Assembly: GCA_012729785.1 (NCBI GenBank)
Contig: JAAYCL010000037.1
Location: forward strand, 1-64,000
Source: Chlamydiota bacterium
Lineage (GTDB): Bacteria > Auribacterota > Tritonobacteria > UBA1439
DNA: 64,000 bases
Direction of reading: 5' to 3'
In this document: piece after piece, positions 1 to 64,000 of the stretch
Layout of the letters: each line of letters starts with the position of its first letter
How positions within the stretch are numbered: the first letter of the stretch is position 1
Position numbers and translations under genes: made by a program
The notes under the pieces: generated by a model
What the model saw: only the letters and a program-made list of their open reading frames with translations
Told to the model about the DNA's origin: nothing
The model's database searches: none

Positions 1-1
1 G

Positions 2-61
2 GCGGAGTCGCCTGCGACCACGGGCGGCGCGCCCGCGGCCGAGGAGGCGACGGTCAACTGA
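2..61 (+). CDS. C-terminal end of an unidentified protein (partial)
   Basis: The window opens inside a reading frame that ends in TGA at 59-61. The last 19 residues are rich in Ala, Glu, Pro and Thr and finish EEATVN. A hairpin terminator follows directly, which supports this as a real gene end. Ala/Pro/Glu-rich tails of this kind occur on many proteins, so no function can be given. Confidence 0.5.
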   Translation, partial: AESPATTGGAPAAEEATVN

Positions 62-83
62 CGGGACAGTTCCTGCACATCAA

Positions 84-113
84 AGCAGCCGCGGTATGCG
101 GCTGCTTTTTTTT
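84..113 (+). terminator. Rho-independent terminator
   Basis: A perfect 9-bp stem (84-92 with 98-106, AGCAGCCGC / GCGGCTGCT) with loop GGTAT is followed by a run of eight T (106-113). It ends the transcript of the partial gene at the left edge. Confidence 0.9.
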
Positions 114-152
114 GCCCGCGGGACGGTGGCTATCGGGGCAAACCCCTCCCCA

Positions 153-1625
153 TCACGGCAGGCGGAAGATGTTCGAGTTCTCCACGGGGATGCCGTCGGT
201 CCGGACGGGGCCCACGCCCGCGCGCACAAAGGCGGCGGCGAAGACCCAACGGTCGTTCCACCCGCCGCCGGCGGTGAACGGGAGCGTCCCCGAGACGGCC
301 GTCGGGGGGAACCGCACGCCGCTCCAGGTCGGCTCGCGCAGGGCGCCGGTGTAGGCGTACGCCATCCCGCTGCCGTAGAACCAGACCTCCCCGCCCGCGA
401 GCGCCTCCTCCACGGTCGAGGGACGGTTGACGGCGACCGGATCCCTGACGGCGGCGAGGTAGATGTCGACCGGGGTGTCCCTGAAGTCGAGCACGTCGAA
501 GCCGCATTCGTAGCCGAGAACGCCCTCCTCCCCCGCCTCCAGATAACCCGGTGTCACGCGCAGGTTGAGGTAGTTCCTCCGGTGCGGCTCCCAGTCGCCC
601 ACGGCCACGCCGACAGGGGTCGCCCTGTAGCCCTCGATCGTGTTCAGGTCAGCGACCGCGTCGAGGAACATGCTCTCCTCGCCCGTGTTCACCCTGTATG
701 CGCGGCACTCATGCTCGGCGTGCTCGGTGACATAGATCCTCGTGCAGTCGCGGTTCCTCACGACGCGCCTTCCGTTGGAGGGGATATCCGCCTGGGCCAC
801 GTTAGCCCAGAACGGGGCGAGCTGCCACATCGTAACCTTGGCCGCATCCGGGATATAGTGCCCGATGAAGAGGTAGTTCCCGTCCGGCGAGATATCGATC
901 CCGCGGGGCCTCGTGAATCCGTCGGTGGGCAGCGGCGTGATCATCCACGGGTCCTGCAGCGTCAACCGGTCGATCCTGTGGTGGTCCATCGTGCTGACGT
1001 AGAGATACTGTCCGTCGGGACTCGCCGCCGCGTCCCCCAGTCCGCCGTGCTCACCGAGGGTGTACGTATACAGCGGCCGGCGGTCCGCGGTGCGGAAGAT
1101 CCTCACCTTCCGGGAACCCTGATCGACAAGGCAGAATCTGGTGCCTTCGGGGGTGAAGACGATGAACGACCCCTCCACGTCGGCATGCAGATCGGGCGCC
1201 AACGGCGCGCAGCTGTCCGCGTCGAACCGAACCAGAAGGTCGTCCTGGTGCATCGCCACGAATACCTGCTCCCCGTCGGGCGTCACCGCAATGCCCATCG
1301 GTTCGGAAAGGGTGTCGCTGAAATCGAGGCTCTCGATGTACTGGAAGCTCTCCGCGTCTATGACGAACAGATGATACCCGTTCGGGCAGGTCACCCAGAG
1401 CTGCGAACGGTCCGGGGTGATTGCGATCGAGTGCGCGTCGAATGCGGGAAGGACGAGCGTCTGGAGAATCTTGAGATCGCTCCCGCGCAGCATCATCACC
1501 GAACTCCATTCCGGCTGCGTCATGCTGTGCCCGTAGCCGTTGGCGATGTACACCACCTCCTCGGCGGACACCGCAACGGCGGCAACGACGGCGCATGCAA
1601 CCGCGATGCCGATCGGCGTTCTCAT
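153..1625 (-). CDS. Secreted YVTN/WD40-like beta-propeller protein
   Basis: This 490-residue protein starts at 1625, where AGGAAAGGGGG lies about 6 nt upstream. A 17-residue longer in-frame start exists but would bury the signal peptide. The N-terminus MRTPIGIAVACAVVAAVAVSA is a typical Sec signal peptide, with cleavage likely before EE. Residues about 25-340 are blade-like repeats with the YVTN signature (SPDGQYLYVS, TPDGEQVFVA, SPDGNYLFIG), as in surface beta-propellers. From about residue 350 comes a separate beta-rich domain that begins LNLRVTPGYLEAG and resembles the C-terminal domains of the SGNH-type proteins at 3907-5036 and 19834-21618. It is probably an extracellular binding protein; no catalytic residues are recognised. 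Confidence 0.8.
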   Translation of the reverse strand: MRTPIGIAVACAVVAAVAVSAEEVVYIANGYGHSMTQPEWSSVMMLRGSDLKILQTLVLPAFDAHSIAITPDRSQLWVTCPNGYHLFVIDAESFQYIESLDFSDTLSEPMGIAVTPDGEQVFVAMHQDDLLVRFDADSCAPLAPDLHADVEGSFIVFTPEGTRFCLVDQGSRKVRIFRTADRRPLYTYTLGEHGGLGDAAASPDGQYLYVSTMDHHRIDRLTLQDPWMITPLPTDGFTRPRGIDISPDGNYLFIGHYIPDAAKVTMWQLAPFWANVAQADIPSNGRRVVRNRDCTRIYVTEHAEHECRAYRVNTGEESMFLDAVADLNTIEGYRATPVGVAVGDWEPHRRNYLNLRVTPGYLEAGEEGVLGYECGFDVLDFRDTPVDIYLAAVRDPVAVNRPSTVEEALAGGEVWFYGSGMAYAYTGALREPTWSGVRFPPTAVSGTLPFTAGGGWNDRWVFAAAFVRAGVGPVRTDGIPVENSNIFRLP

Positions 1626-1792
1626 CCCCGCCCCCTTTCCTCGCCATCCGCCCAAGGCGCGTGCGGCGACGCGCATGCCCCGTGCGTGCGCCGCCCCAAG
1701 GGCTTTTTAACATACGACGCGTATTTAGTACAGTCTTATATGCCGCGCTGTCGCACCAAAATGATAATGTCCTCATCCGGCCAAACTAGAAA

Positions 1793-1842
1793 TATCCCCT
1801 CTAATGGCCCCCCGAGAGGGGGTGGCCGTAAGAGAGGGGATA
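1793..1842. repeat. 50-bp nested palindrome
   Basis: A perfect 10-bp outer stem (1793-1802 with 1833-1842, TATCCCCTCT / AGAGGGGATA) encloses GGCC/GGCC (1806-1809, 1824-1827) and CCCC/GGGG arms around a GAGA loop. It lies between two genes that diverge from it, so it is not placed as an ordinary terminator. It could be an interspersed palindromic repeat or a structured leader. Confidence 0.6.
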
Positions 1843-2023
1843 CTGACGATGAGTCGAGGGGAGAGGGAGAAGCTGCGGGTGATGGGGATGGTGAAGGTCG
1901 GGACAATGCGGCTGAGAAAGGCCGCGCCTCCGCCGCGGATCGCGACAGCCCCGTCGCTCCGGTCAGGATCCCCCCCTCCCAACCCGGCGGGCCCCGCGTA
2001 TGCGCCGCCGGCGGAGGCGGCGC

Positions 2024-2053
2024 TTGCCGTGGGATGCGGAGCGGGAGTAGAAT
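2024..2053 (+). promoter_or_regulatory. sigma70-type promoter of the ECF sigma gene
   Basis: TTGCCG (2024-2029), an 18-bp spacer and TAGAAT (2048-2053) predict a start near 2060 and a leader of about 40 nt that includes the GGAGGGGG ribosome binding site. Confidence 0.5.
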
Positions 2054-2098
2054 CAGACGGGCGTGGCGCCGGATGCCGGCCCGCCGGGAGGGGGACGC

Positions 2099-2671
2099 AT
2101 GGACCCGGGCGGATTCGACGGCGTCTTCAGATCGCACGCCCCCCTCGTCTGGTCGGTGTTGCGCGACGCGGGGGTGCCGCGCGACGACTCCGAGGATCTC
2201 TTCCTCAAGACCTGGGAGGCGGTCTGGGATTCGCTCCCGTCCTTCTCTGGAAGGGCGTCGCTGGCCACCTGGGTCGCCGCCATCGCCAGGAACAAGTGCC
2301 GGGACTACTACAGAAAAAGAGAACCGGAACTGCCCGCAGACCCCGCGGCCATCGATCGCATGACAACGTCCCCCGACGCGCCCCTCTTCCCGCGCGGGGA
2401 GCACCTCCTCTCCCCATCGCTTCGGGCCGTCGCGCGCGATGCGCGCGCGCACGTCGGGCGCGCGCTCGCCGCGCTTCCGCCGCTCGAACGCACGATCGTG
2501 ACGCTCTGGATGCGCGGCTTCGGCTACGATGCCATCGCCGCCGTGGCGAACAGGGCGGGCCTCGGCCCCGTCGTGGCGTCCCATGTCGGCGTGCTGCTCA
2601 TCCGCGCACGGGCCGCCTTGCGCCGCATCCTGAGGGAGGCCGGCATACGAAAGATGCACGATTTGCTGTAA
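2099..2671 (+). CDS. ECF-type RNA polymerase sigma factor
   Basis: This 190-residue protein directs RNA polymerase to alternative promoters. The start at 2099 has GGGAGGGGG ahead of it; an upstream in-frame start lacks a site. Region 2 is visible at about residues 10-75 (DDSEDLFLKTWEAVWDSL, then ASLATWVAAIARNKCRDYYR, the core and -10 recognition helices). Region 4 is at about 125-180 (LPPLERTIVTLWMRGFGYDAI, then a helix-turn-helix leading to RARAALRRILREAG). The zinc-finger gene at 2750 follows after 78 bp, the usual layout of an ECF sigma with its anti-sigma partner. The ECF subgroup and the regulon cannot be told from the window. Confidence 0.85.
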   Translation: MDPGGFDGVFRSHAPLVWSVLRDAGVPRDDSEDLFLKTWEAVWDSLPSFSGRASLATWVAAIARNKCRDYYRKREPELPADPAAIDRMTTSPDAPLFPRGEHLLSPSLRAVARDARAHVGRALAALPPLERTIVTLWMRGFGYDAIAAVANRAGLGPVVASHVGVLLIRARAALRRILREAGIRKMHDLL

Positions 2672-2749
2672 CTTTTCCCTGATTCCGGCGACTAGTATGG
2701 TGGATGGGGGGAACGGTCCCGCGGCACGGGAGCGGAGAGGAGTGAACCG

Positions 2750-3697
2750 ATGAGATGCTGTACACAGGCGACGATCGAACGCTACGCCGACGGCGAGCTT
2801 TCTCCGGCCCGGAGGCGCCGTGTCGAGGCGCACACGGCCGCCTGCCCGGCGTGCCGGGAGCTGCTGCGGAGCGTCCACACGTTCAACGCCGTGCTCCGGG
2901 CCGCGGGCGCGCGCCTCGGCCGGGAAACGACGGCCGCCTGCCCTCGCGGCGAAACGATCGCCGCCCTGATGGAGGGGGCCGTTTCGTCCGCGGAGGAGCG
3001 GGGACGCGTCGCCGCGCATATCGCGGAATGCGGGGCCTGTGCCGCTCGCGCGGCGGAGGCGGCGGAGGCCGCGCGCCTCGTCCGGCGCCTCGAGGCCTCC
3101 GGCCTGAAGCGCCCGCCGCGCCGCGTCTGCAAAGCGGTCCGACAGGCGCTCCTCGAAGATGAACCGGCCTTCATCGGCGAGCTCGCCGCGTCGATCAAGA
3201 ACCTCTTCGCCCGTCTCGCGCCGCCGTCCGGAGAGGCCGTTTCCGCCCCCGCCTCCGCATGGGCGGTCGCGGAACCCAACGCGCCGTATCCGCACAGAAC
3301 CGGCGCGCGCACACCGACGGCCGGGAAACCGGTTGGGAGGAGGGGGGCCGCAGGCGCGCGATGCATCGGGGTGAAGAGGGCGCCCGGTCCCGCAACGCCG
3401 AACCGGTTTCCGCCCGGGGGCCCGGTCATCCGCTCCTTCTCGCACGGCCGGCTCGCGGTGGACCTTTCTCTCGCCGCCGCCGTCAACGGGGCGGTCGCCT
3501 GCACGGTGCGGCTGGCGGACCGGAGGGGGACGCCGCTTCGCTCCGTCCTCGTCGAGATGCGGAAGGGCGCCGCGACGCTGTGCACGGCCCCCACCGGAAA
3601 AACAGGCGAGGTTGTATTCGACGGACTGGTCTGCGGACAGTACCAGTTCCTCATCCGTCGCGGCGCGGGCGCGCGGATCGGCGTCACGCTGGCCTGA
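2750..3697 (+). CDS. Double zf-HC2 (anti-sigma-like) protein with C-terminal beta domain
   Basis: This 315-residue protein probably binds and restrains the ECF sigma factor encoded just upstream. Two putative zinc-finger modules lie in tandem: residues 1-45 with HTAACPACRELL and 65-105 with HIAECGACAAR, each an H-x3-C-x2-C set with an upstream Cys. Most membrane anti-sigma factors of this class have one such finger and one transmembrane helix; here there are two fingers and no convincing membrane segment. The middle (about 150-220) is low-complexity. Residues about 240-315 (TVRLADRRGTPLRSVLVEMR, then GKTGEVVFDGLVCGQYQF) look like a carboxypeptidase-regulatory or transthyretin-like beta domain. 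It may sense redox or zinc in the cytoplasm (inference). Confidence 0.75.
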   Translation: MRCCTQATIERYADGELSPARRRRVEAHTAACPACRELLRSVHTFNAVLRAAGARLGRETTAACPRGETIAALMEGAVSSAEERGRVAAHIAECGACAARAAEAAEAARLVRRLEASGLKRPPRRVCKAVRQALLEDEPAFIGELAASIKNLFARLAPPSGEAVSAPASAWAVAEPNAPYPHRTGARTPTAGKPVGRRGAAGARCIGVKRAPGPATPNRFPPGGPVIRSFSHGRLAVDLSLAAAVNGAVACTVRLADRRGTPLRSVLVEMRKGAATLCTAPTGKTGEVVFDGLVCGQYQFLIRRGAGARIGVTLA

Positions 3698-3906
3698 CGG
3701 GCACGGTCCCGGCGGGCCGCACACCGGCCGCGGACCGGCCCTCGACATGTCCCCCTCATCCATGGGGGGGAAGAGGAGGCGATCCCGCACGCGGCGAACG
3801 CCTCCACTCCCCCATCGTCCGAGGGAGGAGAGGAGGAAAAACCACCCGCGCGTATATGGCGGAGAACCACTGATCCGTCACACGGGCGGCCCGAAGCGCC
3901 TCCGCG

Positions 3907-5036
3907 TCACTCGACCTCAAGGTCCGTCGAGTGTAGTCCGCCGATGATCCCCGCCTCTCCGACGAACGCGCCCTGCAATCGGTAGGTACCGGTCTCCACG
4001 TTGTCGAACTCGAACGACGCCACGCGGTAATTCGACAGGGGCGAAGTGACGGTGCGCGGCCCTTTCAGGTACGGCGCCCCTTCCCCGGCGCCTCCGGGGA
4101 CGATCCCGCCGCCGTTCGTCAGATAATGGTACCCGCCGGCCGGAGAGACGAACCGCACGTAGGGGGTGAATCCTGCGCACGGTGTGACGTCGGCGTAGAT
4201 CGTGATGCGGTCGTGCGCGCCGTCGAAGAGCCGCGTGCCGGCGTTGAGCGCGAGCGGCGGGGCGGAGGGCTCCACGCCGCCCTGCCACCCGGCGAGGCGC
4301 GCCATCATCCACCAGAAGGCGCGGGCCTTGTTTCTGCAGCTCTCCTCGTTCGCGTGCGTGCCCTCGTAATCGCCGTTGTACGCGGGATGCTCCACGGGGA
4401 CACCGCCTTCCGCGTGCCGCTCGTTCCCGTACCAGCAGTCGAGGTCCCCGAAATCGTAGAGGATCCTTCCATAGGTTCGGCAGTGGGAGCGTATCTGCTC
4501 GTTGCGCGCGTGCCGGGTGCGGTTCTCGCCCTGCGCGTTCGCCGTCATGTAGACAAACCGGACGTCGGGGTTGGCGGTTTCCAGGTCGACCATCCGGGCG
4601 AGATACTCGCCGACCTGCCCCTCGCTCCACGTCTCCAGCTCGTCGCACCAGGAGAAGATGGACACGTTGAGCGCAGGGCAGTTGCCGAGCAGCGCCTGGA
4701 TGCCGTCGAAATAGTCGTTCTCATATGGGTAGCGGTGCCCGGCATCCCGGTGTATACGCAGAGCGCGCCCGTTTCCGCGGGAAGGTTCTGCGTTTCGATG
4801 GCGACGCGGCAGGGGCCGGTGGTTGCCTCTATCCGTTCGAGGCCGACGGTGATCTGGCTGCCGTGCGACCGGTGGGCGTAGTGCACCCGGAGGTTCGACT
4901 GCGCCGCGGCGATGTACTCCGCGGGCACCTGCGACAGGTCCGCGCACGTGTGGTCGACGATCAGCCCCTGCGCCCGCGCCGGACCGGCGGCGAGAACAAT
5001 CGACGCGCCGCACAGGATGCAGACGTTTCTTTTCAC
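3907..5036 (-). pseudogene. Secreted SGNH-hydrolase-like protein, frameshifted
   Basis: The gene begins at GTG 5036 with GGGGAGGATC upstream and encodes a signal peptide (MKRNVCILCGASIVLAAG). The first frame reads to about CVYTGMPGT. The protein continues only in the next frame from RYPYENDYFDGIQALLGN, so a frameshift lies at about 4725-4740. Downstream residues (FSWCDELETWSEGQVGEYL, FVYMTANAQ) match the secreted SGNH/GDSL-like type, whose neighbour is encoded at 5133-6104. The last 110 residues form a beta-rich domain like the C-termini of the proteins at 153-1625 and 19834-21618. The frameshift may be real or a single-base assembly error; the rest of the gene is intact, with no other stops. 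Confidence 0.7.
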
Positions 5037-5103
5037 GGCCGATCCTCCCCGGCCCCCGCACGGGCGCAGACCCCGTATCCCCGCGTTCGCCGGAACAGAT
5101 CAG

Positions 5104-5128
5104 GCGCCGCGAAGAAGCGTCGCGGCGC
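5104..5128 (-). terminator. Hairpin after the SGNH-like gene, no U-tract
   Basis: A perfect 9-bp stem (5104-5112 with 5120-5128, GCGCCGCGA / TCGCGGCGC) sits just past the stop codon of the minus-strand gene ending at 5133. There is no T-run, so it may be a weak terminator or a 3' stabilising hairpin. Confidence 0.4.
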
Positions 5129-5132
5129 TGCG

Positions 5133-6104
5133 TTAGCGCCACCCGTACTCGTACCCCCCGTAAACCCCATACGGCCCCCCGGAGTCCCGCCGGTACCCCG
5201 GAGGGACCGCGGCGGGGGCGGGCTGGAAGCTCAGGCGCACCGGCAGGCCGCCCGGCTCATCCCGCCACCGGTGGTAGAAATGGTTCAGGAGCGGCGCGAA
5301 CTCATCGGTCGCCTTCTGGTTCCCCGCGGCGTTCGGGTGGTCGTCCCCGTTGTGGTACGGTGAAACACCGTCGGCGGAGGGACTGGCGCAATGCTGGATC
5401 CCCCCCTCGTGCACGCGGTGGTGCGCGTCGAACTCCGAGAGGACGGTGTAGAAGTCGAACACGGCGACGTTGCGGTGGGGGTATCCCGCGAGCCACCCGG
5501 AGGATTCGTCGCAGAGCCAGTCGCAGAGCTGCTGCGTACGCGACCAGCTCGACACGACCGTCTCGCCGGGGGGCGTGACGAGTATGAAGAGCTTGTCGGT
5601 CCGGGAGGCGAGATACGGCAGGAGGCTGTCGTAGACCGCCTGTTCATCCGCGATGCTTTCGCCCACCTCGCTGCACGGGTAGCAGGATTTGAACATCACG
5701 ATCTCGTTCTCCCCGCCCGGGTCGTCGATCGCCGTGTAGGAGGCGTGCTGACTGTTCGTCGCGTAGAGCGCCCCCATGATGTTGTCCCGCCGCGCGACGC
5801 CGTTTCCCTGGATCGTCGTGTCGGCGAACCATGTCGGCCAGTCCGTCGTATCGGTTTGATCCCCGATATCCGGATTGTACGGCGCATCCCACCCGTAGTA
5901 GGTGTCCCGGACGACGTAGTTGTTCAGGCCGAGCGTATCCCCGAGGTTCCCGTTGCCCGTATTGAGCCACTGGTCGCCGCAGGAGTGGTGCACGAAGACC
6001 AGCCGCACCGGGTCTGCCGGGGGCGACGTGTCGACCTGCCCCGACGCCGCGGTCCAGCCGAGAAGAAGCGCGCCGAGGAGGGTCCATCGAAGACGATCGC
6101 GCAT
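5133..6104 (-). CDS. Secreted SGNH-hydrolase-like protein ending in YGWR
   Basis: This 323-residue protein starts at 6104 behind GGGAGGCG. The signal peptide is MRDRLRWTLLGALLLGWTAASG. The mature part begins VRLVFVHHSCGDQWL and later has FILVTPPGETV and HNGDDHPNAAGNQKATDEF. The last resembles block V of SGNH hydrolases (D-x-x-H-P-x-x-x-G), giving a likely catalytic Asp/His pair; the nucleophile in block I is less clear. The final 32 residues (LSFQPAPAAVPPGY to YEYGWR) resemble the opening of a larger carbohydrate-binding-like domain but stop at YGWR. The same ending occurs at 13590. The frameshifted relative lies 97 bp downstream on the same strand, so the two may be tandem duplicates. Confidence 0.7.
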   Translation of the reverse strand: MRDRLRWTLLGALLLGWTAASGQVDTSPPADPVRLVFVHHSCGDQWLNTGNGNLGDTLGLNNYVVRDTYYGWDAPYNPDIGDQTDTTDWPTWFADTTIQGNGVARRDNIMGALYATNSQHASYTAIDDPGGENEIVMFKSCYPCSEVGESIADEQAVYDSLLPYLASRTDKLFILVTPPGETVVSSWSRTQQLCDWLCDESSGWLAGYPHRNVAVFDFYTVLSEFDAHHRVHEGGIQHCASPSADGVSPYHNGDDHPNAAGNQKATDEFAPLLNHFYHRWRDEPGGLPVRLSFQPAPAAVPPGYRRDSGGPYGVYGGYEYGWR

Positions 6105-6201
6105 GGTCGCCTCCCTTGCCGCGCCTCCACGACCGCACCGTCGCAGACGAGCGTTCCCCGCGAAAGAATGGCGGCCCCCCGAGGAGCGGCCGAAACGGCG
6201 T

Positions 6202-6651
6202 TCAGCGCCTTTTCGCGAAATAGTCCTCGAGGACGCGGCGGTGGTCGAATGCGATCTCGCGGGGCAGCTCGTCCGCGGCGAATACGCCGACCTCCGCCGC
6301 GTCGGAGTCGGCCCGCGCCTCGCCCTCCCCCTCGGCGGTGAAGACCGCGGAGATGGTGTGGAACCGCGGATCCCTGTCCGGGGCGGAGTAGACGCCGAGG
6401 AGGCCGGTGAGCGTCACCCGCAGGCCCGTCTCCTCCGCCGCCTCACGGACGGCGCACGCCTCCGCCGACTCGCCGTACTCGATGAAGCCGCCGGGGATGG
6501 CCCAGCCGCGGGGAGGGTTCTTGCGGCGCACGAGCACGACCGCCTCCCTCCCCTGTTTCAGGCGCCTGATGAGGATATCCGCCGTCGGGAACGGCGCGAT
6601 GCGCGCCGGAAACTCGACGCCGCAGCCGGGACAGGTGACGCCGCCTTTCAT
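6202..6651 (-). CDS. NUDIX hydrolase
   Basis: This 149-residue protein hydrolyses nucleoside diphosphates linked to another moiety. The NUDIX box is intact: GGFIEYGESAEACAVREAAE followed by ETGL (G-x5-E-x7-REAAEETG), at about residues 56-79, with acidic residues for Mg2+. The N-terminus has CPGCGVEFPARI, a half zinc-ribbon as in some NADH pyrophosphatase-like NUDIX proteins, but the second Cys pair is missing. The start at 6651 is chosen for AGGAGG nine bases upstream. It follows the TPR gene by 10 bp, so the two are probably cotranscribed. The substrate cannot be predicted. Confidence 0.85.
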   Translation of the reverse strand: MKGGVTCPGCGVEFPARIAPFPTADILIRRLKQGREAVVLVRRKNPPRGWAIPGGFIEYGESAEACAVREAAEETGLRVTLTGLLGVYSAPDRDPRFHTISAVFTAEGEGEARADSDAAEVGVFAADELPREIAFDHRRVLEDYFAKRR

Positions 6652-6661
6652 CGTCAGCCTC

Positions 6662-7948
6662 CTAGAATATGAGCGCACGGCGCGCGCGCGGTTTCTTCGT
6701 CGCGGGCGCCGGCGTCTGCTCGGGCGCGGGAAGGGGCAGGCCGAGCGTCCGCGCGACCTCGGGATGCGACCTCCCCTCCGGCCTCAGGGCGAGGTAGCGC
6801 CTGAACGCGTCCTCCGCCGCCGGCCGGTCGTCGAGGTAGTCGCGGCAGATGATCCCGATGTCCAGCCACGCGTCGGCGAGCGACGGGTCGAGCTCGACCG
6901 CCTTCCGGTACTCCCCGATCGCGCCGCGGTAATCTGTCCGGAGGGCGAGGAGCGTGGCGAGGTTGTTGCGCAACGCCGCGCTGTCCGGAAACGCCTTCAC
7001 CCCGCTCGAGGCGGCGTCGACGGCCGCGTCGAGCTTCCCCTGCCGATGGCAGGCGAGCGCGAGGGCGTTGAACGCCTCGGGGCTCCCCCCGGCCGCCTCG
7101 ATCACCAGTCGGTGGACCGCGATCGCCCCCGCGGCGTCGCCCTTCTTCTCGTGCGCCTCCGCGAGCGCCTGTGCGATCCCGGCGCACCGGGGGCGGGTCT
7201 TCGGGCTGAACCCCGCCTTGAGCTCCCGCAACGCCTCGGCGAGTTTGCCCTCCCGCAGGAGCCGCTCGGCGAGCAGACAGCGCTCCTCGGGCGACGCGGC
7301 CCCGAGCGCCGCGAGCGCCGCGAGTTGCTCGAGCGCCTTCCCGTCCTCCCCCGCCGCGCCGAACATCTCCGCCGCCTTCCGCCTCGCGGCGGGGTCGTTC
7401 GGATTCGCGGCGGCGATGCGCTCGACGCAGGCGGCGGCCTCCCGCTTCTCCCCGCTCGCCCAGAAGTACGGCGCGAGCCTCTGCTGGAGGGCGGTGTCGG
7501 CGGGTTCGAGCTCCGCCGCGGCCTTGAGCTCCCGGAGCGCCTCCGGCTCCCGGCCGAGCTGCAGGCATAGCATCCCGAGACGCTCGTGCAGCGCCGCGTT
7601 CTCGGGGAGGTGCTTCATTGCGTCGGCGTAGTGCACCGCGGCGGCGTTGAGGTCCCCCGCCGCGAGCGCGACGTCGCCGAGGGAGATGCAGGAGGCGGCC
7701 TTGTAGCAGTTCCAGTACCGCTCCCCGGTCGCTGTGTCGCCGAGAAGGGTTCCGTAGATGTAGCCGAGGTTGAACAGCGCCGCGCCGTTCATCGGGTCGC
7801 CCTTGAGGATCTCCTTGAACTCCCGTATCGCCTCGTCGTATCTCTTCAGGGCGACGAGACTCTGCCCCCTCGCCACGCGCGAGGCGGCGTCCGGCGCCGG
7901 GGGGGCGGAAACGATCAGGGATACAATCGCACAGAGCACGCGAATCAC
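6662..7948 (-). CDS. Exported TPR-repeat protein
   Basis: This 428-residue protein starts with GTG at 7948 behind GAGGA. Residues 1-20 (MIRVLCAIVSLIVSAPPAPD) look like a signal peptide. The rest is tetratricopeptide repeats almost end to end, with the usual G/A-x3-Y...P spacing (for example RYDEAIREFKEILKGDPMNG, DYRGAIGEYRKAVELDPSLA). Such proteins are scaffolds for protein-protein contacts in the periplasm. The last 20 residues are basic and Pro-rich. An extended -10 (TGC-TACCAT, minus strand, 7981-7986) lies about 30 nt upstream, back to back with the rlmN promoter. Confidence 0.8.
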   Translation of the reverse strand: MIRVLCAIVSLIVSAPPAPDAASRVARGQSLVALKRYDEAIREFKEILKGDPMNGAALFNLGYIYGTLLGDTATGERYWNCYKAASCISLGDVALAAGDLNAAAVHYADAMKHLPENAALHERLGMLCLQLGREPEALRELKAAAELEPADTALQQRLAPYFWASGEKREAAACVERIAAANPNDPAARRKAAEMFGAAGEDGKALEQLAALAALGAASPEERCLLAERLLREGKLAEALRELKAGFSPKTRPRCAGIAQALAEAHEKKGDAAGAIAVHRLVIEAAGGSPEAFNALALACHRQGKLDAAVDAASSGVKAFPDSAALRNNLATLLALRTDYRGAIGEYRKAVELDPSLADAWLDIGIICRDYLDDRPAAEDAFRRYLALRPEGRSHPEVARTLGLPLPAPEQTPAPATKKPRARRALIF

Positions 7949-8069
7949 GGCGGTTCCTCGTCACGCCCAGGATGATGTAGATGGTAGCATATCCGGCGCC
8001 CGGAATGCACCAGACCCGCCGTGTACACAGGGGGGGGCACTCGGACACGCCGATCGGCCCGGCGGATGG

Positions 8070-8075
8070 TACACT
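8070..8075 (+). promoter_or_regulatory. -10 box upstream of rlmN
   Basis: TACACT at 8070-8075 equals the -10 boxes of corA and rlmI in this window. No good -35 is seen. The predicted start falls at or near the ATG of a nine-codon reading frame at 8082, with six bases between. Confidence 0.45.
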
Positions 8076-8081
8076 ATCCGC

Positions 8082-8108
8082 ATGACCGTCCTTCATCTTT
8101 CCGCCTGA
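8082..8108 (+). CDS. Possible leaderless 8-residue leader peptide before rlmN
   Basis: ATG at 8082 opens MTVLHLSA and stops at 8106-8108. It begins where transcription from the TACACT box should start, and rlmN begins 17 bp after its stop in another frame and without a clear Shine-Dalgarno sequence. Translation of the minicistron could therefore help rlmN initiation. The frame is very short and could be chance. Confidence 0.25.
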   Translation: MTVLHLSA

Positions 8109-8124
8109 ACCGTGCCGGCTACGC

Positions 8125-9249
8125 ATGAAACCCGACCTGATGGGAATGAGTTTCGCGGAGCTCGAGCGGCTCCTCGCCTCCATGGGGGAGCAGCCGTACC
8201 GCGGAAGGCAGATCGCCGAGTGGCTCTACCGCCACGGCGCCTCGGCGTTCGCGGAGATGACCACGCTCTCGAAGTGCCTGCGCGAGCGGCTGGAGAGGGA
8301 GGCGCGCATCGGGAAGCTCGATGCCGCCGCCGAGACGACCTCCGCGGAGGGCGACGCCCGGAAGTGGCTCTTCCGGCTCGAGGACGGCGAGGCGGTGGAG
8401 ACGGTGCTGATGCGCCTCAAGAACAGCCGTTCCGTCTGCCTCTCCACGCAGGTCGGCTGCCCGGTCGGGTGCCGCTTCTGCGCGACCGGCGCGCTCGGCT
8501 TCCGCCGCAACCTCACCGCGGGGGAGATCGTGGGGCAGTTCCTCGAGGCGCGCCGCCTCGTCGCGGAGGATGAGCGCCCGACGCACGCCGTCTTCATGGG
8601 GATGGGCGAACCGCTCCTCAATCTCGACGCGGTCGAACGGGCGATCAGGATCCTCCTCTCGCCGGGGGGCCCCGCGTTGGGCCCCCGCCGCATCACCGTC
8701 TCCACCTGCGGGATCGTTCCGGGCATCCGGCGGCTCGCCGCCGCGGGGCTTCGCACGGAACTCGCCGTGTCGCTGATCGCCGCCGACGAGCAGACGCGGC
8801 GCCGCCTCTTCCCCCCGGCGGAAAAGTACCCCCTGGACGAGTTGCTCCGCGCCGCACGCGACTACGCGGCCGCGATCGGGAGGCCCGTGACCTTCGAGTA
8901 CGTGCTCCTGAAAGGAATCAACGACTCCCTCCCCGACGCGCAGCGCCTGAAGAAGCTCATCCGCGGCATCCCCTGCAAGGTCAACCTGATCCGCTACAAC
9001 CCGGCCCCGGCGCAGGGGGCGGCGCCCGCGGTCGAATCCGCGCGGGGGCAGGGGGTTGGATCCCCCTCCGGCGGCGCGGCGGCGGGGGCGGCGCGCCTCG
9101 AGGCCTCGGCCGAGTCCCGCCTCGCGGAATTCCAGCGGTGGCTCGCCTCCTCGTGCATCGCGGTCACGGTGCGCCGGAGCAAGGGGGCGGGCATCGGGGC
9201 CGCCTGCGGCCAGCTCGGCGCGTCGCGCCGCGCGGAGGGCCGTTTTTGA
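8125..9249 (+). CDS. rlmN: Dual-specificity 23S rRNA/tRNA adenine-C2 methyltransferase RlmN
   Basis: This 374-residue radical-SAM enzyme methylates C2 of A2503 in 23S rRNA and A37 in some tRNAs. The radical-SAM cluster motif CPVGCRFC lies at about residues 112-119, followed by GEIVGQF. MGMGEPLLNLD and ISDLP-like blocks of the family follow (FMGMGEPLLNLDAVERAI). The second methyl-carrying Cys is present in AACGQL near the C-terminus. A Gly/Ala-rich insertion of about 30 residues (around 297-330) separates NPAPAQ from the last helix, where E. coli has a short loop. It is encoded downstream of a TACACT box; the corA promoter overlaps its stop codon. Confidence 0.95.
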   Translation: MKPDLMGMSFAELERLLASMGEQPYRGRQIAEWLYRHGASAFAEMTTLSKCLRERLEREARIGKLDAAAETTSAEGDARKWLFRLEDGEAVETVLMRLKNSRSVCLSTQVGCPVGCRFCATGALGFRRNLTAGEIVGQFLEARRLVAEDERPTHAVFMGMGEPLLNLDAVERAIRILLSPGGPALGPRRITVSTCGIVPGIRRLAAAGLRTELAVSLIAADEQTRRRLFPPAEKYPLDELLRAARDYAAAIGRPVTFEYVLLKGINDSLPDAQRLKKLIRGIPCKVNLIRYNPAPAQGAAPAVESARGQGVGSPSGGAAAGAARLEASAESRLAEFQRWLASSCIAVTVRRSKGAGIGAACGQLGASRRAEGRF

Positions 9250-9278
9250 TTGAACGAGGCGCCGCATTACGCTACACT
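9250..9278 (+). promoter_or_regulatory. sigma70-type promoter of the corA-like gene
   Basis: TTGAAC (9250-9255), a 17-bp spacer and TACACT (9273-9278) begin on the base after the rlmN stop codon. The predicted leader is about 18 nt and carries GGAGGGG. Confidence 0.75.
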
Positions 9279-9302
9279 GCGGCGCGTCTGAAAGGAGGGG
9301 CG

Positions 9303-10280
9303 ATGCTCTCGTCCTGGGCGTACCTCGAGGACGGCACCTTCGTGCAACAGGTGCCGCGCGAGCGATTCTGCGCAACGCTCGCGAACCCGAAGAACCTCCT
9401 CTGGGTGGATTTCGAGGACCCGTCCGAGGAGGAGATCGCCATCCTCAGGAACGACTTCGGCTTCCACCCGCTCCTCATCGACGACTGCATCGCCTCCCAC
9501 AGCCACCCGAAGATCGACGAGTTCGACGACTACTTCTTCCTCGTGATCCACTCCTGCTTCTTCTATACGGAGAGGCACCTCGACGAGGCGTTGAACATCC
9601 GGGAGCTCGACCTGTTCGTCGGCAGAAACTTCGTCATCACCCACCACAACGGGCACATACGCGGCGTCAGCACGAACCGGAAGCGTTGCGAACAGGGCTC
9701 CACCATCATGAAGCACGGTTCGGATTTCCTGCTCTACAGCCTTCTCGATGCGCTCGTCGACAACTACTTCCCCATAATGGACACGCTGAGCGAGCGGATC
9801 GAGAAGATCGAGGAACAAATCCTCACCGACCCGACGCCGGCGCTCCAGGCGCAGCTCTTCGCCGTCAAGCGCAGTCTGGTGACGCTGCGGAAGATCGTGG
9901 GGCCGCAGCGCGAGCTGATGGCGCGCTTCATCAGGCCCGGGTTCCCGTTCGTGCGCGAGGAGTACCGCCCGTACTTCAAGGACATCTACGACCATATCCT
10001 GCGCATCTACGAGATCACCGAGAGCGCGCGCGAGCTCATCTCCGCGGACATGGAGGCCTACCTCTCCTCCATCTCGTTCAGGCTGAACGAGATCATGAAG
10101 ACCCTCACCATCATCGCCACGTTCGCCATGCCCCTCACGTTCATCACCAGCTTCTACGGGATGAATCTCGAGATACCGGAGTTCAAGTGGGGGCTGTGGG
10201 GCTACGCGTTGGTCTGGATACTGATGGCGGTCTGCTCGCTGCTGATGCTGCTCTACTTCAGGAAGAAGAAGCTCATCTAG
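9303..10280 (+). CDS. CorA-family divalent cation transporter
   Basis: This 325-residue inner-membrane protein transports Mg2+ or related ions as a pentamer. The start at 9303 follows GGAGGGG by 3 nt. The first 240 residues are the soluble alpha/beta funnel with long helices (SERIEKIEEQILTDPTPALQ). Two transmembrane helices close the protein (IIATFAMPLTFITSFYGMN and WGYALVWILMAVCSLLMLLY). The signature YGMN at the end of TM1 is intact, followed by an acidic loop (LEIPEFKW). The C-terminus is basic (RKKKLI). It has its own promoter and is probably a single-gene transcript. Confidence 0.9.
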   Translation: MLSSWAYLEDGTFVQQVPRERFCATLANPKNLLWVDFEDPSEEEIAILRNDFGFHPLLIDDCIASHSHPKIDEFDDYFFLVIHSCFFYTERHLDEALNIRELDLFVGRNFVITHHNGHIRGVSTNRKRCEQGSTIMKHGSDFLLYSLLDALVDNYFPIMDTLSERIEKIEEQILTDPTPALQAQLFAVKRSLVTLRKIVGPQRELMARFIRPGFPFVREEYRPYFKDIYDHILRIYEITESARELISADMEAYLSSISFRLNEIMKTLTIIATFAMPLTFITSFYGMNLEIPEFKWGLWGYALVWILMAVCSLLMLLYFRKKKLI

Positions 10281-10297
10281 GGACGCCGGGCCGCCTC

Positions 10298-10768
10298 TCA
10301 GCGGTACGGCTCGATCGAGAGGATCCTGAACCGGCGCGTCCCGCCCGGCGTCTCCACCGGGAACTCCTCCGAGACCTTCCGCGCGATCATCCCGCGCGCC
10401 AGCGGGCTCTCGAACGAGATGATCCCGCGGGAGAGGTCCGCATCGGCGGGGCCGAGGATGCGGTACTCGATCTCCTCCCCGGCGTCCAGGTCGAGGAGGC
10501 GGATCCGCGTGCCGAGGGAGACGGCGTCGCCGCGGATCTGGAGGTCCTCGATGAGGCGCGTCTCCGCGAGCTGGACGGTGATCTGCTCGAGGCGCGCGCC
10601 GAGCAGCATCAGCCGGTCGCGGGCGGCCTCGTACCCCGCGTTTTCGCGCAGGTCGCCCTGCTGCGCCGCCTCCAGCTTCTCCCTGCTGACCTTCGGGATC
10701 TCGACCTCGCGCAGCCGTTTGGCCTCCGCGGTCAGGCGCGCATGCGATGCCTTCGTCATGTAGTTCAT
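10298..10768 (-). CDS. GreA/GreB-family transcription cleavage factor
   Basis: This 156-residue protein stimulates RNA cleavage by backtracked RNA polymerase. The N-terminal coiled coil (residues about 1-75) carries the conserved tip and motif GDLRENAGYEAARD (GDLxENAxYxxA in GreA). The C-terminal FKBP-like domain (80-156) has LGTRIRLLDLDAGEEIEYR and SPLARGMIARKVSE, matching the family SPLGxALLGxxxGD block with variation. Two starts are possible, 10768 (MNYMTK) and 10759 (MTK). Neither has a Shine-Dalgarno, and the -10 box lies 8 nt before 10768, which favours a leaderless start there. It converges with corA. Confidence 0.85.
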   Translation of the reverse strand: MNYMTKASHARLTAEAKRLREVEIPKVSREKLEAAQQGDLRENAGYEAARDRLMLLGARLEQITVQLAETRLIEDLQIRGDAVSLGTRIRLLDLDAGEEIEYRILGPADADLSRGIISFESPLARGMIARKVSEEFPVETPGGTRRFRILSIEPYR

Positions 10769-10776
10769 CGGCGTAT

Positions 10777-10805
10777 AGTATAGACGATGCGCGCAACCCG
10801 TTCCA
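10777..10805 (-). promoter_or_regulatory. Promoter of the greA-like gene, leaderless type
   Basis: On the minus strand TGGAAC (10805-10800), a 17-bp spacer and TATACT (10782-10777) end 8 nt before the ATG at 10768. Confidence 0.65.
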
Positions 10806-10896
10806 GACCGGAACGCGACACCACCCCGATCGTTTCGAATCGACCGAATGCGCGCCCGGTTCCGCGGGCCGGTGCTCGCGTGCGCCACCCGCGATG

Positions 10897-10928
10897 AAAA
10901 GGGCCCCCGCGCCGCCGCGCGGGGGCCC
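10897..10928 (-). terminator. Rho-independent terminator of hsp20
   Basis: A perfect 11-bp GC stem (10901-10911 with 10918-10928) with a 6-nt loop is followed on the minus strand by TTTT (10900-10897). It lies 26 bp past the hsp20 stop codon. Confidence 0.8.
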
Positions 10929-10953
10929 CGATCTTCAGGCGGAACGGTGCCGG

Positions 10954-11397
10954 CTACTTCTCCGCCTCGATCCTGATCTTCCTCTGCTTGGCCTCCTCCG
11001 CCTTCGGGAGCCTCACCTCGAGGACCCCGTTCTTGAACGTCGCCTTCGCCTTGCCGGAATCCACCGGGTACGGGATCGTCACCGCCCGCTGGAACGATCC
11101 GTAGACGCGCTCGCAGCGGTAGAACCCGCGCTCCTTCGCCTCGGACTCCTGCTTCCTCTCGCCGCGCAGGACGAGGGTGTCGCCCTGGATCGAGATGTCG
11201 ACCTCGTCCTCCTTGAGGCCCGGCAGATCGGCCTTCACGACCAGGTTGTCCTTCTCCTCGTAGACGTCCAGCGAAGGGGCCCACACCAGCTCGCCCCCCG
11301 AACGTGAGGAGCTGACATCGAACAACCGGTTCACCTCTTCCTGGAGCTCGGCGAAGGGGTTGAAACCCTCCCTCGGCCTCCATCGGATCAGTGCCAT
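10954..11397 (-). CDS. Small heat-shock protein, Hsp20/alpha-crystallin family
   Basis: This 147-residue chaperone holds unfolding proteins. The alpha-crystallin domain covers about residues 40-140: it opens PSLDVYEEKDNLVVKADLPG, has KEDEVDISIQGDTLVLRGER, and ends with the conserved KNGVLEVRLPK (GVLxxxxPK family motif). The short N-terminal arm MALIRWRPREGFNPFAELQ is typical of bacterial sHsps. AGGAGGG precedes the start at 11397. Upstream I see no CIRCE element and no convincing sigma32 promoter, so heat regulation cannot be read from the sequence. Confidence 0.95.
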   Translation of the reverse strand: MALIRWRPREGFNPFAELQEEVNRLFDVSSSRSGGELVWAPSLDVYEEKDNLVVKADLPGLKEDEVDISIQGDTLVLRGERKQESEAKERGFYRCERVYGSFQRAVTIPYPVDSGKAKATFKNGVLEVRLPKAEEAKQRKIRIEAEK

Positions 11398-11869
11398 GTC
11401 TCATCCCTCCTTTCGTGTCGCCCTCTACCCGCCTTACTGGATAGCACAACGCATGCCATCCGGCTCCAGGGGCTCCGCCACGCCGCCGCGTGTTCATAAC
11501 CGCCTGTGCTTCAAGCGACAACAGCCGCCGGGGCCGGTCCGTCTCTCCGCACGCGCCTCCTCCCCGGCGCGCGCGTGTGCCAGCATGGCACATGACAAGC
11601 CGCCCCAGCCTTCCCCGCCGCGCCAGTTTGACCCACCCGCGCGGACGCTGTATTCAACCCGGTGCGTCCCATTGGCTGAAGCAACGATTGGTTCCGATGC
11701 GCTTTTCTTGAAACAGTCAGCCGCCTTCGTGCGGATAGTGCGTGAGAGGAGGTCCACGCGGCGTCTTCAGCTGGTGCACGGACGTCCGGCGCGGCGGGGG
11801 AGCGGGCGCCCGAAAAGGTGAACTGCGACACAACATATTCACCCCCAGCGCGTTGGATACGACGTCTCC
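11398..11869. other. Intergenic region between hsp20 and rlmI
   Basis: The 470 bp between the divergent hsp20 and rlmI genes encode nothing I can recognise on either strand. Possible extended -10 sequence TGC-TATCCA (minus strand, near 11440) could serve hsp20. No CIRCE-type inverted repeat, tRNA or clear hairpin was found. Confidence 0.4.
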
Positions 11870-11898
11870 TTGCCAGGGGCGGCGCGCTGCGCTACACT
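11870..11898 (+). promoter_or_regulatory. Promoter of rlmI, leaderless type
   Basis: TTGCCA (11870-11875), a 17-bp spacer and TACACT (11893-11898) end 7 nt before the ATG at 11906. No Shine-Dalgarno lies between. Confidence 0.8.
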
Positions 11899-11905
11899 AC
11901 GGGCG

Positions 11906-13075
11906 ATGAAGAGGGCCGCCGCGACGCTCAAACGGAAAGGGTTCGCCTGGTACGCGACCGGGCACGCCTGGGTCTATCGGGACGACCTCGCGCGGGTCGA
12001 GAACGCCTCGCCCGGGGACATAGTGGACCTGCTCGATCCGCGCGGCCGGCTCCTCGGGAGGGCGTTCTACGGCGACCGGTCGAAGATCGCCCTTCGCCTT
12101 CTCACGCGAAACGACGAACCGGTCGACGACGCGTTCTTCGAGCGCCGCGTCCGCGAGGCGGTCGCGCGGCGGCGCCCCTTGATGGAGGAGAAAGGGGCGC
12201 TGCGCCTGATCTACTCCGAGGCCGACGGTCTTCCCGGCCTGATCGCCGACCGGTACGCGGACTGGATCGTGCTCCAGTCGCTCATCCCCGGCTCGGACTC
12301 CCGCGTCGGCCTCTTCGCCTCCATCCTCCGCGCGCTCCTGGACCCGAAGGGGATCGTCCTCCGCAACGACGCGAGCGCCCGCGCGCTCGAGGGGCTCCCG
12401 CTCGAGAGGAAGGTCCTCACGGGCGACCTCCGCGGACCCGTCGAGGTCGTCGAAGGCGACATCAGGTACCTCGCCGACATTCTCAACGGCCACAAGACGG
12501 GCGCCTATCTCGACCAGCGGGAACACAGGGAACTCGTCGGCCGCCTCGCCCGCGGGAAGGCGCTCGACTGCTTCTGCTACCAGGGGCACTTCGCCCTGCA
12601 CTGCGCGCAGCGGGCGGAGGCGGTGACCGCGCTCGAGTCCTCCCGCGAAGCGATCGCCGCGATGGAGAAGAATATCGCCCTGAACGGCTTCTCGAACGTC
12701 ACCCCCGTCGAGGGCAACGCCTTCGACCTCCTGCGGGCGTGGCAGAGGGAGAGGAAGCGGTTCGACACGATCGTCGTCGATCCGCCGCCGCTGGCGCGGA
12801 AGAAGGCCCACGCGGCCGACGCGATGCGCGGCTACAAGGAGATCAACCTCCGGGCGATGCATCTGCTCGCCCCCGGCGGGATCCTCGCCTCCTTCTGCTG
12901 CTCGCACAACATCCCGCCGGACCTTTTCGGGGAGATCCTGCGCGCGGCCGCCGCCGACGCCTGCTGCTCCTTCCGCGTGCTGCACGCGCTCGGCCAGCCC
13001 CCGGATCATCCGGTCCTCCTCAACGTCCCCGAGACGGCGTACCTCAAGGGGCTGGTCCTGGAAAAGATCTCCTGA
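11906..13075 (+). CDS. rlmI: RlmI-family 23S rRNA (cytosine-C5) methyltransferase
   Basis: This 389-residue SAM-dependent enzyme belongs to the class I RlmI group, which methylates C1962 of 23S rRNA in E. coli. A PUA RNA-binding domain forms the first 75 residues (GHAWVYRDDLARVENASPGD). A central EEHEH-like subdomain follows (LIYSEADGLPGLIADRYAD). The Rossmann methyltransferase domain begins at about residue 195 with TGAYLDQREHR and motif I ALDCFCYQGHFALHC, and has motif IV VVDPPPLAR. The first base of the gene lies about where transcription should start, so the mRNA is predicted to be leaderless. Confidence 0.88.
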   Translation: MKRAAATLKRKGFAWYATGHAWVYRDDLARVENASPGDIVDLLDPRGRLLGRAFYGDRSKIALRLLTRNDEPVDDAFFERRVREAVARRRPLMEEKGALRLIYSEADGLPGLIADRYADWIVLQSLIPGSDSRVGLFASILRALLDPKGIVLRNDASARALEGLPLERKVLTGDLRGPVEVVEGDIRYLADILNGHKTGAYLDQREHRELVGRLARGKALDCFCYQGHFALHCAQRAEAVTALESSREAIAAMEKNIALNGFSNVTPVEGNAFDLLRAWQRERKRFDTIVVDPPPLARKKAHAADAMRGYKEINLRAMHLLAPGGILASFCCSHNIPPDLFGEILRAAAADACCSFRVLHALGQPPDHPVLLNVPETAYLKGLVLEKIS

Positions 13076-13182
13076 GGCTCCTCCGTTCTTTTCTACAACG
13101 ACATCCCGCGCTTTGGTCGCACTGTTCCCCGCTCCCCTTCCCCTCGCGCAACGATCGTGCCTTGGCGCTCTGTCGCGCAGCG

Positions 13183-13590
13183 GCATCGATTCAGAACGGC
13201 CGCGGCCGGTGCGGCGTGCCGGAGCCCCACGCGGGGTTCATCGCGGTGGGCGCGGGGGAGGACCACGGTATCGGACTGCGCTGCGACGGCTCGATCGCGG
13301 CGCAAGGAGGCACTGTTTCCGGGCAGTGCGGCGTGCCGGAGCTCAACGGCGGGTTCACGGCGGCGGCGGGCGCCGGCCTCGGCATCGGCCTCAGATCGGG
13401 CAAGGCCCCCTCGCCCACCCCAAGCCCGACGGAGACGGAGACGCCCGGTCCGACGGCCACTCCCGCGCCCGCTCCTCCGCCGGTCGTCATCCGCATGAAC
13501 TTCCAGCGTTCGGACCAGTTGTCTCCCCGCGGCTTCGTCGCGGAGTCCGGCTCCCCGTTCGAGCCCGGAATCGGCTACGGCTGGCGCTAA
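13183..13590 (+). pseudogene. Remnant of a secreted RCC1-like repeat protein ending in YGWR
   Basis: The frame has no start codon of its own and no signal peptide. It reads two decayed RCC1-type repeats (GRCGVPEPHAGFIAVGAG with HGIGLRCDGSIAAQG, then GQCGVPELNGGFTAAAGAG), as in regulator-of-chromosome-condensation-like propellers, which normally have W and N where these have drifted. A Pro/Thr linker (PSPTPSPTETETPGPTATP) follows, then a 32-residue end MNFQRSDQLSPRGF to GIGYGWR-stop that matches the end of the protein encoded at 5133-6104. Most of the propeller has been lost on the rlmI side. It stops 5 bp before the convergent smpB stop. Confidence 0.65.
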
Positions 13591-13595
13591 AAGGG

Positions 13596-14060
13596 TCAGT
13601 GGGTTCGGCCCTTGATGGCGCGGCGGATTTCGCGCTCGGCGACGCGGCGCTTCAGGGTTTCGCGCTTGTCGGGGGCCTTCTTGCCGCGCGCGACGGCGAG
13701 CTCGACCTTCAGGCGCCCCTCCTTGAAGTAGAGGCGCAGGGGGACGATCGTGAGCCCCTTGCGGGCGATCTGCCCCTCGAGGTAGGCGATCTCCCGGCGG
13801 TGGAGCAGGAGCTTCCGCTTCCTGACCGGGTCGGGGTTCTCCCTGTTCCCGAACTCGTAGGGGCTCACGTGGGCGTTGCAGAGGAACGCCTCGCCCCGTT
13901 CGATCACGCCGAAGCTGTCGTTGAGGTTCGCCCGCCCCTGCCGAAGCGACTTCACCTCGGTCCCCCGCAGCACGATCCCCGCCTCGATCTTCTCGAGCAC
14001 CTCGTAGTCGTGGCGGGCCTTGCGGTTGGTCGCGACCGGCTTCGTTTCCTGTATCGTCAT
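13596..14060 (-). CDS. smpB: SsrA-binding protein SmpB
   Basis: This 154-residue protein delivers tmRNA to stalled ribosomes. The family blocks are all present: NRKARHDYEVLEKIEAGIVL, GTEVKSLRQGRANLNDSF, HVSPYEFGN and the C-terminal KGLTIVPLRLYFKEGRLKVE. The tail GKKAPDKRETLKRRVAEREI is the basic helix that reads the mRNA channel. Eight extra N-terminal residues are common. I found no tmRNA gene next to it in the flanking 340 bp, although ssrA and smpB are often neighbours. Confidence 0.95.
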   Translation of the reverse strand: MTIQETKPVATNRKARHDYEVLEKIEAGIVLRGTEVKSLRQGRANLNDSFGVIERGEAFLCNAHVSPYEFGNRENPDPVRKRKLLLHRREIAYLEGQIARKGLTIVPLRLYFKEGRLKVELAVARGKKAPDKRETLKRRVAEREIRRAIKGRTH

Positions 14061-14402
14061 ATGGGTGCGGAGGCCGGAAGAGGGGCTCCGTGCGAACCCG
14101 GATGTTGTGCGGGGCGTCGGGAATCAGAACCGGATCCCCGATCCCGCGGCACCGATGCGCCTGCGCATCCGGTTCGTGCGGGGTTCCCGCTTCGATCCCT
14201 CCGCCTTTCGGGGAGAATAATTCGGCCCGCCGGCGGAGACGGCCGGGGCCGGAAGGCCGGCGCGCACACTCGGAGGCTCAAACCGAACGGCGCATCGCCG
14301 CGTTCAACCCCCGCCCCTGAAACGCGCCCCTCTCTCAGGCGGGAGCGGGGGATCGCCGGATCGCCTCCCCGCGCGATGCGGCGGGGAAGCCGAAAACGAG
14401 CG
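14061..14402. other. Intergenic region between the PEGA lipoprotein gene and smpB
   Basis: These 342 bp hold no gene I can support. A 7-bp inverted repeat GATGCGC-CT-GCGCATC (14154-14169) and an imperfect GC hairpin (about 14360-14395, downstream of the minus-strand PEGA gene) are the only structures seen. A tmRNA was looked for and not found. Confidence 0.4.
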
Positions 14403-15185
14403 TCACGGCTTCCCCTCGTCCGCGCCGGGGACCGGCGCCTCCTCCTCTCCCCCGCCGCCGACGGTGCCGGGGACCGCGTCCTCCTCGAGCTCCGACTCCG
14501 CGCCGGCGGGACTGAGCTGGAGCCGCTCCGCCTCCAGCGCGGAGGAGACCTCGTCCCCCGCCTCCGCCGCCTTCTCGAGTCTTGCGGTTATGGTCAGATC
14601 GTTGTCGGCGAGCACGCTGATCACGCGGGCGTAGACCTTGTAGCCGGGTTTTCGTATCTTGAGCACGTAGCTCCCCGCGGGGAGCTTAAGGAGCGACGTC
14701 TTCCCGTTCCCGATGAGGCTGTCGTTGAGGTAGATCTCCGCGTTCGGGTCCTCCGGGAGCGCGGCGATCACGACGTTGCCGTGCTCCCTCTCCACGACGC
14801 TCTCCCGCTCGTCCATATAGAGCGTCAGATTCCCCGTGTACGACTTGACCTGCTCCCGCACCCCCGCGTTCTCGATGCTGAAAAGACGATAGCAGTTGGC
14901 GACGGTCACCGCCTGCGCCTCGTCGTCGTAGCCGCGTTTCCTGACCAGTATCTCCGCCAGATCCGGGACGATGAAGTGGGCGGAGGAGTCGCCGCGGTTG
15001 AACGCGGTGTACTTGTACGGGGTGCGCCCGACGTAGTTGCCGTTGAGGTAGAGGAGCGCCCCCTCCGGCATCGAGTGTATCCAGACCGTGCAGCTGGTGG
15101 TCGCGACCCCGCCCATCCGCCTCGAGGCGCAGCCCTCCGCGAGCGCCGCCAGGACGGCGAGCCCGATCAGGAATGCCCGTTTCAT
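14403..15185 (-). CDS. Lipoprotein with two PEGA domains
   Basis: This 260-residue protein starts at 15185 behind AAAGGAGA. Residues 1-19 are a lipoprotein signal (MKRAFLIGLAVLAALAEGC) with the lipid-bearing Cys at about 19. Two PEGA domains follow: about 30-60 (VWIHSMPEGALLYLNGNYVG, TPYKY) and about 130-205 (VVIAALPEDPNAEIYLNDSL, LPAGSYVLKIRKPGYK). PEGA domains are beta modules often tied to S-layer or envelope proteins. The last 50 residues are acidic and Gly/Pro-rich. A minus-strand extended -10 (TGC-TAGAAT, 15290-15285) could be its promoter. Confidence 0.8.
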   Translation of the reverse strand: MKRAFLIGLAVLAALAEGCASRRMGGVATTSCTVWIHSMPEGALLYLNGNYVGRTPYKYTAFNRGDSSAHFIVPDLAEILVRKRGYDDEAQAVTVANCYRLFSIENAGVREQVKSYTGNLTLYMDERESVVEREHGNVVIAALPEDPNAEIYLNDSLIGNGKTSLLKLPAGSYVLKIRKPGYKVYARVISVLADNDLTITARLEKAAEAGDEVSSALEAERLQLSPAGAESELEEDAVPGTVGGGGEEEAPVPGADEGKP

Positions 15186-15394
15186 CGACGATCTCCTTTC
15201 GATCTGTCTGTCCACAGGTATCTACGCTCCCGCGGGGGGCGATGTTCTGCGCCGCGTCCGGGGATACCGCGCCTGATCGGCACGATTCTAGCACAACGGG
15301 CACCGGGGAGGCACAATTTCGGCGGCGGGTGGCGGCGTTTCGGAGGAGCCGCGAAACCTGTGGAAGAGATGCGCGACGCGACGACCCGGGCGGC

Positions 15395-15661
15395 TCAATG
15401 CACCTGGCGTTCCGGGGGGGAGAAGAGGAAGCAGCCCTTGTTGCGGGAGAGGACGGTCTGGACGAAGTCGAACGGGCGGGTCTCCGTGAAGCTGCTGTCG
15501 AACCCTCCGGCCATCGAGGAGAAGACCATCTCCTTCAATCGGTCGATCGCCTCGTCGGAGAACCTGCCCCGGGCGGAGAGGGAGAGCTCGGGGCAATGCG
15601 CCTCGAAGCTGCCGTCGGGCTGCTCGGCGATCTCCATCGTCAGGTGCAGGCGCTGGACCAT
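15395..15661 (-). CDS. Small HicB-like protein at the end of the por operon
   Basis: This 88-residue protein starts 8 bp after the porB stop codon with GAGGGGAGGG upstream, so it should be cotranscribed with por. LTMEIAEQPDGSFEAHCPEL followed by SARGRFSDEAIDRLKEMV has the pattern of the HicB/UPF0150 fold (a strand pair then a helix, with D-G-x-[FY]-x-A-x-x-P-[DE]-L). No HicA toxin is encoded beside it, so an antitoxin role is unlikely. A link to the oxidoreductase is only suggested by position. Confidence 0.55.
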   Translation of the reverse strand: MVQRLHLTMEIAEQPDGSFEAHCPELSLSARGRFSDEAIDRLKEMVFSSMAGGFDSSFTETRPFDFVQTVLSRNKGCFLFSPPERQVH

Positions 15662-15669
15662 CCCTCCCC

Positions 15670-16602
15670 TCACCCCGTCTTCTCGCCGCAGAGCGACAGC
15701 AGCTCGTTCCACCGGCGGTCGACCTCCTCCTGCATCAGGGCGACCAGCGGCTGGTTTTCCGGCTTCATCAGGTGGCTGAACCGTTTCTGGCGCTTGATCC
15801 ACTCGGTGATCGGCAGCTTCTGCCTGGGCCGGTAGTTCAGCTTCCAGACGCCGTTCTCGACCTCGAAGAGCGGCCAGTAGCAGGTCTCGACCGCCAGTTT
15901 GCAGACATCGAGCGAGTTCTCCATCGGCACCCGCCACCCGCGGTGGCAGGAGGAGATGACGTTCATGAACTTGGGCCCCTCGATGGAGAGGGCCTTCCGC
16001 ACCTTCCCCATCAGATCCTGCCAGCGGTGCGGGGATGCCTGCGCGACGTAGGGGATCCGGTGCGCGACCATGATCTTCGTGAGGTCCTTCGGGAACTGCT
16101 TCTTTCCGGTCGACACCGCCCCCACCGGCGCGGTCGAGGTCGCCGCGCAGAACGGGGTCGAGCCGGAGCGCTGTATCCCGGTGTTCATGTACGCCTCGTT
16201 GTCGTAACAGACGTACAGCAGGTCGTGCCCCCGCTCCATCGCCCCGGAAAGGGACTGGAGGCCGATATCGTACGTCCCGCCGTCGCCGCCGAAGGCGATG
16301 AACTTGATCTTCCCGCTGATCGCGCCCCGTTTCAGGAGGGCGCGGTAGGCCGTCTCGATCCCGCTCAACGTCGCCGCCGCGTTCTCGAACGCGTTGTGCA
16401 TGAACGGCACGCGCCACGCCGTGTACGGGTAGATGCTCGTCACCACCTCCATGCAGCCGGTGGCCGAGACGCAGACGATCGGGTCCTCGGCGGCCATCAA
16501 GACGAGCTTGATCGTGATGATGCTGCCGCACCCCGCGCAGGCCCGGTGCCCGGGGCTGAGCGGAATCGTCTTCTTCGAGAGCTCCTTCAGATTGATCGCC
16601 AT
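15670..16602 (-). CDS. porB: Pyruvate:ferredoxin oxidoreductase, beta subunit
   Basis: This 310-residue thiamine-diphosphate subunit takes part in the oxidative decarboxylation of pyruvate (or a related 2-oxoacid) to acyl-CoA with ferredoxin reduction. Cluster cysteines are seen in HRACAGCGS and SATGCMEV. The TPP/Mg2+ motif is GGDGGTYDIGLQSLSGAMER, followed by YDNEAYMNTGIQRSG. Together with the alpha, gamma and delta genes upstream it makes the four-subunit heterotetramer type. Substrate specificity (pyruvate against 2-oxoisovalerate) is inferred from overall similarity and is not certain. Confidence 0.88.
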   Translation of the reverse strand: MAINLKELSKKTIPLSPGHRACAGCGSIITIKLVLMAAEDPIVCVSATGCMEVVTSIYPYTAWRVPFMHNAFENAAATLSGIETAYRALLKRGAISGKIKFIAFGGDGGTYDIGLQSLSGAMERGHDLLYVCYDNEAYMNTGIQRSGSTPFCAATSTAPVGAVSTGKKQFPKDLTKIMVAHRIPYVAQASPHRWQDLMGKVRKALSIEGPKFMNVISSCHRGWRVPMENSLDVCKLAVETCYWPLFEVENGVWKLNYRPRQKLPITEWIKRQKRFSHLMKPENQPLVALMQEEVDRRWNELLSLCGEKTG

Positions 16603-16634
16603 GTCGGTTCCCGTGCGCGGGCCTGAAGGCCCGC

Positions 16635-17786
16635 CTACTCCCTCACCCCGAGATGCACCGGGCCGGCGCCGGTGAGATCGAACGCCGCCCGCGCGAGATC
16701 GGGGCTCAAATCCCTCCCGCCGAGGCCGTAGATGCAGTTGACGACCTCCGCGGAGCTTTTCCCGTAGAGGGCGGCCTTCACCTCCGCCCCGAGCGGGCCG
16801 CCGACCGCGTTGAACCCCTCCGCGCGGTCGAGCACCACGATCCTCTTCGCCCGGCCGATCGCCGCGGCGATCTCGTCCGCCGGGAACGGCCGGAACATCC
16901 GGAGCTTGAGGACCCCGACCTTCCGGCCCTCCGCCCTGAGCGTGTCCGCGACCGCCTTCATCGTGCCCGCGGCGGAACCGAGGCAGACGGCGACCGTCTC
17001 GGCGTCCCCCGTCCGGTGCGCGTCGAAGAATCCGTACTCCCGCCCGGTGAGGGCGCCGTACTCCCTGCCGACCGCCCGCACCACCTCCTTGGCCCGCACC
17101 ATCGCGTCGGCCTGCTGCTTCTTGTGCTCGAAGTAGTAATCCTGGAGATCGAGCGGACCGTAGGTGACGGGGTGGGCGACGTCGAGCAGCGGGTGGAGCG
17201 GCTTCCGCTTTCCGATGAAGCGCCGCGCCTCAGCGTCCTCGACGATCTCCAGACGCTCGATGGTGTGGCTGATGATGAAGCCGTCGTAGGTCGGCATCAC
17301 CGGCAGCAGGACATCCGGGTGCTCCGCGATGCGCACCGCCTGGAGGATATTGTCGTACGCCTCCTGCGGGTTCTCGCCGTAGAGCTGTATCCAGCCGCTG
17401 TCGCGGCACCCCATCGTGTCGCTGTGGTCGCAGTGGATGTTGATCGGGCCGCTCAAGGCGCGGTTGACCACGGTCATCACGACGGGGAGGCGGAGCGAGG
17501 CGGCGACGTAGACGATCTCCCACATCAGGGCGAGGCCGTTGGCGCTCGTGGCGGTCATCACCCGCGCCCCGGCCGCGCAGGCGCCGACGGCGGCGCTCAT
17601 CGCGCTGTGCTCGGACTCGACCAGGATCATCTCCGTCTTCACGAGCCCGTCGGCGACGAACTCCGTGAACCGGTGCATCAGCTCGGTCTGCGGCGTGATC
17701 GGATAGGCGGGGACCACGTCCGGGTCGACCTGGCGCATCGCCTCCGCGGCGGCCTCGTTCCCTGTCAGCGCAACGATCTTGTTCAT
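16635..17786 (-). CDS. porA: Pyruvate:ferredoxin oxidoreductase, alpha subunit
   Basis: This 383-residue subunit holds the pyrimidine-binding part of the TPP fold. AYPITPQTELMHRFTEF (residues about 27-43) and ESEHSAMSAAVGACAAGARV (about 56-75) are the family blocks, with TSANGLALMWEIVY after them. The C-terminal half has the transketolase-C-like domain (GKVGVLKLRMFRPFP-type block: VGVLKLRMFRPFPADEI). The start at 17786 lies 5 bp after the porD stop codon, so the order is C-D-A-B. Confidence 0.9.
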   Translation of the reverse strand: MNKIVALTGNEAAAEAMRQVDPDVVPAYPITPQTELMHRFTEFVADGLVKTEMILVESEHSAMSAAVGACAAGARVMTATSANGLALMWEIVYVAASLRLPVVMTVVNRALSGPINIHCDHSDTMGCRDSGWIQLYGENPQEAYDNILQAVRIAEHPDVLLPVMPTYDGFIISHTIERLEIVEDAEARRFIGKRKPLHPLLDVAHPVTYGPLDLQDYYFEHKKQQADAMVRAKEVVRAVGREYGALTGREYGFFDAHRTGDAETVAVCLGSAAGTMKAVADTLRAEGRKVGVLKLRMFRPFPADEIAAAIGRAKRIVVLDRAEGFNAVGGPLGAEVKAALYGKSSAEVVNCIYGLGGRDLSPDLARAAFDLTGAGPVHLGVRE

Positions 17787-17791
17787 CCGCC

Positions 17792-18127
17792 TCACGCCTT
17801 CTTCTTCGAGCCGAAACGCCCCTTGGCGTCCGCCGGGCCGGCGCCCTCGGTCTCGAGCACCATCTCGATCGCCTTCACCGGGCAGATGTGCGCGCAGATG
17901 CCGCAGCCCTTGCAATGGTCGTAGTCGTAGCCGGCCATCGTCCCCTCTTCGACGTCGATGCAGCAGTCGGGGCAGAGGAGCCAGCACTGGAGGCAGTCGA
18001 TGCATTTGCCCTTGTCGACGCGGGGACGGTACGTCCTCCAGCCGCCGGTCACGTACTTGACCGCGTTCCCGGCCTCCAGGATGAGCCCGCCCGGCGGAAG
18101 CTCCCGGGACCCCTTCTCGTCAGCCAT
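17792..18127 (-). CDS. porD: Pyruvate:ferredoxin oxidoreductase, delta (ferredoxin-like) subunit
   Basis: This 111-residue subunit binds two [4Fe-4S] clusters and passes electrons to ferredoxin. The two cluster motifs are KCIDCLQCWLLCPDCC (about 42-57) and HCKGCGICAHICPVKAI (about 72-88). The first has the usual C-x2-C-x2-C-x3-CP. It overlaps the end of porC by 8 bp. Confidence 0.92.
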   Translation of the reverse strand: MADEKGSRELPPGGLILEAGNAVKYVTGGWRTYRPRVDKGKCIDCLQCWLLCPDCCIDVEEGTMAGYDYDHCKGCGICAHICPVKAIEMVLETEGAGPADAKGRFGSKKKA

Positions 18128-18686
18128 CGCACTTCACCTCGGCATAGGCGCGCCGTATCGCCCGCAGGTTGCCGTCGATCGTCTTTTGATCGAACTTGCG
18201 CGAGAACTCGCGCGTGACCCCCGCGATGAGCTCCTCGACGCCGAGGACCCCGGTCACCTTGAGGAGCGCCCCGACCATCGGCATGTTCGGTATCGGACGC
18301 CCGATCTCGTCGAGGGCGATCGTGGTGGCGTCGACCGTCCAGATCCTGCCCCGGCAGAGGCCGGCGAACGCGGAGGCGTTGTTTTTGGTATTGATGATCA
18401 CCGACCCGCCCTCGGCGAGCCCCTCGCAGACGTCCTCGGGGCCGATCAGACTCTCGTCCAGGACGAGGATCACGGTGGGGTGGTAGATGGAGCAGTGCTC
18501 GCGGATCTTGTCGGAGCTGATCCGGGTGAACCCCTTCATCGGGGCGCCGGAACGCTCCGGGCCGTACTCGGGGAACCCCTGCCCGTACTTGCCGCTGTGG
18601 ATGGCGACGACCGCGACGAACTCGCAGGCGGTCTTCACCCCCTGCCCCCCGCGTCCGTGCCACCTGATTTCAGTCAGCGTGCCCAT
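18120..18686 (-). CDS. porC: Pyruvate:ferredoxin oxidoreductase, gamma subunit
   Basis: This 188-residue subunit binds CoA-related chemistry in the complex. The family opening IRWHGRGGQGVKTACEF and YGPERSGAPMKGFTRIS are intact, and the end has KTIDGNLRAIRRAYAEVK. The start may be ATG 18686 or GTG 18689. Neither has a Shine-Dalgarno, and the -10 box ends 6 nt before the GTG, so a leaderless message beginning near 18689 is expected. It is the first gene of the por operon (C-D-A-B and the small HicB-like gene). Confidence 0.88.
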   Translation of the reverse strand: MGTLTEIRWHGRGGQGVKTACEFVAVVAIHSGKYGQGFPEYGPERSGAPMKGFTRISSDKIREHCSIYHPTVILVLDESLIGPEDVCEGLAEGGSVIINTKNNASAFAGLCRGRIWTVDATTIALDEIGRPIPNMPMVGALLKVTGVLGVEELIAGVTREFSRKFDQKTIDGNLRAIRRAYAEVKCDG

Positions 18687-18695
18687 CACGGGTGC

Positions 18696-18724
18696 ATGGT
18701 AGCACAGGGCATGGGCGAAGGCAA
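18696..18724 (-). promoter_or_regulatory. Promoter of the por operon, leaderless type
   Basis: On the minus strand TTGCCT (18724-18719), a 17-bp spacer and TACCAT (18701-18696) end 6 nt before GTG 18689. Confidence 0.7.
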
Positions 18725-18789
18725 ATCGAAATAGCGTCTGGGTCCTCTTTTCACCCGCGTCGCGCGCCCCTGTCCGCGAACGATTCGCG

Positions 18790-18817
18790 TTGATTCTCCC
18801 CTCCGAACGGGTATAAT
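18790..18817 (+). promoter_or_regulatory. Promoter of the polyprenyl glycosyltransferase gene
   Basis: TTGATT (18790-18795), a 16-bp spacer and a perfect TATAAT (18812-18817) predict a start near 18824. An ATG at 18816 inside the -10 box cannot be used, so the start at 18846 is right. Confidence 0.8.
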
Positions 18818-18845
18818 GTCACATTGCACGGTGCGAAAGGCGGCC

Positions 18846-19805
18846 ATGGACGAACGGCAAGAAACAATCTCCCTCTCGGTGGTGGTCCCGCTCTACGACG
18901 AGGGCGCGAACGTCGTGCGGTTCTACGACCGCCTCAAGCCGGTCCTCGACAAGATCGGGCGCTCCCACGAGATCCTGATGATCGACGACGGCTCGAAGGA
19001 CGACACCTTCGCGCGGCTCAAGGAGCTCTGCGGCCGCGACCCGCATTTGCGGGCGATCCGGTTCCGCCGCAACTTCGGCCAGACCGCCGCGATGGCCGCC
19101 GGGATCGACCACGCGCGCGGGGACGTCATCGTGACGATGGACGGCGACCTCCAGAACGACCCTCGCGACATACCGATGCTGCTCGAGGGGATCGACCAGG
19201 GGTACGACGTGGTGAGCGGCTGGCGGGCGGACCGGAAGGAATCGTTCCTCTTGCGCCGCCTCCCCTCCATGGTCGCCAACCGGCTCATCTCCGCCGTCTG
19301 CGGCTGCCGCCTCCACGACTACGGCTGCACCCTGAAGGCGTACCGGCGCGAGCTGATCACGGCGATCGGGCTCTACGGGGACTCGCACCGTTTCATCCCC
19401 GCCCTCGCCACCGGTATGGGCGCCGCCGTGGCGGAGGTGAAGGTCCGCCACTACCCCCGCACGCGGGGGCAGTCCAAATACGGGCTGAACCGCACCTTCC
19501 GCGTCATCCTCGACCTCCTGACCGTGAAGTTCTTCTTGAGCTTCGCCACACGGCCGATGCGCATCTTCGGCTCCCTCGGCTTCCTGGCGTCGTTCGTCGG
19601 CTCCGTGCTCCTTCTCCACCTCTCCTATGTCAAACTCGTGCTGCGGCACGGCATCGGGGGCCGCCCGCTCCTGATCGTGGCGATGCTGCTCCTCCTCGGC
19701 GGGCTCCAGTTCATCACGATGGGGCTCCTCGGCGAGATGCTGACGCGGACGCACCACGAGGTGGCCAACAAGACGATCTACAAGGTCAAGGAGACGCTCA
19801 ATTGA
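18846..19805 (+). CDS. GT2 glycosyltransferase with two C-terminal membrane helices (polyprenyl-phosphate type)
   Basis: This 319-residue enzyme probably moves a sugar onto undecaprenyl phosphate. The GT-A fold is at residues about 5-230: SVVVPLYDEGANVVRFYDRL, DDGSKDDTFARL, the metal motif MDGDLQNDPRDIPM and RKESFLLRRLPS. Two transmembrane helices at about 235-300 (FGSLGFLASFVGSVLLLHLS, LLIVAMLLLLGGLQFITMGL) are typical of the ArnC/DPM1-like class. The start at 18846 is fixed by the promoter. The SGNH gene follows after 28 bp. Confidence 0.88.
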   Translation: MDERQETISLSVVVPLYDEGANVVRFYDRLKPVLDKIGRSHEILMIDDGSKDDTFARLKELCGRDPHLRAIRFRRNFGQTAAMAAGIDHARGDVIVTMDGDLQNDPRDIPMLLEGIDQGYDVVSGWRADRKESFLLRRLPSMVANRLISAVCGCRLHDYGCTLKAYRRELITAIGLYGDSHRFIPALATGMGAAVAEVKVRHYPRTRGQSKYGLNRTFRVILDLLTVKFFLSFATRPMRIFGSLGFLASFVGSVLLLHLSYVKLVLRHGIGGRPLLIVAMLLLLGGLQFITMGLLGEMLTRTHHEVANKTIYKVKETLN

Positions 19806-19833
19806 CCGGGACAGACCGGTTTTGAAGGAACGG

Positions 19834-21618
19834 ATGAGGACACGATACGGCCTGGCCGCGGCCCTCCTTTTCGCGGCGCCCCCCTCGACCTCGCCCGCCG
19901 CGGAGGCGTGGCTCGCCTACCCCGACGCCGGAACGATCGTCGCCTGCCCGGTCTCGAACGGGGAACCCGGGGCGGTCTCGATCGCGGCGCGCGCGGGGGC
20001 CTCCGGGTGCGCCCCCGCGCTCGCCCTGGGTCCCGACAACCTGCCCGCGGCGGCCTGGCTCGCGGCCGACGGCGCGGTGCTCTTCGCCCGCTTCGACGGG
20101 AGCGGCTGGTCCGCGCCGGAGACGGTGAGCCCCTCGTCGGGGCTGCACCGGGGCCTTCCCTCGATCGCGGTCGCCGGCGGCGTCGCGACGGTCGCGTGGG
20201 CGGAGGAGGCCGACGGGGGATTCGAGGACGTCTTCTACGCGGTGCGGACCGACGGGCGCTGGGGCCCGCCGCGCCGGGCGCACGCGCGGAACGGCGTGCC
20301 CGACATCCTCCCCGAGGCGCGGGCGGGAACGGACGGGACGCTCGGCCTCTCCTGGCAGTCGCTCGACGGCGATCGCTATGTCGAAAGGCGCATCGGCGCG
20401 GCGGCGCTCCCGCCGGGCGCCTCGTCGCTCGCCCCGGGCCTCCCCGGGCGGCTTCTCGACGCGGGCTTCCCGCCGGAGACCGCGCTCGCCTGGCGGGAGG
20501 CGGGCGGCATCGGCGCCTCCGGGCGCCTGAAGGACCTCGTCGACGCCGCGAGACCAACGAGAGAGGCGGCGTGCGAGGGGACGAGATCGGCGGGGGCGTT
20601 CCGCGCCGACGCCGGGACGCGCACCGTCATCGCCTTCGGCGACAGCATAACCTGGGGCAGGGGGAGCAGCACGGACGGCCCCCGCACCGGCTACCCGGCG
20701 TTCCTGAACGGCATCCTGATGTACAACTACCCGGGGCAGCAGTTCAATGTGCTCAACAAGGGCGACCCCGGCGAGCAGACGTCCGACGGCCTCAACCGCA
20801 TCGACGACGTGCTGGACGAATACCGGGCGGATTGCATACTGATCATGGAGGGGACGAACGACATCTTCCATTCTGTCGCCTCCAGGACCATCCAGCAGAA
20901 CCTGGAGAAGATGGCATCCAAGGCCCGGAAACGTGGCGTGCTCCCGGTCCTCTCCACGGTCATCCCGACGATCCCCTACGGCGACCGCCGCGAACAGTAC
21001 CAGAGCACGAAGCAGTTCTACTACGGACGGTACGTCCAGAATCTCGCCGCCAAGCTCGACCTCGCCTACGCGGACCAGTGGGCCGCCTTCGCGGACGTCC
21101 CGAACTGGGCCAAGGTCGCGATGGACCAGGCGTCGGGAAACCACCCCAACGACAACGGGTACCGGTACGCGATGGCGCCGGAGTGGTACGAAACGCTCAG
21201 GCCCGTCTTAAACGGGATCCTCCCGTTCACCCCGTATCCGCCGCGCCTGGACCTCGCCGCGGCCCCGGAGGCGGTGGCGCGAGGCTCCTCCGTGACGATC
21301 AGCTACACGTGCGCCCCGAGCAACGACCAGGTCCTGAACGGGGTGGACTGCTACGCGGCGGTGCGGACGCCGCGGGGGGCGCTGCTCTACTTCGACTCCT
21401 CGTGGGGCCTGACGCCGTCCGCGACGCCGTTCTTCCGGAAGGCGGTCCTGTCGGACGTCCCCCCCTCGGGCGTGCTCGCGAACCTCGCCATCCCGCGCAC
21501 CGCCCCGCCCGGCTCCTACACCTTCTATCTGCTCGCCGTGCGGGCCCTGCGAAACGTCGATGACCCGGGGCAATGGTCCGGCAACCTCGCGGAGACCGCC
21601 TTCAAGGTGGTCCGCTAG
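19834..21618 (+). CDS. Secreted SGNH/GDSL hydrolase with N-terminal propeller-like and C-terminal beta domains
   Basis: This 594-residue exported esterase-type protein starts at 19834 behind GAAGGA (TTG at 19822 is less likely). The signal peptide is RYGLAAALLFAAPPSTSPAA. Residues about 25-200 look like a sialidase/BNR-type beta-propeller part. The SGNH domain (about 260-470) has all blocks: FGDSITWGRG with nucleophile Ser, Gly in NKGDPGEQTSDGL, MEGTNDI with the block III Asn, and HPNDNGY with the catalytic His (Asp three before it is replaced, ASGNHPN). The C-terminal 120 residues (LDLAAAPEAVARGSSV) match the end domains of the proteins at 153-1625 and 3907-5036. The substrate is probably an acylated polysaccharide (inference). 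Confidence 0.85.
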   Translation: MRTRYGLAAALLFAAPPSTSPAAEAWLAYPDAGTIVACPVSNGEPGAVSIAARAGASGCAPALALGPDNLPAAAWLAADGAVLFARFDGSGWSAPETVSPSSGLHRGLPSIAVAGGVATVAWAEEADGGFEDVFYAVRTDGRWGPPRRAHARNGVPDILPEARAGTDGTLGLSWQSLDGDRYVERRIGAAALPPGASSLAPGLPGRLLDAGFPPETALAWREAGGIGASGRLKDLVDAARPTREAACEGTRSAGAFRADAGTRTVIAFGDSITWGRGSSTDGPRTGYPAFLNGILMYNYPGQQFNVLNKGDPGEQTSDGLNRIDDVLDEYRADCILIMEGTNDIFHSVASRTIQQNLEKMASKARKRGVLPVLSTVIPTIPYGDRREQYQSTKQFYYGRYVQNLAAKLDLAYADQWAAFADVPNWAKVAMDQASGNHPNDNGYRYAMAPEWYETLRPVLNGILPFTPYPPRLDLAAAPEAVARGSSVTISYTCAPSNDQVLNGVDCYAAVRTPRGALLYFDSSWGLTPSATPFFRKAVLSDVPPSGVLANLAIPRTAPPGSYTFYLLAVRALRNVDDPGQWSGNLAETAFKVVR

Positions 21619-21656
21619 CCGGCCGGCCGCCCGCGTCTGCCGGGGGGGGAACCTTC

Positions 21657-22805
21657 GTGCGCGTGGCACTCGATCTCCAGCCGGCCTGCCGCGAACGCAC
21701 CGGCGTCGGACAGTACGCCTGGTACCTCGCGCGGCACCTCCCGTTTCTCAGCCCGTCCGACTCGTTCGTCGGCCTCGCCTTCGGCCGGTGCGGCGGCGGG
21801 CTCGGCCTGCCGGAATCGCCGAATTTCCGTCTTGTGCGCCGCGGGCTCGTCCCGGCGCGGGGGATCAGCCTCCTCTGGAGAACCGCCGGCTGGCCGCCCG
21901 CCGACCTGTTCACGGGCCCCGTGGACCTGTTCCACTTCCCGAGCTTCGTCGCCCGCCCCCTGCGCAACGCCGCGGCGGTGGCCACGATCCACGACCTCGC
22001 CTACGCGCGAATACCCGACTGCGCGGAGCCGAAAAACGCCGCCTTCCTGAACGCGGAGGTTCCCCGCACGCTCGCGCGCATCCAGATGGCGCTGGTGGAC
22101 TCGGAGTTCACCAAGCGGGAGCTGGCGGAGGTCTACGGCTACCCGGCCGAGCGCGTGCGCGTGACGCACCTCGGCGTGGACGGGCGTTTCAGCCGCCGGC
22201 CGCCCGACGAGATCGAGGCGGCGCGGCGGCGGCACGGTCTCCCGCAGGAGTTCATCCTCTGCGTGGCGACGATCGAGCCGAGGAAGAACCTCGGGACGCT
22301 GCTGGAGGCGTACCGGCTCCTCCGGGAGGGGGGCGGGGAGGTCCCGCCGCTCGTGCTGGTGGGCGGGGACGGCTGGCGAAACGAAACCGAGAGGATCGAG
22401 CGCACGATCGCCGCGCCGGATCTGGCGGGCGCGGTGCGGCGGATCCGCTACCTCGGGCACGACGAACTCCCCGCCGTCTACTCCGCGGCCCGCCTCTTCG
22501 TCTTCCCCGCGCTCTACGAGGGGTTCGGCCTCCCGCCGCTCGAATCGATGGCGTGCGGGGTCCCGGTCGTCTGCTCTAATGCCGCGTCGCTGCCCGAGGT
22601 CGCCGGCGACGCCGCCGTCCTCGTCCCCCCGCGCGACGCCGCCGCGACGGCCGCGGCGATCCGGAGGCTGCTCGACGACGAGGGGGAACGTCGGGAACTC
22701 GTCGCGCGGGGACTCCTGCGGGCGAAACGGTTCACCTGGACCGCCACCGTCCGCGCGACGCTCGCGGCCTACCGGGACGCGCTCTCCTCGTCGCCCCCCG
22801 GCTGA
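21657..22805 (+). CDS. GT4-family glycosyltransferase
   Basis: This 382-residue GT-B enzyme starts with GTG 21657 behind GGGGGGA and lies 38 bp after the SGNH gene. The N-terminus has RTGVGQYAWYLARHLPF, the acceptor-side Gly loop. The C-terminal nucleotide-sugar domain has FILCVATIEPRKNLGTLLEA, YLGHDELPAVYSAARLFVFP and the E-x7-E motif YEGFGLPPLESMACGVPVVC. It resembles mannosyl- or rhamnosyltransferases of surface glycan clusters; the sugar cannot be told. Its end overlaps the convergent lipoprotein gene by 37 bp. Confidence 0.88.
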   Translation: MRVALDLQPACRERTGVGQYAWYLARHLPFLSPSDSFVGLAFGRCGGGLGLPESPNFRLVRRGLVPARGISLLWRTAGWPPADLFTGPVDLFHFPSFVARPLRNAAAVATIHDLAYARIPDCAEPKNAAFLNAEVPRTLARIQMALVDSEFTKRELAEVYGYPAERVRVTHLGVDGRFSRRPPDEIEAARRRHGLPQEFILCVATIEPRKNLGTLLEAYRLLREGGGEVPPLVLVGGDGWRNETERIERTIAAPDLAGAVRRIRYLGHDELPAVYSAARLFVFPALYEGFGLPPLESMACGVPVVCSNAASLPEVAGDAAVLVPPRDAAATAAAIRRLLDDEGERRELVARGLLRAKRFTWTATVRATLAAYRDALSSSPPG

Positions 22806-23284
22806 ACCGGGGTCGGCGGCACGTCGCCGAGCCGGATGACGATCTTCTCCTTCCGGTCGGGGACGAGGAAGGTGATCGCCGTCTTCCCGCCGTCCGCCAG
22901 ATCCACCGTCTTCTCCAGCCGGTGGTCGAACAGGTGCCCGCCGGACGCCGTGCGCCTCTCCCACGCCCCGTTCCTGAACGCCATCCCCTCGATGAGGATG
23001 CGCCGCGGGCCCGGGGCCACGCGGATGCGCAGCGTCTTCGTGCGATACCGGTCTGCCGCGTCGCTCTCCCCCGCGGAAACGCCGTCGACGGAGACCGCGA
23101 GTTTCGTCTCGAGCGGCGGCAGTTCGTCCTCCCCTGCGCGGACGTCGCGGTAGCTGATGGTCACCTCCCCCCCGGGCGGGAGCGGCGCGTGGAGAAGGGC
23201 GCAGGAGGGCAGGAGGAGACAGAGGCCGAGGACGACGGTCCGCATGCCGGATGAGACGGCGAAACCCCGCAGGCGCTGCTTCAT
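22769..23284 (-). CDS. Small lipoprotein of unknown function
   Basis: This 171-residue protein has a lipoprotein signal (VVLGLCLLLPSCALL, Cys at about 28). The rest is beta-rich with an alternating charged pattern (RIRVAPGPRRILIEGMAF, KTAITFLVPDRKEKIVIRLG), like small PEGA- or DUF-type envelope modules. The start at 23284 is chosen because AGGAGGA lies 6 nt before it; ATG 23290 would leave no spacing. No function is known. Confidence 0.65.
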   Translation of the reverse strand: MKQRLRGFAVSSGMRTVVLGLCLLLPSCALLHAPLPPGGEVTISYRDVRAGEDELPPLETKLAVSVDGVSAGESDAADRYRTKTLRIRVAPGPRRILIEGMAFRNGAWERRTASGGHLFDHRLEKTVDLADGGKTAITFLVPDRKEKIVIRLGDVPPTPVQPGGDEESASR

Positions 23285-23423
23285 CTTCATTCCTCCTTCG
23301 GCGTGCCTGTTCGTGCGTTCGCGGCGAGATGACTATTTTACCGCCGCCCGGCGGAAATCCCCAGCGGTATTTCGGGGAAATCACCGCCCCGCCGCGACGC
23401 GGCCCGCATCGACGGCCGCTGCC

Positions 23424-23452
23424 TTGACATCACCGTCGCGCTCTGACATACT
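23424..23452 (+). promoter_or_regulatory. Strong sigma70-type promoter of the glycan island
   Basis: A perfect TTGACA (23424-23429), a 17-bp spacer and CATACT preceded by TGA (23447-23452) lie 45 nt before the wzm start. It is the best consensus promoter found in the window. Confidence 0.85.
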
Positions 23453-23496
23453 CGTGTCCCTGTTCTGAACCGCCCGCGAGGCGGGATAGACCCGAT

Positions 23497-24294
23497 ATGC
23501 GCAGCAGCCGCGCCAGGTACTTCGAGCTCGTCAAGGTGCTCGGCTTCACCGACTTCAAACTCAGGTTCAGCACCTCGATCCTGGGTTACCTCTGGTCGGT
23601 CTTGAAGCCGCTGGGCATCTTCTCCGTCCTGTACCTCGTCTTCGGCAGGATGCTGCGATTCAGCGACGTCCCGCACTACCGCGACCGGCTCCTCCTCGGC
23701 ATCTTCATCTGGGGGTACTTTGCCGAGGCGAGCACGGCCGGGATCCAGTCGCTCCTGGGCAAGTCCCATATCATCAGCAAGATATACTTCCCGCGGTCGA
23801 TCGCCGTCGTCGGCGCCTCGATCAACTACCTCCTCACCTTCGGGATCAATCTGTGCATCGTGGCGGCGTTCTTTTTCATCGACGGCGTGGGGTTCAGCCG
23901 CTACGCCCTGCTCTTCCCGTTGTACGTCGCGGAGCTTTACCTCATCGTGCTCGGGATCTCGTTCCTCCTGAGCGTGGCGTACCTCAGGTTCAGGGATCTG
24001 GCGGAGATCTGGACGATCCTCATCACGGCCGGTTTCTACGCGACGCCGATCCTCTGGCCGATCGAGCAGATCGCCGACCCCCGCTACCGGAAGCTCCTCT
24101 ACCTCAACCCGATGACGTTCATCGTGGAGTACTCGAGGCGCGTCTTGATCGAGGGGCGGATCGCCGACGACACCGGGAGCGTGCGGACGTTCCTGGCGGG
24201 CAACGCGGTCATCTTCGCCGTGAGTCTGCTGCTGTTCGTCGCGGGCTTCATCGTCTTCCGCCGCGTGTCGCCGCGCGCCGCCGAGTATATCTGA
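23497..24294 (+). CDS. wzm: O-antigen ABC transporter, permease subunit
   Basis: This 265-residue inner-membrane protein exports undecaprenyl-linked polysaccharide together with the ATPase encoded next. It has about six hydrophobic segments typical of ABC-2 permeases (LGYLWSVLKPLGIFSVLYLV, LLTFGINLCIVAAFFFI, LIVLGISFLLSVAYL) and the conserved YATPILWPIEQI block followed by NPMTFIVEYSR. wzt begins 6 bp after its stop codon. Confidence 0.93.
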   Translation: MRSSRARYFELVKVLGFTDFKLRFSTSILGYLWSVLKPLGIFSVLYLVFGRMLRFSDVPHYRDRLLLGIFIWGYFAEASTAGIQSLLGKSHIISKIYFPRSIAVVGASINYLLTFGINLCIVAAFFFIDGVGFSRYALLFPLYVAELYLIVLGISFLLSVAYLRFRDLAEIWTILITAGFYATPILWPIEQIADPRYRKLLYLNPMTFIVEYSRRVLIEGRIADDTGSVRTFLAGNAVIFAVSLLLFVAGFIVFRRVSPRAAEYI

Positions 24295-24300
24295 GGCCGC

Positions 24301-25545
24301 ATGATCGAAGTCACCGACGTCTCCAAGACATTCGCGCTCCCGAAGGAGCGGAAGGTCACCCTCCGCGAACACCTTCTCGGCCTTGTGCTGGGCCGCGGGG
24401 CGGGGATCGAGTCCCTCCGCGCGCTCCGGGGCGTCTCGTTCCGGGTCCACAAGGGGGAGTTCTTCAGCGTCATCGGGAAGAACGGGAGCGGGAAGTCGAC
24501 ACTGCTCAAGATCCTGTCCGGCATCTACGCCCCCGACACGGGCGGGGTGAAGCTGGGCGGCACCCTCTCCCCGTTCCTCGAGCTGGGGATCGGCTTCAAT
24601 CCGGATCTCACGGCGAGGGAGAACGTCTTTTTGAGCGCCGCGGTGATGGGGCTGCACAGGAGCGAGATCGAACGCCTCTACGACCGGATCATCGGTTTCG
24701 CCGAGCTCGAGCGGTTCCAGGAGCAGGCGCTGAAGAACTTCTCCTCCGGGATGCAGGTGCGCCTCGCCTTTTCCGTCGCGTTCATGGTGGACGCCGATAT
24801 CCTCCTGATCGACGAGGTGCTCGCGGTGGGGGATGCGAGCTTCCAGCAGAAATGCTACGACGTCTTCCGGCGGCTCAAGGGCGTCGGGAAGACGATCGTC
24901 TTCGTCAGCCACAGCATGGGGGACGTCAAGCAGTTCTCCGACCGGGTGATGCTCCTCCACGAGGGGCGGATCGTGAGCCTCGGCGACCCGGAGAAGGTGA
25001 TCCACGACTACCAGCTCCTGACCGCGCACGAGGACGAGCGGCGCATCGCGATGGCCGAGCGGGCGCGCGCGGCGGCGGGGGAAACGTTCCGCCCCCCCGC
25101 GGACGGGAAGCGCTGGGGGAGCGGGGGGGCGGCGGTCGAACGGATCGTCTTCACGGACGCCGCCGGGGCGGAGAAGCACGTCTTCGCCACCGGGGACGAG
25201 GTGCGGGCGCGTATCGACATCGCCGTAACGCGGGAGGGCATCGCTTCGCCGCGCGTGACCGCGGCGATCCACCGCAGCGACGGCATCGTCGTGATGGAGA
25301 CGAGATCCGCCCCGCTCCCTCCCGCCGGGACGGGCACACGTTCCGTCTCCCTCGTCTTCCCGGCGATCGAGCTCCTCGCGGGGACCTACTACTTCGACGT
25401 GGGGGTCGCCCCGGAGGACGCGCGGATTGAGCCGCACGACCTGATCAAGGACTGCGGCAGCATCCGCGTCTACCAGGATTCAGGGAGCCTCCACGGCGAG
25501 ACGGCGGGCATCTGCGCCCTCGCCCACGAATGGCGCGCGGGCTGA
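24301..25545 (+). CDS. wzt: O-antigen ABC transporter, ATPase with carbohydrate-binding tail
   Basis: This 414-residue ATPase powers Wzm. The nucleotide-binding domain (1-240) has Walker A IGKNGSGKSTLLKIL, a signature NFSSGMQVRLAFSVAF, Walker B ILLIDEVLAVGD and the H-loop FVSHSMGD. After a linker at about 240-280, residues 285-405 form a Wzt C-terminal beta-sandwich (ERIVFTDAAGAEKHVFATGD, GTYYFDVGVAPED). Such tails read the capped end of the O-polysaccharide, so the exported chain probably carries a terminal modification. A methyltransferase for this is usual; those in the island look broken. Confidence 0.93.
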   Translation: MIEVTDVSKTFALPKERKVTLREHLLGLVLGRGAGIESLRALRGVSFRVHKGEFFSVIGKNGSGKSTLLKILSGIYAPDTGGVKLGGTLSPFLELGIGFNPDLTARENVFLSAAVMGLHRSEIERLYDRIIGFAELERFQEQALKNFSSGMQVRLAFSVAFMVDADILLIDEVLAVGDASFQQKCYDVFRRLKGVGKTIVFVSHSMGDVKQFSDRVMLLHEGRIVSLGDPEKVIHDYQLLTAHEDERRIAMAERARAAAGETFRPPADGKRWGSGGAAVERIVFTDAAGAEKHVFATGDEVRARIDIAVTREGIASPRVTAAIHRSDGIVVMETRSAPLPPAGTGTRSVSLVFPAIELLAGTYYFDVGVAPEDARIEPHDLIKDCGSIRVYQDSGSLHGETAGICALAHEWRAG

Positions 25546-25627
25546 GATACCCGTCGCCGTTGCGGATGCGGGGGATGCGGCATCCGTCCCGTGATCTCCC
25601 CGGCGGCGTATGCGCAAGGGGTGCGTG

Positions 25628-26587
25628 ATGGCGAAGATCTTCGTGACCGGGGGGGCGGGGTTCATCGGGAGCGCGCTCTGCGGATTCCTGCTCGAGGCGG
25701 GGCACGAGGTGACCGCGTACGACAACCTCCTGCTCGGCCGCCGCGACTTCCTCGCGCCGTACAAAACGAACCCGCGCTTCAGCTTCGTCGAGGCGGATCT
25801 CCTCGATGATGACCGCCTCCGCCGGGAGATGGCGGGGCACCGGCTCGTCTTCCACCTCGCCGCGAACTCCGATATCGGCCGCGGGGCGCGCGAAACCGGC
25901 CTCGACCTGCGCATCGGAACGCTCGCAACGCACCGGGTGCTCGAGGCGATGCGCCTGAACGGAGCCGGCGAGATCGTCTTCGCCTCCTCCTCCGCCGTCT
26001 ACGGCGACCGCCCCCGGGTCGTCCCGACCCCGGAGGGGTACGGGCCGCTCTTCCCGATTTCGCTCTACGGGGCGAGCAAGCTCGCCTGCGAGGGGTTGCT
26101 CAGCGCCTTCTGCCACCTCTTCGGGATGCGGGCGTGGATCTTCCGGTTCGCCAATATCATCGGGATCAACGGGACGCACGGGGCCGCGTTCGATTTCACC
26201 ATGCGCCTGAAGAAGGATCCGTCGCGTCTCACGGTCCTCGGCGACGGGAGGCAGGCGAAACCGTACCTGCACGTCTCCGATTGCGTCGCGGGGATGTGGT
26301 TCGGCTATACGCACGCACGCGAGGAGATCAACTGCTTCAACCTGGCCGTCGACGGCGCGACGACCGTGCGGGAGATCGCTGAAACGGTGCTGCGCGAGGC
26401 GGGGCTCGAGGGGACCCCGATCGAGTACACGGGCGGGGAGCGCGGCTGGCGCGGCGATGTGCCGCAGGTCCGGCTCGACGGAGAAAAGCTCGCCGCGCTC
26501 GGCTGGCGCGCACGCAGGAGCTCCGGCGAGGCGGTCAGGCAAGGCGTCAGGGAACTGGTGGGGCAGTATCTCGGAAGCCGGGGCTGA
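25628..26587 (+). CDS. NAD-dependent nucleotide-sugar epimerase/dehydratase
   Basis: This 319-residue short-chain (extended SDR) enzyme has the NAD-binding FVTGGAGFIGSAL at residues 5-17, the catalytic YGASK (about 142-146) with upstream Ser in ASSSAVYGD, and the sugar-binding C-terminal part. ATG 25628 is preferred over 25610 because AAGGGG lies upstream. It resembles UDP-glucose/GDP-mannose epimerase relatives found beside the heptose genes. Substrate unknown. Confidence 0.85.
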   Translation: MAKIFVTGGAGFIGSALCGFLLEAGHEVTAYDNLLLGRRDFLAPYKTNPRFSFVEADLLDDDRLRREMAGHRLVFHLAANSDIGRGARETGLDLRIGTLATHRVLEAMRLNGAGEIVFASSSAVYGDRPRVVPTPEGYGPLFPISLYGASKLACEGLLSAFCHLFGMRAWIFRFANIIGINGTHGAAFDFTMRLKKDPSRLTVLGDGRQAKPYLHVSDCVAGMWFGYTHAREEINCFNLAVDGATTVREIAETVLREAGLEGTPIEYTGGERGWRGDVPQVRLDGEKLAALGWRARRSSGEAVRQGVRELVGQYLGSRG

Positions 26588-26647
26588 GACCGGGGCGTAG
26601 CCCGCCGAGGGGCGAACCGGCCCCGGGGGGGGATCCGGGGGGCACTG

Positions 26648-27346
26648 ATGCAGTTCGTCATTCTTGCGGGCGGCCTCGGCACGCGCCTGAGGCCCGTGAC
26701 GCTCACGGTGCCGAAGCCGATGGTGCCGGTCCTCGGGAAGCCGTTCCTGCTCCACCAGCTCGAGGAGCTGAAACGACAGGGGGTCCGACGGGCGCTGCTG
26801 CTCATCGGCCACCTCGGGGACCGCATCCGGGACTATTTCGGCGGCGGCGAATCGATCGGGATGGAGCTGGACTACTCCCAGGAGCGCGAGCTCCTCGGGA
26901 CAGGGGGGGCGTTGAAGCTGGCGGAGGACAAGATCCTCGACGACTTCTTCGTCATCTACGGCGACTCGTTCCTCCCGATTCGCTACGCGGGCTTCGAGGC
27001 GGCGTTCCGCCGCGCGAAGACGGAGGGGATGATCGCGGTGTACCGGGACCCCGCGGGCGCGACGCGCGTCGCGGGGAACGTCGCCCTCTCCCCGGAGAAC
27101 CTCGTCGCCCGCTACGACAAGAACGGCACGGGCCCGGGGCTCGACTGGGTGGAGGCGGGGGTGCTGGCATTCTCCAGGGGCGTCCTCCGGAGGATCCCGC
27201 CCGGGCGGGTCGTGTCGCTTGAGCGGGACCTCTACCCCGCGCTCATCAGCGAGGGGACGCTGGCGGGCTACCCGTCCGCGCATCGGTTCTTCGACATCGG
27301 GACAGAGGAGCGGATCAGGGACATGGAGGCGTGGCTGAAGAGATGA
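26648..27346 (+). CDS. hddC: Sugar-1-phosphate nucleotidyltransferase, HddC-like
   Basis: This 232-residue enzyme probably makes GDP-D-glycero-alpha-D-manno-heptose from the 1-phosphate and GTP. The pyrophosphorylase signature LAGGLGTRLRPVTLTVPKPM is at residues 6-25, FLLHQLEEL follows, and VIYGDSFLP carries the metal Asp. The identity as HddC rests on its position: it overlaps hddA by ATGA and gmhA follows. By sequence alone it could serve another hexose or heptose phosphate. Confidence 0.75.
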   Translation: MQFVILAGGLGTRLRPVTLTVPKPMVPVLGKPFLLHQLEELKRQGVRRALLLIGHLGDRIRDYFGGGESIGMELDYSQERELLGTGGALKLAEDKILDDFFVIYGDSFLPIRYAGFEAAFRRAKTEGMIAVYRDPAGATRVAGNVALSPENLVARYDKNGTGPGLDWVEAGVLAFSRGVLRRIPPGRVVSLERDLYPALISEGTLAGYPSAHRFFDIGTEERIRDMEAWLKR

Positions 27347-28326
27347 TCATTTCCAAGACGCCGTTCCGCATCAGTTTCGTGGGGGGAGGGACCGACCTCG
27401 GGGCGTTCTACCGCGCCACGCCTGGGGCGGTGATGAGCACCGCCATCGACAAGTACATGTTCATCACCGTCAACCGGCTGAGCAGCTATTTCGACTACAA
27501 GATCCGGGTGAGCTATAGAAAAACCGAGCTGGTGCGGCGCATCGAGGAGATCCGGCACCCGATCGTCCGGGAGGCGCTCAAGCTCCTCGAGCTCGACGGC
27601 GGTATCGAGATACACTCGATGGCGGACGTCCCCTCTCAAACCGGCCTCGGCTCCTCGAGCAGCTTCACGGTCGGCCTGCTGAACGCGCTCCACGCCTTCA
27701 AGAACGAGTACGCCTCCGCGGAGCAGCTCGCCAGGGAGGCGTGCAGGATCGAGATCGAACTATTGAAGGAGCCGATCGGCAAACAGGACCAGTATATCGC
27801 CGCCTACGGCGGGCTGCGCCAGATCACCTTCAACAGCGACGAGTCGGTGTACGTGGAGCCGGTCATCTGCGCGCCGGAGATCCGCGAGGCGCTCTTTTCC
27901 CACCTGTTGATCTTCTTCACCGGATGGACGCGCTCCGCGTCGAAGATCCTCCGGGGGCAGCGCCGCGACACGACGAGGAAGATCGAGGTCCTGAAACGGA
28001 TGCGCGACATGGTGCCCAAGGCCTCCGCCGTGCTCACGGCGGGGAAAAACCTGCATGAGCTCGGCAGGCTTCTCCACGCGAACTGGGTCCTCAAGCGCGA
28101 GCTCGCGGGCGGCATCACGAACCCCGGGATCGACGCCTGCTATGAGAAGGCGATGGCGGCCGGGGCGCTCGGGGGAAAGCTCCTCGGCGCGGGGGGCGGC
28201 GGGTTTCTGCTCTTCTACGTCGAACCGCAGAACCAAGGCCGCGTGCGCCGGGCGCTGCACGATCTCCTGGAGATCAAGATCGGCTACGAGCCGCAAGGGT
28301 CCAGGATCATCTACATAGGAGAATAG
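27343..28326 (+). CDS. hddA: D-glycero-D-manno-heptose 7-phosphate 1-kinase (GHMP family)
   Basis: This 327-residue kinase phosphorylates C1 of heptose 7-phosphate. It opens IISKTPFRISFVGGGTDLGA, the hallmark of HddA. The GHMP ATP loop is PSQTGLGSSSSFTVGLLNAL (residues about 93-112) and the C-terminal motif is GGKLLGAGGGGFLLFYV. The start at 27343 overlaps the hddC stop codon (ATGA). The next gene is gmhA, which makes the substrate. Confidence 0.9.
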   Translation: MIISKTPFRISFVGGGTDLGAFYRATPGAVMSTAIDKYMFITVNRLSSYFDYKIRVSYRKTELVRRIEEIRHPIVREALKLLELDGGIEIHSMADVPSQTGLGSSSSFTVGLLNALHAFKNEYASAEQLAREACRIEIELLKEPIGKQDQYIAAYGGLRQITFNSDESVYVEPVICAPEIREALFSHLLIFFTGWTRSASKILRGQRRDTTRKIEVLKRMRDMVPKASAVLTAGKNLHELGRLLHANWVLKRELAGGITNPGIDACYEKAMAAGALGGKLLGAGGGGFLLFYVEPQNQGRVRRALHDLLEIKIGYEPQGSRIIYIGE

Positions 28327-28329
28327 CGG

Positions 28330-28974
28330 ATGAACACCCTCGAGAAACTATTCATGGAATCCGCCTCCTGCGCCGCCTACGCCAGGGGGTACCTCGACTA
28401 CCTCGCGTCCCTGCTCGCGCAACTGGACCTCGAGGCGGTGGCCCGCTTCGCCGACCTGCTCGAGGAGGCGCGGGCGGAGGGGAAGCAGGTGTTCTTCATC
28501 GGGAACGGAGGGAGCGCCGCCACCTCGTCGCACTTCGCCAACGATCTCGGGAAGGGGGCGCGGGTCGAAGGGGAGACGCCGTTCAGGGCGCTCAGCCTCG
28601 CCGACAACGTCTCCCTGATCACCGCCCTCGCCAACGACGAGGGCTACGACCGGGTCTTCGTCGCCCAGCTCGAGCCGCTGCTTCGGGAGGGTGACGTGGT
28701 GATCGGAATCTCGGCCAGCGGCAACTCGCCGAACGTCGTGCAGGCCCTGGAGTACGCCCGCCTCCGCGGCGCGCGCACCGTCGCGATCACCGGGTTCAAC
28801 GGCGGGAGGATGCGGACGATCGCCGGTCTCTCCGTCCACCTCGAGACGCCCGCCGGCGAGTACGGCCCAGTGGAGGATTTTCACATGATCCTCGACCACC
28901 TTGTGACCTCGTACCTGAAGATGCGGGCGATGAAGGCGCGCTCGACGAGGCGGGCCGGAGAGGGGGAGCGATGA
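28330..28974 (+). CDS. gmhA: Sedoheptulose 7-phosphate isomerase (SIS domain)
   Basis: This 214-residue enzyme converts sedoheptulose 7-phosphate to D-glycero-D-manno-heptose 7-phosphate, the first step of the GDP-heptose route. The SIS domain has FFIGNGGSAATSSHFANDLG, then TALANDEGYDRVF and ISASGNSPNVVQAL, and ends with EDFHMILDHLVTSY, which carries the active-site Glu and His residues. GmhB/HddB, the phosphatase of the route, is not in the window. Confidence 0.88.
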   Translation: MNTLEKLFMESASCAAYARGYLDYLASLLAQLDLEAVARFADLLEEARAEGKQVFFIGNGGSAATSSHFANDLGKGARVEGETPFRALSLADNVSLITALANDEGYDRVFVAQLEPLLREGDVVIGISASGNSPNVVQALEYARLRGARTVAITGFNGGRMRTIAGLSVHLETPAGEYGPVEDFHMILDHLVTSYLKMRAMKARSTRRAGEGER

Positions 28975-30257
28975 CGCTCGGCATCCTCGGGGGCGGACTC
29001 ACCGGACTCGCGCTCGCCGACCTGTTCGGAGAAGGCTGCGAAATCCTCGAGGCCGACGCGGCGTGCGGCGGGCTCTGCCGCACCGTCGTCCGAAACGGGT
29101 TCTCGTACGACTACGGCGGTCACATCCTCTTCTCGCGCGACCGGGAGGCCCTCGACTACCTCCTCGGCGCCCTCGGCGGCAACGCCGTCCGCTACCGGAG
29201 AAACAACCGGATCCTGTTCAAGGGGCGTTTCGTCAAGTACCCGTTCGAGAACGACCTCGCCGCCCTTCCGAAAGATGACGTCTACGACTGTCTCTACCAT
29301 TTCCTCACCCGCGCCTTTCCCGAGCCGAGCAATTTCAAGGAATGGTGCTACTACCGGTTCGGGAAGGGGATCGCGGAACGGTACCTGATCCCGTACAACG
29401 AGAAGATCTGGAACATCGACCCCGCACTCCTCGGCCTCGAGTGGGTCGCGGGCCGCGTCCCGGAACCGCCGCTCGAGGACGTGCTGAAGTCGGCGCTGGG
29501 GATCGAAACGGAGGGGTACACGCACCAGCTCAACTTCCACTACCCGCGCCGGGGCGGCATCGAAGCGCTCGTCCGGGCGCTCGAGGCCCGCGTCGGGGCG
29601 TTGGAGAAGGGCTTCCAGGTGAAGGCGGTCGGCGGGAAACGCGGGGCATGGGTCGTCTCCGACGGCAGGCGCGAAAAACGCTACGACCGCCTCGTCTCCA
29701 CGATCCCCCTCCCCGACCTGATCGATGCGCTCGACGGCGTCCCGGAGGAGGTCCTCCGCGCCGCGCGCCTTCTCCGCTACAACTCGCTCATCTGCGTGAT
29801 GGTCGGGTTCCGCAGCGCGTCGCCGTCAGACAAGTTCGCCGTCTACCTCCCCCAGTCGGAGCACCGGTTCCACCGGGTCTGCTTCTACGACTACTTCGGG
29901 GACTCTTCTGTCCCCCAGGGGATGTCGTGCGCGGTAGCCGAGATCACCGCGAACCGTGGCGACGGGACGTTCGAGATGACGGACGGGGAGCTCGTGGAGC
30001 ACGTCGCCGCAGGTCTCGCGCGGGAGGGATTCTTCCAGCGCGGGGACGTCTGTCTGACCGACGTGGCCCGGCGGAAACACGCGTACGTCGTCAACGACCT
30101 CGGCTACGCGAAGAATCTCGCCATCGCACGAGGGTTCATCGAGAAGAGCGGCATCGTTCTCTGCGGCAGGTTCGCGGAGTGGCAGTACCTGAATATGGAC
30201 GCCTGCGCCCGGCACGCGATGGAGACGGCCGCGGCGCTGCGGGAGGGACGGGAATGA
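28971..30257 (+). CDS. FAD-dependent UDP-galactopyranose-mutase-like flavoprotein
   Basis: This 428-residue protein has the dinucleotide fold GILGGGLTGLALADLFGE at its start, then CGGLCRTVVRNGFSYDYGGH, a loop typical of the Glf/protoporphyrinogen-oxidase family. KGRFVKYPFENDL and IPYNEKIWNIDP match the UDP-galactopyranose-mutase-like subfamily in polysaccharide clusters. The C-terminus LCGRFAEWQYLNMDACARHA binds FAD. It may contract or isomerise a nucleotide sugar ring. It overlaps gmhA and the next gene by ATGA. Confidence 0.8.
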   Translation: MTLGILGGGLTGLALADLFGEGCEILEADAACGGLCRTVVRNGFSYDYGGHILFSRDREALDYLLGALGGNAVRYRRNNRILFKGRFVKYPFENDLAALPKDDVYDCLYHFLTRAFPEPSNFKEWCYYRFGKGIAERYLIPYNEKIWNIDPALLGLEWVAGRVPEPPLEDVLKSALGIETEGYTHQLNFHYPRRGGIEALVRALEARVGALEKGFQVKAVGGKRGAWVVSDGRREKRYDRLVSTIPLPDLIDALDGVPEEVLRAARLLRYNSLICVMVGFRSASPSDKFAVYLPQSEHRFHRVCFYDYFGDSSVPQGMSCAVAEITANRGDGTFEMTDGELVEHVAAGLAREGFFQRGDVCLTDVARRKHAYVVNDLGYAKNLAIARGFIEKSGIVLCGRFAEWQYLNMDACARHAMETAAALREGRE

Positions 30258-30988
30258 CCGCCTCCGCGATGCCGCCGGTCTCGGCGCTCCTCCTCGTCCA
30301 CAACGAGGCGGAGGTGATCGAGGAGGTCGTCCGCGACATCCACCGCGAGGTGCTGGCGAAACTCCCCGGCTCCGAGCTCGTGATCGCCGAGGACGGGAGC
30401 ACCGACGGGACCAAGGAGATCCTCGCCCGCATCGTTCCCGGGCTCCCCGGGGCGCGGCTCGTGCAGGGGACGGAGAGGAAAGGCTACACGCGCGCCTACA
30501 AGGACGCCCTGCGTGCCTGCCGGAACGACCTGATCTTCTTCAGCGACTCCAGCGGCAAACACGACGCGGCGGATTTCTGGAGGCTCGCCGCGCTCATCGG
30601 CGAGGTCGACATGGTGATCGGCTGCAAGGCCGACCGGCGCGACCCGTTCTACCGCGTGGCGATGAGCCGCGTTTTCAATCTCCTCGTCTCGCGCTACTTC
30701 GGCCACCGATTCCGGGACATCAACTCCGGCTTCCGCCTGATGCGGCGGGAGGCGATCGCCCCGGTCCTCGAGGAGGAGTGGCGGATGAAGCACCTGATCA
30801 ACTTCGAGTTCACGCTCCGCGCCCTCGGGCATGGCGCCCGCATCGCGGAGGTTCCGGTGCGCCACAGCCGCAGGAAACACGGGCCGTCGCGGGGGCTCCC
30901 CCTGAAGAAGATCCCCGAGGCGATCTCCATGGCGCTCCGCGCCTTTCCGGCGCTGAAACGGGAGATAGGCGGAGCGAAGAGGCCGTGA
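30254..30988 (+). CDS. GT2-family glycosyltransferase
   Basis: This 244-residue enzyme has the GT-A opening VSALLLVHNEAEVIEEVVRD, IAEDGSTDGTKEIL and the metal-site region FFSDSSGKHDAADFWRL, where the DxD is replaced by SDSSG; RFRDINSGFRLMRREA follows. It resembles dolichol-phosphate mannosyltransferase relatives but has no membrane helices. The altered DxD may change the metal requirement. It overlaps both neighbours by ATGA/GTGA. Confidence 0.8.
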   Translation: MTASAMPPVSALLLVHNEAEVIEEVVRDIHREVLAKLPGSELVIAEDGSTDGTKEILARIVPGLPGARLVQGTERKGYTRAYKDALRACRNDLIFFSDSSGKHDAADFWRLAALIGEVDMVIGCKADRRDPFYRVAMSRVFNLLVSRYFGHRFRDINSGFRLMRREAIAPVLEEEWRMKHLINFEFTLRALGHGARIAEVPVRHSRRKHGPSRGLPLKKIPEAISMALRAFPALKREIGGAKRP

Positions 30989-32238
30989 GGACGACACCGC
31001 CGCGGATCGCCTACCTGATCGCCGACCCGCAACTCTGCGGCGGCGTGGCGGTCGTCTGCCAGCACGCAAACCGTCTCGCGCGCCGCGGCTTCGACGTCTG
31101 CATCGTCTCCACGGCGGGGGCGGACCGGATCGACTGGTTCCCGGATCTCCGCGTCCCCGTCGTGCCGCTCTCCCGCCTCCCGCGCGGCATCGACGCGGGC
31201 GTGGCCACCTGGTGGGAAACCGCGTGGGAACTCCGGCGCCTGGAGATCCCCCGGAAATGCTACTTCGTCCAGAGCGACGAGACGCGCTTCTACGATTCCG
31301 GGCGCTGCGAACGGATCCTCGCCCGGGAGTCGTACCGCCTCGGCTACGAGTTCCTCACCGAGGCGCGCTGGATACAGGAGTGGCTGAAGGCGGAGTTCGG
31401 GCAGGAGGCGCGCCACGTTCCCAACGGCATCGACCTCGAGATCTTCCGAGAAGCGGATCCGATCGTCCCGCGGGGCGGGCGCCCGCGCATCCTGATCGAG
31501 GGGCCCGCCGATATGCCCTCGAAGGGGATCGCCGACGCGTTCGCGGCCGCGCGGGGGCTCGGCGCCGAGATCTGGTACGTGAACTACCGTGGCGAGCCGG
31601 ACCCGTCGTGGAGACCGGACCGGTGCTTCAGCCGGGTTCCGATGGAGGGGATGCGGCGGATCTACTCCTCCTGCGACATCCTCCTCAAGATGAGCCGCGT
31701 CGAGGGGGTTTCGGGGCCCCCGCTGGAGATGATGGCGTGCGGCGGGACGTGCGTGGTCGCCCGGGCGACGGGCACGGACGAGGCGGTCAGGGACGGAAGG
31801 AACGCCCTCGTCGTGGAGCCGGGCGACGTCGCCGGCGCCTCGCGGGCGCTGCGGCGCTTGATCGCGGACCCGGCTTTGCGTCGCGCCCTCGCCGCCGCGG
31901 GCCAAGAGACGGTTCGGCGGATGGACTGGGAGCGCTCGATCGACCTGCTGGAGGAGTTCTTCCTCGCGGCGCCCGCCCCGCCCCCGCGCGGAGGCGGCGC
32001 CGCGGCGGGGCTCCTGGCCGAGCGGGAGGCGGCGATGGCCGAGATCTGCGTTCGCCTGAAGGCGCACCGGGCGGAGATTGACACGCTCCGGCACGAGCTG
32101 AACGCCCTGCGCCTCTCGAAGGGGTGGCGGATCGCCTCCGCCCTCCTCGAGGCGCGCCGGTCACCCGCGGCGCTGCTCCGGCTCCCGGCCCGTGTCGCGT
32201 CGATCGCGTGGAAGAAGCCGCCGCGGCGCCCGGCCTGA
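30985..32238 (+). CDS. GT4-family glycosyltransferase with coiled-coil tail
   Basis: This 417-residue GT-B enzyme starts with GTG 30985, which overlaps the previous stop. The N-terminal part has LCGGVAVVCQHANRLARRGF. The donor domain has HVPNGIDLEIF, SSCDILLKMSRVEGVSGPPL and EMMACGGTCVVARATGTDEA. A coiled coil (about 345-375, EREAAMAEICVRLKAHRAEI) leads to SKGWRIASALLEARRSP and a basic Pro-rich end. This closing motif recurs in the glycosyltransferases at 43831 and 44934. Sugar unknown. Confidence 0.85.
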   Translation: MRTTPPRIAYLIADPQLCGGVAVVCQHANRLARRGFDVCIVSTAGADRIDWFPDLRVPVVPLSRLPRGIDAGVATWWETAWELRRLEIPRKCYFVQSDETRFYDSGRCERILARESYRLGYEFLTEARWIQEWLKAEFGQEARHVPNGIDLEIFREADPIVPRGGRPRILIEGPADMPSKGIADAFAAARGLGAEIWYVNYRGEPDPSWRPDRCFSRVPMEGMRRIYSSCDILLKMSRVEGVSGPPLEMMACGGTCVVARATGTDEAVRDGRNALVVEPGDVAGASRALRRLIADPALRRALAAAGQETVRRMDWERSIDLLEEFFLAAPAPPPRGGGAAAGLLAEREAAMAEICVRLKAHRAEIDTLRHELNALRLSKGWRIASALLEARRSPAALLRLPARVASIAWKKPPRRPA

Positions 32239-32271
32239 CCGGGACTCCGGCGGAAGAAGGAGGATGCGCGC

Positions 32272-33255
32272 GTGAACTGGAAAAAGACAGGCGTGCTGAT
32301 CACCGGCGGGACCGGATCGTTCGGGAAGGCGTTCGCGCGGGAACTGCTCCGGCGGCACCGGCCGCGCGTGGTGCGCATCTTCAGCCGGGACGAGCTGAAG
32401 CAGCACCAGATGCAGGAAGAGGGCATTTCTGGGCCAACGCTGCGCTACTTCATCGGCGATATCCGCGACCGAGACCGGCTTTCGATGGCGGTCCGCGGCG
32501 TGGATCTGATCGTGCACGCCGCCGCCCTGAAGCAGGTCCCCGCCTGCGAGTACAATCCGTTCGAGGCGGTCAAGACCAACATCCTGGGCACCGAGAACGT
32601 CCTGTCGGCGGCGCTCGAACATGGCGTGGAACGGGTGCTCACGCTCAGCACCGACAAGGCGGTGAACCCGGTGAACCTGTACGGGGCGACGAAGCTCTGC
32701 GCCGAGAGGATCACGGTCGAGGCCAACTCCTACGCGGGCGGGCGCGACATCCGCTTCTCCTGCGTGCGCTACGGGAACGTCCTCGCGAGCCGCGGCAGCG
32801 TCGTACAGGCGTTCGAACGCCAGAGGGAACGCGGGGAGGTCGCCGTCACGGACATGCGGATGACGCGGTTCTGGATCGGCCTGGAGCAGGCGGTCGCCTT
32901 CGTGGCCTCCTGCGTGGAGTCGATGCGCGGGGGGGAGGTGTTCGTCCCGAAGATCCCGAGCATGCGGATCGCCGACCTTGCCCGCCTCGTCGCCCCCGGC
33001 TGCCGGATCAGGGAGATCGGGATACGCCCGGGGGAGAAGATCCACGAGATCCTCGTCACCCGCGACGAGTCCCGCCACGCCCGCGACCTGGGGCGCAGCT
33101 TCGTCATCGAGCCGGAGTTCCACTGGTGGGGGACGAAGGGGCGCGCGCGGGGGAAGGCGCTGCCGGACGGGTTCGAGTACCGCAGCGACACGAACCGGGA
33201 GTGGCTGAAGCCCGCGGATCTCGTCCGGCTTCTAAAGCGGGGACCCGGCCGATGA
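32272..33255 (+). CDS. pseB: UDP-GlcNAc 4,6-dehydratase (inverting), pseudaminic acid step 1
   Basis: This 327-residue SDR enzyme removes water from UDP-GlcNAc and inverts C5. It has VLITGGTGSFGKAFARELL at the NAD site, FSRDELKQHQMQ, VHAAALKQVPACEYNPFEAV, the STDKAVNPVNLYGATKLCAE block with the catalytic Tyr/Lys, and IRPGEKIHEIL-type ending. These blocks are specific to PseB/FlaA1. GTG 32272 follows AAGGAGG. It overlaps pseC by ATGA. Confidence 0.95.
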   Translation: MNWKKTGVLITGGTGSFGKAFARELLRRHRPRVVRIFSRDELKQHQMQEEGISGPTLRYFIGDIRDRDRLSMAVRGVDLIVHAAALKQVPACEYNPFEAVKTNILGTENVLSAALEHGVERVLTLSTDKAVNPVNLYGATKLCAERITVEANSYAGGRDIRFSCVRYGNVLASRGSVVQAFERQRERGEVAVTDMRMTRFWIGLEQAVAFVASCVESMRGGEVFVPKIPSMRIADLARLVAPGCRIREIGIRPGEKIHEILVTRDESRHARDLGRSFVIEPEFHWWGTKGRARGKALPDGFEYRSDTNREWLKPADLVRLLKRGPGR

Positions 33256-34421
33256 CCGCCTCGTTCATCCCGTACGGCCGCCAGCAGATCGACGACGACG
33301 ACGTCCGCGCGGTCGTCGAGGCGCTGAAGAGCGACTGGCTCACCACCGGGCCGGCGGTCGACCGGTTCGAACGCCTGCTCGCCGGGGCGGTCGGCGCGGC
33401 GCACGCGGTCGCCGTCTCGAGCGGCACGGCGGCGCTTCACGCCGCGGCCTTCGCCCTGGGGATCGGCCCCGGGGACGAGGTGATCGTCCCCGCGATGACG
33501 TTCGCGGCCTCCGCGAACTGCGTCGTCTACCAGGGGGGGACGCCGGTCTTCTGCGATGTCCTGTCCGGCACGCTTTGCATCGACCCGGACGACGCCGCCC
33601 GGAGGATCACCCCGCGCACGAAGGCGCTTGTCGCCGTCGACTTCGCCGGGCAGCCGTGCGACTACGGACGTCTGCGCCCGCTCGCGCGGGAACGAAACCT
33701 CGCGCTCGTCGCGGATGCCTGCCACTCCCTCGGCGCGGAGTACGGGGGAAGGAAAGCCGGGACGCTCGGGGACCTGAGCGCCTTCTCCTTCCACCCCGTC
33801 AAGCAGATCACCACTGGCGAGGGGGGGGCGATCACCACCGACGACGCGGCTCTGGCGTCCCGGATGCGCTCCTTCAGGAACCACGGGATCGACGCGGACC
33901 AGCGGCAACGGCAGGCGGAGGGTACCTGGCGTTACGCGATGACCGCGCTCGGCTACAACTACCGGATCACAGACATCCAGTGCGCCCTCGGGGCGAGCCA
34001 GCTCGGGAAGCTTTCGGCGTGGCTCGCCCGGCGCCGGGAGATCGCGCGGCGCTACGATGCGGCGTTCAGGGACGAGCCGGCGGTGAAACCGCTGGAGGTC
34101 GCGCCCGGCCTTTGCCACGCGTACCACCTCTACGTAGTGCGGGTCGACCCTGCCGGGGCGGGCGCCGACCGCGAGGGGTTCTTCGCCGCGCTCCGGGCGC
34201 GCGGGATCGGCGTGAACGTGCACTACATCCCCGTCCACCTCCATCCGTACTACCGCGAGCGGTTCGGCACGGGCCCGGGCCTCTGCCCGGTCGCGGAGGC
34301 GGCCTACGAGCGGATCCTCTCCCTCCCGATACACCCTGGGATGCGCGACGCCGACGTGGAACGGGTGATCGCGGCGGTGCGCGGGACGCGGGAGGAATTC
34401 ACGGCGCACCGCGGCGGCTGA
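33252..34421 (+). CDS. pseC: UDP-4-amino-4,6-dideoxy-AltNAc aminotransferase, pseudaminic acid step 2
   Basis: This 389-residue PLP enzyme (DegT/DnrJ/EryC1 family) aminates the PseB product with glutamate. It opens FIPYGRQQIDDDDVRAVVEA and has SDWLTTGPAVDRFE, AVSSGTAALHAAAFALGI, VADACHSLGAEY and the PLP lysine in SFHPVKQITTGEGGAI. GVNVHYIPVHLHPYYRERFG near the end is typical of PseC. Confidence 0.95.
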   Translation: MTASFIPYGRQQIDDDDVRAVVEALKSDWLTTGPAVDRFERLLAGAVGAAHAVAVSSGTAALHAAAFALGIGPGDEVIVPAMTFAASANCVVYQGGTPVFCDVLSGTLCIDPDDAARRITPRTKALVAVDFAGQPCDYGRLRPLARERNLALVADACHSLGAEYGGRKAGTLGDLSAFSFHPVKQITTGEGGAITTDDAALASRMRSFRNHGIDADQRQRQAEGTWRYAMTALGYNYRITDIQCALGASQLGKLSAWLARRREIARRYDAAFRDEPAVKPLEVAPGLCHAYHLYVVRVDPAGAGADREGFFAALRARGIGVNVHYIPVHLHPYYRERFGTGPGLCPVAEAAYERILSLPIHPGMRDADVERVIAAVRGTREEFTAHRGG

Positions 34422-34435
34422 CGGAAGGTGTTTCG

Positions 34436-36514
34436 ATGCTCCATGCACGACGCCCCCGGCGTCTCGCCGGGCCCGCCTTCATCTTCGCGGCGTGGGCGCT
34501 GTGGCTCTCGTTCCCCTACCTCGCCTTCGGCCCCGCTTCCTACGTGAAGGTGCACGACTGCGGCGACTCATTGCTTCCCGCGCTTCTCTCCGTCGCGCGG
34601 GGAGGTGAGAGCTGGTGGTTCGCGTCCGGGGTGTGCGGCGCGGACCGGCTGGCCTCCGCCCTGGCGGGGCACCTGGATCTCCCGCTCTTTCTCCTCCTCC
34701 CCGGCTGGCTCGCGTATGGGCTCCTGATCTGGACGATGCGCTTCCTGGCGGGCTGGTCGGCCTTCAGGCTTCTCGCGGACGACCTCCGGCTCGACCCGTT
34801 CCCCTCGTTCTGCGGCGGGATCCTCTACGCGCTCTTCCCCCAGAGCGCCCTCAACTACAGTTGGAACGGATTCAACATCGGCGAGGGCCCGCTTCTCGCC
34901 GCCGTGCCGTTCTGCCTCTGGATTCTGCACCGGGCGGACCGCCTCCGACCCCTCGCCGGGGCCGCCTGCGCCGCGGGGCTCGGCGCCCTCTGCGCCCTCG
35001 CCTCGTCGTACGCGCTCACCGTCTTCTCCCTCCCCTGCGTCTTCCTCTGGTGCGTTTTCGTCGCGCCACTCCGCCGCCCGAACCGCCTGCGTCTGCCGAC
35101 GGCGTTCTCGCTCGGCTGGATCGCCGGTGCCTCCCCCTTCCTCTGGGCCGGACTACTCAACGCCCCCCTGTCCCACCGGGCGGCGTGGCCCGCCTTCCGG
35201 CCGCTCCCCGGCGGCGGCCGGATCCGTCCGGCGTTCGCGTACGGGCTGCTCCGGGACAACGCCGCCCCGCTCGCCGTCGCGGCGATCGCCGCCGTCCGCG
35301 CGCGGGACAGGCGGCTCACGGTCCCCGTCGTGTACGTTCTCGCGGTGCTCCTGCTCGTCCTCGTCTACCGGATGGTCAGGGCGGCCCTGCTCCCCTACCT
35401 CGCCTTCCTCTCCGGTTTCCAGTTCGACCGCCTCTACCTGCTGATCCCCTTCTTCGCGATGGTGGGCGGCAGCGCCGGCCTTCACCTCATCGGCTGCGGG
35501 GACGCCCTCCCCGGCGCGCGGCGCGGATTCCACCCCCTGCTTCGGCGTCTGCCGGTGTTCCTGTTCGCGGCACTCGTTGTCGCGCAGTCGGCAAGCATCT
35601 GCCGCGGGGTGCTGCGCGAACGCCGACGGGGGAGCACCTTCGCCGCCCTCTATCTGCGCCCGGAAATCCGGCGGCTCGCAGAGAGGCGGGACGCGGGCGA
35701 CCCGTTCCGCATCGCCACGGTCGGCAACTCCCTCTTCCACCCCTCCTGCGCCTGGGCGTACGGACTCGAGTCGGCGGACGGCTACCTGACCCTGTACCCG
35801 AAACGGTACCACGATTTCTGGGGGCAGGTCATCGCCCCCCTGGCGGGCGCCGATGAATCGCGGCGCATCTACTTCCACACGTGGGGCAGCCGGGCGTACC
35901 TGTTCAACCCGACCGGCGGTTTCCCCGCGGGCGGCACGGTGCCTTTCCGCCACTACTACGATCTTGACCTCCTCTCACTCGCCAATGTGCGCTACGTCAT
36001 CTCGCCCATCGCCCTCCAGGACGACGACCTCGTTCCGCTGCCCCGCAATGTCGAAGACGGGGCCCCGCTGCGCGTCTATGAAAACCGGCTCGCCCTCCCG
36101 CGCTTCTTCCTCGCCCGAAACGTGAAGGTCTGCGGCGGGACTGAGGATCTGCTCCGGGCGGTGCGCGAAGCGGGGAGGGAGAAACTCGCCACCACGGCGT
36201 TCGTGGAGCGGGGGGCGTGCCCGGGCCTCCCGGAGGCGGGAGGCGGCGGGGTCGAGGTGCGCAGGTACTCCGCCGACCGGATAGACCTGCACACGACCGC
36301 CGCCGCCCCATCCCTCCTCGTGATCCTGAACAGCTTCAGTCCGTTCTGGACGGCGCGCGTGGACGGGGTCCCTGCGCCGGTAGTCCCCGTCGACCACGCG
36401 TTCCAGGGCGTGGTCGTCGGGGCAGGGACTCGCGAGGTGACGCTCGACTACTCTCCGTCGTACGCGCACCTGTCCCGCCGCTGCGTTGCACGACTCCGGG
36501 GGACGCCGCGATGA
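34436..36514 (+). CDS. Large polytopic membrane protein (YfhO/DUF6044-like)
   Basis: This 692-residue inner-membrane protein has about ten hydrophobic segments in its first 400 residues (for example FIFAAWALWLSFPYLAFGP, LAGAACAAGLGALCALASSY, VPVVYVLAVLLLVLVYRMV), then a 290-residue soluble part. The soluble part has LANVRYVISPIALQ, LPRFFLARNVKV and ILNSFSPFWTARVDGVPAPV, which resemble the YfhO-type membrane glycosyltransferases/modifiers. The N-terminus HDCGDSLLPALLSV also recalls DUF6044 proteins in polysaccharide islands. It may transfer a sugar from a lipid carrier on the periplasmic side (inference). It lies between pseC and a broken methyltransferase gene. Confidence 0.65.
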   Translation: MLHARRPRRLAGPAFIFAAWALWLSFPYLAFGPASYVKVHDCGDSLLPALLSVARGGESWWFASGVCGADRLASALAGHLDLPLFLLLPGWLAYGLLIWTMRFLAGWSAFRLLADDLRLDPFPSFCGGILYALFPQSALNYSWNGFNIGEGPLLAAVPFCLWILHRADRLRPLAGAACAAGLGALCALASSYALTVFSLPCVFLWCVFVAPLRRPNRLRLPTAFSLGWIAGASPFLWAGLLNAPLSHRAAWPAFRPLPGGGRIRPAFAYGLLRDNAAPLAVAAIAAVRARDRRLTVPVVYVLAVLLLVLVYRMVRAALLPYLAFLSGFQFDRLYLLIPFFAMVGGSAGLHLIGCGDALPGARRGFHPLLRRLPVFLFAALVVAQSASICRGVLRERRRGSTFAALYLRPEIRRLAERRDAGDPFRIATVGNSLFHPSCAWAYGLESADGYLTLYPKRYHDFWGQVIAPLAGADESRRIYFHTWGSRAYLFNPTGGFPAGGTVPFRHYYDLDLLSLANVRYVISPIALQDDDLVPLPRNVEDGAPLRVYENRLALPRFFLARNVKVCGGTEDLLRAVREAGREKLATTAFVERGACPGLPEAGGGGVEVRRYSADRIDLHTTAAAPSLLVILNSFSPFWTARVDGVPAPVVPVDHAFQGVVVGAGTREVTLDYSPSYAHLSRRCVARLRGTPR

Positions 36515-37127
36515 CGGCGGGGCGGGCGTTCGGGCGCTTCACCGACAGCCGCGGGAACAGCTTCGAACTCCTCGAGGGGTACAGGGATTCGCGCAAGCCG
36601 TCGTGGCGGGCGGCGCTCAGGCCCTGGGGCGAATCCTACCTCCCCTCCCCGGGGTTTCCTTCGACCTCGTCTGCTCGTGGGACGTCCTCGAGCACGTGCG
36701 CGACCCCCGGCGCGCATTCGCGGAGACGGCCCGCCTCCTCCGGCCCGGCGGCCTCGCCTTCCACGAGTACAACCCGTTCTTCGCCCCCGACGGCGGGCAC
36801 AGCCACTGCACGCTCGACTTCCCCTGGGGGCACGCGCGGCTCTCCGAGGCGGACTTCCTGCGGTACCTCGCGGAGGTGCGCCCCGGCGAGACGGAGGTCG
36901 CGGGGCGCTTCTACCGGTTCAACCTCAACCGGATGACACTCGCCGAGTGCGCGGGGCACGCGCGGGCGGCGGGGCTCGAGACGCTCGTCCTCGCCGCGAC
37001 GCCGGACGAGGGGCCCCTCGCCGCCGTGTCGCCCGAGATTGCGCGTCAGGTGTCGGCGTGGTACCCGTCCGCGACGGTCCACGACCTCGCGGTCCCGGCC
37101 GTACGGCTCCTCCTCCGGAGGCCGTGA
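36511..37127 (+). pseudogene. SAM methyltransferase remnant with frameshift and missing motif I
   Basis: ATG 36511 overlaps the previous stop and reads MTAGRAFGRFTDSRGNSFEL for about 50 codons. The family sequence continues in another frame from about 36650 (GVSFDLVCSWDVLEHVRDPR, ARLLRPGGLAFHEYNPFF, then LPWGHARLS-like residues) to the stop at 37127. Besides the frameshift, the SAM-binding motif I block (D-x-G-x-G, about 50-60 residues) that should lie between the two parts is absent. A deletion with loss of frame explains both. The gene cannot make a working methyltransferase. Confidence 0.75.
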
Positions 37128-37163
37128 GGCGGTCCCGCGGTGGCCGGGGGGCGCGCGATCTGG

Positions 37164-37169
37164 TATGAT
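37164..37169 (+). promoter_or_regulatory. Internal -10 box before the pseF-type gene
   Basis: TATGAT ends 6 nt before ATG 37176, and no Shine-Dalgarno intervenes, as in the other leaderless promoters of this window. The -35 is poor (TGGCCG with a 17-bp spacer). It would let the second half of the pse genes be transcribed on their own. Confidence 0.45.
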
Positions 37170-37175
37170 GCGGCC

Positions 37176-37934
37176 ATGCAGCGCGACGGTTCCGGCGCGG
37201 AGATCCGCGTCGTGGCGATCATCCAGGCGCACATGGCGAGCACCCGCCTGCCCGGCAAGGTCCTGATGGATATCGTCGGGCGGACGATGCTGGCGCGCAC
37301 CGTGGAGAGGACCCGCCGGGCGGAGCGCCTCGACGAGGTTGTCGTGGCGACGACGACCGCCCCCGCCGACGACGCGATCGTCGCCGAATGCGGCCGGCTG
37401 GGCGTCCCCGCGTTCCGGGGCTCCGAGGAGGACGTCCTCGACCGGCACTGCCGGGCGGCGCGCGCGCACTGCGCTGACGCGGTCGCCCGCGTCACCTCCG
37501 ACTGCCCGCTGATCGACCCGGGCCTGATCGACCGCGTCGTCGGGGCGTTCCTGGAGAAGCGGCCGGACTACGCGGGCAACTCGCTCCGCCCCGCCTACCC
37601 GGTCGGACTCGGCGTGGGCGTGGCGTCCATGGCGGCGCTCGAGATGGCGTGGCGCGAGGCGCGGGAGCGGCACGAGCGCGTACACGTGATGCCGTACCTC
37701 TACGGGCACCCGGAGCGCTTCACCCTCCTCTCCGTGGAGGGGGAGGAGGACCTGAGCGGCCACCGCTGGACGGTGGACACGGCGGAGGACTTGGCGTTCG
37801 TGCGGGCGGTGTACGAGCGCCTGGGGAGCGACGGTCGCTTCGGCTGGCGCGACGTCCTCGCCCTCGTCGAGCGGGAGCCCCGGCTCGCCGAGCTCAACCG
37901 CCACGTGCGGCAGAAGACGCTGAGGGAGTGCTGA
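37176..37934 (+). CDS. pseF: SpsF/PseF-type cytidylyltransferase
   Basis: This 252-residue enzyme probably activates pseudaminic acid with CTP. It opens VVAIIQAHMASTRLPGKVLM, the SpsF/KdsB-like pyrophosphorylase signature, then VVVATTTAPADDAIVAECGR, GSEEDVLDRHCRAA and VTSDCPLIDPGLIDRVV with the metal-binding Asp. NSLRPAYPVGLGVGVASMAA and WTVDTAEDLAFVRAVYERLG are typical SpsF blocks. The assignment to PseF function rests on its place between pseC and pseG, as all other pathway steps are present. Confidence 0.8.
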   Translation: MQRDGSGAEIRVVAIIQAHMASTRLPGKVLMDIVGRTMLARTVERTRRAERLDEVVVATTTAPADDAIVAECGRLGVPAFRGSEEDVLDRHCRAARAHCADAVARVTSDCPLIDPGLIDRVVGAFLEKRPDYAGNSLRPAYPVGLGVGVASMAALEMAWREARERHERVHVMPYLYGHPERFTLLSVEGEEDLSGHRWTVDTAEDLAFVRAVYERLGSDGRFGWRDVLALVEREPRLAELNRHVRQKTLREC

Positions 37935-37990
37935 CCCCGGCGGGGGGGAGCGGGCTCCGCGCCGCCCCCTGGGGCCCGAAAGGAGACGGA

Positions 37991-38422
37991 ATGCCGGACG
38001 ACGGGGGGTTCTCGACCGAACAGGAGGCCTTTTGGGCCGGCGCCTTCGGCGACGAGTACACGGAGAGGAACCGGGCGGAGAGGCTGCGGGCCGCAACCAT
38101 CGCCCTCTTCGCCAGGATCCTGTCCCGCACGCGCTCCGTGGAGACGGTGATCGAGTTCGGCGCCAACATCGGCCTGAACCTCCTCGCCATCAGGACGCTC
38201 CTCCCCGGCGTGAGGTGCTCCGCGGTCGAGATCAACCGCAAGGTCGCCGCGGCGTTGCGCGCGATCACGGGCGTCACGGTGTTCCGCTCCTCCATTTTCG
38301 ATCATCAGCCGGATTCCACGTGCGACCTCGCGCTGTCCAAGGGGCTTCTCATCCATATCGCGCCCACGCGGCTCTCCGACGCCTACGCCGCCTGGTTCCT
38401 CATGCAGAAAGGGCCTGCGTGA
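37991..38422 (+). pseudogene. Truncated pseudaminic acid-associated methyltransferase
   Basis: The frame starts behind AAAGGAGA and reads FSTEQEAFWAGAFGDEYTER, then VIEFGANIGLNLLAIRTLLP (motif I) and LALSKGLLIHIAP, the opening and middle of the pseudaminic-acid-biosynthesis-associated methylase family. It ends after 143 residues (RLSDAYAAWFLMQKGPA), whereas the family is about 200 residues long; the last 60 or so, with the CEYYNP-type block, are missing. Four bases later pseG begins. A deletion has joined this gene directly to pseG. The SAM site remains but the substrate part is gone. Confidence 0.8.
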
Positions 38423-38426
38423 AGCA

Positions 38427-39467
38427 GTGAACACCGTGTTCCGTTGCGACGTTTCGCCCGCCATCGGGTTGGGGCACCTGCGCCGGTGCGCGGTGCTCGC
38501 GGCGGAACTGAAGGCGCGCGGGGCGCGCGTCGTCTTCGCCTGCCGCGCGGAGGGGATTGATCCCGAGGTCGAGCTCGAGGGGGCGGCGGACGAGATCGTC
38601 CCAGTGGAATGGGCGATCCGGCCGGAGGAGGACGCCCGGCTCGTCGCCCGGATCGCGCGCGAACAAGGCGACGCGACGGCCGTCGTGGACCGCTTCGGCG
38701 CCGACGGTGGTTTCGGGGCCGCGCTCGCGGGGGAGCGGACACGCTGGCTCCAGTTCGACTGGGCGGCTCGGGAGCCGATCTGGGCGGACTGGATCCTCAA
38801 CGCCAATCCCGCGGCCGAGGGAGACGTCTACCGAAGCCTCGCGAGGAAGGCCGGGGCGAGCCTCCTCCTCGGGCCCTTGTATGCCCTGCTCCCGCCGCGA
38901 TTCCGGGAACTGGCTCGAAGGCGGTGGGACCGCGGTGCGGAGCGGCTCCTCGTGACGCTCGGCGGCGGGGATGACCGCGGGGGGACGGAACTCTGCCTCG
39001 ACGCGCTGCGGCTCCTCGACCCGCGACCGGCGTGCACGGTGCTCGTGGGGCCGTTCAACCCGCGCCGACGCCGCATCGAGGAGAAGGCGGCGGGGTGCGG
39101 CGGGGACGTGACCGTGATTTTTGGGGAACGGGACGTCGCCGCAAAGATGGCGGAGGCGGATATCGCCGTCATCGGCGGCGGGACGACGACCTTCGAGGCG
39201 GCCGCGATGGGTCTGCCGTTCGTCGCCATCCAAATTGCGAAAAACCAGTCCCGCAACGCGGAGGCATGGGATCGCGCGGGCGCGGGCCTCGATGCGGGCC
39301 CCGTGGAGCGGCTCGCCCCGGAGCGGCTCGCCGGCCTTCTCGCCAGCCTCCTGGAGGACGGCGCCCGCAGGGCGTCCCTCTCCTCGGCGGGCATGGCACA
39401 TGTCGACTGCCGCGGGGCGGCGCGGGTCGCCGACGCATTGACGGAGGGAGGGCGGCATGCCGCGTGA
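38427..39467 (+). CDS. pseG: UDP-2,4-diacetamido-2,4,6-trideoxy-altropyranose hydrolase
   Basis: This 346-residue GT-B-fold enzyme removes UDP in the fourth step of pseudaminic acid synthesis. FRCDVSPAIGLGHLRRCAVL is the PseG start with its G-x-G-H-x-R-R motif. WLQFDWAAREPIWADWILN, LLGPLYALLPPRFRELARR, LVTLGGGDDRGGTELCLDAL and IGGGTTTFEAAAMGLPFVAI complete the family pattern. It starts with GTG 38427 and overlaps pseH by 11 bp. Confidence 0.93.
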   Translation: MNTVFRCDVSPAIGLGHLRRCAVLAAELKARGARVVFACRAEGIDPEVELEGAADEIVPVEWAIRPEEDARLVARIAREQGDATAVVDRFGADGGFGAALAGERTRWLQFDWAAREPIWADWILNANPAAEGDVYRSLARKAGASLLLGPLYALLPPRFRELARRRWDRGAERLLVTLGGGDDRGGTELCLDALRLLDPRPACTVLVGPFNPRRRRIEEKAAGCGGDVTVIFGERDVAAKMAEADIAVIGGGTTTFEAAAMGLPFVAIQIAKNQSRNAEAWDRAGAGLDAGPVERLAPERLAGLLASLLEDGARRASLSSAGMAHVDCRGAARVADALTEGGRHAA

Positions 39468-40023
39468 ACGGTATCCGGAGATGGTGCTGCGCGGCGAACG
39501 CATCCTTCTCCGCCCGATGCGGGAGGAGGACGCGGAGGCGGTGGTGCGCTGGAGGAGCGATCCCGCAGTGCGCCGCTGGTTCTTCTCGACGGATCCGATC
39601 ACGATCGAGTCCCACCTCGCCTGGTTCAGGAGGGAGAAACCGGACCGGATCGATTACGTCATCGTCCTCGAAAAGACGGGGCGTCCGATCGGCACGGTGA
39701 GCTTCATAAAGTTCGACCGCCGGGCGCGCACCGCGCAGGACGGAACGATGATCGGGGAGCCCGCCCTGTGGGGAAAGGGGTACGGGCGCGAGGCGCTCCT
39801 CCTTTGGCTCTCCTTCGGTTTCGAACGGCTCGGCCTCAGGAGCATCGACGCACAGGTCAAGATATCGAACGAGAGGAGCGCCCGGCTGCTCGAGCGGCTC
39901 GGTTTCTCGACGACGGGAAGGATGCACACGGAGAGGGGGGAGGAGTTTTTCGCGATGACGCTCACGCGCGACGAGGCGGAGCGGCGCGGGATCGTCGCGC
40001 CCTCCGGAGGGGAAACGCAATGA
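39457..40023 (+). CDS. pseH: UDP-4-amino-4,6-dideoxy-AltNAc N-acetyltransferase
   Basis: This 188-residue GNAT enzyme acetylates the 4-amino group with acetyl-CoA. RGERILLRPMREEDAEAVVR is the opening strand-helix, WGKGYGREALLLWLSFGFER holds the acetyl-CoA loop (G-K-G-Y-G), and NERSARLLERLGFSTTGRM is motif B. The position between pseG and pseI gives the specific role. It overlaps pseI by ATGA. Confidence 0.9.
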   Translation: MPRERYPEMVLRGERILLRPMREEDAEAVVRWRSDPAVRRWFFSTDPITIESHLAWFRREKPDRIDYVIVLEKTGRPIGTVSFIKFDRRARTAQDGTMIGEPALWGKGYGREALLLWLSFGFERLGLRSIDAQVKISNERSARLLERLGFSTTGRMHTERGEEFFAMTLTRDEAERRGIVAPSGGETQ

Positions 40024-41084
40024 GGACTGAGGCCGCCTGCATCAGGATCGCGGGGAGGAGGATCGGCGCGGGCCATCCCGCCTACCTCGTCGCCGAGCTC
40101 TCCGCCAACCACCGCGGCAGTTTCGAGGAGGCGGCGGCGCTCGTCCTCGCCGCGCGCGAGGCGGGCGCCGACGCGGTGAAGCTGCAAACCTACACGCCGG
40201 ACACCATCACCATCGACTGCGACGGGGAGGCGTTCCGGCACCGCGCCGGCTCCCTCTGGACCGGGAGGACGCTCCACGAGCTGTACCGCGAGGCGCACAC
40301 CCCGTGGGAGTGGCAGCCCCGCCTGAAGGCGATCGCCGATGGCCTCGGCATCGCGCTCTTCTCCACCGCCTTCGACCCGACCGCCGTGGAATTCCTCGAG
40401 CGGATGGGCGTCCCGGCGCACAAGGTCGCCTCCCTCGAGATCACGGACCTGCCGCTCATCCGCCTGATGGGCGCGACCCGGAAACCGCTCATCATCTCGA
40501 CCGGCATGGCCACCCTCGATGAGATCGCCGAGGCGGTCGACGCCGCCCGGGGGGCGGGGGCGCGCGAGATCGCCCTGCTGCGTTGCGCGAGCGCCTACCC
40601 CGCGCGGCCCGAGGATATGCGCCTCGCCTCCATCCCCGACCTCGCCGCCCGGACCTCCCTCCCAGTGGGGATCTCCGACCACACGCTCGGGATCGAGGTG
40701 CCGATCGCGGCCGTGGCGCTCGGGGCGTGCATCGTGGAGAAGCATTTCACCCTCTCACGCGCCGCGGGAGGCCCCGACGCCCTCTTCTCAGCGGAGCCGG
40801 AGGAGTTCCGACGGATGGCGCGCGCGGTGCGCACCGTCGAGAAGGCGCGCGGGACTCCGTGCTACGGCCCGGGACCGCACGAGCGGGAGAGCCTCAGGTT
40901 CCGACGCTCGCTCTACGTCGTGGAGGACACGGCCGCCGGGGAGACGTTCACGGAGCGGAACGTGCGCTCGATCCGCCCGGCCGGGGGCCTTTCGCCCAAG
41001 CACCTTTCCGAGGTGCTGGGAAAAAGGGCCGCGAGGGCGGCCGCGCGAGGCACGCCGCTCTCATGGGACCTCGTCGCGCGGTGA
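40020..41084 (+). CDS. pseI: Pseudaminic acid synthase
   Basis: This 354-residue enzyme condenses the hexose with phosphoenolpyruvate. The NeuB-type barrel has PAYLVAELSANHRGSFEEA, DAVKLQTYTPDTITIDCDG, WEWQPRLKAIADGLGIALFS, FDPTAVEFLERMGVPAHKVA and SLPVGISDHTLGIEVPIAAV with VEKHFTLSRAAGGPDALFS. The C-terminal SAF/antifreeze-like domain is at about 290-354 (RSLYVVEDTAAGETFTERNV). FDPTAV and AGGPDALFS are PseI-type. Confidence 0.95.
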   Translation: MRTEAACIRIAGRRIGAGHPAYLVAELSANHRGSFEEAAALVLAAREAGADAVKLQTYTPDTITIDCDGEAFRHRAGSLWTGRTLHELYREAHTPWEWQPRLKAIADGLGIALFSTAFDPTAVEFLERMGVPAHKVASLEITDLPLIRLMGATRKPLIISTGMATLDEIAEAVDAARGAGAREIALLRCASAYPARPEDMRLASIPDLAARTSLPVGISDHTLGIEVPIAAVALGACIVEKHFTLSRAAGGPDALFSAEPEEFRRMARAVRTVEKARGTPCYGPGPHERESLRFRRSLYVVEDTAAGETFTERNVRSIRPAGGLSPKHLSEVLGKRAARAAARGTPLSWDLVAR

Positions 41085-41097
41085 CGCATAGGTGGCC

Positions 41098-42432
41098 ATG
41101 ACGCCGCACCCGTTCATCGAGGCCGTGTTCGGCGCGGAGCACCCGGAGAACCTCTACTACGGGCACGCCGGAATCCTCCGGCGCCATGCCGGCGTGCGCC
41201 TGCCGTACCGCGTCCCGGGCGTCATCCAGCACGGTTGGGTCGGCGACCATCCCGGCATCTACGGCGACCTCGCCCTGTACGGGTACGAGGACAGGATCCG
41301 CCGTTACTTCGTCTGGGGGCGCAGGAACCTCGCCCGGTGCAGGGCGCTCGGCTTCCCGAACGCCACCGCCATCGGCGCGCCATTCCTGTATTCGGGTCCA
41401 CCCCCGGAAGGCGCGCGCCACCCGCGCGGCCTCATCCTCGTCCCGGCGCACTCCTGCGAATGGACGGAGTACGCCGACGCCGAGTCCTCCTACCGCGCCT
41501 ACCTCGACGCGGTGGAGGGGATACGGGACCGGTTCGACCCGATCGCGGCGTCGCTCTACTGGCACGACCGCCGCACGCCGGGTCTCGCCCGGCTCTTCGA
41601 GGAGCGGGGGATCCGCGTGGTGGGCTTCGGGCACAGGAACGACCCGGCGTTCCTCTCGAGATTCCGCTCCGTCGTCGAAGAATACGCCTTCATGTCCTCG
41701 AACGCCTTTGGCTCCGCCCTCTTCTACGCCCTGCAGATGGGCAGGAGGGCTTTCCTCTACGGCCCGTGCTTTCGTTATCGGAACGACGATCCGTCCGCGG
41801 CCGGGAGGCCGCCCATCCGCGCGCAGTTCTCGAAAATCTACCCCGGCCTCCTCTGGGAGAATTTCGACGGCGAGCCGCACCCGGAGATCGCCCGTGAGGA
41901 GCTGGGCACGGAGTTCGCGCGGTCGCCGCGCGAACTGCGGCGCCTGATGGGCTGGACGCCCGGCCGCCTCCTCGGCGCCGCGTGCGCCCGCCTGCTGCCG
42001 AGACGCCGCCTCTTCGTCCGCGAGGGCGCGTGCACCGGTCTCGCGGGGGCGCGCACGGGTATGGGCGGGGCGGTCTTCCTCGGGCGCCGCGGGGAGGAGG
42101 ACGGGGTCACCCTCTTCTTCCTCGCACGGGAGCGCCTGCGGCCTAGCCTCAGGATCTTCGTGCACGCCTTCCCCGAGGACCGGGGATCGCTGCCTCCGGC
42201 GCGGCGGGAGCACGGCTTCTTCAACCTCGACCACGATCCCCTCGTGCCGGCGCATCGCTGGCCGAAAGGGAGGGCGTACGCCGACACCATCGCGCTGTCC
42301 GTCCTCCCGTCCGGGCGCCACCGGCTCGAGGTCGGCCTGTTCGACGAAAAGAGCCTGACGGTGCTCGGGACGGCGGACGCGGGAACGGTCGAGATCCCGG
42401 CGCCCCCCGCGGCGAGGGGGAACGCACCATGA
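41098..42432 (+). CDS. Candidate surface-sugar transferase with C-terminal beta-sandwich
   Basis: This 444-residue protein of unknown family follows pseI by 13 bp. The start may be ATG 41098 or GTG 41092; neither has a Shine-Dalgarno. The N-terminal 320 residues (PGVIQHGWVGDHPGIYGDL, RRYFVWGRRNLARCRALGF, ILVPAHSCEWTEYADAESSY, LFYALQMGRRAFLYGP) resemble GT-B-like capsule or sialyl-type transferases in which a small-molecule donor site ends in a P-x-H or S-x-A pair. Residues about 330-430 form a beta-sandwich (HGFFNLDHDPLVPAHRWPKG, RHRLEVGLFDEKSLTVLG) that the next protein shares. Its place makes it the best candidate for the pseudaminic acid transferase (inference). Confidence 0.55.
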   Translation: MTPHPFIEAVFGAEHPENLYYGHAGILRRHAGVRLPYRVPGVIQHGWVGDHPGIYGDLALYGYEDRIRRYFVWGRRNLARCRALGFPNATAIGAPFLYSGPPPEGARHPRGLILVPAHSCEWTEYADAESSYRAYLDAVEGIRDRFDPIAASLYWHDRRTPGLARLFEERGIRVVGFGHRNDPAFLSRFRSVVEEYAFMSSNAFGSALFYALQMGRRAFLYGPCFRYRNDDPSAAGRPPIRAQFSKIYPGLLWENFDGEPHPEIAREELGTEFARSPRELRRLMGWTPGRLLGAACARLLPRRRLFVREGACTGLAGARTGMGGAVFLGRRGEEDGVTLFFLARERLRPSLRIFVHAFPEDRGSLPPARREHGFFNLDHDPLVPAHRWPKGRAYADTIALSVLPSGRHRLEVGLFDEKSLTVLGTADAGTVEIPAPPAARGNAP

Positions 42433-43808
42433 GCGGGATCAGGATCAGCGCCGTGGTCCCGACGCGCAACCGGTGCGGCGATCTCGAGGTGTGCCTCGGG
42501 TCGCTCGCCGCGCAGAACCTCCCCCCGGACGAGTACGAGATCGTCGTCGTGGACAACGGCTCAACCGACGGGACACGTGAGGCGATTGGACGGTGCATCC
42601 GGGCGCATCAGGGCCGGTCGATCGTGTGCGTCGGCGAGCCGGAACTCGGCCTTGGGCCGGCCAGGAACGCCGGGATCCGGGCCTCCCGCGGCGAGATCGT
42701 GGCGTTCATCGACGACGACGCCTCGGCATCCCCGCGGTGGCTGGCGTCTCTTCTCGACGTCCATGCGCGGTGGAATGCGGACATCGTCGGCGGCCGGATC
42801 GTACTTGACTATTCCGAAGAACGCCCGGCCTGGCTCGGGGGGGAACTGGAGGCGTGGCTGAGCGCCCTCGACCTGGGCGGGGAGGCGCGCCCGGTGCGCT
42901 ATCCCGAACAACTGTTCGGAGCCAACATCTCGTTCCGGCGGGCGTGGCTGGACAAAACCGGCGGCTTCGACCCCGCCCTCGACCGCAAGGGCTCCTCGCT
43001 GGCAAGCGGCGGCGACACGGACCTCCTTTGGCGGATGCTGCGGATGGGGGCGCGGGCCGTGTACGAACCGGAGGCGGTCGTGACGCACCGGATTCCGGCC
43101 GAGCGGCTGACGCGGGGTTGGTTCGTCAGGCGGATGTACCAGGGCGGTCGGTCGAACCTCATGATCAGCGTCCGGCACGAGGGGCGGCTGAAGGCGATGC
43201 GGCGGTCCGCGTTCTTCGCCGCGCGTGTCGGGCGCGCGCTGGCCCGGAGGCCGCCGCGCCCCTTCGCGGTCCTCCTCGAAACAGCGCAGCTCACCGGGTA
43301 CCTCTGCGCGACGGGGCGCGCCCTGTTTCCGCTTCGGGCGCTTTTCGAGGAGTGGGCCGCGGCGCGGCGGGAGACGGCGCGGCAGGCGCGCCTGTACCGT
43401 CCGAGCGAGGTGGAGGGGATGATCGCGCATCGGATTGACGCCGAGCTGGGCGGCGTCAGGGTCCTCGGCTGGACGCGGGATGGGAGAACAGCGAAGCTCT
43501 TTTTCGGAATCGCGGCGCCTCCGCGCGCGCCGCTCCTTGTTTTCTGTCATCTGCACCCGAAGTCGTGTGGTATGCTACCCGCGGAGCACCGCCCGCACGG
43601 GTTCCTCAACCTCGACCACCGGCCCGCGCTTCCGGCGCGCAGGTGGCGGAGCGGAAGGGTATTCATCGACGAGGTGGACCTGCGCGATATCCCCGCCGGG
43701 GAATACCGGCTCGCGTTCGGCCTCTGCGACGCGAGGACCCTCGCGCGCATCCCGGTGCGGGGAACGGGCGCCGATCATCTGGAGACCGGCCCGTTCGCCC
43801 TCGGGTGA
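42429..43808 (+). CDS. GT2-family glycosyltransferase with C-terminal beta-sandwich
   Basis: This 459-residue protein has a GT-A domain (about 1-320): RISAVVPTRNRCGDLEVCLG, VVDNGSTDGTREAIG, FIDDDASASPRWLASLLD with the DxD, QLFGANISFRRAWLDKTGGF and GGDTDLLWRMLRMG. Residues about 345-455 repeat the beta-sandwich of the previous protein (RPHGFLNLDHRPALPARRWR, AGEYRLAFGLCDARTLAR). Sharing this domain with its neighbour suggests both act on or bind the same glycan. Confidence 0.85.
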   Translation: MSGIRISAVVPTRNRCGDLEVCLGSLAAQNLPPDEYEIVVVDNGSTDGTREAIGRCIRAHQGRSIVCVGEPELGLGPARNAGIRASRGEIVAFIDDDASASPRWLASLLDVHARWNADIVGGRIVLDYSEERPAWLGGELEAWLSALDLGGEARPVRYPEQLFGANISFRRAWLDKTGGFDPALDRKGSSLASGGDTDLLWRMLRMGARAVYEPEAVVTHRIPAERLTRGWFVRRMYQGGRSNLMISVRHEGRLKAMRRSAFFAARVGRALARRPPRPFAVLLETAQLTGYLCATGRALFPLRALFEEWAAARRETARQARLYRPSEVEGMIAHRIDAELGGVRVLGWTRDGRTAKLFFGIAAPPRAPLLVFCHLHPKSCGMLPAEHRPHGFLNLDHRPALPARRWRSGRVFIDEVDLRDIPAGEYRLAFGLCDARTLARIPVRGTGADHLETGPFALG

Positions 43809-43830
43809 AGCGCCCACGGAAGGAAAAGGG

Positions 43831-44937
43831 ATGAACCCCAAGATCACCGTGGTAATCCCCTGCTACAACCATGGCGCCTTCCTCGATGAGGCGGTGAACT
43901 CCGTCCTGGCGCAGACGATGCAGGATTTCGAGATCGTCGTCGTCGACGACGGCTCCACGGACGAGGAGACCGCGCGGGTACTCCGCGACAGCCGATGGCC
44001 CAAGACTGTCGTGTACAGGACGGAGAACCGGGGACCGTCTGCCGCGCGGAACACGGGGATCCGGAGGTCAGCCGGAGAGTACCTCTGCTGCCTCGACGCC
44101 GACGATCTGCTGGAGCCGACGTGTCTCGAGAAGACCTCCCGCCTGCTGGACGAGGAGCCGGACGTGGGGATCGCCGGCTTCTGGTACCGGACATTCGGGG
44201 AGGAGGAGGCGGAACGGACGCCCGCGGGCTGCACGCTCGAGGATATCCTGGGTGCGTGCATCCTGCGCCCAACCGCGCTCTTCCGCCGCGAGGCATGGAA
44301 CAAGAGCGGGGGCTTCGACGAGCGGTTTAAGAGCGGCTACGAGGATTGGGACTTCTGGATAGGCGTGATGGAACGGGGCTGGCGCGCCCGCATCATCCCG
44401 GAATTCCTCTTCCGCCAGCGCGTACAAGAGGGGTCGCGCAACACGGAGAGCGACAGGCCTGAGGTCCGCGCCCGGTTCATGGAGGAGATGATCCGGAAGC
44501 ACGAAGCGGTCTACCGGGAACACGCGATCCCCGCGCTCATGCAGAGGGAGTCCCTCATCGGGGAGCTCAGGGACTGGACCAGGCAGCAGGACGAGGCGAA
44601 ACGCTGGTACCTGGCCCGGAGCGCCGAGCACGAACGGCGCATCGCCCGCCTCGACGCCGAGCTGGAGCTGCAGGCCGGCGAGATGCAGGCCCTTCAGCAG
44701 GAGTCGGCGGGACTGGAACGGAGATACGCCGCACACGATGCGTCGCTCGAGGCCGTCCGGCGGGCGATTGAGGCGCGGGAAGAAGAGCTCCGCAGTATGC
44801 GCTCCTCCCGGGAATGGAGACTCGGCCGCGCCTTCCAGGAGGCGAAGCGCTCCCCCTGCGCGGCCCTCCTCCTGCCGTTTCGCGCGCTGCGTTTCGGCCT
44901 CGGCCGGCGCGGCGATGAACGCGCGGAGGGCCGATGA
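43831..44937 (+). CDS. GT2-family glycosyltransferase with coiled-coil tail
   Basis: This 368-residue enzyme begins ITVVIPCYNHGAFLDEAVNS and has VVVDDGSTDEETARVL, RGPSAARNTGIRRSAGEYLC, the DxD as CLDADDLLEPTCLEKT and FKSGYEDWDFWIGVMERGW. A coiled coil runs from about residue 245 to 320, then SREWRLGRAFQEAKRSP and a short basic end. AAGGAAAAGG precedes the start. It is a close relative of the first domain of the next protein, so the two may stem from a tandem duplication. Confidence 0.87.
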   Translation: MNPKITVVIPCYNHGAFLDEAVNSVLAQTMQDFEIVVVDDGSTDEETARVLRDSRWPKTVVYRTENRGPSAARNTGIRRSAGEYLCCLDADDLLEPTCLEKTSRLLDEEPDVGIAGFWYRTFGEEEAERTPAGCTLEDILGACILRPTALFRREAWNKSGGFDERFKSGYEDWDFWIGVMERGWRARIIPEFLFRQRVQEGSRNTESDRPEVRARFMEEMIRKHEAVYREHAIPALMQRESLIGELRDWTRQQDEAKRWYLARSAEHERRIARLDAELELQAGEMQALQQESAGLERRYAAHDASLEAVRRAIEAREEELRSMRSSREWRLGRAFQEAKRSPCAALLLPFRALRFGLGRRGDERAEGR

Positions 44938-47900
44938 GCACGCCGCCCGGAACCCCGTCGATACCGCCTCTTCCCTGTCCCGGTGAGGACGCGCCCGCCA
45001 TGGACCGCCGGGTCGACCGCGGCCGCGCGCCCCACCCCCTTTCTTCCGCGGGGTACCCGCGGGTTTCCGTGGTGATCCCCTGCTTCAATCTCGGCCGCTG
45101 GCTCGACGAGGCGGTCGAGAGCGTCCTGCGTCAGACCGTTCAAGAAACCGAGATCGTCGTCGTCGACGACGGCTCGACCGACGCGCAGACCGTCCGGCTC
45201 CTCTCCGGGTACCGGAAGCCCCGGACCACGGTGCTCCGCGGCCCGAACCGGGGCCTGCCCGCGGCGAGGAACCTCGGGATCGCGCGCGCGCGCCCCCCCC
45301 TCGTGATGTGCCTCGACGCCGACGACATCCTCGAACCCACCTGCATCGAACGCGCCGCGCGGACCCTCGACGAGGAACCGACCGTTTCCATCGCGAGCTT
45401 CTGGCTCCGCGCCTTCGGCGACGACGCGTGGGACTACACCCCCGTCGAGTGCACGCTCCGGGATATCCTGGTGGAGAACAAGATCTGCTGCTGCGCGATG
45501 TTCAGGCGGTCGATGTGGGAGGAGATCGCCGGATACGACGAGGCATTCACACGGGGATACGAGGACTGGGAGTTCTGGATACGGGCCCTCGGCCGCGGGC
45601 ACCGCGTCCGGATCATCCCCGAGATCCTGTTCCGGTACAGGATCCGCGAGGGGTCGATGCGCAAGGGCAGCGACCGGCCCGAAAACCGCGCGCCGATCAT
45701 GCGGGCGCTCATCGAGAAGCACGCCGATCTGTTCCGGCAAAACGTGCTTCCGGCCCTCATCGGCAGGGAGAGGATCGTCGGGGAGTTAAAGGACTTCGCG
45801 CGGCAGCAGGACGAGGCGAAGCGGTGGTTCCTGTCCCGCGATCTGGAGCACCAGAGGCGAATTGCGCAGCTCGAGGAGGATGGACAACGGCTGGCCGGCG
45901 AGGCGCGAGACCTCCGGGAGAGAATCGCGCGCCGGAAGGAAGAACTCTCCGCGCAGGAGGAACGGCTGTCGCGCCTGCGCGAAACCCTCGATCGGAGGGA
46001 GCACGAGTTCCGCGCGATCGTCGGATCCAAGGCGTGGAAGCTCGGCTGCGCCTTCCGGGAGGCCAAGCGCTCCCCGCGGGCGGCCCTTCTCCTGCCGCTG
46101 CGTCTCGCCGACTTCGCGTGCCCGGACTGCATCAAGCGCTTCGTCGGAAAAATGCTCCTGATTCCCCCCGGGGAACCGGTGCGGAAAGGCTGGTACCTGT
46201 TCCCGCACCGGTTTTTCGACCGGGCCCTGCCGCCTTCGGTGAAGGCGCGGTTCCCGACGTGGCCGCGCAACGCGGCCCGTGCCGTCTTCCGGACCACGGA
46301 CGAGCGCCTCTTCCGCCAGAAGAGGTGGGACGGCCCGCTGGTCACCGTGGTGATCCCCTGCTACAACTACGGCCGGTTCATCGACGAGGCGATAAAGAGC
46401 GTGCGCGCGCAGACCTTCTCGAACCACGAAATCATCATCGTGGACGACGGCTCCACGGATCCGTTCACCGTCCAGAAGCTCGCGGAGGTGGAGCGGCGCG
46501 CCCTCCCCGGCGTGCGGCTGATCCGCCAGACAAACGCGGGGGTGTCCGCCGCGAGGAACCGGGCGATCGAGAAGGCGCGCGGAAAGTATATCTGCTGCCT
46601 GGACGCCGACGATCTCCTCGATCCGTCCTACCTCGAGAAGTGCCTGCTTGTCTTGGAGAGCCGGAACCTGGACCTGTGCTATTCCCACGTGCGGATATTC
46701 GGGGACGAAACCGGCTCCTGGGAGACCGGCGCATTCGACCTCGCGCGGCTTCTGCGGGAGAACTGCGTCTGCACGGCCGCGGTCTTCACCCGAAAGATCT
46801 GGCGGAAGGCGGGCGGATTCAAGGCCGTCATGAGCCGCGGGTGGGAGGACTGGGACTTCTGGATCGCCGTCGCCGCGGCGGGGGGGCGCGGCGGCGTCCT
46901 CCCCGAGCAGCTGTTCCTGTACCGGCGGCACGGGGAGACTCGCGACGTCGTGGCCGCCGCCCGGCACGCGGACGCGCTCTGGACGCAGATCAGAGCCAAT
47001 CACAAGGCGCTCTACGAAAGCCGGGTGAAATCCCCGCGGAAGAGGAACTTGGTCGTGCAGGACCCGTTCGTCAATCTGTGGGGCGGCCTCTCCTCACCCT
47101 CGGAGGAAGATCGGTCTCGGGGCGTCCTCTTCCTGATCCCCTGGATGGTGCTCGGCGGGGCGGAGTCCATCCTCTGCGGCATCGCCGGAGCGCTCCGGAA
47201 GGCGGGGGGCGCGCGGGTGCATATCGTCGCCACAGACCGGCCCCTCCTCTCGATGGGCGACTCCTCGGACGAATTCAGGCGGATCACCCCGCATCTCTAC
47301 CGGCTCCCCGACCTGCTCCCGGAGCGGCTCTGGTACGACTACCTCGAGTCGTACATCCGCCATCGCGCGATCGACACCCTGTTCGTATGCGGGTGCAGGT
47401 TCATCTACCCGCACCTCGCGCGGCTCAAGGCGCGGTTCCCGAAGCTGCGCGTGGTGGACCAGATCTTCAACGACTCCCCGATGGGACACGTGGAGAACAA
47501 CCGGAAGTACGTACGGTGGATCGACCTCACGTTCATCGTCGCGGAGAAGCTTCGGCGCTCCATCCTCTCGCGCTTCGGCGGCGACCCGGCGCGGTTGCGG
47601 ACGCTCTATCACGGGGCAAACACGGCCCTGTTCGATCCCGCACGCATCGACAAGGCGGAGGCCCGGGCGCAATTCGATCTGCCGTCGGACAAGAAGATCA
47701 TTCTGTACGTCGGGCGCCTCTCGGTGGAAAAGAACCCGCTCCTCTTCGTCGAGCTTGCCGCCGCCCTTCGAGAGGATCGAAACCTGCGCTTTGTCATGGC
47801 AGGGGACGGGCCGCTCCGCGACGAAACGGTTGCGCGGGTGCGGAAACTCCATCTCGACAACCTCCTGCTCTTCGGCATCGTCCCCCCGAAAGAGATGCCG

Positions 47901-49073
47901 GCGCTCACCCGCGCGTCGGACCTCCTCGTCGTCACCTCCCTGACCGAGGGGGTTCCGTTGACGATCTTCGAGGCGCTCGCGATGAACGTGCCGGTGGTGG
48001 CCTCGGACGTGGGCGGCATCTCCGACGTCGTTCGGGAAGGGGTGCACGGCTTCCTCTTCCGTGACGGCGACTTGGCGGGGTGCGTCGATAAGGTCCGCAG
48101 GGCCCTGGGGCACCGTTTCGGGGACCTGCGGACGGAAGCGGTGGGGCGCTACGAACTGCGCGACGTCTACGCCCGCTATTGCGAGATTCTCCAGGACACG
48201 GCCACCCCCCCTGTCAGGGCGCTGCCGCTATCCGCGGCGCGGCGCAGCCCCCTTTCTTTCCGCCGCGCGGCCCGCCTCCTCTTCCGGCCCGCGGACAGGC
48301 GGAACGCCCGGCAGGAGAAAGTGGATGGCCCCCTTGTCTCCGTGGTCATCCCCTGCCATAACTATGGGCGGTTCATCGACGAGGCGCTCGGGAGCGTGCT
48401 CGCCCAGACATTCTCCGACTACGAGGTGCTCATCGTCGACGACGGGTCGACCGACCCCGCCACGCTGGAGAAACTCCGCGAGATCGAGGCGAGAAATCTC
48501 CCGCGCGTCACGATCATCCGCCAAGAGAACCAGCGACTCCCCCGCACCCGCAACAACGGAATACGCGCGTCGAGGGGCACCTATATCTGCTGCCTTGACG
48601 CGGACGATCTGATCGAGCCGACGTATCTGCAGAAATGCGTGACGGCTCTCGAAAACGGCGGCCTGGATATCTGCTACAGCCACGTCCGGCTCTTCGGCGA
48701 CGAGGAACGGGTATGGGAGACCGGGGATTTCGACCCCGAGACACTGAAGAGGCAGAACTGCGTCTGCGTGGGCGCGGTGTACAGGAAATCGGCATGGGAG
48801 CAGGCGGGCGGCTACAATCCCGACATGAGTCTCGGCTACGAGGATTGGGATTTCTGGCTCTCGATGCTGGAAAACGGCGCGCAGGGAACGGTCATCCCCG
48901 AGCCGCTTTTTCTCTATCGCAAACACGGCCGGTCGATGATCGACGGGGCGCAGGAGAGACACAAGTTCCTGTGCGCCCAGATTCGGGAGAATCATCCCGC
49001 CCTCTTCGCGGGGAAAGTTTTCCCCCGGGGGACGCGGCGGCGATCCGCGCGGCGACGGACCTTCCCGCGCTGA
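44934..49073 (+). CDS. Four-domain glycosyltransferase (GT2-GT2-GT4-GT2)
   Basis: This 1379-residue protein has four complete glycosyltransferase domains. Domain 1 (about 43-290, GT2) has VSVVIPCFNLGRWLDEAVES and CLDADDILEPTCIE, then a coiled coil and SKAWKLGCAFREAKRSP (about 285-380). Domain 2 (about 468-700, GT2) has VTVVIPCYNYGRFIDEAIKS and CLDADDLLDPSYLEK. Domain 3 (about 728-1090, GT4) has FLIPWMVLGGAESILCGIAG, ILYVGRLSVEKNPLLFVELA and SLTEGVPLTIFEALAMNVPV. Domain 4 (about 1134-1375, GT2) has VSVVIPCHNYGRFIDEALGS. Domains 2 and 4 are near-duplicates. It starts by ATGA overlap. Such fusions can build a repeating unit in order. Confidence 0.88.
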   Translation: MSTPPGTPSIPPLPCPGEDAPAMDRRVDRGRAPHPLSSAGYPRVSVVIPCFNLGRWLDEAVESVLRQTVQETEIVVVDDGSTDAQTVRLLSGYRKPRTTVLRGPNRGLPAARNLGIARARPPLVMCLDADDILEPTCIERAARTLDEEPTVSIASFWLRAFGDDAWDYTPVECTLRDILVENKICCCAMFRRSMWEEIAGYDEAFTRGYEDWEFWIRALGRGHRVRIIPEILFRYRIREGSMRKGSDRPENRAPIMRALIEKHADLFRQNVLPALIGRERIVGELKDFARQQDEAKRWFLSRDLEHQRRIAQLEEDGQRLAGEARDLRERIARRKEELSAQEERLSRLRETLDRREHEFRAIVGSKAWKLGCAFREAKRSPRAALLLPLRLADFACPDCIKRFVGKMLLIPPGEPVRKGWYLFPHRFFDRALPPSVKARFPTWPRNAARAVFRTTDERLFRQKRWDGPLVTVVIPCYNYGRFIDEAIKSVRAQTFSNHEIIIVDDGSTDPFTVQKLAEVERRALPGVRLIRQTNAGVSAARNRAIEKARGKYICCLDADDLLDPSYLEKCLLVLESRNLDLCYSHVRIFGDETGSWETGAFDLARLLRENCVCTAAVFTRKIWRKAGGFKAVMSRGWEDWDFWIAVAAAGGRGGVLPEQLFLYRRHGETRDVVAAARHADALWTQIRANHKALYESRVKSPRKRNLVVQDPFVNLWGGLSSPSEEDRSRGVLFLIPWMVLGGAESILCGIAGALRKAGGARVHIVATDRPLLSMGDSSDEFRRITPHLYRLPDLLPERLWYDYLESYIRHRAIDTLFVCGCRFIYPHLARLKARFPKLRVVDQIFNDSPMGHVENNRKYVRWIDLTFIVAEKLRRSILSRFGGDPARLRTLYHGANTALFDPARIDKAEARAQFDLPSDKKIILYVGRLSVEKNPLLFVELAAALREDRNLRFVMAGDGPLRDETVARVRKLHLDNLLLFGIVPPKEMPALTRASDLLVVTSLTEGVPLTIFEALAMNVPVVASDVGGISDVVREGVHGFLFRDGDLAGCVDKVRRALGHRFGDLRTEAVGRYELRDVYARYCEILQDTATPPVRALPLSAARRSPLSFRRAARLLFRPADRRNARQEKVDGPLVSVVIPCHNYGRFIDEALGSVLAQTFSDYEVLIVDDGSTDPATLEKLREIEARNLPRVTIIRQENQRLPRTRNNGIRASRGTYICCLDADDLIEPTYLQKCVTALENGGLDICYSHVRLFGDEERVWETGDFDPETLKRQNCVCVGAVYRKSAWEQAGGYNPDMSLGYEDWDFWLSMLENGAQGTVIPEPLFLYRKHGRSMIDGAQERHKFLCAQIRENHPALFAGKVFPRGTRRRSARRRTFPR

Positions 49074-49271
49074 CACCCACCCCCGGGGGGTGCCGCGGCT
49101 CCAGGCGTGGGGCGCTGAGCAGTACGGGACGTTCAGCGGCACTACCTTGCTGCGCTCTCTATTTCGCCATTGCGGTGTGGATTCCACTCCCCTCCCCTCC
49201 GAGGGATCGGGGCGGGGACCGCGACACCGGCCGGCGGCGCATGCGTCCCGCCGGGAGGAACCGGCATACCC

Positions 49272-49766
49272 ATGACGACCGCTTCGGTGCTGTTTGTTTC
49301 TCTGCTGGCCGGCCTCCTCCTCTGGGGGCTTGAGACCGCCCATTCGATCCTCGCCGGGGGGCCGTCTGCGGGCGGCCTGCGGACGCACCTCCCGTTTGCG
49401 ATGCTCCTCCTGCTCCTGTTCAGCGGATGGGGCGTCGCGGCCGGTTTGATACAGGCCGTCTGTCTCTCCCTGGTGCGGTTCGTCGGGCGGCGGGTGGAGA
49501 GGAGACGGGGCCCCTCCCCTGGCCGCCTCGCCGCGGCGGCCTTCCTCGCCGCGATCTGTAGCGCAGACGCTGTGCGCAGCACATTCCCTCTGGATTCGGC
49601 ATGCCGTACGCCGTCCCGCCCTCTTCTGCACCCCTCCGCCATATCCGACGCGCACGGCGCGGAGAGGGACGCGCCGCGGAGAGACGCTCAGGGTTTTCCC
49701 GCGCCGATGGATGCGAGCGCCTTCTCCGCCGCATTCCGGCAGGGGTCGAAGTTCGTCGTGCGCTGA
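49272..49766 (+). pseudogene. Truncated copy of the neighbouring membrane sulfatase-like gene
   Basis: The frame starts behind GGGAGGAA and reads two hydrophobic helices (VLFVSLLAGLLLWGLETAHS, FAMLLLLLFSGWGVAAGLIQ) and LSLVRFVGRRVERRRGPSPG. These line up with residues about 38-130 of the protein encoded at 49688-52618 (ISVAVFETARALLF, then VFLSLVRLLG). The likeness ends near 49590; the rest of the frame is out-of-family and overlaps the 3' end of the other gene on the opposite strand by 79 bp. It looks like the N-terminal stump of a paralogue. Confidence 0.6.
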
Positions 49767-52618
49767 ATCTCCTCGAGGACAGGGCGGGCCGACAGGTCGC
49801 CGATCTCTCCGAGCGCCGAGACGATGGCGGCGCCGTACCAGGAATCCCTGAACCAGTGCTTCTTTAGGAGTGCCGCGCACAGCGGTTCGGTCGCGCGCCT
49901 GTCCTTCAGCGCGCCGATGATCTTGACGGTCCTGATCGCGCTTTGCACGTTCTCCCTGTCATTGCCGCGGATTCCCTCCGCGATGATCGCACAAAGAACG
50001 TCGAGGCCGGCCGTATCGCCGAGACGCCCGAGGGCCATCGCCGCCTCCCTGCGGTCCGCGTCCGTTCTCGCGGCGGAAAGGTACGCGCGCAGCGGGCCGG
50101 CGGCGGCCCTGTCCCCGAGCAGGCCGAGATAGCGCGCGGCCCTGCGCTTCGACTCCGCCCGGCCGTGTTCCAGCTCTTGGAGCAGGAACGGCGAGGCCTG
50201 CGCGTCCCCGATCCTCGCGAGCGTCCAGCCCGCCTGGTTGCGGACAGCCGCGTCCCGTGATCCGAGGAGGGGCCGGATCGCATCCCCGGCCTCCTCGACG
50301 AGGCCGGGGGGGAGTGGCGGGGGTCCGCCGCTCGCCGAAGCGAGGAGCCGTTCTAGGGAGCCGACGGCCTCGAGCATCTTCTGGAGCCGCTCGGGGGAGG
50401 ATTCGCTGCCGATGTGCGGGAGAAGCCGCCGGAGGGATTCGATGTCGCCCGCAGCGCCATGGGCGATCAGCCGGTCGACCTCGTCTCCGCCGCCGCCCCC
50501 CCTCAAGGAGAGGATGCGGGTATTCTCGAACTGGTGAGCCGCCCATTTCCCCATCAGCTCCCGCAGAACAGCGGCGGTCTCCGCCTCCTCCCCGTAGAGG
50601 TTGCGCGTCTCCTTCGGGTCGTTGGCGAGATCGTACAGCTCATACGCCGTGCTGGCCATGTCGTGGATCAGTTTCCACCGGTCCCTGCGCACCATCCTCT
50701 TCGCGATCCTCTCCCCGATGGCCTCCGAGAAGGCGGTCCCCCGGAAGCCGGGCGCATCGCCGGCAATGAGCGGGCCCAGATCGGTGCCCTGCATAAAGGG
50801 GCCGCGGGGGAGGCCAAGCAGTGACAGCAGGGTGGGAGCGAGGTCTATCGTTTGAACCGGCACATCCACCACGCGCGCGCGGACCCCCGGAATCCTGAGA
50901 ACGCACGCCACGTGCGTCTCCTCCTCGTAGAGCGTCCCCCCGTGGTACAGGGAGCCGTGCTCCCCCATCCCCTCGCCGTGGTCGGCCGTGACGCAAAAAA
51001 CGGTCCGGTCCCACAGCCCCTCGCGCGCGAGATCGGAGACAAGTCTCCCGATGAAACGGTCCACGTAGGCGATCTCGCCGTCGTATCGGTCGACGGGCGA
51101 GGGGCCGAAATCGTGCCCCTCGTGCGGCACGAACGGGTAGTGCGGCTCGAGGAAATGAGCCCACGCGAAGAACGGCTGCGATCGGTGCGCGCGTATGAAC
51201 CGCGACAGCGTCGAATAGACGAACGACGCATCCTCGCTCTTCGCGCCGGCATCCTGCCTAACGGCGAAGCCGAGGCCGGTGCGCTCGAGCGGGTTGTCCT
51301 TGTTCTGCATGAAGAGGAGGAGCGGGGAGAAGAACCCCCCGGTCGCGTACCCCTGGGCGCCGAGGATCTCCGCGAGGGTGGGCGGGTCGTCGGCGCGCAT
51401 CCCAAGGATGAACGAGGAGCCGTACCGGGAGGTCATCAGCCCCAGGATGGAGAAAAAGCTGCTGGGGGCCGGCGCGTAGGCGTTGTGAAAGACGATCCCC
51501 TCGCGGGCCATCCGGTCGATGCTCGGCGAGACGGGGCGCGGATAGCCGTAGCAGCCGAGGTGATCCGCGCGGAGCGCGTCCACGGTGACGACGACGAGAT
51601 TCATCCCCCTCGCGACCCCCGGCAGGCCCGGTTTGTCCTTCAGGACGGACATCTCCGGGTCCAGCATCCAGAACGGCGTCTCGGCCGGGAGTCCGGTCGG
51701 CTGGTACGCGGGCGCCCCGGCGAACAGGCCGCGGAGGCGAAACAGTTGCGCGGCGGAGGTCGTGGAAGACTGGATTGCATGCAGCGTGCGGTTCCACGCC
51801 CCGCGCGTCCAGGCGACGCGCGGGAGAAAGACAAGGACCGCCGCGGCGCAGCACAGGGCCGCGACGGCCTGTTTCGTTGACAAAAGCGGACGGACGCCTC
51901 GCCGCCTTCCCGACACCGTGACGGCCCACGCGCCCTGTACGGCGAGGAAGCAAGCGGCCGAGAGGGCGCCGTGTACGTAGCGGTAGAGCCCGACGTAGCA
52001 GGTCGCGTCGACGTACTGGAGGCAGAACGCCGCGGCGAGAAGGACGGCGACGAGCGCACGGCGGCCCCGCGCCCCGACTTCTTCGCGGGCGATGCGCCCC
52101 GCGACGGACGCGACGGCCCACGACGCGAGCACGAGCGCCAGGACGGCGAGGAACGACGCCGACGCGACGAGGAGGGCGCGATGGGGGATCCTGGAGATCC
52201 GGCGGCCGCCGAAGAGGAGCTGGACGAACCGCAGGCAAAGGGGCGAGAGGAGCAGGGAGGCACACAGGGGCCGCGCGAAACCCCGCCTGCGGCCGAAGAC
52301 CGGGACGCGTGCGGCGGCGTCCCCGAGCAGGCGCACCAGCGACAGGAAAACCCGCTGCGTGACCCCCCAGAGCGCGCCGAAGAGGGTGGCGGCTGCCGAA
52401 ATGGCGAGCAGCAGGAGCAACGCGTCCGTAACGCAGCGTACCTGCGCGACGGGGAACAGCAGGGCCCGGGCCGTCTCGAAAACCGCCACGGAGATCGCCG
52501 AGATCATCGAAAGGGCGATTGAGACCTGGAGAGGGTGGCGTATGGCCCTTTCCCGGATACAGGCCCACGCCGCGGTGTCTGCCCCGAGAGACGGTTCTTC
52601 GGCGGACCGCCGCTTCAT
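49688..52618 (-). CDS. Membrane-anchored sulfatase/alkaline-phosphatase-superfamily protein with HEAT-like tail
   Basis: This 976-residue protein has about six membrane helices in its first 280 residues, then a periplasmic catalytic domain (about 345-690): MNLVVVTVDALRADHLGCYG (metal Asp), YAPAPSSFFSILGLMTSRYG at the nucleophile region and CVTADHGEGMGEHGSLYHG (metal Asp/His). The sulfatase C/S-x-P-S-R signature is not met, so the nucleophile is probably a plain Ser and the protein may be a phosphotransferase or phosphatase rather than a sulfatase. Residues about 760-970 are HEAT/PBS-like repeats (GWTLARIGDAQASPFLLQEL, AAMALGRLGDTAGLDVLCAI). AGGAGC precedes the start. Confidence 0.75.
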   Translation of the reverse strand: MKRRSAEEPSLGADTAAWACIRERAIRHPLQVSIALSMISAISVAVFETARALLFPVAQVRCVTDALLLLLAISAAATLFGALWGVTQRVFLSLVRLLGDAAARVPVFGRRRGFARPLCASLLLSPLCLRFVQLLFGGRRISRIPHRALLVASASFLAVLALVLASWAVASVAGRIAREEVGARGRRALVAVLLAAAFCLQYVDATCYVGLYRYVHGALSAACFLAVQGAWAVTVSGRRRGVRPLLSTKQAVAALCCAAAVLVFLPRVAWTRGAWNRTLHAIQSSTTSAAQLFRLRGLFAGAPAYQPTGLPAETPFWMLDPEMSVLKDKPGLPGVARGMNLVVVTVDALRADHLGCYGYPRPVSPSIDRMAREGIVFHNAYAPAPSSFFSILGLMTSRYGSSFILGMRADDPPTLAEILGAQGYATGGFFSPLLLFMQNKDNPLERTGLGFAVRQDAGAKSEDASFVYSTLSRFIRAHRSQPFFAWAHFLEPHYPFVPHEGHDFGPSPVDRYDGEIAYVDRFIGRLVSDLAREGLWDRTVFCVTADHGEGMGEHGSLYHGGTLYEEETHVACVLRIPGVRARVVDVPVQTIDLAPTLLSLLGLPRGPFMQGTDLGPLIAGDAPGFRGTAFSEAIGERIAKRMVRRDRWKLIHDMASTAYELYDLANDPKETRNLYGEEAETAAVLRELMGKWAAHQFENTRILSLRGGGGGDEVDRLIAHGAAGDIESLRRLLPHIGSESSPERLQKMLEAVGSLERLLASASGGPPPLPPGLVEEAGDAIRPLLGSRDAAVRNQAGWTLARIGDAQASPFLLQELEHGRAESKRRAARYLGLLGDRAAAGPLRAYLSAARTDADRREAAMALGRLGDTAGLDVLCAIIAEGIRGNDRENVQSAIRTVKIIGALKDRRATEPLCAALLKKHWFRDSWYGAAIVSALGEIGDLSARPVLEEIQRTTNFDPCRNAAEKALASIGAGKP

Positions 52619-53452
52619 CTGACTGCTCCTGGATGCGAGAGAAAGGGGCCCCCGCCCTGCGCCCGTCAGCCCATCATGGCCGTTCAGCTATCCCCGGTCT
52701 CGCGCACCGTTCAGTTCGCCCGGTGAACGGCGCGCGCGCGCATATCAGCGCATTTGAGAATATGGACTTCCCATGCCACGACCGTAGTGCGCCTCTCTTG
52801 CCGGCAAGTTCTTCGATAAGATTTACTGTTAGGATTTCGTGCCTGTACGGTCGGCTGATCCCTCCTCCCGTGCCTGCGTCTTCTCCGCCTGCAAGCTCCC
52901 CCGACGCCCCGCGATGGGCCGCGCGTACCCTGGGGAGGAGATCATTCTACAACAGTTCGATGGGATGGGGTACCGCTGCGAATCGGATCCGTCTATCCGA
53001 GAACCTCCACACCCGGCCTCTTCCAGACAGCCCGCGATCCGCTTTTGCGTGCGCCTGCCGAGCCGGACGCGCAGCGCATCCCGGTCAAGGGCACTACCCG
53101 CCTCTGCCAACGCCCCGATCTAGACGCGTCGCTCCCCGTGCGCGGCCCGAGCATGCGCGCGACTCCGTCCCCGGAGGGCTGCTCGCCGTCGGCCGTGAGC
53201 TTCTCCGGGAAGATGGCGATACGCACTTGCCCGCAGATCAGTGGGAGGGAGCATCGCAGCCCCGGAAAGCGGAAGGCCGTCAAGGAGTCCATGCGGCGCG
53301 ATACGCACCTCGCGCGGCACAAGGATATGCGCGCGCTCCGCAGGGGAACTCCGGCAGGCATCGTACGCGCCCCCCGCTGAAATGAAGGGGGGTGGAACGT
53401 AATTCGCCCCTCATCCCGCGCCGGCCGCCCCCGCTGCCTGCGCCGGACCGCG
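52619..53452. other. 834-bp gene-poor stretch
   Basis: No convincing gene lies here on either strand. The frames that cross it are low in sense and lack ribosome binding sites; the longest plausible one (53213-53380, MAIRTCPQISGREHRSPGKR at its start) is short and very basic. A stretch at about 52800-52845 is AT-rich. Since broken genes lie on both sides, this may be eroded sequence. Confidence 0.45.
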
Positions 53453-55042
53453 TCATCCGCCCGGCGCCGACCGGAGGTAGTCCCCGTACGAAGGATAGAC
53501 GGTGATCAGCGGGTCGGAGACGGGGCGGCGTGGCGGACGCTTCACCTCGATCACCGCCGTCTCCTCTTCCCCTCTCCCCTCGCGGAGCGTATCCAGGTCG
53601 AAGGTGATCGGTTGCGGGTAGTGCGCGGCGAGGTATGCCTGGATCGCCCATGGCTGCGCGAAGTCGGGTATCGCGGTGCACCACCACTGTTTGACGTTCA
53701 CGAGAAGCAGATGCGTGCGGCCGCGCCTGACCTGCGAGTCCACCGCCGCCCAGACCTTCCGGTCGTGCTCCTTCTGGGATCGCCAGAGCTCGTTCAAGGC
53801 GTAGCAGTCCAGGAATGCCAGGTACGAGAAGATCAGGAACGCGGCAGCGCATTCCAAGAGGACGCGTCTCCGCGGCAGCGAGGCGAGCGGCAGCGCCGCG
53901 AGGACGGCGAGGGGGACGCCGAACCCGTACAGGTACCTGCTCTGCATCGGGCGCATCCGGGTCATCACACCGTAGGCGACCGGGAGCCAGATGAGCACGA
54001 TCCAGGCCGCGGCGCAGACGGCGACCAGCGCGGCGAGGCGGGCGCGCCCGACCGTGGAGGGCGCGGCGGCGCGGCGCAGGGGGAGGAGGCCCGCGAGGAA
54101 TATAGCGGCGCCCGCAGCCGCGGCCGCCAACGTCCGCCCGGATGGCGGGATGCTGAAGCGGGCGTAGTACCACGTCCGGGGGTTCAGGGAGTAGAGGATT
54201 GTTTTCGCGCAGTTCGAGACGGCCGCCGTGAACAAGGCTGGATCGAGCGCCCCGGGGGGGCGCGTCTGGCCGGGGAATGCAGCCGTATTCGTCGCGACCG
54301 CGGCGAGGTAGACGGCCAAAAGGATGGCGCCGACCGCAAGCGGGACGCCCAGGCGCATACGGTCCCGCAGCAGGCGCGTCGTCGAGGCCCGGGAGGCGAG
54401 GGACGCGAGGAGCAGGATGCACGGGGTGGCGTAGAGCAGCGCCAGTGTCTGCTCCCCCGCGAACTGGGCCAGCGTGAACCACGCGGTCAGTGTCCATACA
54501 TCGAGAAACCTGCGGCGGAGCGGGTTCAGCAACCGGTGGAGATAGAGGAGGTAGAACAGGACGGGGGCGATCTGGAAGAGGGTGTTGACCCAGAAGAGAA
54601 CGTTCTGCCCGGTGGGCATCACGAGGAAGAAGAAGGCGCTGTAGATCGCCAGTCTCTCGTCGAACCGCGCGAGGATCCTGAACAACGCCGCGGCGACCGC
54701 CAGATGGAAGGCGAAATGCAGGAGGAAATGCGGGACGTACCGGTAGCCGAAGGCGAGGTAGGCGAACAGCTTGATGACAAAACTGACGAACTGGATGCGC
54801 ACCCGGTACTGGATGTACTCGTTGTCGACGATCTTGCGCACCGCGCCGAATACGCCGTCCGTGCGCAGCATCGAGGCGTACTCGTTGAAGAAGCTCCAGT
54901 CATCGAGCTTCAGGGTGAGGCAGTCGAGGTTCGCGACGAAGATCGGCAGCATGAGCAGCGCGAGAACCGCCGCGAGCCGGCCAAATCTTACGCCGGCACC
55001 CGGTCGGGGGGCTCGTCCATCCTGCGCGGCTGTGGTGTGCAT
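53453..55042 (-). CDS. Polytopic membrane protein of unknown function (glycosyltransferase-like)
   Basis: This 529-residue protein has about ten hydrophobic segments (for example LAAVLALLMLPIFVANLDCL, YSAFFFLVMPTGQNVLFWV, LALLYATPCILLLASLAS). It resembles GT39- or GtrII-like membrane glycosyltransferases in general layout: an early acidic loop DDWSFFNEYASML between the first helices, and a soluble C-terminus. The start at 55042 lacks a Shine-Dalgarno and lies 6 nt after a -10 box, so it should be leaderless; a TTG 36 nt upstream lies inside the -35 box and is not used. Function unknown. Confidence 0.7.
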   Translation of the reverse strand: MHTTAAQDGRAPRPGAGVRFGRLAAVLALLMLPIFVANLDCLTLKLDDWSFFNEYASMLRTDGVFGAVRKIVDNEYIQYRVRIQFVSFVIKLFAYLAFGYRYVPHFLLHFAFHLAVAAALFRILARFDERLAIYSAFFFLVMPTGQNVLFWVNTLFQIAPVLFYLLYLHRLLNPLRRRFLDVWTLTAWFTLAQFAGEQTLALLYATPCILLLASLASRASTTRLLRDRMRLGVPLAVGAILLAVYLAAVATNTAAFPGQTRPPGALDPALFTAAVSNCAKTILYSLNPRTWYYARFSIPPSGRTLAAAAAGAAIFLAGLLPLRRAAAPSTVGRARLAALVAVCAAAWIVLIWLPVAYGVMTRMRPMQSRYLYGFGVPLAVLAALPLASLPRRRVLLECAAAFLIFSYLAFLDCYALNELWRSQKEHDRKVWAAVDSQVRRGRTHLLLVNVKQWWCTAIPDFAQPWAIQAYLAAHYPQPITFDLDTLREGRGEEETAVIEVKRPPRRPVSDPLITVYPSYGDYLRSAPGG

Positions 55043-55048
55043 GGCCGC

Positions 55049-55078
55049 AGGATACCAAAGCGCAGACGTTGTATGCAA
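55049..55078 (-). promoter_or_regulatory. Promoter of the 53453-55042 gene, leaderless type
   Basis: On the minus strand TTGCAT (55078-55073), an 18-bp spacer and TATCCT (55054-55049) end 6 nt before the ATG at 55042. The -35 lies inside copy 1 of the 130-bp repeat. Confidence 0.65.
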
Positions 55079-55190
55079 TACATTCCTGCGGCATAAGATG
55101 GAACGTTAAACGCCCCGAGCCTCCATCCGGAACCTCCAATCTGTTCGCCGCCCCGCCCGCAAAAAGCTTCCCTCGCGCCGCCGCCTTTGC
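55061..55190 (+). repeat. 130-bp direct repeat, copy 1
   Basis: It begins CGCAGACGTTG and ends CCGCCGCCTTTGC. The second copy at 56205-56334 has the same length and orientation, with roughly 85-90 percent identity by eye. Copy 1 carries the -35 of the promoter at 55049-55078 and ends 3 bp before a nucleotidyltransferase remnant. Confidence 0.85.
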
Positions 55191-55193
55191 CCC

Positions 55194-55352
55194 ATGGATA
55201 TCCCCGACCTGATGGGGACGATGCTCAAGGGCGGCGAAAAGGTGGTATGCGCCCTCCAGGACTGCTTTTGGCTCGACATCGGGCGCGTGGACAACTATCA
55301 GAAAGCGGCGGAGATCTTCAAGAGGAGGAAGAAGGAGTTCATGCCGGTCTGA
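55194..55352 (+). pseudogene. C-terminal remnant of a sugar-phosphate nucleotidyltransferase
   Basis: The 52 codons read DIPDLMGTMLKGGEKVVCAL, FWLDIGRVDNYQKAAEIFK and end KEFMPV. This is the last part of a mannose-1-phosphate guanylyl- or glucose-1-phosphate thymidylyl-type transferase (F-x-M-P-x-L, then Y-W-x-D-I-G-R/T-x-x-x-Y). The catalytic N-terminal 180 or more residues are missing. The break falls at the end of repeat copy 1, which suggests loss by recombination at the repeat. Confidence 0.75.
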
Positions 55353-55395
55353 TACCGGCCGACCCCGCGTCGGCCCGGGAACTGTCCCCGGGCGA

Positions 55396-56185
55396 TCAGA
55401 ACGCCTCCTGCGCGGAGAGGCGCGGGGCGTCAAGCCGTATGCGGGCCCCTTCGGGGTCGAGGAACCTGTAGCGGCCGACCCCGAGCCTGCGCAGCATCAC
55501 CTGTGCGCTCACCCCCAGGACCCCGATCCCGTAGCGGCAGCTTCGCGTGAAATTGATGCTGCTCGCCTCCTTGAAATACTTCGTGGGGCAGCTTATCTCG
55601 CCGATCCGGAAGCCGAAGTAGATCGCCTGGGCGAGCATCTGGTTGTCGAAGACGAAGTCGTTGGAGTTCTCGAGGAGGGGAAGGCGCAGCAGTAGCTCGC
55701 GCGTGAACGCCCGGTAGCCGGTGTGGTACTCGGAGAGCTTCTCGCGCATCAGCAGGTTCTGGCAGAGCGTGAGCACGCGGTTGGAGACGTATTTGTATAG
55801 CGGCATCCCGCCCTTCAGCGCCCCGTTCCCGATGATCCGCGACGCGATGACACAGTCGTAGACACCGCTCACGATCATCCCGGCCATCGCCGTCGCGAGC
55901 CTCGGGTCGTACTGATGGGTGCACCATGATGACGATGTCCGCGCCGTTCAAAAGCGCCAGGGTGTAGCAGCTCTTCTGGTTCGCGCCGTAGCCGAGGTTC
56001 CGCCCGTGCACGCAGCTTCTGATCCCGAGCTTGTTCGCCACGGCGAGCGTCTCGTCGGAGGAGTGATCGTCCACGAGCAGGACGTCGTCCACCACGCTCC
56101 GGTCGAGTCCGCGGTAGGTTATCTCGAGGGTCTGGGCGGCGTTGTACGCCGGCATGACGACGATGATTTTCTTCCCGTTCAGCAT
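55396..56185 (-). pseudogene. GT2 (dolichol-phosphate-mannose-synthase-like) glycosyltransferase, frameshifted
   Basis: From ATG 56185 the protein reads KKIIVVMPAYNAAQTLEITY, LLVDDHSSDETLAVANKLG and ADIVIMVHP, then loses the family sequence. It continues in another frame from QYDPRLATAMAGMIVSGVYD through LLLRLPLLENSNDFVFDNQM to the stop at 55396. The break is at about 55916-55920, where the expected H-P-D-Y-Q-Y-D-P has lost the Asp-Tyr codons plus a shift, so the missing length is about 5 nt. Everything else is well conserved, so it is a recent loss or an assembly error. The start is of the leaderless type. Confidence 0.75.
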
Positions 56186-56192
56186 GGCAGTT

Positions 56193-56222
56193 ATGATACA
56201 CCCTCGCAGACGTTGCATGCAA
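56193..56222 (-). promoter_or_regulatory. Promoter of the frameshifted GT2 gene, leaderless type
   Basis: On the minus strand TTGCAT (56222-56217), an 18-bp spacer and TATCAT (56198-56193) end 7 nt before ATG 56185. The -35 lies in repeat copy 2 at the same offset as in copy 1. Confidence 0.7.
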
Positions 56223-56334
56223 TACTATCCTGCGGAATAAGATGGGACGTTAAACGCCCCGAGCCTCCTTACAAAGCTTCCAATCTGTTCGCCGCCGCGC
56301 CCTCAAATAACTTCCCTCGCGCCGCCGCCTTTGC
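56205..56334 (+). repeat. 130-bp direct repeat, copy 2
   Basis: Second copy of the repeat at 55061-55190. Its right end supplies the TGC of the extended -10 of rpsB. The two copies flank the frameshifted GT2 gene and the nucleotidyltransferase remnant. Confidence 0.85.
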
Positions 56335-56340
56335 TATAAG
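56335..56340 (+). promoter_or_regulatory. Extended -10 promoter of the rpsB operon
   Basis: TGC-TATAAG (TATAAG at 56335-56340) predicts a start near 56347. No good -35 is seen, which fits an extended -10 type. Confidence 0.5.
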
Positions 56341-56346
56341 GGGGCT

Positions 56347-56537
56347 GTCGGAAATCCACGCGCGGGCGCCGGCGGCGGTCTCGTGGCCGCGAGGCGGCGC
56401 CCCCGCAGAAGGGCGGAACCCGATGTCGGGCGCGCATCCCCTCGCGTGGAGGCGCCTGATGCACGCCGGCAGCGCGCGCGCGCGTTGCGCGAAACCGCTG
56501 CCCGGCGAATCGGGCGAACCCTGAAAGGAGACGCACC
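56347..56537 (+). promoter_or_regulatory. Long structured rpsB leader
   Basis: The predicted leader is about 190 nt. It can form an 8-bp stem (56364-56371 with 56395-56402, GGGCGCCG / CGGCGCCC) enclosing a 5-bp inner stem (56372-56376 with 56386-56390). Many bacteria autoregulate rpsB-tsf through S2 binding to the leader, so this is a candidate site; it has no sequence likeness I can name. Confidence 0.4.
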
Positions 56538-57467
56538 GTGGCGGTCACGACCATCAGAGAACTCCTCGAGGCGGGGGTCCACTTCGGGCACGAGTCCCGG
56601 CGCTGGAACCCCAGGATGAAACAGTACATCTTCGAGGAGCGCAACGGCATCCACATCATCGACCTCACCCAGACCCTCGATCAGGTCGAGGCCGCCTACC
56701 TGTTCGTCCGCGACACCGCCGCGGCTGGAAAGACGCTTCTCTTCGTGGGGACCAAGCGCCAGGCGAAGGAGCCGATCCAGGAGGCGGCCAAGAAGTGCGC
56801 GTCCTTCTTCGTCACCGAGCGCTGGCTCGGCGGCCTCCTCACCAACATCAAGACCATCCGCAAGAGCATCGGGCGCTTCCGCGAGCTCGACGACCTGGTG
56901 ACGAGCGGCGTCGCCGATACGCTCCCCAAGAAGGAGCTCGCCGCCATCAGGCGGGAACGGGCGAAGCTCGAGCGCAATCTGATGGGCATCAAGGAGATGA
57001 CGGAGCTGCCCGGCGTCCTCTTCGTGGTCGATACGAGGAAGGAGCACATCGCCGTGGCCGAGGCGAACCGCCTCGGGATCCCGATCGTGGCCCTCGTGGA
57101 CACCAACTGCGACCCGACGAAGATCGATTACCCGATCGTCAGCAACGACGACGCGATTCGCGCCATCACGCTGATCGCGGAGAGGATGGCGCAGGCGTAC
57201 CTCGAAGGCGTCCAGCTCCGTCAGGCGGCGGAGGCGGCGTCGAAGAAGGCCAAGGCCCACAAGGCCGCCGAGGAGGAGAAGGCGCAGGCCGGGCCCGCGA
57301 AGCCGAAGGCGAAGAAGGCCCCGGCGAAGCCCGCCAGGCCCCACGCCGCCAAGGGAGACGCGAAGGCGGAAGCCGCCGCGCCCGAGGCCAAAAAGGACGC
57401 CGCTGCGCCGGCGGAGGAGAAGCCGGCCGCCGCGGAACCCGCCCCGGAGAAACCGGCCGCGGAATGA
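56538..57467 (+). CDS. rpsB: 30S ribosomal protein S2
   Basis: This 309-residue protein starts with GTG behind AAAGGAG. The S2 core (1-225) is complete: [60 protein letters not shown] and [19 protein letters not shown]. About 80 extra C-terminal residues are rich in Ala, Lys, Pro and Glu and should be disordered. Tails like this occur in several phyla. rpsB heads the rpsB-tsf-pyrH-frr cluster. Confidence 0.97.
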
Positions 57468-57505
57468 GTTGAAGAGGAATCAGGATTCCTGAGGGAGGAA
57501 CGAAC

Positions 57506-58099
57506 GTGCAGGTCACGGCAGAGATGGTAAAGGAGTTGCGCGAGAAGACGAACGCGGGTCTGATGGACTGCAAGCGGGCCCTCGCGGCTACGGGGGGCGA
57601 TGTGCAGAAGGCGATCGATTACCTCCGGAAGAGCGGGCTCGCGATCGCCGCCAAGAAGGCGGGGCGCGCCGCGGCCGAGGGGGTCATCGGCGCCTACATC
57701 CATCACGGCGACAAGATCGGCGTGATGGTCGAGGTCAACTGCGAGACGGACTTCGTCGCGCGGAACGCCGACTTCAAGGAGTTCGTGAAGCTCGTGACGC
57801 TCCAGATCGCCTCCGCGGCGCCGACCTACCTGGCCTCCTCCGAGGTCCCCGAGGAGGTGCTCGGGCGGGAGAAGGAGGTGCTCGCGGCCCAGGTGAAGGG
57901 CAAGCCGCCACAGATCGTCGAGAAGATCGTCCAGGGGCGGCTCGCGAAGTTCTACGAGACATGCTGCCTGCTCGAGCAGCCGTCGGTGCGCCCCGAGCAC
58001 GAGGGGAGGAAGATCCGGGAGCTGCTGACGGATCTGATCGCCAAGCTCGGCGAGAACATCGTCATCAAGCGCTTCACCCGTTACCAGCTCGGCGCCTGA
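57506..58099 (+). CDS. tsf: Elongation factor Ts
   Basis: This 197-residue nucleotide-exchange factor for EF-Tu starts with GTG 57506 behind GGGAGGA. The UBA-like N-terminus has MVKELREKTNAGLMDCKRAL. The core has the Asp-Phe motif region GVMVEVNCETDFVARNADFK. At 197 residues it is of the short class, with one dimerisation-core repeat, against about 280 in E. coli. Confidence 0.96.
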   Translation: MQVTAEMVKELREKTNAGLMDCKRALAATGGDVQKAIDYLRKSGLAIAAKKAGRAAAEGVIGAYIHHGDKIGVMVEVNCETDFVARNADFKEFVKLVTLQIASAAPTYLASSEVPEEVLGREKEVLAAQVKGKPPQIVEKIVQGRLAKFYETCCLLEQPSVRPEHEGRKIRELLTDLIAKLGENIVIKRFTRYQLGA

Positions 58100-58147
58100 G
58101 CCCGGGGATTCGGCACCGGGACCACGGGGCGCCGCGGAGGGGGTCCG

Positions 58148-58939
58148 ATGAAACAACGCTCCTCGAAGGCGCGGTACCGGCGCGTCGTCTTGAAGATGAG
58201 CGGAGAGTTCCTCCGCGGCGCGCAGGGCCACGGCATCGACCCGGCGGCGGTCCACTACCTCGGCCATGAGATCCGCGCCGCCCACCGCCTCGGCGTGCAG
58301 GTGGGCCTCGTCATCGGCGGCGGCAACATCTTCCGCGGCCTCGAGGCGCACGCCCAGGGGCTCGACCGCACGACCGGCGACTACATGGGTATGCTCGCCA
58401 CCGTCATCAACGGCCTCGCCCTGCAGGGCGGCCTTGAAAAGGCGGGGGTCCCGACGCGCCTTCAGACGGCGATCGCGATGCAGGAGCTCGCCGAACCGTA
58501 CATCCGGCGCCGCGCCATCCGCCACCTCGAGAAGGGACGCGTGGTGATCTTCGTCGGCGGCACCGGGAACCCGTACTTCTCCACCGACACCGCCGCGGCG
58601 CTTAGGGCGTCCGAGATCGGGGCGGAGGTTTTGCTGAAGGCCACCAAGGTGAACGGCGTCTACTCGGCCGACCCGGTCAGGGTGCGCGGAGCGCGGATGT
58701 ACCGGCACCTGAGCTACCTGGACGTGCTCCGGAAGAACCTGAAGGTGATGGACTCGACCGCCGTCTCACTCTGCATGGACACGGGACTGCCGATCGTGGT
58801 CTTCAATCTCGGCACGGCGGGCAACATCGCGCGGGTGCTGAGGGGGCGCGAGGTGGGGACGCTCGTGAGCGACGCGCCCCGCACGCGCATCGCCCGGCGA
58901 GCGGCGCGGCGCGGAGAGGCCGTCTCCGATTTCATCTGA
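58148..58939 (+). CDS. pyrH: UMP kinase
   Basis: This 263-residue amino-acid-kinase-family enzyme makes UDP from [23 protein letters not shown] is the phosphate-binding opening, [10 protein letters not shown] follows, [17 protein letters not shown] is the UMP site, and [20 protein letters not shown] and [12 protein letters not shown] complete the set. The last 25 residues are Arg-rich beyond the usual end. It sits between tsf and frr in the conserved order. Confidence 0.96.
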
Positions 58940-59058
58940 CCCTCCTCCCCCGCCGGATGAACGAAAGCGGAGCAACACCCCCGATATTCTGATACCATAG
59001 TGCCGTGACGAGGACTCGGTCGGTCGCGCCCTCCTTGTCGCGCGCGGAGGATACGCCT

Positions 59059-59619
59059 ATGACGTCGGAACAGATCCTGGAGGAGATGGAGCTGAAGATG
59101 ATGAAGACGGCGGAGGTCGTGGAGCACGACTTCTCCGCCGTCCGGACCGGCAAGGCGTCGGCCGCGCTGGTCGAGAATATCGTGGTGGACTACCACGGGA
59201 CCCAGACGCGCCTGCGGCAGATCGCCGGCATCTCGACGCCCGAGCCGCGCCTGATCGTCATCCAGTCGTGGGACCCGAGCGCCGTGGACGCGATGGAGAA
59301 GGCGATCCTCAAGTCCAAGCTCGGCGTCACCCCGGTGCGCGACGGGCGCATCCTGCGCGTCCCGATCCCGGAGCTCAGCGAGGAGCGCCGCAAGGAGCTC
59401 GACAAGGTCGTGAAGCACCGGGCGGAGGAGGGGCGAGTCGCGATACGGAACGTGCGCCGCGAGGCGAACGAGCAGCTCAAGCGCCTCCAGAAGGAGGGGA
59501 AGATCCCCGAGGACGAGATGGTCAAGGCCGAGAAGAGGGTGCAGGAGAAGACCGACGAGTACATCAAGGAGATCGACCGCCTCCTCGCCAAGAAGGAGAA
59601 GGATATACTGGAGATCTGA
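59059..59619 (+). CDS. frr: Ribosome recycling factor
   Basis: This 186-residue factor splits post-termination ribosomes with EF-G. It shows HDFSAVRTGKASAALVENIV, GISTPEPRLIVIQSWDPSAV, LGVTPVRDGRILRVPIPEL and RRKELDKVVKHRAEEGRVAI in the proper order. ATG 59059 has CGGAGG eight bases upstream. A GTG at 59005 lies 6 nt after a TACCAT box and could give a longer leaderless form, but no -35 supports it. Confidence 0.96.
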   Translation: MTSEQILEEMELKMMKTAEVVEHDFSAVRTGKASAALVENIVVDYHGTQTRLRQIAGISTPEPRLIVIQSWDPSAVDAMEKAILKSKLGVTPVRDGRILRVPIPELSEERRKELDKVVKHRAEEGRVAIRNVRREANEQLKRLQKEGKIPEDEMVKAEKRVQEKTDEYIKEIDRLLAKKEKDILEI

Positions 59620-59737
59620 CGCGTCTCGCCCGCGGCCCCCGGCTTCGACCCGGAAACGGATGCATCGGGGGGCGGGAGATCCTTGAATGCATCTGTTGTC
59701 TCCCTGCACGCTGCACCTTGTTTCTTTGCCGCCTTTA

Positions 59738-59812
59738 GGGGGCGTAGCTCAGCGGTAGAGCAGCTGCCTTTTAAGCAGTTGGTCGGAGGTTCGATCCCTC
59801 CCGCCCTCACCA
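59738..59812 (+). tRNA. tRNA-Lys (TTT)
   Basis: The cloverleaf folds fully. The acceptor stem GGGGGCG pairs with CGCCCTC, the D arm is GCTC...GAGC, and the anticodon stem GCTGC/GCAGT closes loop CTTTTAA with anticodon TTT. The T arm is GGAGG-TTCGATC-CCTCC, and the encoded CCA is at 59810-59812. Confidence 0.95.
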
Positions 59813-59819
59813 GTACTAC

Positions 59820-59842
59820 CGTTGATAGTTTCTCGTTTCTCG
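59820..59842 (+). repeat. Left terminal inverted repeat of the S23 element
   Basis: 23 bp beginning CGTTGATAGTTTCTCG, followed by a further heptad GTTTCTA to 59848. It pairs with 60352-60374 with one mismatch. Confidence 0.85.
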
Positions 59843-59913
59843 TTTCTAGGGGGATAGGGATAACGGAAGAAGAGGCGGGTGCGAATCCTCGGGATGGGGA
59901 GAGAGAGGCGCGG

Positions 59914-60330
59914 ATGGCGGAGGAGAAGGGCTTTTTCGATTTCGAAAAGCTGACCGTCTACCGGCGCGCGCTCGAGTTCGCGGACTTTGTTTTTCCCCTG
60001 TGCCGGAGGATGGCCCCGGAATACCGGAGCTCTGTCGCCGACCAGTTGCAGCGCGCGGTGGTGTCGATCGCCAACAACATCGCGGAGGGAGCGGGCAAGC
60101 TGTCGCACCGGGAGAAGATCAAGTACTATTCATACGCCCTCGACTCGGCGAAGGAATGCGTGCCACCCCTCACGATCGCCCGGAGGCAGGCGCAGATCGA
60201 CGACGGAGAACTTGCGGCAGGGAGAGAGCACTGTGAGGCGATCTGCAAGATGCTGGTGAAGCTGATACAATCGGTCGAGGCGCGGGAGCTCCGCAGGGAG
60301 GTGCGCGACGACCCGAGCCTCTTTCAGTAG
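59914..60330 (+). CDS. Four-helix-bundle protein (S23/IVP family)
   Basis: This 138-residue protein belongs to the 23S-rRNA-intervening-sequence (S23, PF05635-type) family. It has the family pattern FDFEKLTVYRRALEFADFVF, then EYRSSVADQLQRAVVSIANN, IAEGAGKLSHREKIKYYSYA and DSAKECVPPLTIARR, giving four long helices. The IAEG block with basic patches is thought to bind nucleic acid; relatives are found in rRNA intervening sequences and, as Avd, beside diversity-generating retroelements. No reverse transcriptase is near. GAGAGAGGCG lies before the start. Confidence 0.85.
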   Translation: MAEEKGFFDFEKLTVYRRALEFADFVFPLCRRMAPEYRSSVADQLQRAVVSIANNIAEGAGKLSHREKIKYYSYALDSAKECVPPLTIARRQAQIDDGELAAGREHCEAICKMLVKLIQSVEARELRREVRDDPSLFQ

Positions 60331-60351
60331 GGCATCACAGGTACAATATCC

Positions 60352-60374
60352 CGAGAAACTAGAAACTATCAACG
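60352..60374 (-). repeat. Right terminal inverted repeat of the S23 element
   Basis: On the minus strand it reads CGTTGATAGTTTCTAG and on; one mismatch to the left repeat. Another GTTTCTC heptad lies just outside it at 60375-60381. Confidence 0.85.
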
Positions 60375-60389
60375 AGAAACTGCAGTCGC

Positions 60390-60465
60390 GACCCCATCGT
60401 CCAGAGGCCTAGGACTTCGGATTTTCGATCCGACAACCCGGGTTCGAATCCCGGTGGGGTCGCCA
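60390..60465 (+). tRNA. tRNA-Glu (TTC)
   Basis: The acceptor GACCCCA pairs with TGGGGTC, with U8 and C9 as in other glutamate tRNAs. The D arm is GTCC...GGAC, and the anticodon stem TCGGA/TCCGA closes loop TTTTCGA with anticodon TTC. The T arm is CCGGG-TTCGAAT-CCCGG, and CCA is encoded at 60463-60465. Confidence 0.95.
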
Positions 60466-60470
60466 TCCTT

Positions 60471-60500
60471 CACGGACAGGGGCGAAAGCCCCTGTCCGTG
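60471..60500 (+). terminator. Perfect 13-bp hairpin after tRNA-Glu
   Basis: CACGGACAGGGGC (60471-60483) pairs with GCCCCTGTCCGTG (60488-60500) around a GAAA tetraloop, 5 bp after the CCA end. Only scattered T residues follow, so it may be a terminator or a processing signal. Confidence 0.6.
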
Positions 60501-60642
60501 CTTCATCTTCGACCAGCGGGGACCGCGCACCCACCCGCGCCTGTTGAGCCAATCGGCGCGGTCCGCCCACGAAGCCGCGCGGTAGCGTCCAGTTGAGATC
60601 CGCCCCTGGTATCCGCGTGCCCCCCGGAATCCGCACGGCCTC

Positions 60643-60672
60643 TTGACGCACGAGACGCGCCTGGGCTATCCT
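60643..60672 (+). promoter_or_regulatory. Promoter of the lipoprotein gene at 60736
   Basis: TTGACG (60643-60648), an 18-bp spacer and TATCCT (60667-60672) predict a leader of about 57 nt with AAAAGGAG near the start codon. Confidence 0.6.
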
Positions 60673-60735
60673 TGTCCGGGACGCCGTCACGGGGCGAATC
60701 CGGCGGCTGCAATCCTCGACGAAAAGGAGCCGGGT

Positions 60736-61362
60736 ATGAGATGCGCGGTGCGTCTGCTGTGCGCGGCGTCGCTCCTGGTCTGCATGGCGGGCTGCTTCTC
60801 GGCCGCGAAGATGGGCTTCGAGGAGATGACGGGCCAGAAGGCGGATGTCGAGCCGATCCAGCCGATCACCGCGGACGTGCGGGGATACCGGGCGGTGCAG
60901 GTGGAGAGATTCACGAGCGGGGTGGGCGGGCTGGTGCCCGCGGCGCTCGTGGACGGCCTCCAGGCCGAGGTGATCGCCGCCGTCCGGGAGCGCGGGCTCT
61001 TCCCGAGCGTGGGGCCGGTCGAGGCGGGCGCGCCGGCCGAGAAGACGCTCCTCGTCGGGGGGACGATCATCGACTACAAGCAGCCCGAGAAGGGCGCGAA
61101 GCGGGCGCTGAGCAAGTCCGCCCTCTTCTCGGTCAACACGTACGTCAAGGACAAGGCCGACGGAACGGAACTCGGCCGCTGCATCGCGCGGGGCCGTCTC
61201 ACCACGATCTTCCGCGGCGACGAAACCACGTTGATGCAGAAGGCGGCCAGGAGCGTCGCCATATTCCTCAACGAAGCCCACACCCCCACGCCGGGCGCGA
61301 TGGACCGGATGAAGACCCGGATGGGCGAGTGGAAGGACCGGATCGAGACCGGAGCGCGGTAG
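60736..61362 (+). CDS. Lipoprotein of unknown function (DUF4410-like)
   Basis: This 208-residue protein has a lipoprotein signal (LLCAASLLVCMAGC, Cys at about 20). The mature part has YRAVQVERFTSGVGGLVPA, LVDGLQAEVIAAVRERGLF and LLVGGTIIDYKQPEKGAKRA, then RCIARGRLTTIFRGDETTL. This is the pattern of DUF4410-type envelope proteins (G-G-x-I-x-x-Y-x-x-G-x-R-A). AAAAGGAG precedes the start. The next gene follows after 23 bp and is also exported. Confidence 0.7.
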   Translation: MRCAVRLLCAASLLVCMAGCFSAAKMGFEEMTGQKADVEPIQPITADVRGYRAVQVERFTSGVGGLVPAALVDGLQAEVIAAVRERGLFPSVGPVEAGAPAEKTLLVGGTIIDYKQPEKGAKRALSKSALFSVNTYVKDKADGTELGRCIARGRLTTIFRGDETTLMQKAARSVAIFLNEAHTPTPGAMDRMKTRMGEWKDRIETGAR

Positions 61363-61385
61363 GATCCCAGGAGACAGTCGAGTCC

Positions 61386-62009
61386 ATGCACGCGTCTTCC
61401 CCTTTCGGAGTGCGCGCGAGCCTCCTCCTCGCGTCGGCGCTCGCCCTCGCCGCGGCCGCCTTCGCCGAGGGGCCGTCCCACGCGAAGAAGCCGGAGGCGG
61501 CGTCCGCCCTCGTCGAGCGTGGCGCCTACACGCTCCTCCGCCCCGCCGGGTGGTCGGAGGCCGCGGGGGCGTCCCCGCGCGTGGACCTCACCCTCGCCTG
61601 CGACGCCGATCCCGGCGTGAACATCTCCATCGCGACGGCGCCGGCGGGCGCCACGCGCGACATCACGGAGAGGGAGGCCGCCGAGGCGAAGGAGATGTTC
61701 AAGGGCTCCATCCCCGGCTACGAGGTCACCGCCGAGGAGTGGAGCGAGGTGGACGGCGCGCGCGCCTACCGCATCTCCGCCCGCTACGCCCTTAATTTCG
61801 GCGGCCCTGTGCTCGCGATGCAGAACGCCCAGGTCCTCTTCGTCAAGGGCGACACCTTCTACACCGTCACCTACACCTCGACGCCCGCCCTCTTTTTGAA
61901 GCACCTCGGCGACTTCGAGAAGGTGCTCGAGGGCTTCAGGGCGCGGGGAGGGGCGGGCGGCGCGCCGACGCCGGGCGCCGCGGCGGCGCCCCTCCCGGGG
62001 CGCCGGTAA
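61386..62009 (+). CDS. Exported PsbP/DcrB-like protein
   Basis: This 207-residue protein has a signal peptide (VRASLLLASALALAAAAFA). YTLLRPAGWSEAAGASPRV, VNISIATAPAGATRDITERE and LFVKGDTFYTVTYTSTPALF, then LGDFEKVLEGFR, follow the PsbP/DcrB fold pattern (a P-x-G-W start and a Y-x-[IV]-x-[YF]-x-[AS] strand before the last helix). The end is Gly/Ala/Pro-rich. Its role in the periplasm is unknown. dnaX begins 19 bp downstream. Confidence 0.65.
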   Translation: MHASSPFGVRASLLLASALALAAAAFAEGPSHAKKPEAASALVERGAYTLLRPAGWSEAAGASPRVDLTLACDADPGVNISIATAPAGATRDITEREAAEAKEMFKGSIPGYEVTAEEWSEVDGARAYRISARYALNFGGPVLAMQNAQVLFVKGDTFYTVTYTSTPALFLKHLGDFEKVLEGFRARGGAGGAPTPGAAAAPLPGRR

Positions 62010-62028
62010 CGGGGACGGGGGCAACGCA

Positions 62029-63867
62029 ATGGAATACCAGGTACTCGCGCGCAAGTGGCGTCCGCAGCAGTTCGACGAGGTGGTGGGACAGGGGCACGTC
62101 ACCACGACCCTGAAGAACGCCATCGCCAGGAACCGGGTGGGGCACTCGTACCTGTTCACCGGCCCCCGCGGGATCGGGAAGACGAGCACCGCCCGCATCC
62201 TCGCCAAGGCGCTCAACTGCGCCAAGGGCCCGACCGACTCCCCCTGCGACGCGTGCCCTTCCTGCACGGCGATAGTGGCCGGCAACAGTTTGGACGTCCT
62301 CGAGATCGACGGCGCCTCGAACCGCGGCATCGAGCAGATCCGCGAGCTGCGGGAGAACGTGAAGTTCGCCCCCGCGTCGAGCCGCTACAAGATCTACATC
62401 ATCGACGAGGTGCACCAGATCACCTCCGACGCGTTCAACGCGCTCCTCAAGACGCTCGAGGAACCCCCGGCGCACGTGAAGTTCTTCTTCGCCACCACCG
62501 AGCCGTACAAGGTGCCGTCGACGATCCTCTCCCGCTGCCAGCGTTTTGATCTGCGGGCGATTTCAATCGGGGAGCTCGTGGACCACCTCGCCCGCATCGC
62601 CGCCTCCGAGAAGATCAAGATCGACGAGGAGGCCCGTTTCGCCATCGCCCGCTACGCGCAGGGGAGCATGCGGGACGCCGAGAGCATCCTCGACCAGCTC
62701 GTCTCGTTCGCCGAGGGGACGGTCACCGGGGAGAAGGTGATCGCGATGCTCGGGATGGTGCGCGAGTCGGTGCTGCGCGACATCACCGAGGCGCTCATCG
62801 CCGGCGACTGCCGCCGGGGTCTCGAGCTCATCGACGCGATCGCGTCGGAGGGCAAGGAGCTCACCCTCTTTTTCTCGGACTGGATCGGCTACCTGCGGTC
62901 GATCCTGCTCTCCCGTACGCTCGGCGGGGACGAACACGCGGCGGGCCTCTCGGCCGAGTCGTGGAAGGCGGTCAAGGATTACGGGGAACGGTTCGCGCTC
63001 GACCGGCTACTCTACGTGCTCGACCTGTTCACAAAGGCGGAGGGGCGGATGCGGCGCTCCCTCTCGCCGCGGATCCTGATTGAGCTCGCCTTCCTGAAGG
63101 CCGCGCGCTCCGGGGAACTCGCCTCGGTGGGGGAACTGCTGGAGAAGATCCGCCTCCTCGAGGAGCGGCTCGGCGGGAGGGACGGCGGCCCCGCCCCGGG
63201 CGGCCGCGGCGGACGGCCCCCGCGGCCGGAGCCGTCCGGGGGCGATCCGCCGCCGTTCATCGCCCGCAGCCGGGAGGCGGAGAGGAAGGAACGGCCGAGC
63301 GGTCCGCACCGCGTCCCTCCCCAAGAGGCCGTTTCCCACCCCGCGCGGCCTCGAGGCGCGGTCGCGGTTCCGATCCCGCCCGCGGGCGGCGAGCCCCGGG
63401 AACGGCCGGCACACGACGCGCCGGGGGCGGAGCAGAACCCCGGGGCCGCCTCGCGGCCCGCTGTTGCGATGAAGTCGGAGGAGCTGCTGGCGCGCGTGCG
63501 GGAGATCTGGCACGACGTCCTCGACCGGGTCGGGATGGTGAGGCCCATGCTCAAGTCCTGCCTCATCGAGGGGACGCCGGTCGCCTTCGAGGACGGGGTG
63601 CTTCGGATCGAGTTTCCCGAGGAGCGCGCCTACCAGTGCGACTCGCTGGAGCACCCCGGCAGCAAGGGGCTCGTGAAACGGGTGCTCGGCGAGCGGCTCG
63701 GCGGGGAGATCGGCGTGAAGTTCAGCATCGTCAGGAAAGCGGCGAAGGAGGAGGGGCCCGGGCGCCCCGCCGCCCCGCGCAAGGAGATCCAGAACCTGAA
63801 GAAGAACCCGATGATCCAATCGGCGATCGAGATGTTCAAGGCGCAGGTCGTGGAAGTGAAGAGATAG
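62029..63867 (+). CDS. dnaX: DNA polymerase III subunit gamma/tau
   Basis: This 612-residue clamp-loader subunit starts MEYQVLARKWRPQQFDEVVG, the standard opening. Walker A is GPRGIGKTSTARILAK (about 45-60), followed by the zinc-binding Cys set around CDACPSC, Walker B IYIIDEVHQ, and sensor 1/SRC motif ILSRCQRFDLR. Residues about 380-475 are a Pro/Arg-rich linker and 480-600 a C-terminal domain (ELLARVREIWHDVLDRVGMV). No A-rich slippery site was seen, so no gamma form by frameshifting is predicted. ybaB follows after 28 bp. Confidence 0.96.
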   Translation: MEYQVLARKWRPQQFDEVVGQGHVTTTLKNAIARNRVGHSYLFTGPRGIGKTSTARILAKALNCAKGPTDSPCDACPSCTAIVAGNSLDVLEIDGASNRGIEQIRELRENVKFAPASSRYKIYIIDEVHQITSDAFNALLKTLEEPPAHVKFFFATTEPYKVPSTILSRCQRFDLRAISIGELVDHLARIAASEKIKIDEEARFAIARYAQGSMRDAESILDQLVSFAEGTVTGEKVIAMLGMVRESVLRDITEALIAGDCRRGLELIDAIASEGKELTLFFSDWIGYLRSILLSRTLGGDEHAAGLSAESWKAVKDYGERFALDRLLYVLDLFTKAEGRMRRSLSPRILIELAFLKAARSGELASVGELLEKIRLLEERLGGRDGGPAPGGRGGRPPRPEPSGGDPPPFIARSREAERKERPSGPHRVPPQEAVSHPARPRGAVAVPIPPAGGEPRERPAHDAPGAEQNPGAASRPAVAMKSEELLARVREIWHDVLDRVGMVRPMLKSCLIEGTPVAFEDGVLRIEFPEERAYQCDSLEHPGSKGLVKRVLGERLGGEIGVKFSIVRKAAKEEGPGRPAAPRKEIQNLKKNPMIQSAIEMFKAQVVEVKR

Positions 63868-63895
63868 CGGACCGGGGCTCGGGAAAGGACGACGG

Positions 63896-64000
63896 ATGCA
63901 GAACCTGTTCGGAATGCTCAAGCAGGCGCATCAGCTCAAGCGCGAGATGGGAAAAATCAACGAAGGGCTCGCGGCAATCGAGGCGGAAGGCACGGCCGGG
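63896..64000 (+). CDS. ybaB: YbaB/EbfC nucleoid-associated protein (partial)
   Basis: Only the first 35 codons are in the window: MQNLFGMLKQAHQLKREMGK and on to EAEGTAG. This is the usual start of the YbaB/EbfC DNA-binding family, which lies between dnaX and recR in many bacteria. GGAAAGGACGACGG precedes the start. Confidence 0.88.
   Translation, partial: MQNLFGMLKQAHQLKREMGKINEGLAAIEAEGTAG

Follow-up and report, generated by a model that had tools for sequence, protein, structure and literature searches.

Leaderless mRNAs represent a large share of the genes of Mycobacterium and Deinococcus, whereas in the genome considered here they would correspond to about 7% of the recognised promoters. 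Among bacteria in general, genes led by a TA-like signal were found in 207 of 953 genomes, i.e. they are widespread without being dominant, and orthologues can switch the signal (Zheng et al. 2011, PMC3160421, according to the parts of that paper used here). Leaderless transcription is predicted in 21.6% of bacterial species by the GeneMarkS-2 work, as recounted in a section of PMC9581028, and the portion of the Caulobacter crescentus study referred to here gives 375 leaderless mRNAs, or 9.6% of CDSs (PMC4117421). As far as these parts of the papers go, the genes described below resemble the TA-led genes of Zheng et al. 2011: some 10 bp ahead of the start lies a TA-like box, a Shine-Dalgarno (SD) sequence is lacking, and orthologues switch. 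They differ from the positives of that survey (Actinobacteria, Deinococcus-Thermus and others) in belonging to a small phylum and in their low share, and in that the switch is observed with the -10 box retained. As in C. crescentus, the leaderless class is a minority beside SD-led genes; unlike the C. crescentus set, which was established from RNA 5' ends and ribosome profiling, ours is predicted from sequence. Apart from Zheng et al. 2011, a search of the literature on leaderless mRNAs in candidate phyla or on leader loss yielded nothing direct.

The window, i.e. the whole 64-kb stretch of DNA that was analysed, contains six genes for which the preliminary description had proposed a promoter separated by 6-8 nt from the start codon and no SD sequence. 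All six pairs of -35 and -10 boxes are present with the spacers given (Table 1), no SD 4-mer occurs at -20..-4 of five of the genes, and none is visible by eye ahead of the sixth (56185). Taken as a set, the boxes and spacers are exact, but the promoters of the genes at 55042 and 56185 are not independent, because a 130-nt duplication holds both of their TTGCAT boxes. In front of the greA-like gene an overlapping TACTAT, 6 nt from the start, fits as -10 box too.

Table 1. Promoter elements, genes and duplicated segments in the window
Feature	Position	Strand	Remarks
rlmI -35 TTGCCA	11870..11875	+	N17 to -10
rlmI -10 TACACT, CGC just before	11893..11898	+	CGCTACACT identical in same-genus G005
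rlmI-like 23S rRNA methyltransferase	11906..13075	+	ATG 11906, 7 nt past -10
greA-like gene, -35-like TGGAAC	10800..10805	-	N17 to -10
greA-like gene, -10 TATACT	10777..10782	-	hexamer shared with G005
greA-like gene	10298..10768	-	ATG 10768, 8 nt past -10
porC -35 TTGCCT	18719..18724	-	N17 to -10
porC -10 TACCAT, TGC before (TGC-TACCAT)	18696..18701	-	
porC	18120..18689	-	GTG 18689 (6 nt) or adjoining in-frame ATG 18686 (9 nt)
CTP_transf_3 gene, -35-like TGGCCG	37141..37146	+	N17 to -10
CTP_transf_3 (cytidylyltransferase) gene, -10 TATGAT	37164..37169	+	
CTP_transf_3 gene	37176..37934	+	ATG 6 nt past -10
Gene at 55042, -35 TTGCAT	55073..55078	-	N18; within duplicated segment 55061-55190
Gene at 55042, -10 TATCCT	55049..55054	-	
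Gene at 55042	53453..55042	-	ATG 6 nt past -10
Gene at 56185, -35 TTGCAT	56217..56222	-	N18; within second copy 56205-56334
Gene at 56185, -10 TATCAT	56193..56198	-	
Gene at 56185, family-2 glycosyltransferase	55396..56185	-	ATG 7 nt past -10
Duplicated segment, copy 1	55061..55190	+	130 nt
Duplicated segment, copy 2	56205..56334	+	88% identical to copy 1

The two copies of the duplicated segment lie 1,144 nt apart, each upstream of one of the two minus-strand genes, and the segment includes TTGCATGCAA or a near copy of it. It was considered as a repeat family and rejected, since the search of the genome gave no further full copy and only a 24-nt piece in contig C39. The gene at 55042 had no match in Pfam or NCBIfam, so that no family was assigned. 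The glycosyltransferase at 56185 (region 55396-56218, minus strand) consists of two parts in different frames, the change lying between 56185 and 55887; the interrupted frame was not called as one gene, Pfam matches the N-terminus of glycosyltransferase-2, and either a frameshift or an assembly error accounts for the interruption. Close by, a short ORF (55194-55352, plus strand) without Pfam match resembles what we take to be the C-terminal remnant of a nucleotidyltransferase. Elsewhere in the window, a plus-strand ORF of 1,379 aa (44934-49073) appears by eye to combine several glycosyltransferase modules in one protein.

For the genome-wide counts, genes were called with a codon-periodic model that places starts by coding potential alone. 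This gave 640 genes on 765 kb and 973 on 1,164 kb, or 45% of the genome; from these, 572 non-operon genes (gap of 40 nt or more) and 333 operon genes were used. A TANNNT box ends 6-7 nt before the start of 14/572 non-operon genes, compared with 4.62 +/- 2.05 (maximum 12) in 500 shuffles; thus the check put forward in the preliminary description, a comparison of -10 boxes so placed with a shuffled control, showed an excess on 45% of the genome. When 398 kb were added, the count of 13 rose by just one, to 14. When the count at 6-7 nt is set against the mean of spacers 0-89, the difference is not significant (P=0.056), because from 20 nt on the leadered promoters rise to a hump about as high; the spike exceeds its neighbouring spacers, not the leadered hump. 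At operon starts, TANNNT was found at 6-8 nt in 0/333. The accompanying statement that genes inside operons usually carry an SD sequence held only weakly, with an SD 5-mer in 151/333 operon and 220/572 non-operon genes. Among 26 candidate genes, defined by any start codon at 5-8 nt past a promoter (18 ATG, 6 GTG and 2 TTG), none has an SD 5-mer in -16..-4, a zero that is partly forced because the -10 box takes up the place of the SD sequence. Such candidates are commoner in the window than elsewhere, five of the 26 falling within its 64 kb of the 1,164 kb analysed.

A promoter model was trained by EM solely on -10 boxes that end at least 18 nt upstream of called starts, with the caveat that the training set may include a few genes whose true start precedes the called one. 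The learned motif, TTG[A/C]C followed by a gap of 17 (61%) or 18 (21%) nt and TGnTATAMT, fits sigma-70-type promoters, in which -35 and -10 are about 17 nt apart. With a score above 6, matches among the 572 non-operon genes are absent from spacers 0-5, number nine at spacer 6, four at 7 and two at 8, amount to 15 over the 11 positions 9-19, and then rise to a broad hump. A near-identical rerun at a threshold of 5.5 gave 16 matches at 6-8 nt, where the rate at neighbouring positions, 0.94 each, predicts 2.8 (Poisson P=5.5e-8); a single match lies at spacer 4. By this measure leaderless-type starts are a minority class, 16 of the 238 recognised promoters (6.7%). A sharp lower edge at spacer 6 would follow if no transcript could begin within the coding sequence. 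Bacterial transcripts begin 6-8 nt past the -10 box. If the same distance applies here, these sigma-70-like promoters with an extended -10, presumably of the housekeeping type, would have RNA polymerase begin transcription at the A of the initiation codon or some 0-5 nt from it, and ribosomes, probably 70S, would initiate on a 5'-terminal AUG without SD sequence.

Seven candidates have an orthologue in the available sequence of a genome of the same genus (G005; the source genome is G000): rlmI, porC, greA, and four genes that we take from their protein sequences to be NUDIX-like, AGCS-like, a response regulator and CDP-alcohol-transferase-like. The -10 hexamer is identical in six of the seven. 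The CDP-alcohol-transferase-like gene has no promoter match in G005 and none comparably placed in four relatives, and is retained as an unconfirmed candidate. When the rlmI, porC, NUDIX-like, AGCS-like and response regulator pairs are aligned, 30/30 positions of the -10 box are identical, together with 12/15 of TGn, 21/30 of the -35 box and 24/67 of the spacer; the 30/30 describes only cases in which the hexamer was found, because the alignment was anchored on it. The distance from the -10 box to the start in G000 and G005, respectively, is 7 and 10 nt for rlmI, 6 and 8 for porC, 6 and 6 for the NUDIX-like gene, 7 and 10 for the AGCS-like gene, 7 and 18 for the response regulator, and 8 and 40 for greA. 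In the G005 greA the same -10 box is followed by a 40-nt stretch with AAGGAG, an SD sequence, before the ATG. The gene is SD-led in G004, G001 and G002 as well, and stands at 9 nt without SD in the family member G003; since four of the five relatives are SD-led, the comparison suggests that greA lost its leader in G000. For rlmI, -10 and ATG are 6 nt apart in G004 and 12 nt in G001, and the gene is SD-led in G002; the AGCS-like gene is SD-led in G004 and G002. Among named genomes, a scan with rlmI met with distant matches only, at best 48% identical. At the gene of locus L119, TGCTATCAT is the same in G004, where it precedes a leader with GGAGG. Few orthologues were available in the stretches of G003, G004, G019 (a member of the phylum) and G048. 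As spacers and leaders differ at the same hexamer, the length of the leader varies around a kept -10 box. Genes may thus lose an SD-bearing leader, or acquire one, as DNA between this box and the start is removed or added.

The spike at 6-8 nt, the lack of matches at 0-5, the trough up to spacer 19 and the frame of the ATG codons speak for the preliminary prediction of leaderless mRNAs, and we consider it highly likely that these promoters would give rise to leaderless or nearly leaderless (ultra-short-leader) mRNAs. Alternatively, the promoters could be real but translation begin at codons further downstream, in which case the ATG found at 6-8 nt would be in frame by chance and part of a normal SD leader. 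As a TANNNT test by frame alone is noisier, the frame was examined with the promoter model in its place (271 matches at 251 genes): an ATG located 6-8 nt past the promoter is open and in frame in 17 cases and out of frame or closed in 4, which argues against chance codons. GTG and TTG at the same distance show no in-frame excess (6 vs 10 and 2 vs 11, in total 8 vs 21), as downstream starts would have it, and the GTG start of porC is unsupported by the frame signal because ATG alone carries it. An in-frame start with SD sequence lies downstream in 6/26 candidates, compared with 56/572 called starts; the other 20 candidates lack one. One gene for which a downstream start is probable is that of locus L091, assumed from its protein sequence to be hisG: the G003 orthologue starts 27 nt further in with AGGA, G000 has AAGGAGG before this second start, and hisG is probably leadered. 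On the other hand, the protein families of rlmI, porC and greA align from within the first 2-13 residues, and in rlmI conservation begins at the ATG itself. As a general account, downstream starts therefore seem unlikely to us.

It is more improbable still that the -10-like hexamers are AT-rich by chance or act in translation, as an AT-rich patch or S1 site would, with transcription starting further upstream. AT-rich patches near starts have indeed been interpreted both as S1 sites and as promoters, according to the relevant part of PMC5397173. However, a model that was trained elsewhere and demands a -35 box, a 17-nt gap and TGn still peaks at 6-8 nt and has nothing at 0-5, operon starts are devoid of TANNNT at this distance, the hexamers are kept whereas the spacers have diverged, and in several orthologues an SD leader follows that hexamer. 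A variant within the favoured explanation is that the messages carry ultra-short leaders of about 2-6 nt, a class with start-site drift, and are not strictly leaderless. The spacers of greA (8 nt in G000, 9 in G003), of rlmI and the AGCS-like gene in G005 (10) and of rlmI in G001 (12) point this way, and because some orthologues have spacers of 10-12 nt, "nearly leaderless" fits as well as "leaderless". The modal spacer is exactly 6, and therefore the A of the ATG would be +1; on balance we regard the variant as somewhat unlikely, with a real chance of being correct.

Plain TANNNT at 6-7 nt was counted in other genomes as well. Deinococcus gobiensis P1, the positive control, resembles the source genome in having -10 boxes at this distance (8/127 genes); Cupriavidus has 2/194 and E. 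coli 0/29. The comparison with Deinococcus and Cupriavidus is one of plain counts, models trained on their stretches having learned no promoter. Among the relatives, the counts are 5/166 in G004, 4/183 in G003, 5/125 in G019 and 12/129 in G048. Promoter models trained on the relatives themselves show a spike in G048 (five matches at 6-8 nt, P=2e-4) and G004 (five, P=0.03), and none at 6-8 nt in G003 and G019.

A scan of 44 genomes from the phylum, made irrespective of gene positions, finds exact matches to TTG-N17-TGN-TANNNT-Nx-ATG 238 times with x=6, 59 times with x=3 and 103 times with x=14, as compared with 32, 33 and 25 for the reversed-pattern controls. Spacer 6 outnumbers spacer 3 in 34 of the 44 genomes and falls below it in one; some matches, including at least four in G002, belong to a single repeat. 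For a clostridial order, again with 44 genomes, the counts are 224 at spacer 6 and 135 at spacer 3 (controls 63 and 83). The ratio in the phylum is above the clostridial one (Fisher P=8e-7), and the trait is not special to the phylum because the clostridia, too, show an excess at spacer 6. The most exact spacer-6 promoters in the phylum are found in families f13-f15 (G038-G044), e.g. 37 in G044 vs 6 at spacer 3. A leaderless-type promoter, TTGACTAAGG..TGATACCGTTCGGACATG, recurs in near-identical form on contigs of G002 (C65, C85, C173 and C211), G001 (C146) and G003 (C94), as might be seen with a gene that is mobile or repeated.

Leaderless starts as such are already known; what is new here is their predicted occurrence in a poorly known phylum. 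Tentatively, and with the chances slightly against us, we propose that they are old and phylum-wide, single genes flipping between an SD leader and none with the -10 box as anchor. The analysis provides specific gene starts for which gene finders relying on SD sequences may choose the wrong position. In the orthologue pairs of greA, rlmI, porC, the AGCS-like and the NUDIX-like gene, the same -10 box serves leadered and leaderless versions, and because of such pairs the loss or gain of leaders becomes a directly testable question.

Follow-up and report, generated by a model that had tools for sequence, protein, structure and literature searches.

One gene between two arrays of short repeats: that is the whole content of a 555-bp unit lying between the genes for tRNA-Lys and tRNA-Glu in the window (the entire stretch of DNA that was analyzed, 64,000 nucleotides long). 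The gene encodes a four-helix-bundle protein of the S23 family and the arrays face inward. Units of this design make up a class of small elements that is widespread and has, at least at times, been mobile. The one in the window is probably, if by no means certainly, an old resident copy of such an element, in which rings of S23 protein bind the inward arrays and an enzyme acting in trans makes use of the ends that these arrays define.

The unit and its neighbors

The ends of the unit (59820-60374) are inverted repeats of 23 nt each (59820-59842 and 60352-60374), complementary at 22 of 23 positions and spaced 509 nt apart. The initial annotation had described these ends as built on heptads, and they are: the consensus of the arms is NGTTTCT ([AC]GTTTCT in the unit's own genome, G000), and the flank-to-flank inverted score of the S23 gene is 20.5, compared with a maximum of 14.0 reached by shuffled sequences (n=2000). 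The heptads extend beyond the inverted repeat, to 59849 on the left and to 60381 on the right (Table 1). The S23 ORF (138 codons), put forward at the outset as the only cargo, is indeed the sole convincing ORF between the arms; it matches the Pfam family PF05635 (23S_rRNA_IVP; E=1.9e-22, 79.9 bits against a cut-off of 33.8) and TIGR02436 (four helix bundle protein; 8.6e-23, 80.6 bits against a cut-off of 24). Both ends lie as close to a tRNA gene as had been claimed (no more than 15 bp): the gap is 7 nt on the tRNA-Lys side and 15 nt on the tRNA-Glu side. The terminator-like hairpin that follows tRNA-Glu suggests that tRNA-Lys, S23 and tRNA-Glu share a single transcript.

Table 1. Features of the S23 unit and its surroundings (window coordinates)
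Feature	Position	Strand	Remarks
tRNA-Lys(ttt), left neighbor	59738..59812	+	
Left arm, inward-facing heptad array	59820..59849	+	CGTTGAT-AGTTTCT-CGTTTCT-CGTTTCT-AG
S23 / 23S-IVP four-helix-bundle gene	59914..60330	+	profiles PF05635, TIGR02436; AlphaFold; Foldseek
Right arm, inverted heptad array	60352..60381	-	inward on - strand: AGTTTCT-CGTTGAT-AGTTTCT-AGTTTCT-CG
tRNA-Glu(ttc), right neighbor	60390..60465	+	
Terminator-like hairpin 3' of tRNA-Glu	60471..60500	+	

The heptad array pattern is matched 14 times in the 2.59-Mb genome to which the unit belongs, and its reversed control is not matched at all. The 16S-23S spacer of this genome (L010, G000:C15) holds an ORF-less inverted heptad pair 5' of tRNA-Ile (L010:1440-1690) and a second pair, of the AGCTTACAG type, between tRNA-Ile and tRNA-Ala.

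Structures of S23 proteins have been solved since 2006, and we know of no function that has been assigned to these proteins. The AlphaFold model of the window's S23 protein (pLDDT 95.1) retrieves 2gsc as its top Foldseek match (E=7e-7) and Avd (4dwl) as the next, with TM scores of about 0.7-0.9 against the Avd structures 4dwl and 8ub7; it is thus predicted to fold like XCC0516 (2gsc) and to resemble Avd. XCC0516 is a homopentamer (PMC4990558). Avd works with retroelements, and a partner of that kind, which the initial annotation had brought up, found no support: RVT_1 was detected neither in the unit's own genome nor in 8 of 16 S23-rich genomes. Its absence at home and the lack of relation between RVT_1 and S23 counts (rho 0.13) speak against a reverse transcriptase acting in trans.

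Age of the copy in the window

An orthologous S23 gene occupies the same site in five relatives (G001, G002, G003, G004 and G006), in company with tRNA-Lys and/or tRNA-Glu (the contig of G001 stops shortly past S23, and ARAGORN called one of the two tRNAs only in G002 and G003). The heptads at the site are AGTTCAA/AGTTGAA in G003, GTGTAAA/GTTTAAG in G002, AGTTTCT/AGTTATT in G004 and NGTTTCT in G006. The gene is under purifying selection, to judge from dN/dS of about 0.1-0.2 (with dS mostly saturated), and no tRNA-Lys/tRNA-Glu site without the unit was seen among the relatives compared. Persistence of S23 at its site while the arrays turn over marks the window's copy as old, and the orthologues rule out a recent insertion there. 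The initial proposal of a mobile unit therefore has to be divided: it stands for the class, with its many sites, precise empty sites and ORF-less relics, and falls for the window's copy as a recent jump. Occupation of the same place in relatives, coupled with absence of other copies, had been named as evidence that would tell against mobility; the first was found, in the five relatives, and the second was not, as other copies exist.

Several further loci in this group of genomes are on record. The unit's own genome has a second S23 gene (L002, G000:C3), placed upstream of a large gene that is probably leuS; S23 genes of its type keep that position in G002 and G004 (L076, L085), with arrays that are G-rich and, where scored, of period 8. 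Upstream of a tRNA-Lys in G002, an ORF-less heptad pair is situated within a duplicated 5' part of tRNA-Lys (L080, G002:C206); in G006, the duplication comprises the 3' part of tRNA-Lys together with an array (L096, G006:C42).

Array-gene-array architecture across phyla

The search for heptad arrays at other S23 loci that the initial annotation had recommended was productive: 31 of 42 S23 loci in the unit's own genome and its relatives reach a flank-to-flank score of 12 or more, and the architecture can be made out there by eye. Scanning GTDB species genomes for a conserved S23 motif yielded 80 loci from many phyla with 78 scorable S23 genes. With crude ORF calls, 61 of the 78 reach that score as against 32 of 447 other genes of the same loci (p=3e-28), an approximately 11-fold excess over neighboring genes; several of the high-scoring controls are themselves further S23 genes or have the same arrays. 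Period 7 is found in 46.9% of S23 flanks and 9.0% of control flanks, and lag 14 in 45.6% and 6.4%, respectively; enrichment is less strong at lags 8 and 9 (and at the doubled 16) and absent at the other periods from 3 to 13. The median period-7 array has 4.0 units, and a minority of arrays is made of 8- or 9-nt units. Arm sequences differ from locus to locus while polarity is kept: read inward, G exceeds C in 104 of 113 arrays, and G[TG] recurs at a fixed phase in 76 of 92 period-7 arrays (19 on the other strand).

Might replication slippage generate heptad arrays in any intergenic gap, with S23 merely sitting in such gaps? Array length does vary at high identity (L372 is two heptads shorter than L200) and there are arrays without S23. 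However, slippage leaves the paired inverted arms and their polarity unexplained, together with the S23 excess and the link between array period and S23 clade that is taken up below; it is also disfavored by the control genes, which come from the same loci. We regard it as very improbable indeed.

A partial rRNA query found no match in the 80 S23 loci. S23 as a phage gene was considered and rejected: one S23 query matched none of 50,697 phage records. In the unit's own genome, tRNAs adjoin 4 of the 8 separate array sites that were inspected, but most array loci of the relatives lie away from them, and targeting of tRNA genes as a rule was rejected.

Inverted short-period arrays also surround GxxExxY genes (PF13366, PD-(D/E)XK-like) of the same genomes (L221-L248). 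These arrays are mostly of period 9 (CCACAGAGGACACAGAG and alike; range 8 to 10), and 21 of 23 genes reach a score of 12 or more; the unit's own genome has an example at L234 (G000:C33:4166-4513). In Geobacter sp. AOG1, a small ORF (L175:7674-8118) that by eye is DUF559-type endonuclease-like is bracketed by long inverted repeats, CCTCTTCCCCC...CCCGCTGGGGGAGG.

Arrays and their S23 proteins

For 23 of 68 S23 cases, the array units are found again elsewhere in the locus, compared with 84 of 4556 other-locus comparisons (1.8%). When array period (7 versus 8/9) is mapped on the tree of the S23 proteins (n=117), 12 changes are required, while shuffling requires 19.1 (sd 1.3; p<=0.0005), and in G002 period-7 and period-8 arrays exist side by side, largely sorting with S23 type. 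This match of period to clade is the strongest argument for the array being set by the protein or by its element lineage. At the level of whole genomes, S23 and heptad density are weakly related (one-sided p=0.03). G016 has many heptad arrays and no detected S23, which leaves S23 as a prerequisite for heptads unsupported, and G051 has 19 S23 matches and few arrays. G051 (L045 and other contigs) also has short S23-like ORFs arranged in several head-to-head pairs at a spacing of about 175-200 bp; the pairs center on a AAAAAAAGTTC/GAACTTTTTTT palindrome, and heptad arrays are absent in the one pair read.

The scheme that we favor has a single S23 gene (Avd fold; a pentamer in known structures) between two inward arrays of about four 7-nt units. 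The arrays would be binding sites of the S23 ring, either as DNA or as transcribed RNA, and the ends that they define would be used by a putative enzyme acting in trans.

Presence, absence and movement

Whole units are present at some sites and missing from the corresponding sites of relatives. The ilvN-ilvC spacer is empty in G000, G001, G003 and G012; it contains S23 with AAGGATT-type heptads in G002 and G005, a different S23 subfamily with different arrays in G004, and ORF-less inverted arrays in G006, G009 and G010. The paralogues L098 and L099 of G006 share 86% identity, which is confined to the gene and the inner part of the arrays. At a Nostocales plasmid site, an S23 unit is present in T. 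variabilis plasmid C and in Scytonema, and the site is precisely empty in L369 and L370, whose flanks are about 97-97.5% identical (four more plasmids lack the unit, judged by coverage). The empty site reads aaaaagTAATtaacaaat and the filled site aaaaagTAAT-unit-TAATtaacaaat: a 4-bp target duplication, TAAT, and the sole clean case. At this same site Nostoc sp. C052 has an S23 relic and Brasilonema has an ORF-less pair flanked by TAAT repeats. More distant plasmids are filled, so that the empty state here may be the result of precise loss; some filled/empty differences may accordingly represent loss rather than insertion. At a second filled site, TTCT is consistent with a duplication but may instead belong to the array, and a clean duplication was not seen at four others (L199, L203, L383 and L384). 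Single unpaired arrays are dispersed as well.

GTTTCT heptad arrays are also nested in other inverted-array elements, of the CACGGAG/CTCCGTG and CACAGAGG types (L013, L048, L055, L058, L061, L064, L066 and L070), which suggests insertion of one element into another.

These units could be ordinary MITE-like parasites: an unrelated transposase would then move heptad-ended elements, and S23 would be a passenger having nothing to do with the arrays. ORF-less versions are common, S23 has no known catalytic motif, the GxxExxY genes are a second small family likewise placed between inverted short-period arrays, and the Y1_Tnp count tracks the S23 count (rho 0.67). Yet Y1_Tnp is missing in 2 of the 16 S23-rich genomes, a Y1/RAYT transposase acting in trans being rejected on that account despite the correlation, and Y1 elements insert without target duplication. 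Arms that vary in sequence while keeping period and polarity are unlike fixed terminal repeats, and neither the tracking of S23 clade by array period nor purifying selection on the gene at the window site is what a passenger would lead one to expect. The passenger explanation is unlikely.

Predicted transcripts of the unit

When transcribed, the arms could pair to form a stem around the ORF, in the manner of rRNA intervening sequences (IVS). They close the predicted RNA fold of the window's unit in both MFE and centroid structures, the fold as a whole being no more stable than those of shuffles (z=-0.74). With such a stem, RNase III could excise the unit from the tRNA-Lys/tRNA-Glu precursor, and release of this kind would account for the tolerance of sense-oriented units in operons. 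S23 runs in the same direction as both neighbors in 81 of 111 cases and antisense to both in 5 of 111; such a sense preference would follow from tolerance or processing of the RNA stem or, alternatively, from a need of S23 for read-through.

One could take this to mean that the unit is an RNA-level module with no mobility at all, its arms forming a stem in the transcript to which S23 binds, thereby controlling processing of the host operon. There is a precedent: the Coxiella IVS contains an S23 ORF, has terminal repeats that pair into a 28-bp stem, and is cut by RNase III (PMC4990558). The strong sense bias, the closing of the predicted fold by the arms, and the likeness to Avd, which belongs to the ribonucleoprotein of diversity-generating retroelements (DGRs), all conform. 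Against this stand the presence or absence of units, and the occurrence of ORF-less copies, at one and the same spacer (units come and go), the dispersed unpaired arrays, and the plasmid S23 units that are antisense to both neighbors. A module that acts on RNA and never moves seems to us distinctly improbable, and we retain the mobile element with array-defined ends as the probable explanation.

Relation to known systems

By their manner of working, the S23-heptad units are closest to IVS and to REPIN/RAYT. S23 ORFs in IVS are known from 23S rRNA, and a role of the ORF in mobility has been proposed (PMC4990558). The IVS of Leptospira and Coxiella likewise have one S23 ORF between complementary, stem-forming ends and a sporadic distribution. 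However, they are described inside 23S rRNA; S23-heptad units occupy spacers genome-wide (in the window, the one between tRNA-Lys and tRNA-Glu), and have periodic arrays for ends, changing in sequence while keeping period and polarity. REPIN/RAYT systems also comprise a single gene flanked by repeats that recur elsewhere in the genome as dispersed inverted pairs, and the repeats of S23-heptad units are dispersed in this way too. But RAYT is an HUH (Y1) tyrosine transposase, while the S23 protein, the unit's one convincing product, is a bundle of helices with no known nuclease motif; its units have 7-nt tandem arrays, not palindromic REPs, and one insertion has a 4-bp duplication. Avd of the DGRs has the same fold as S23, but no adjacent reverse transcriptase, template or variable repeat is seen at the S23 unit, and its genome has no reverse transcriptase. 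The unit in the window has none of the features that define these three systems (23S location, HUH transposase, reverse transcriptase).

The arrays themselves have a literature of their own. Dispersed heptamers include GGGAATC in Xanthomonas, GGGGAYT in Nostoc and TAACTGA in Beggiatoaceae; intergenic 7-nt arrays prefer four units and often form inverted convergent pairs (Rehm 2015); and no intergenic periodic repeat of prokaryotes is commoner than tandem heptamers, for whose function there was "no clear clue" in 2018 (PMC6344855). Window-type arrays share the intergenic location, the 7-nt unit, the number of units (about four) and the inverted pairing, and differ in being tied to a gene family. 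S23 is not mentioned in the heptamer-repeat texts examined, and a paper linking it to heptad repeats was not found among the open-access papers searched, within which the link appears to be new.

The link points to a protein that may help to explain the 7-letter repeats so common in bacterial genomes, and it makes the role of the heptamers and the role of S23 directly testable together. The GxxExxY genes between arrays of period 8 to 10 suggest a second example and, with it, a general type of single-gene element with inverted short-period ends. The findings also suggest a broader class of which rRNA intervening sequences would be one member. In its widest form, the proposal is that the heptamer repeats of bacteria have S23 proteins as their cognate binding factors, that a non-enzymatic ring protein and its inverted 7-, 8- or 9-nt arrays co-evolve and move together as minimal elements throughout the bacteria, and that the rRNA IVS is their special case; this we put forward tentatively, as a possibility to which we give a little less than even weight.
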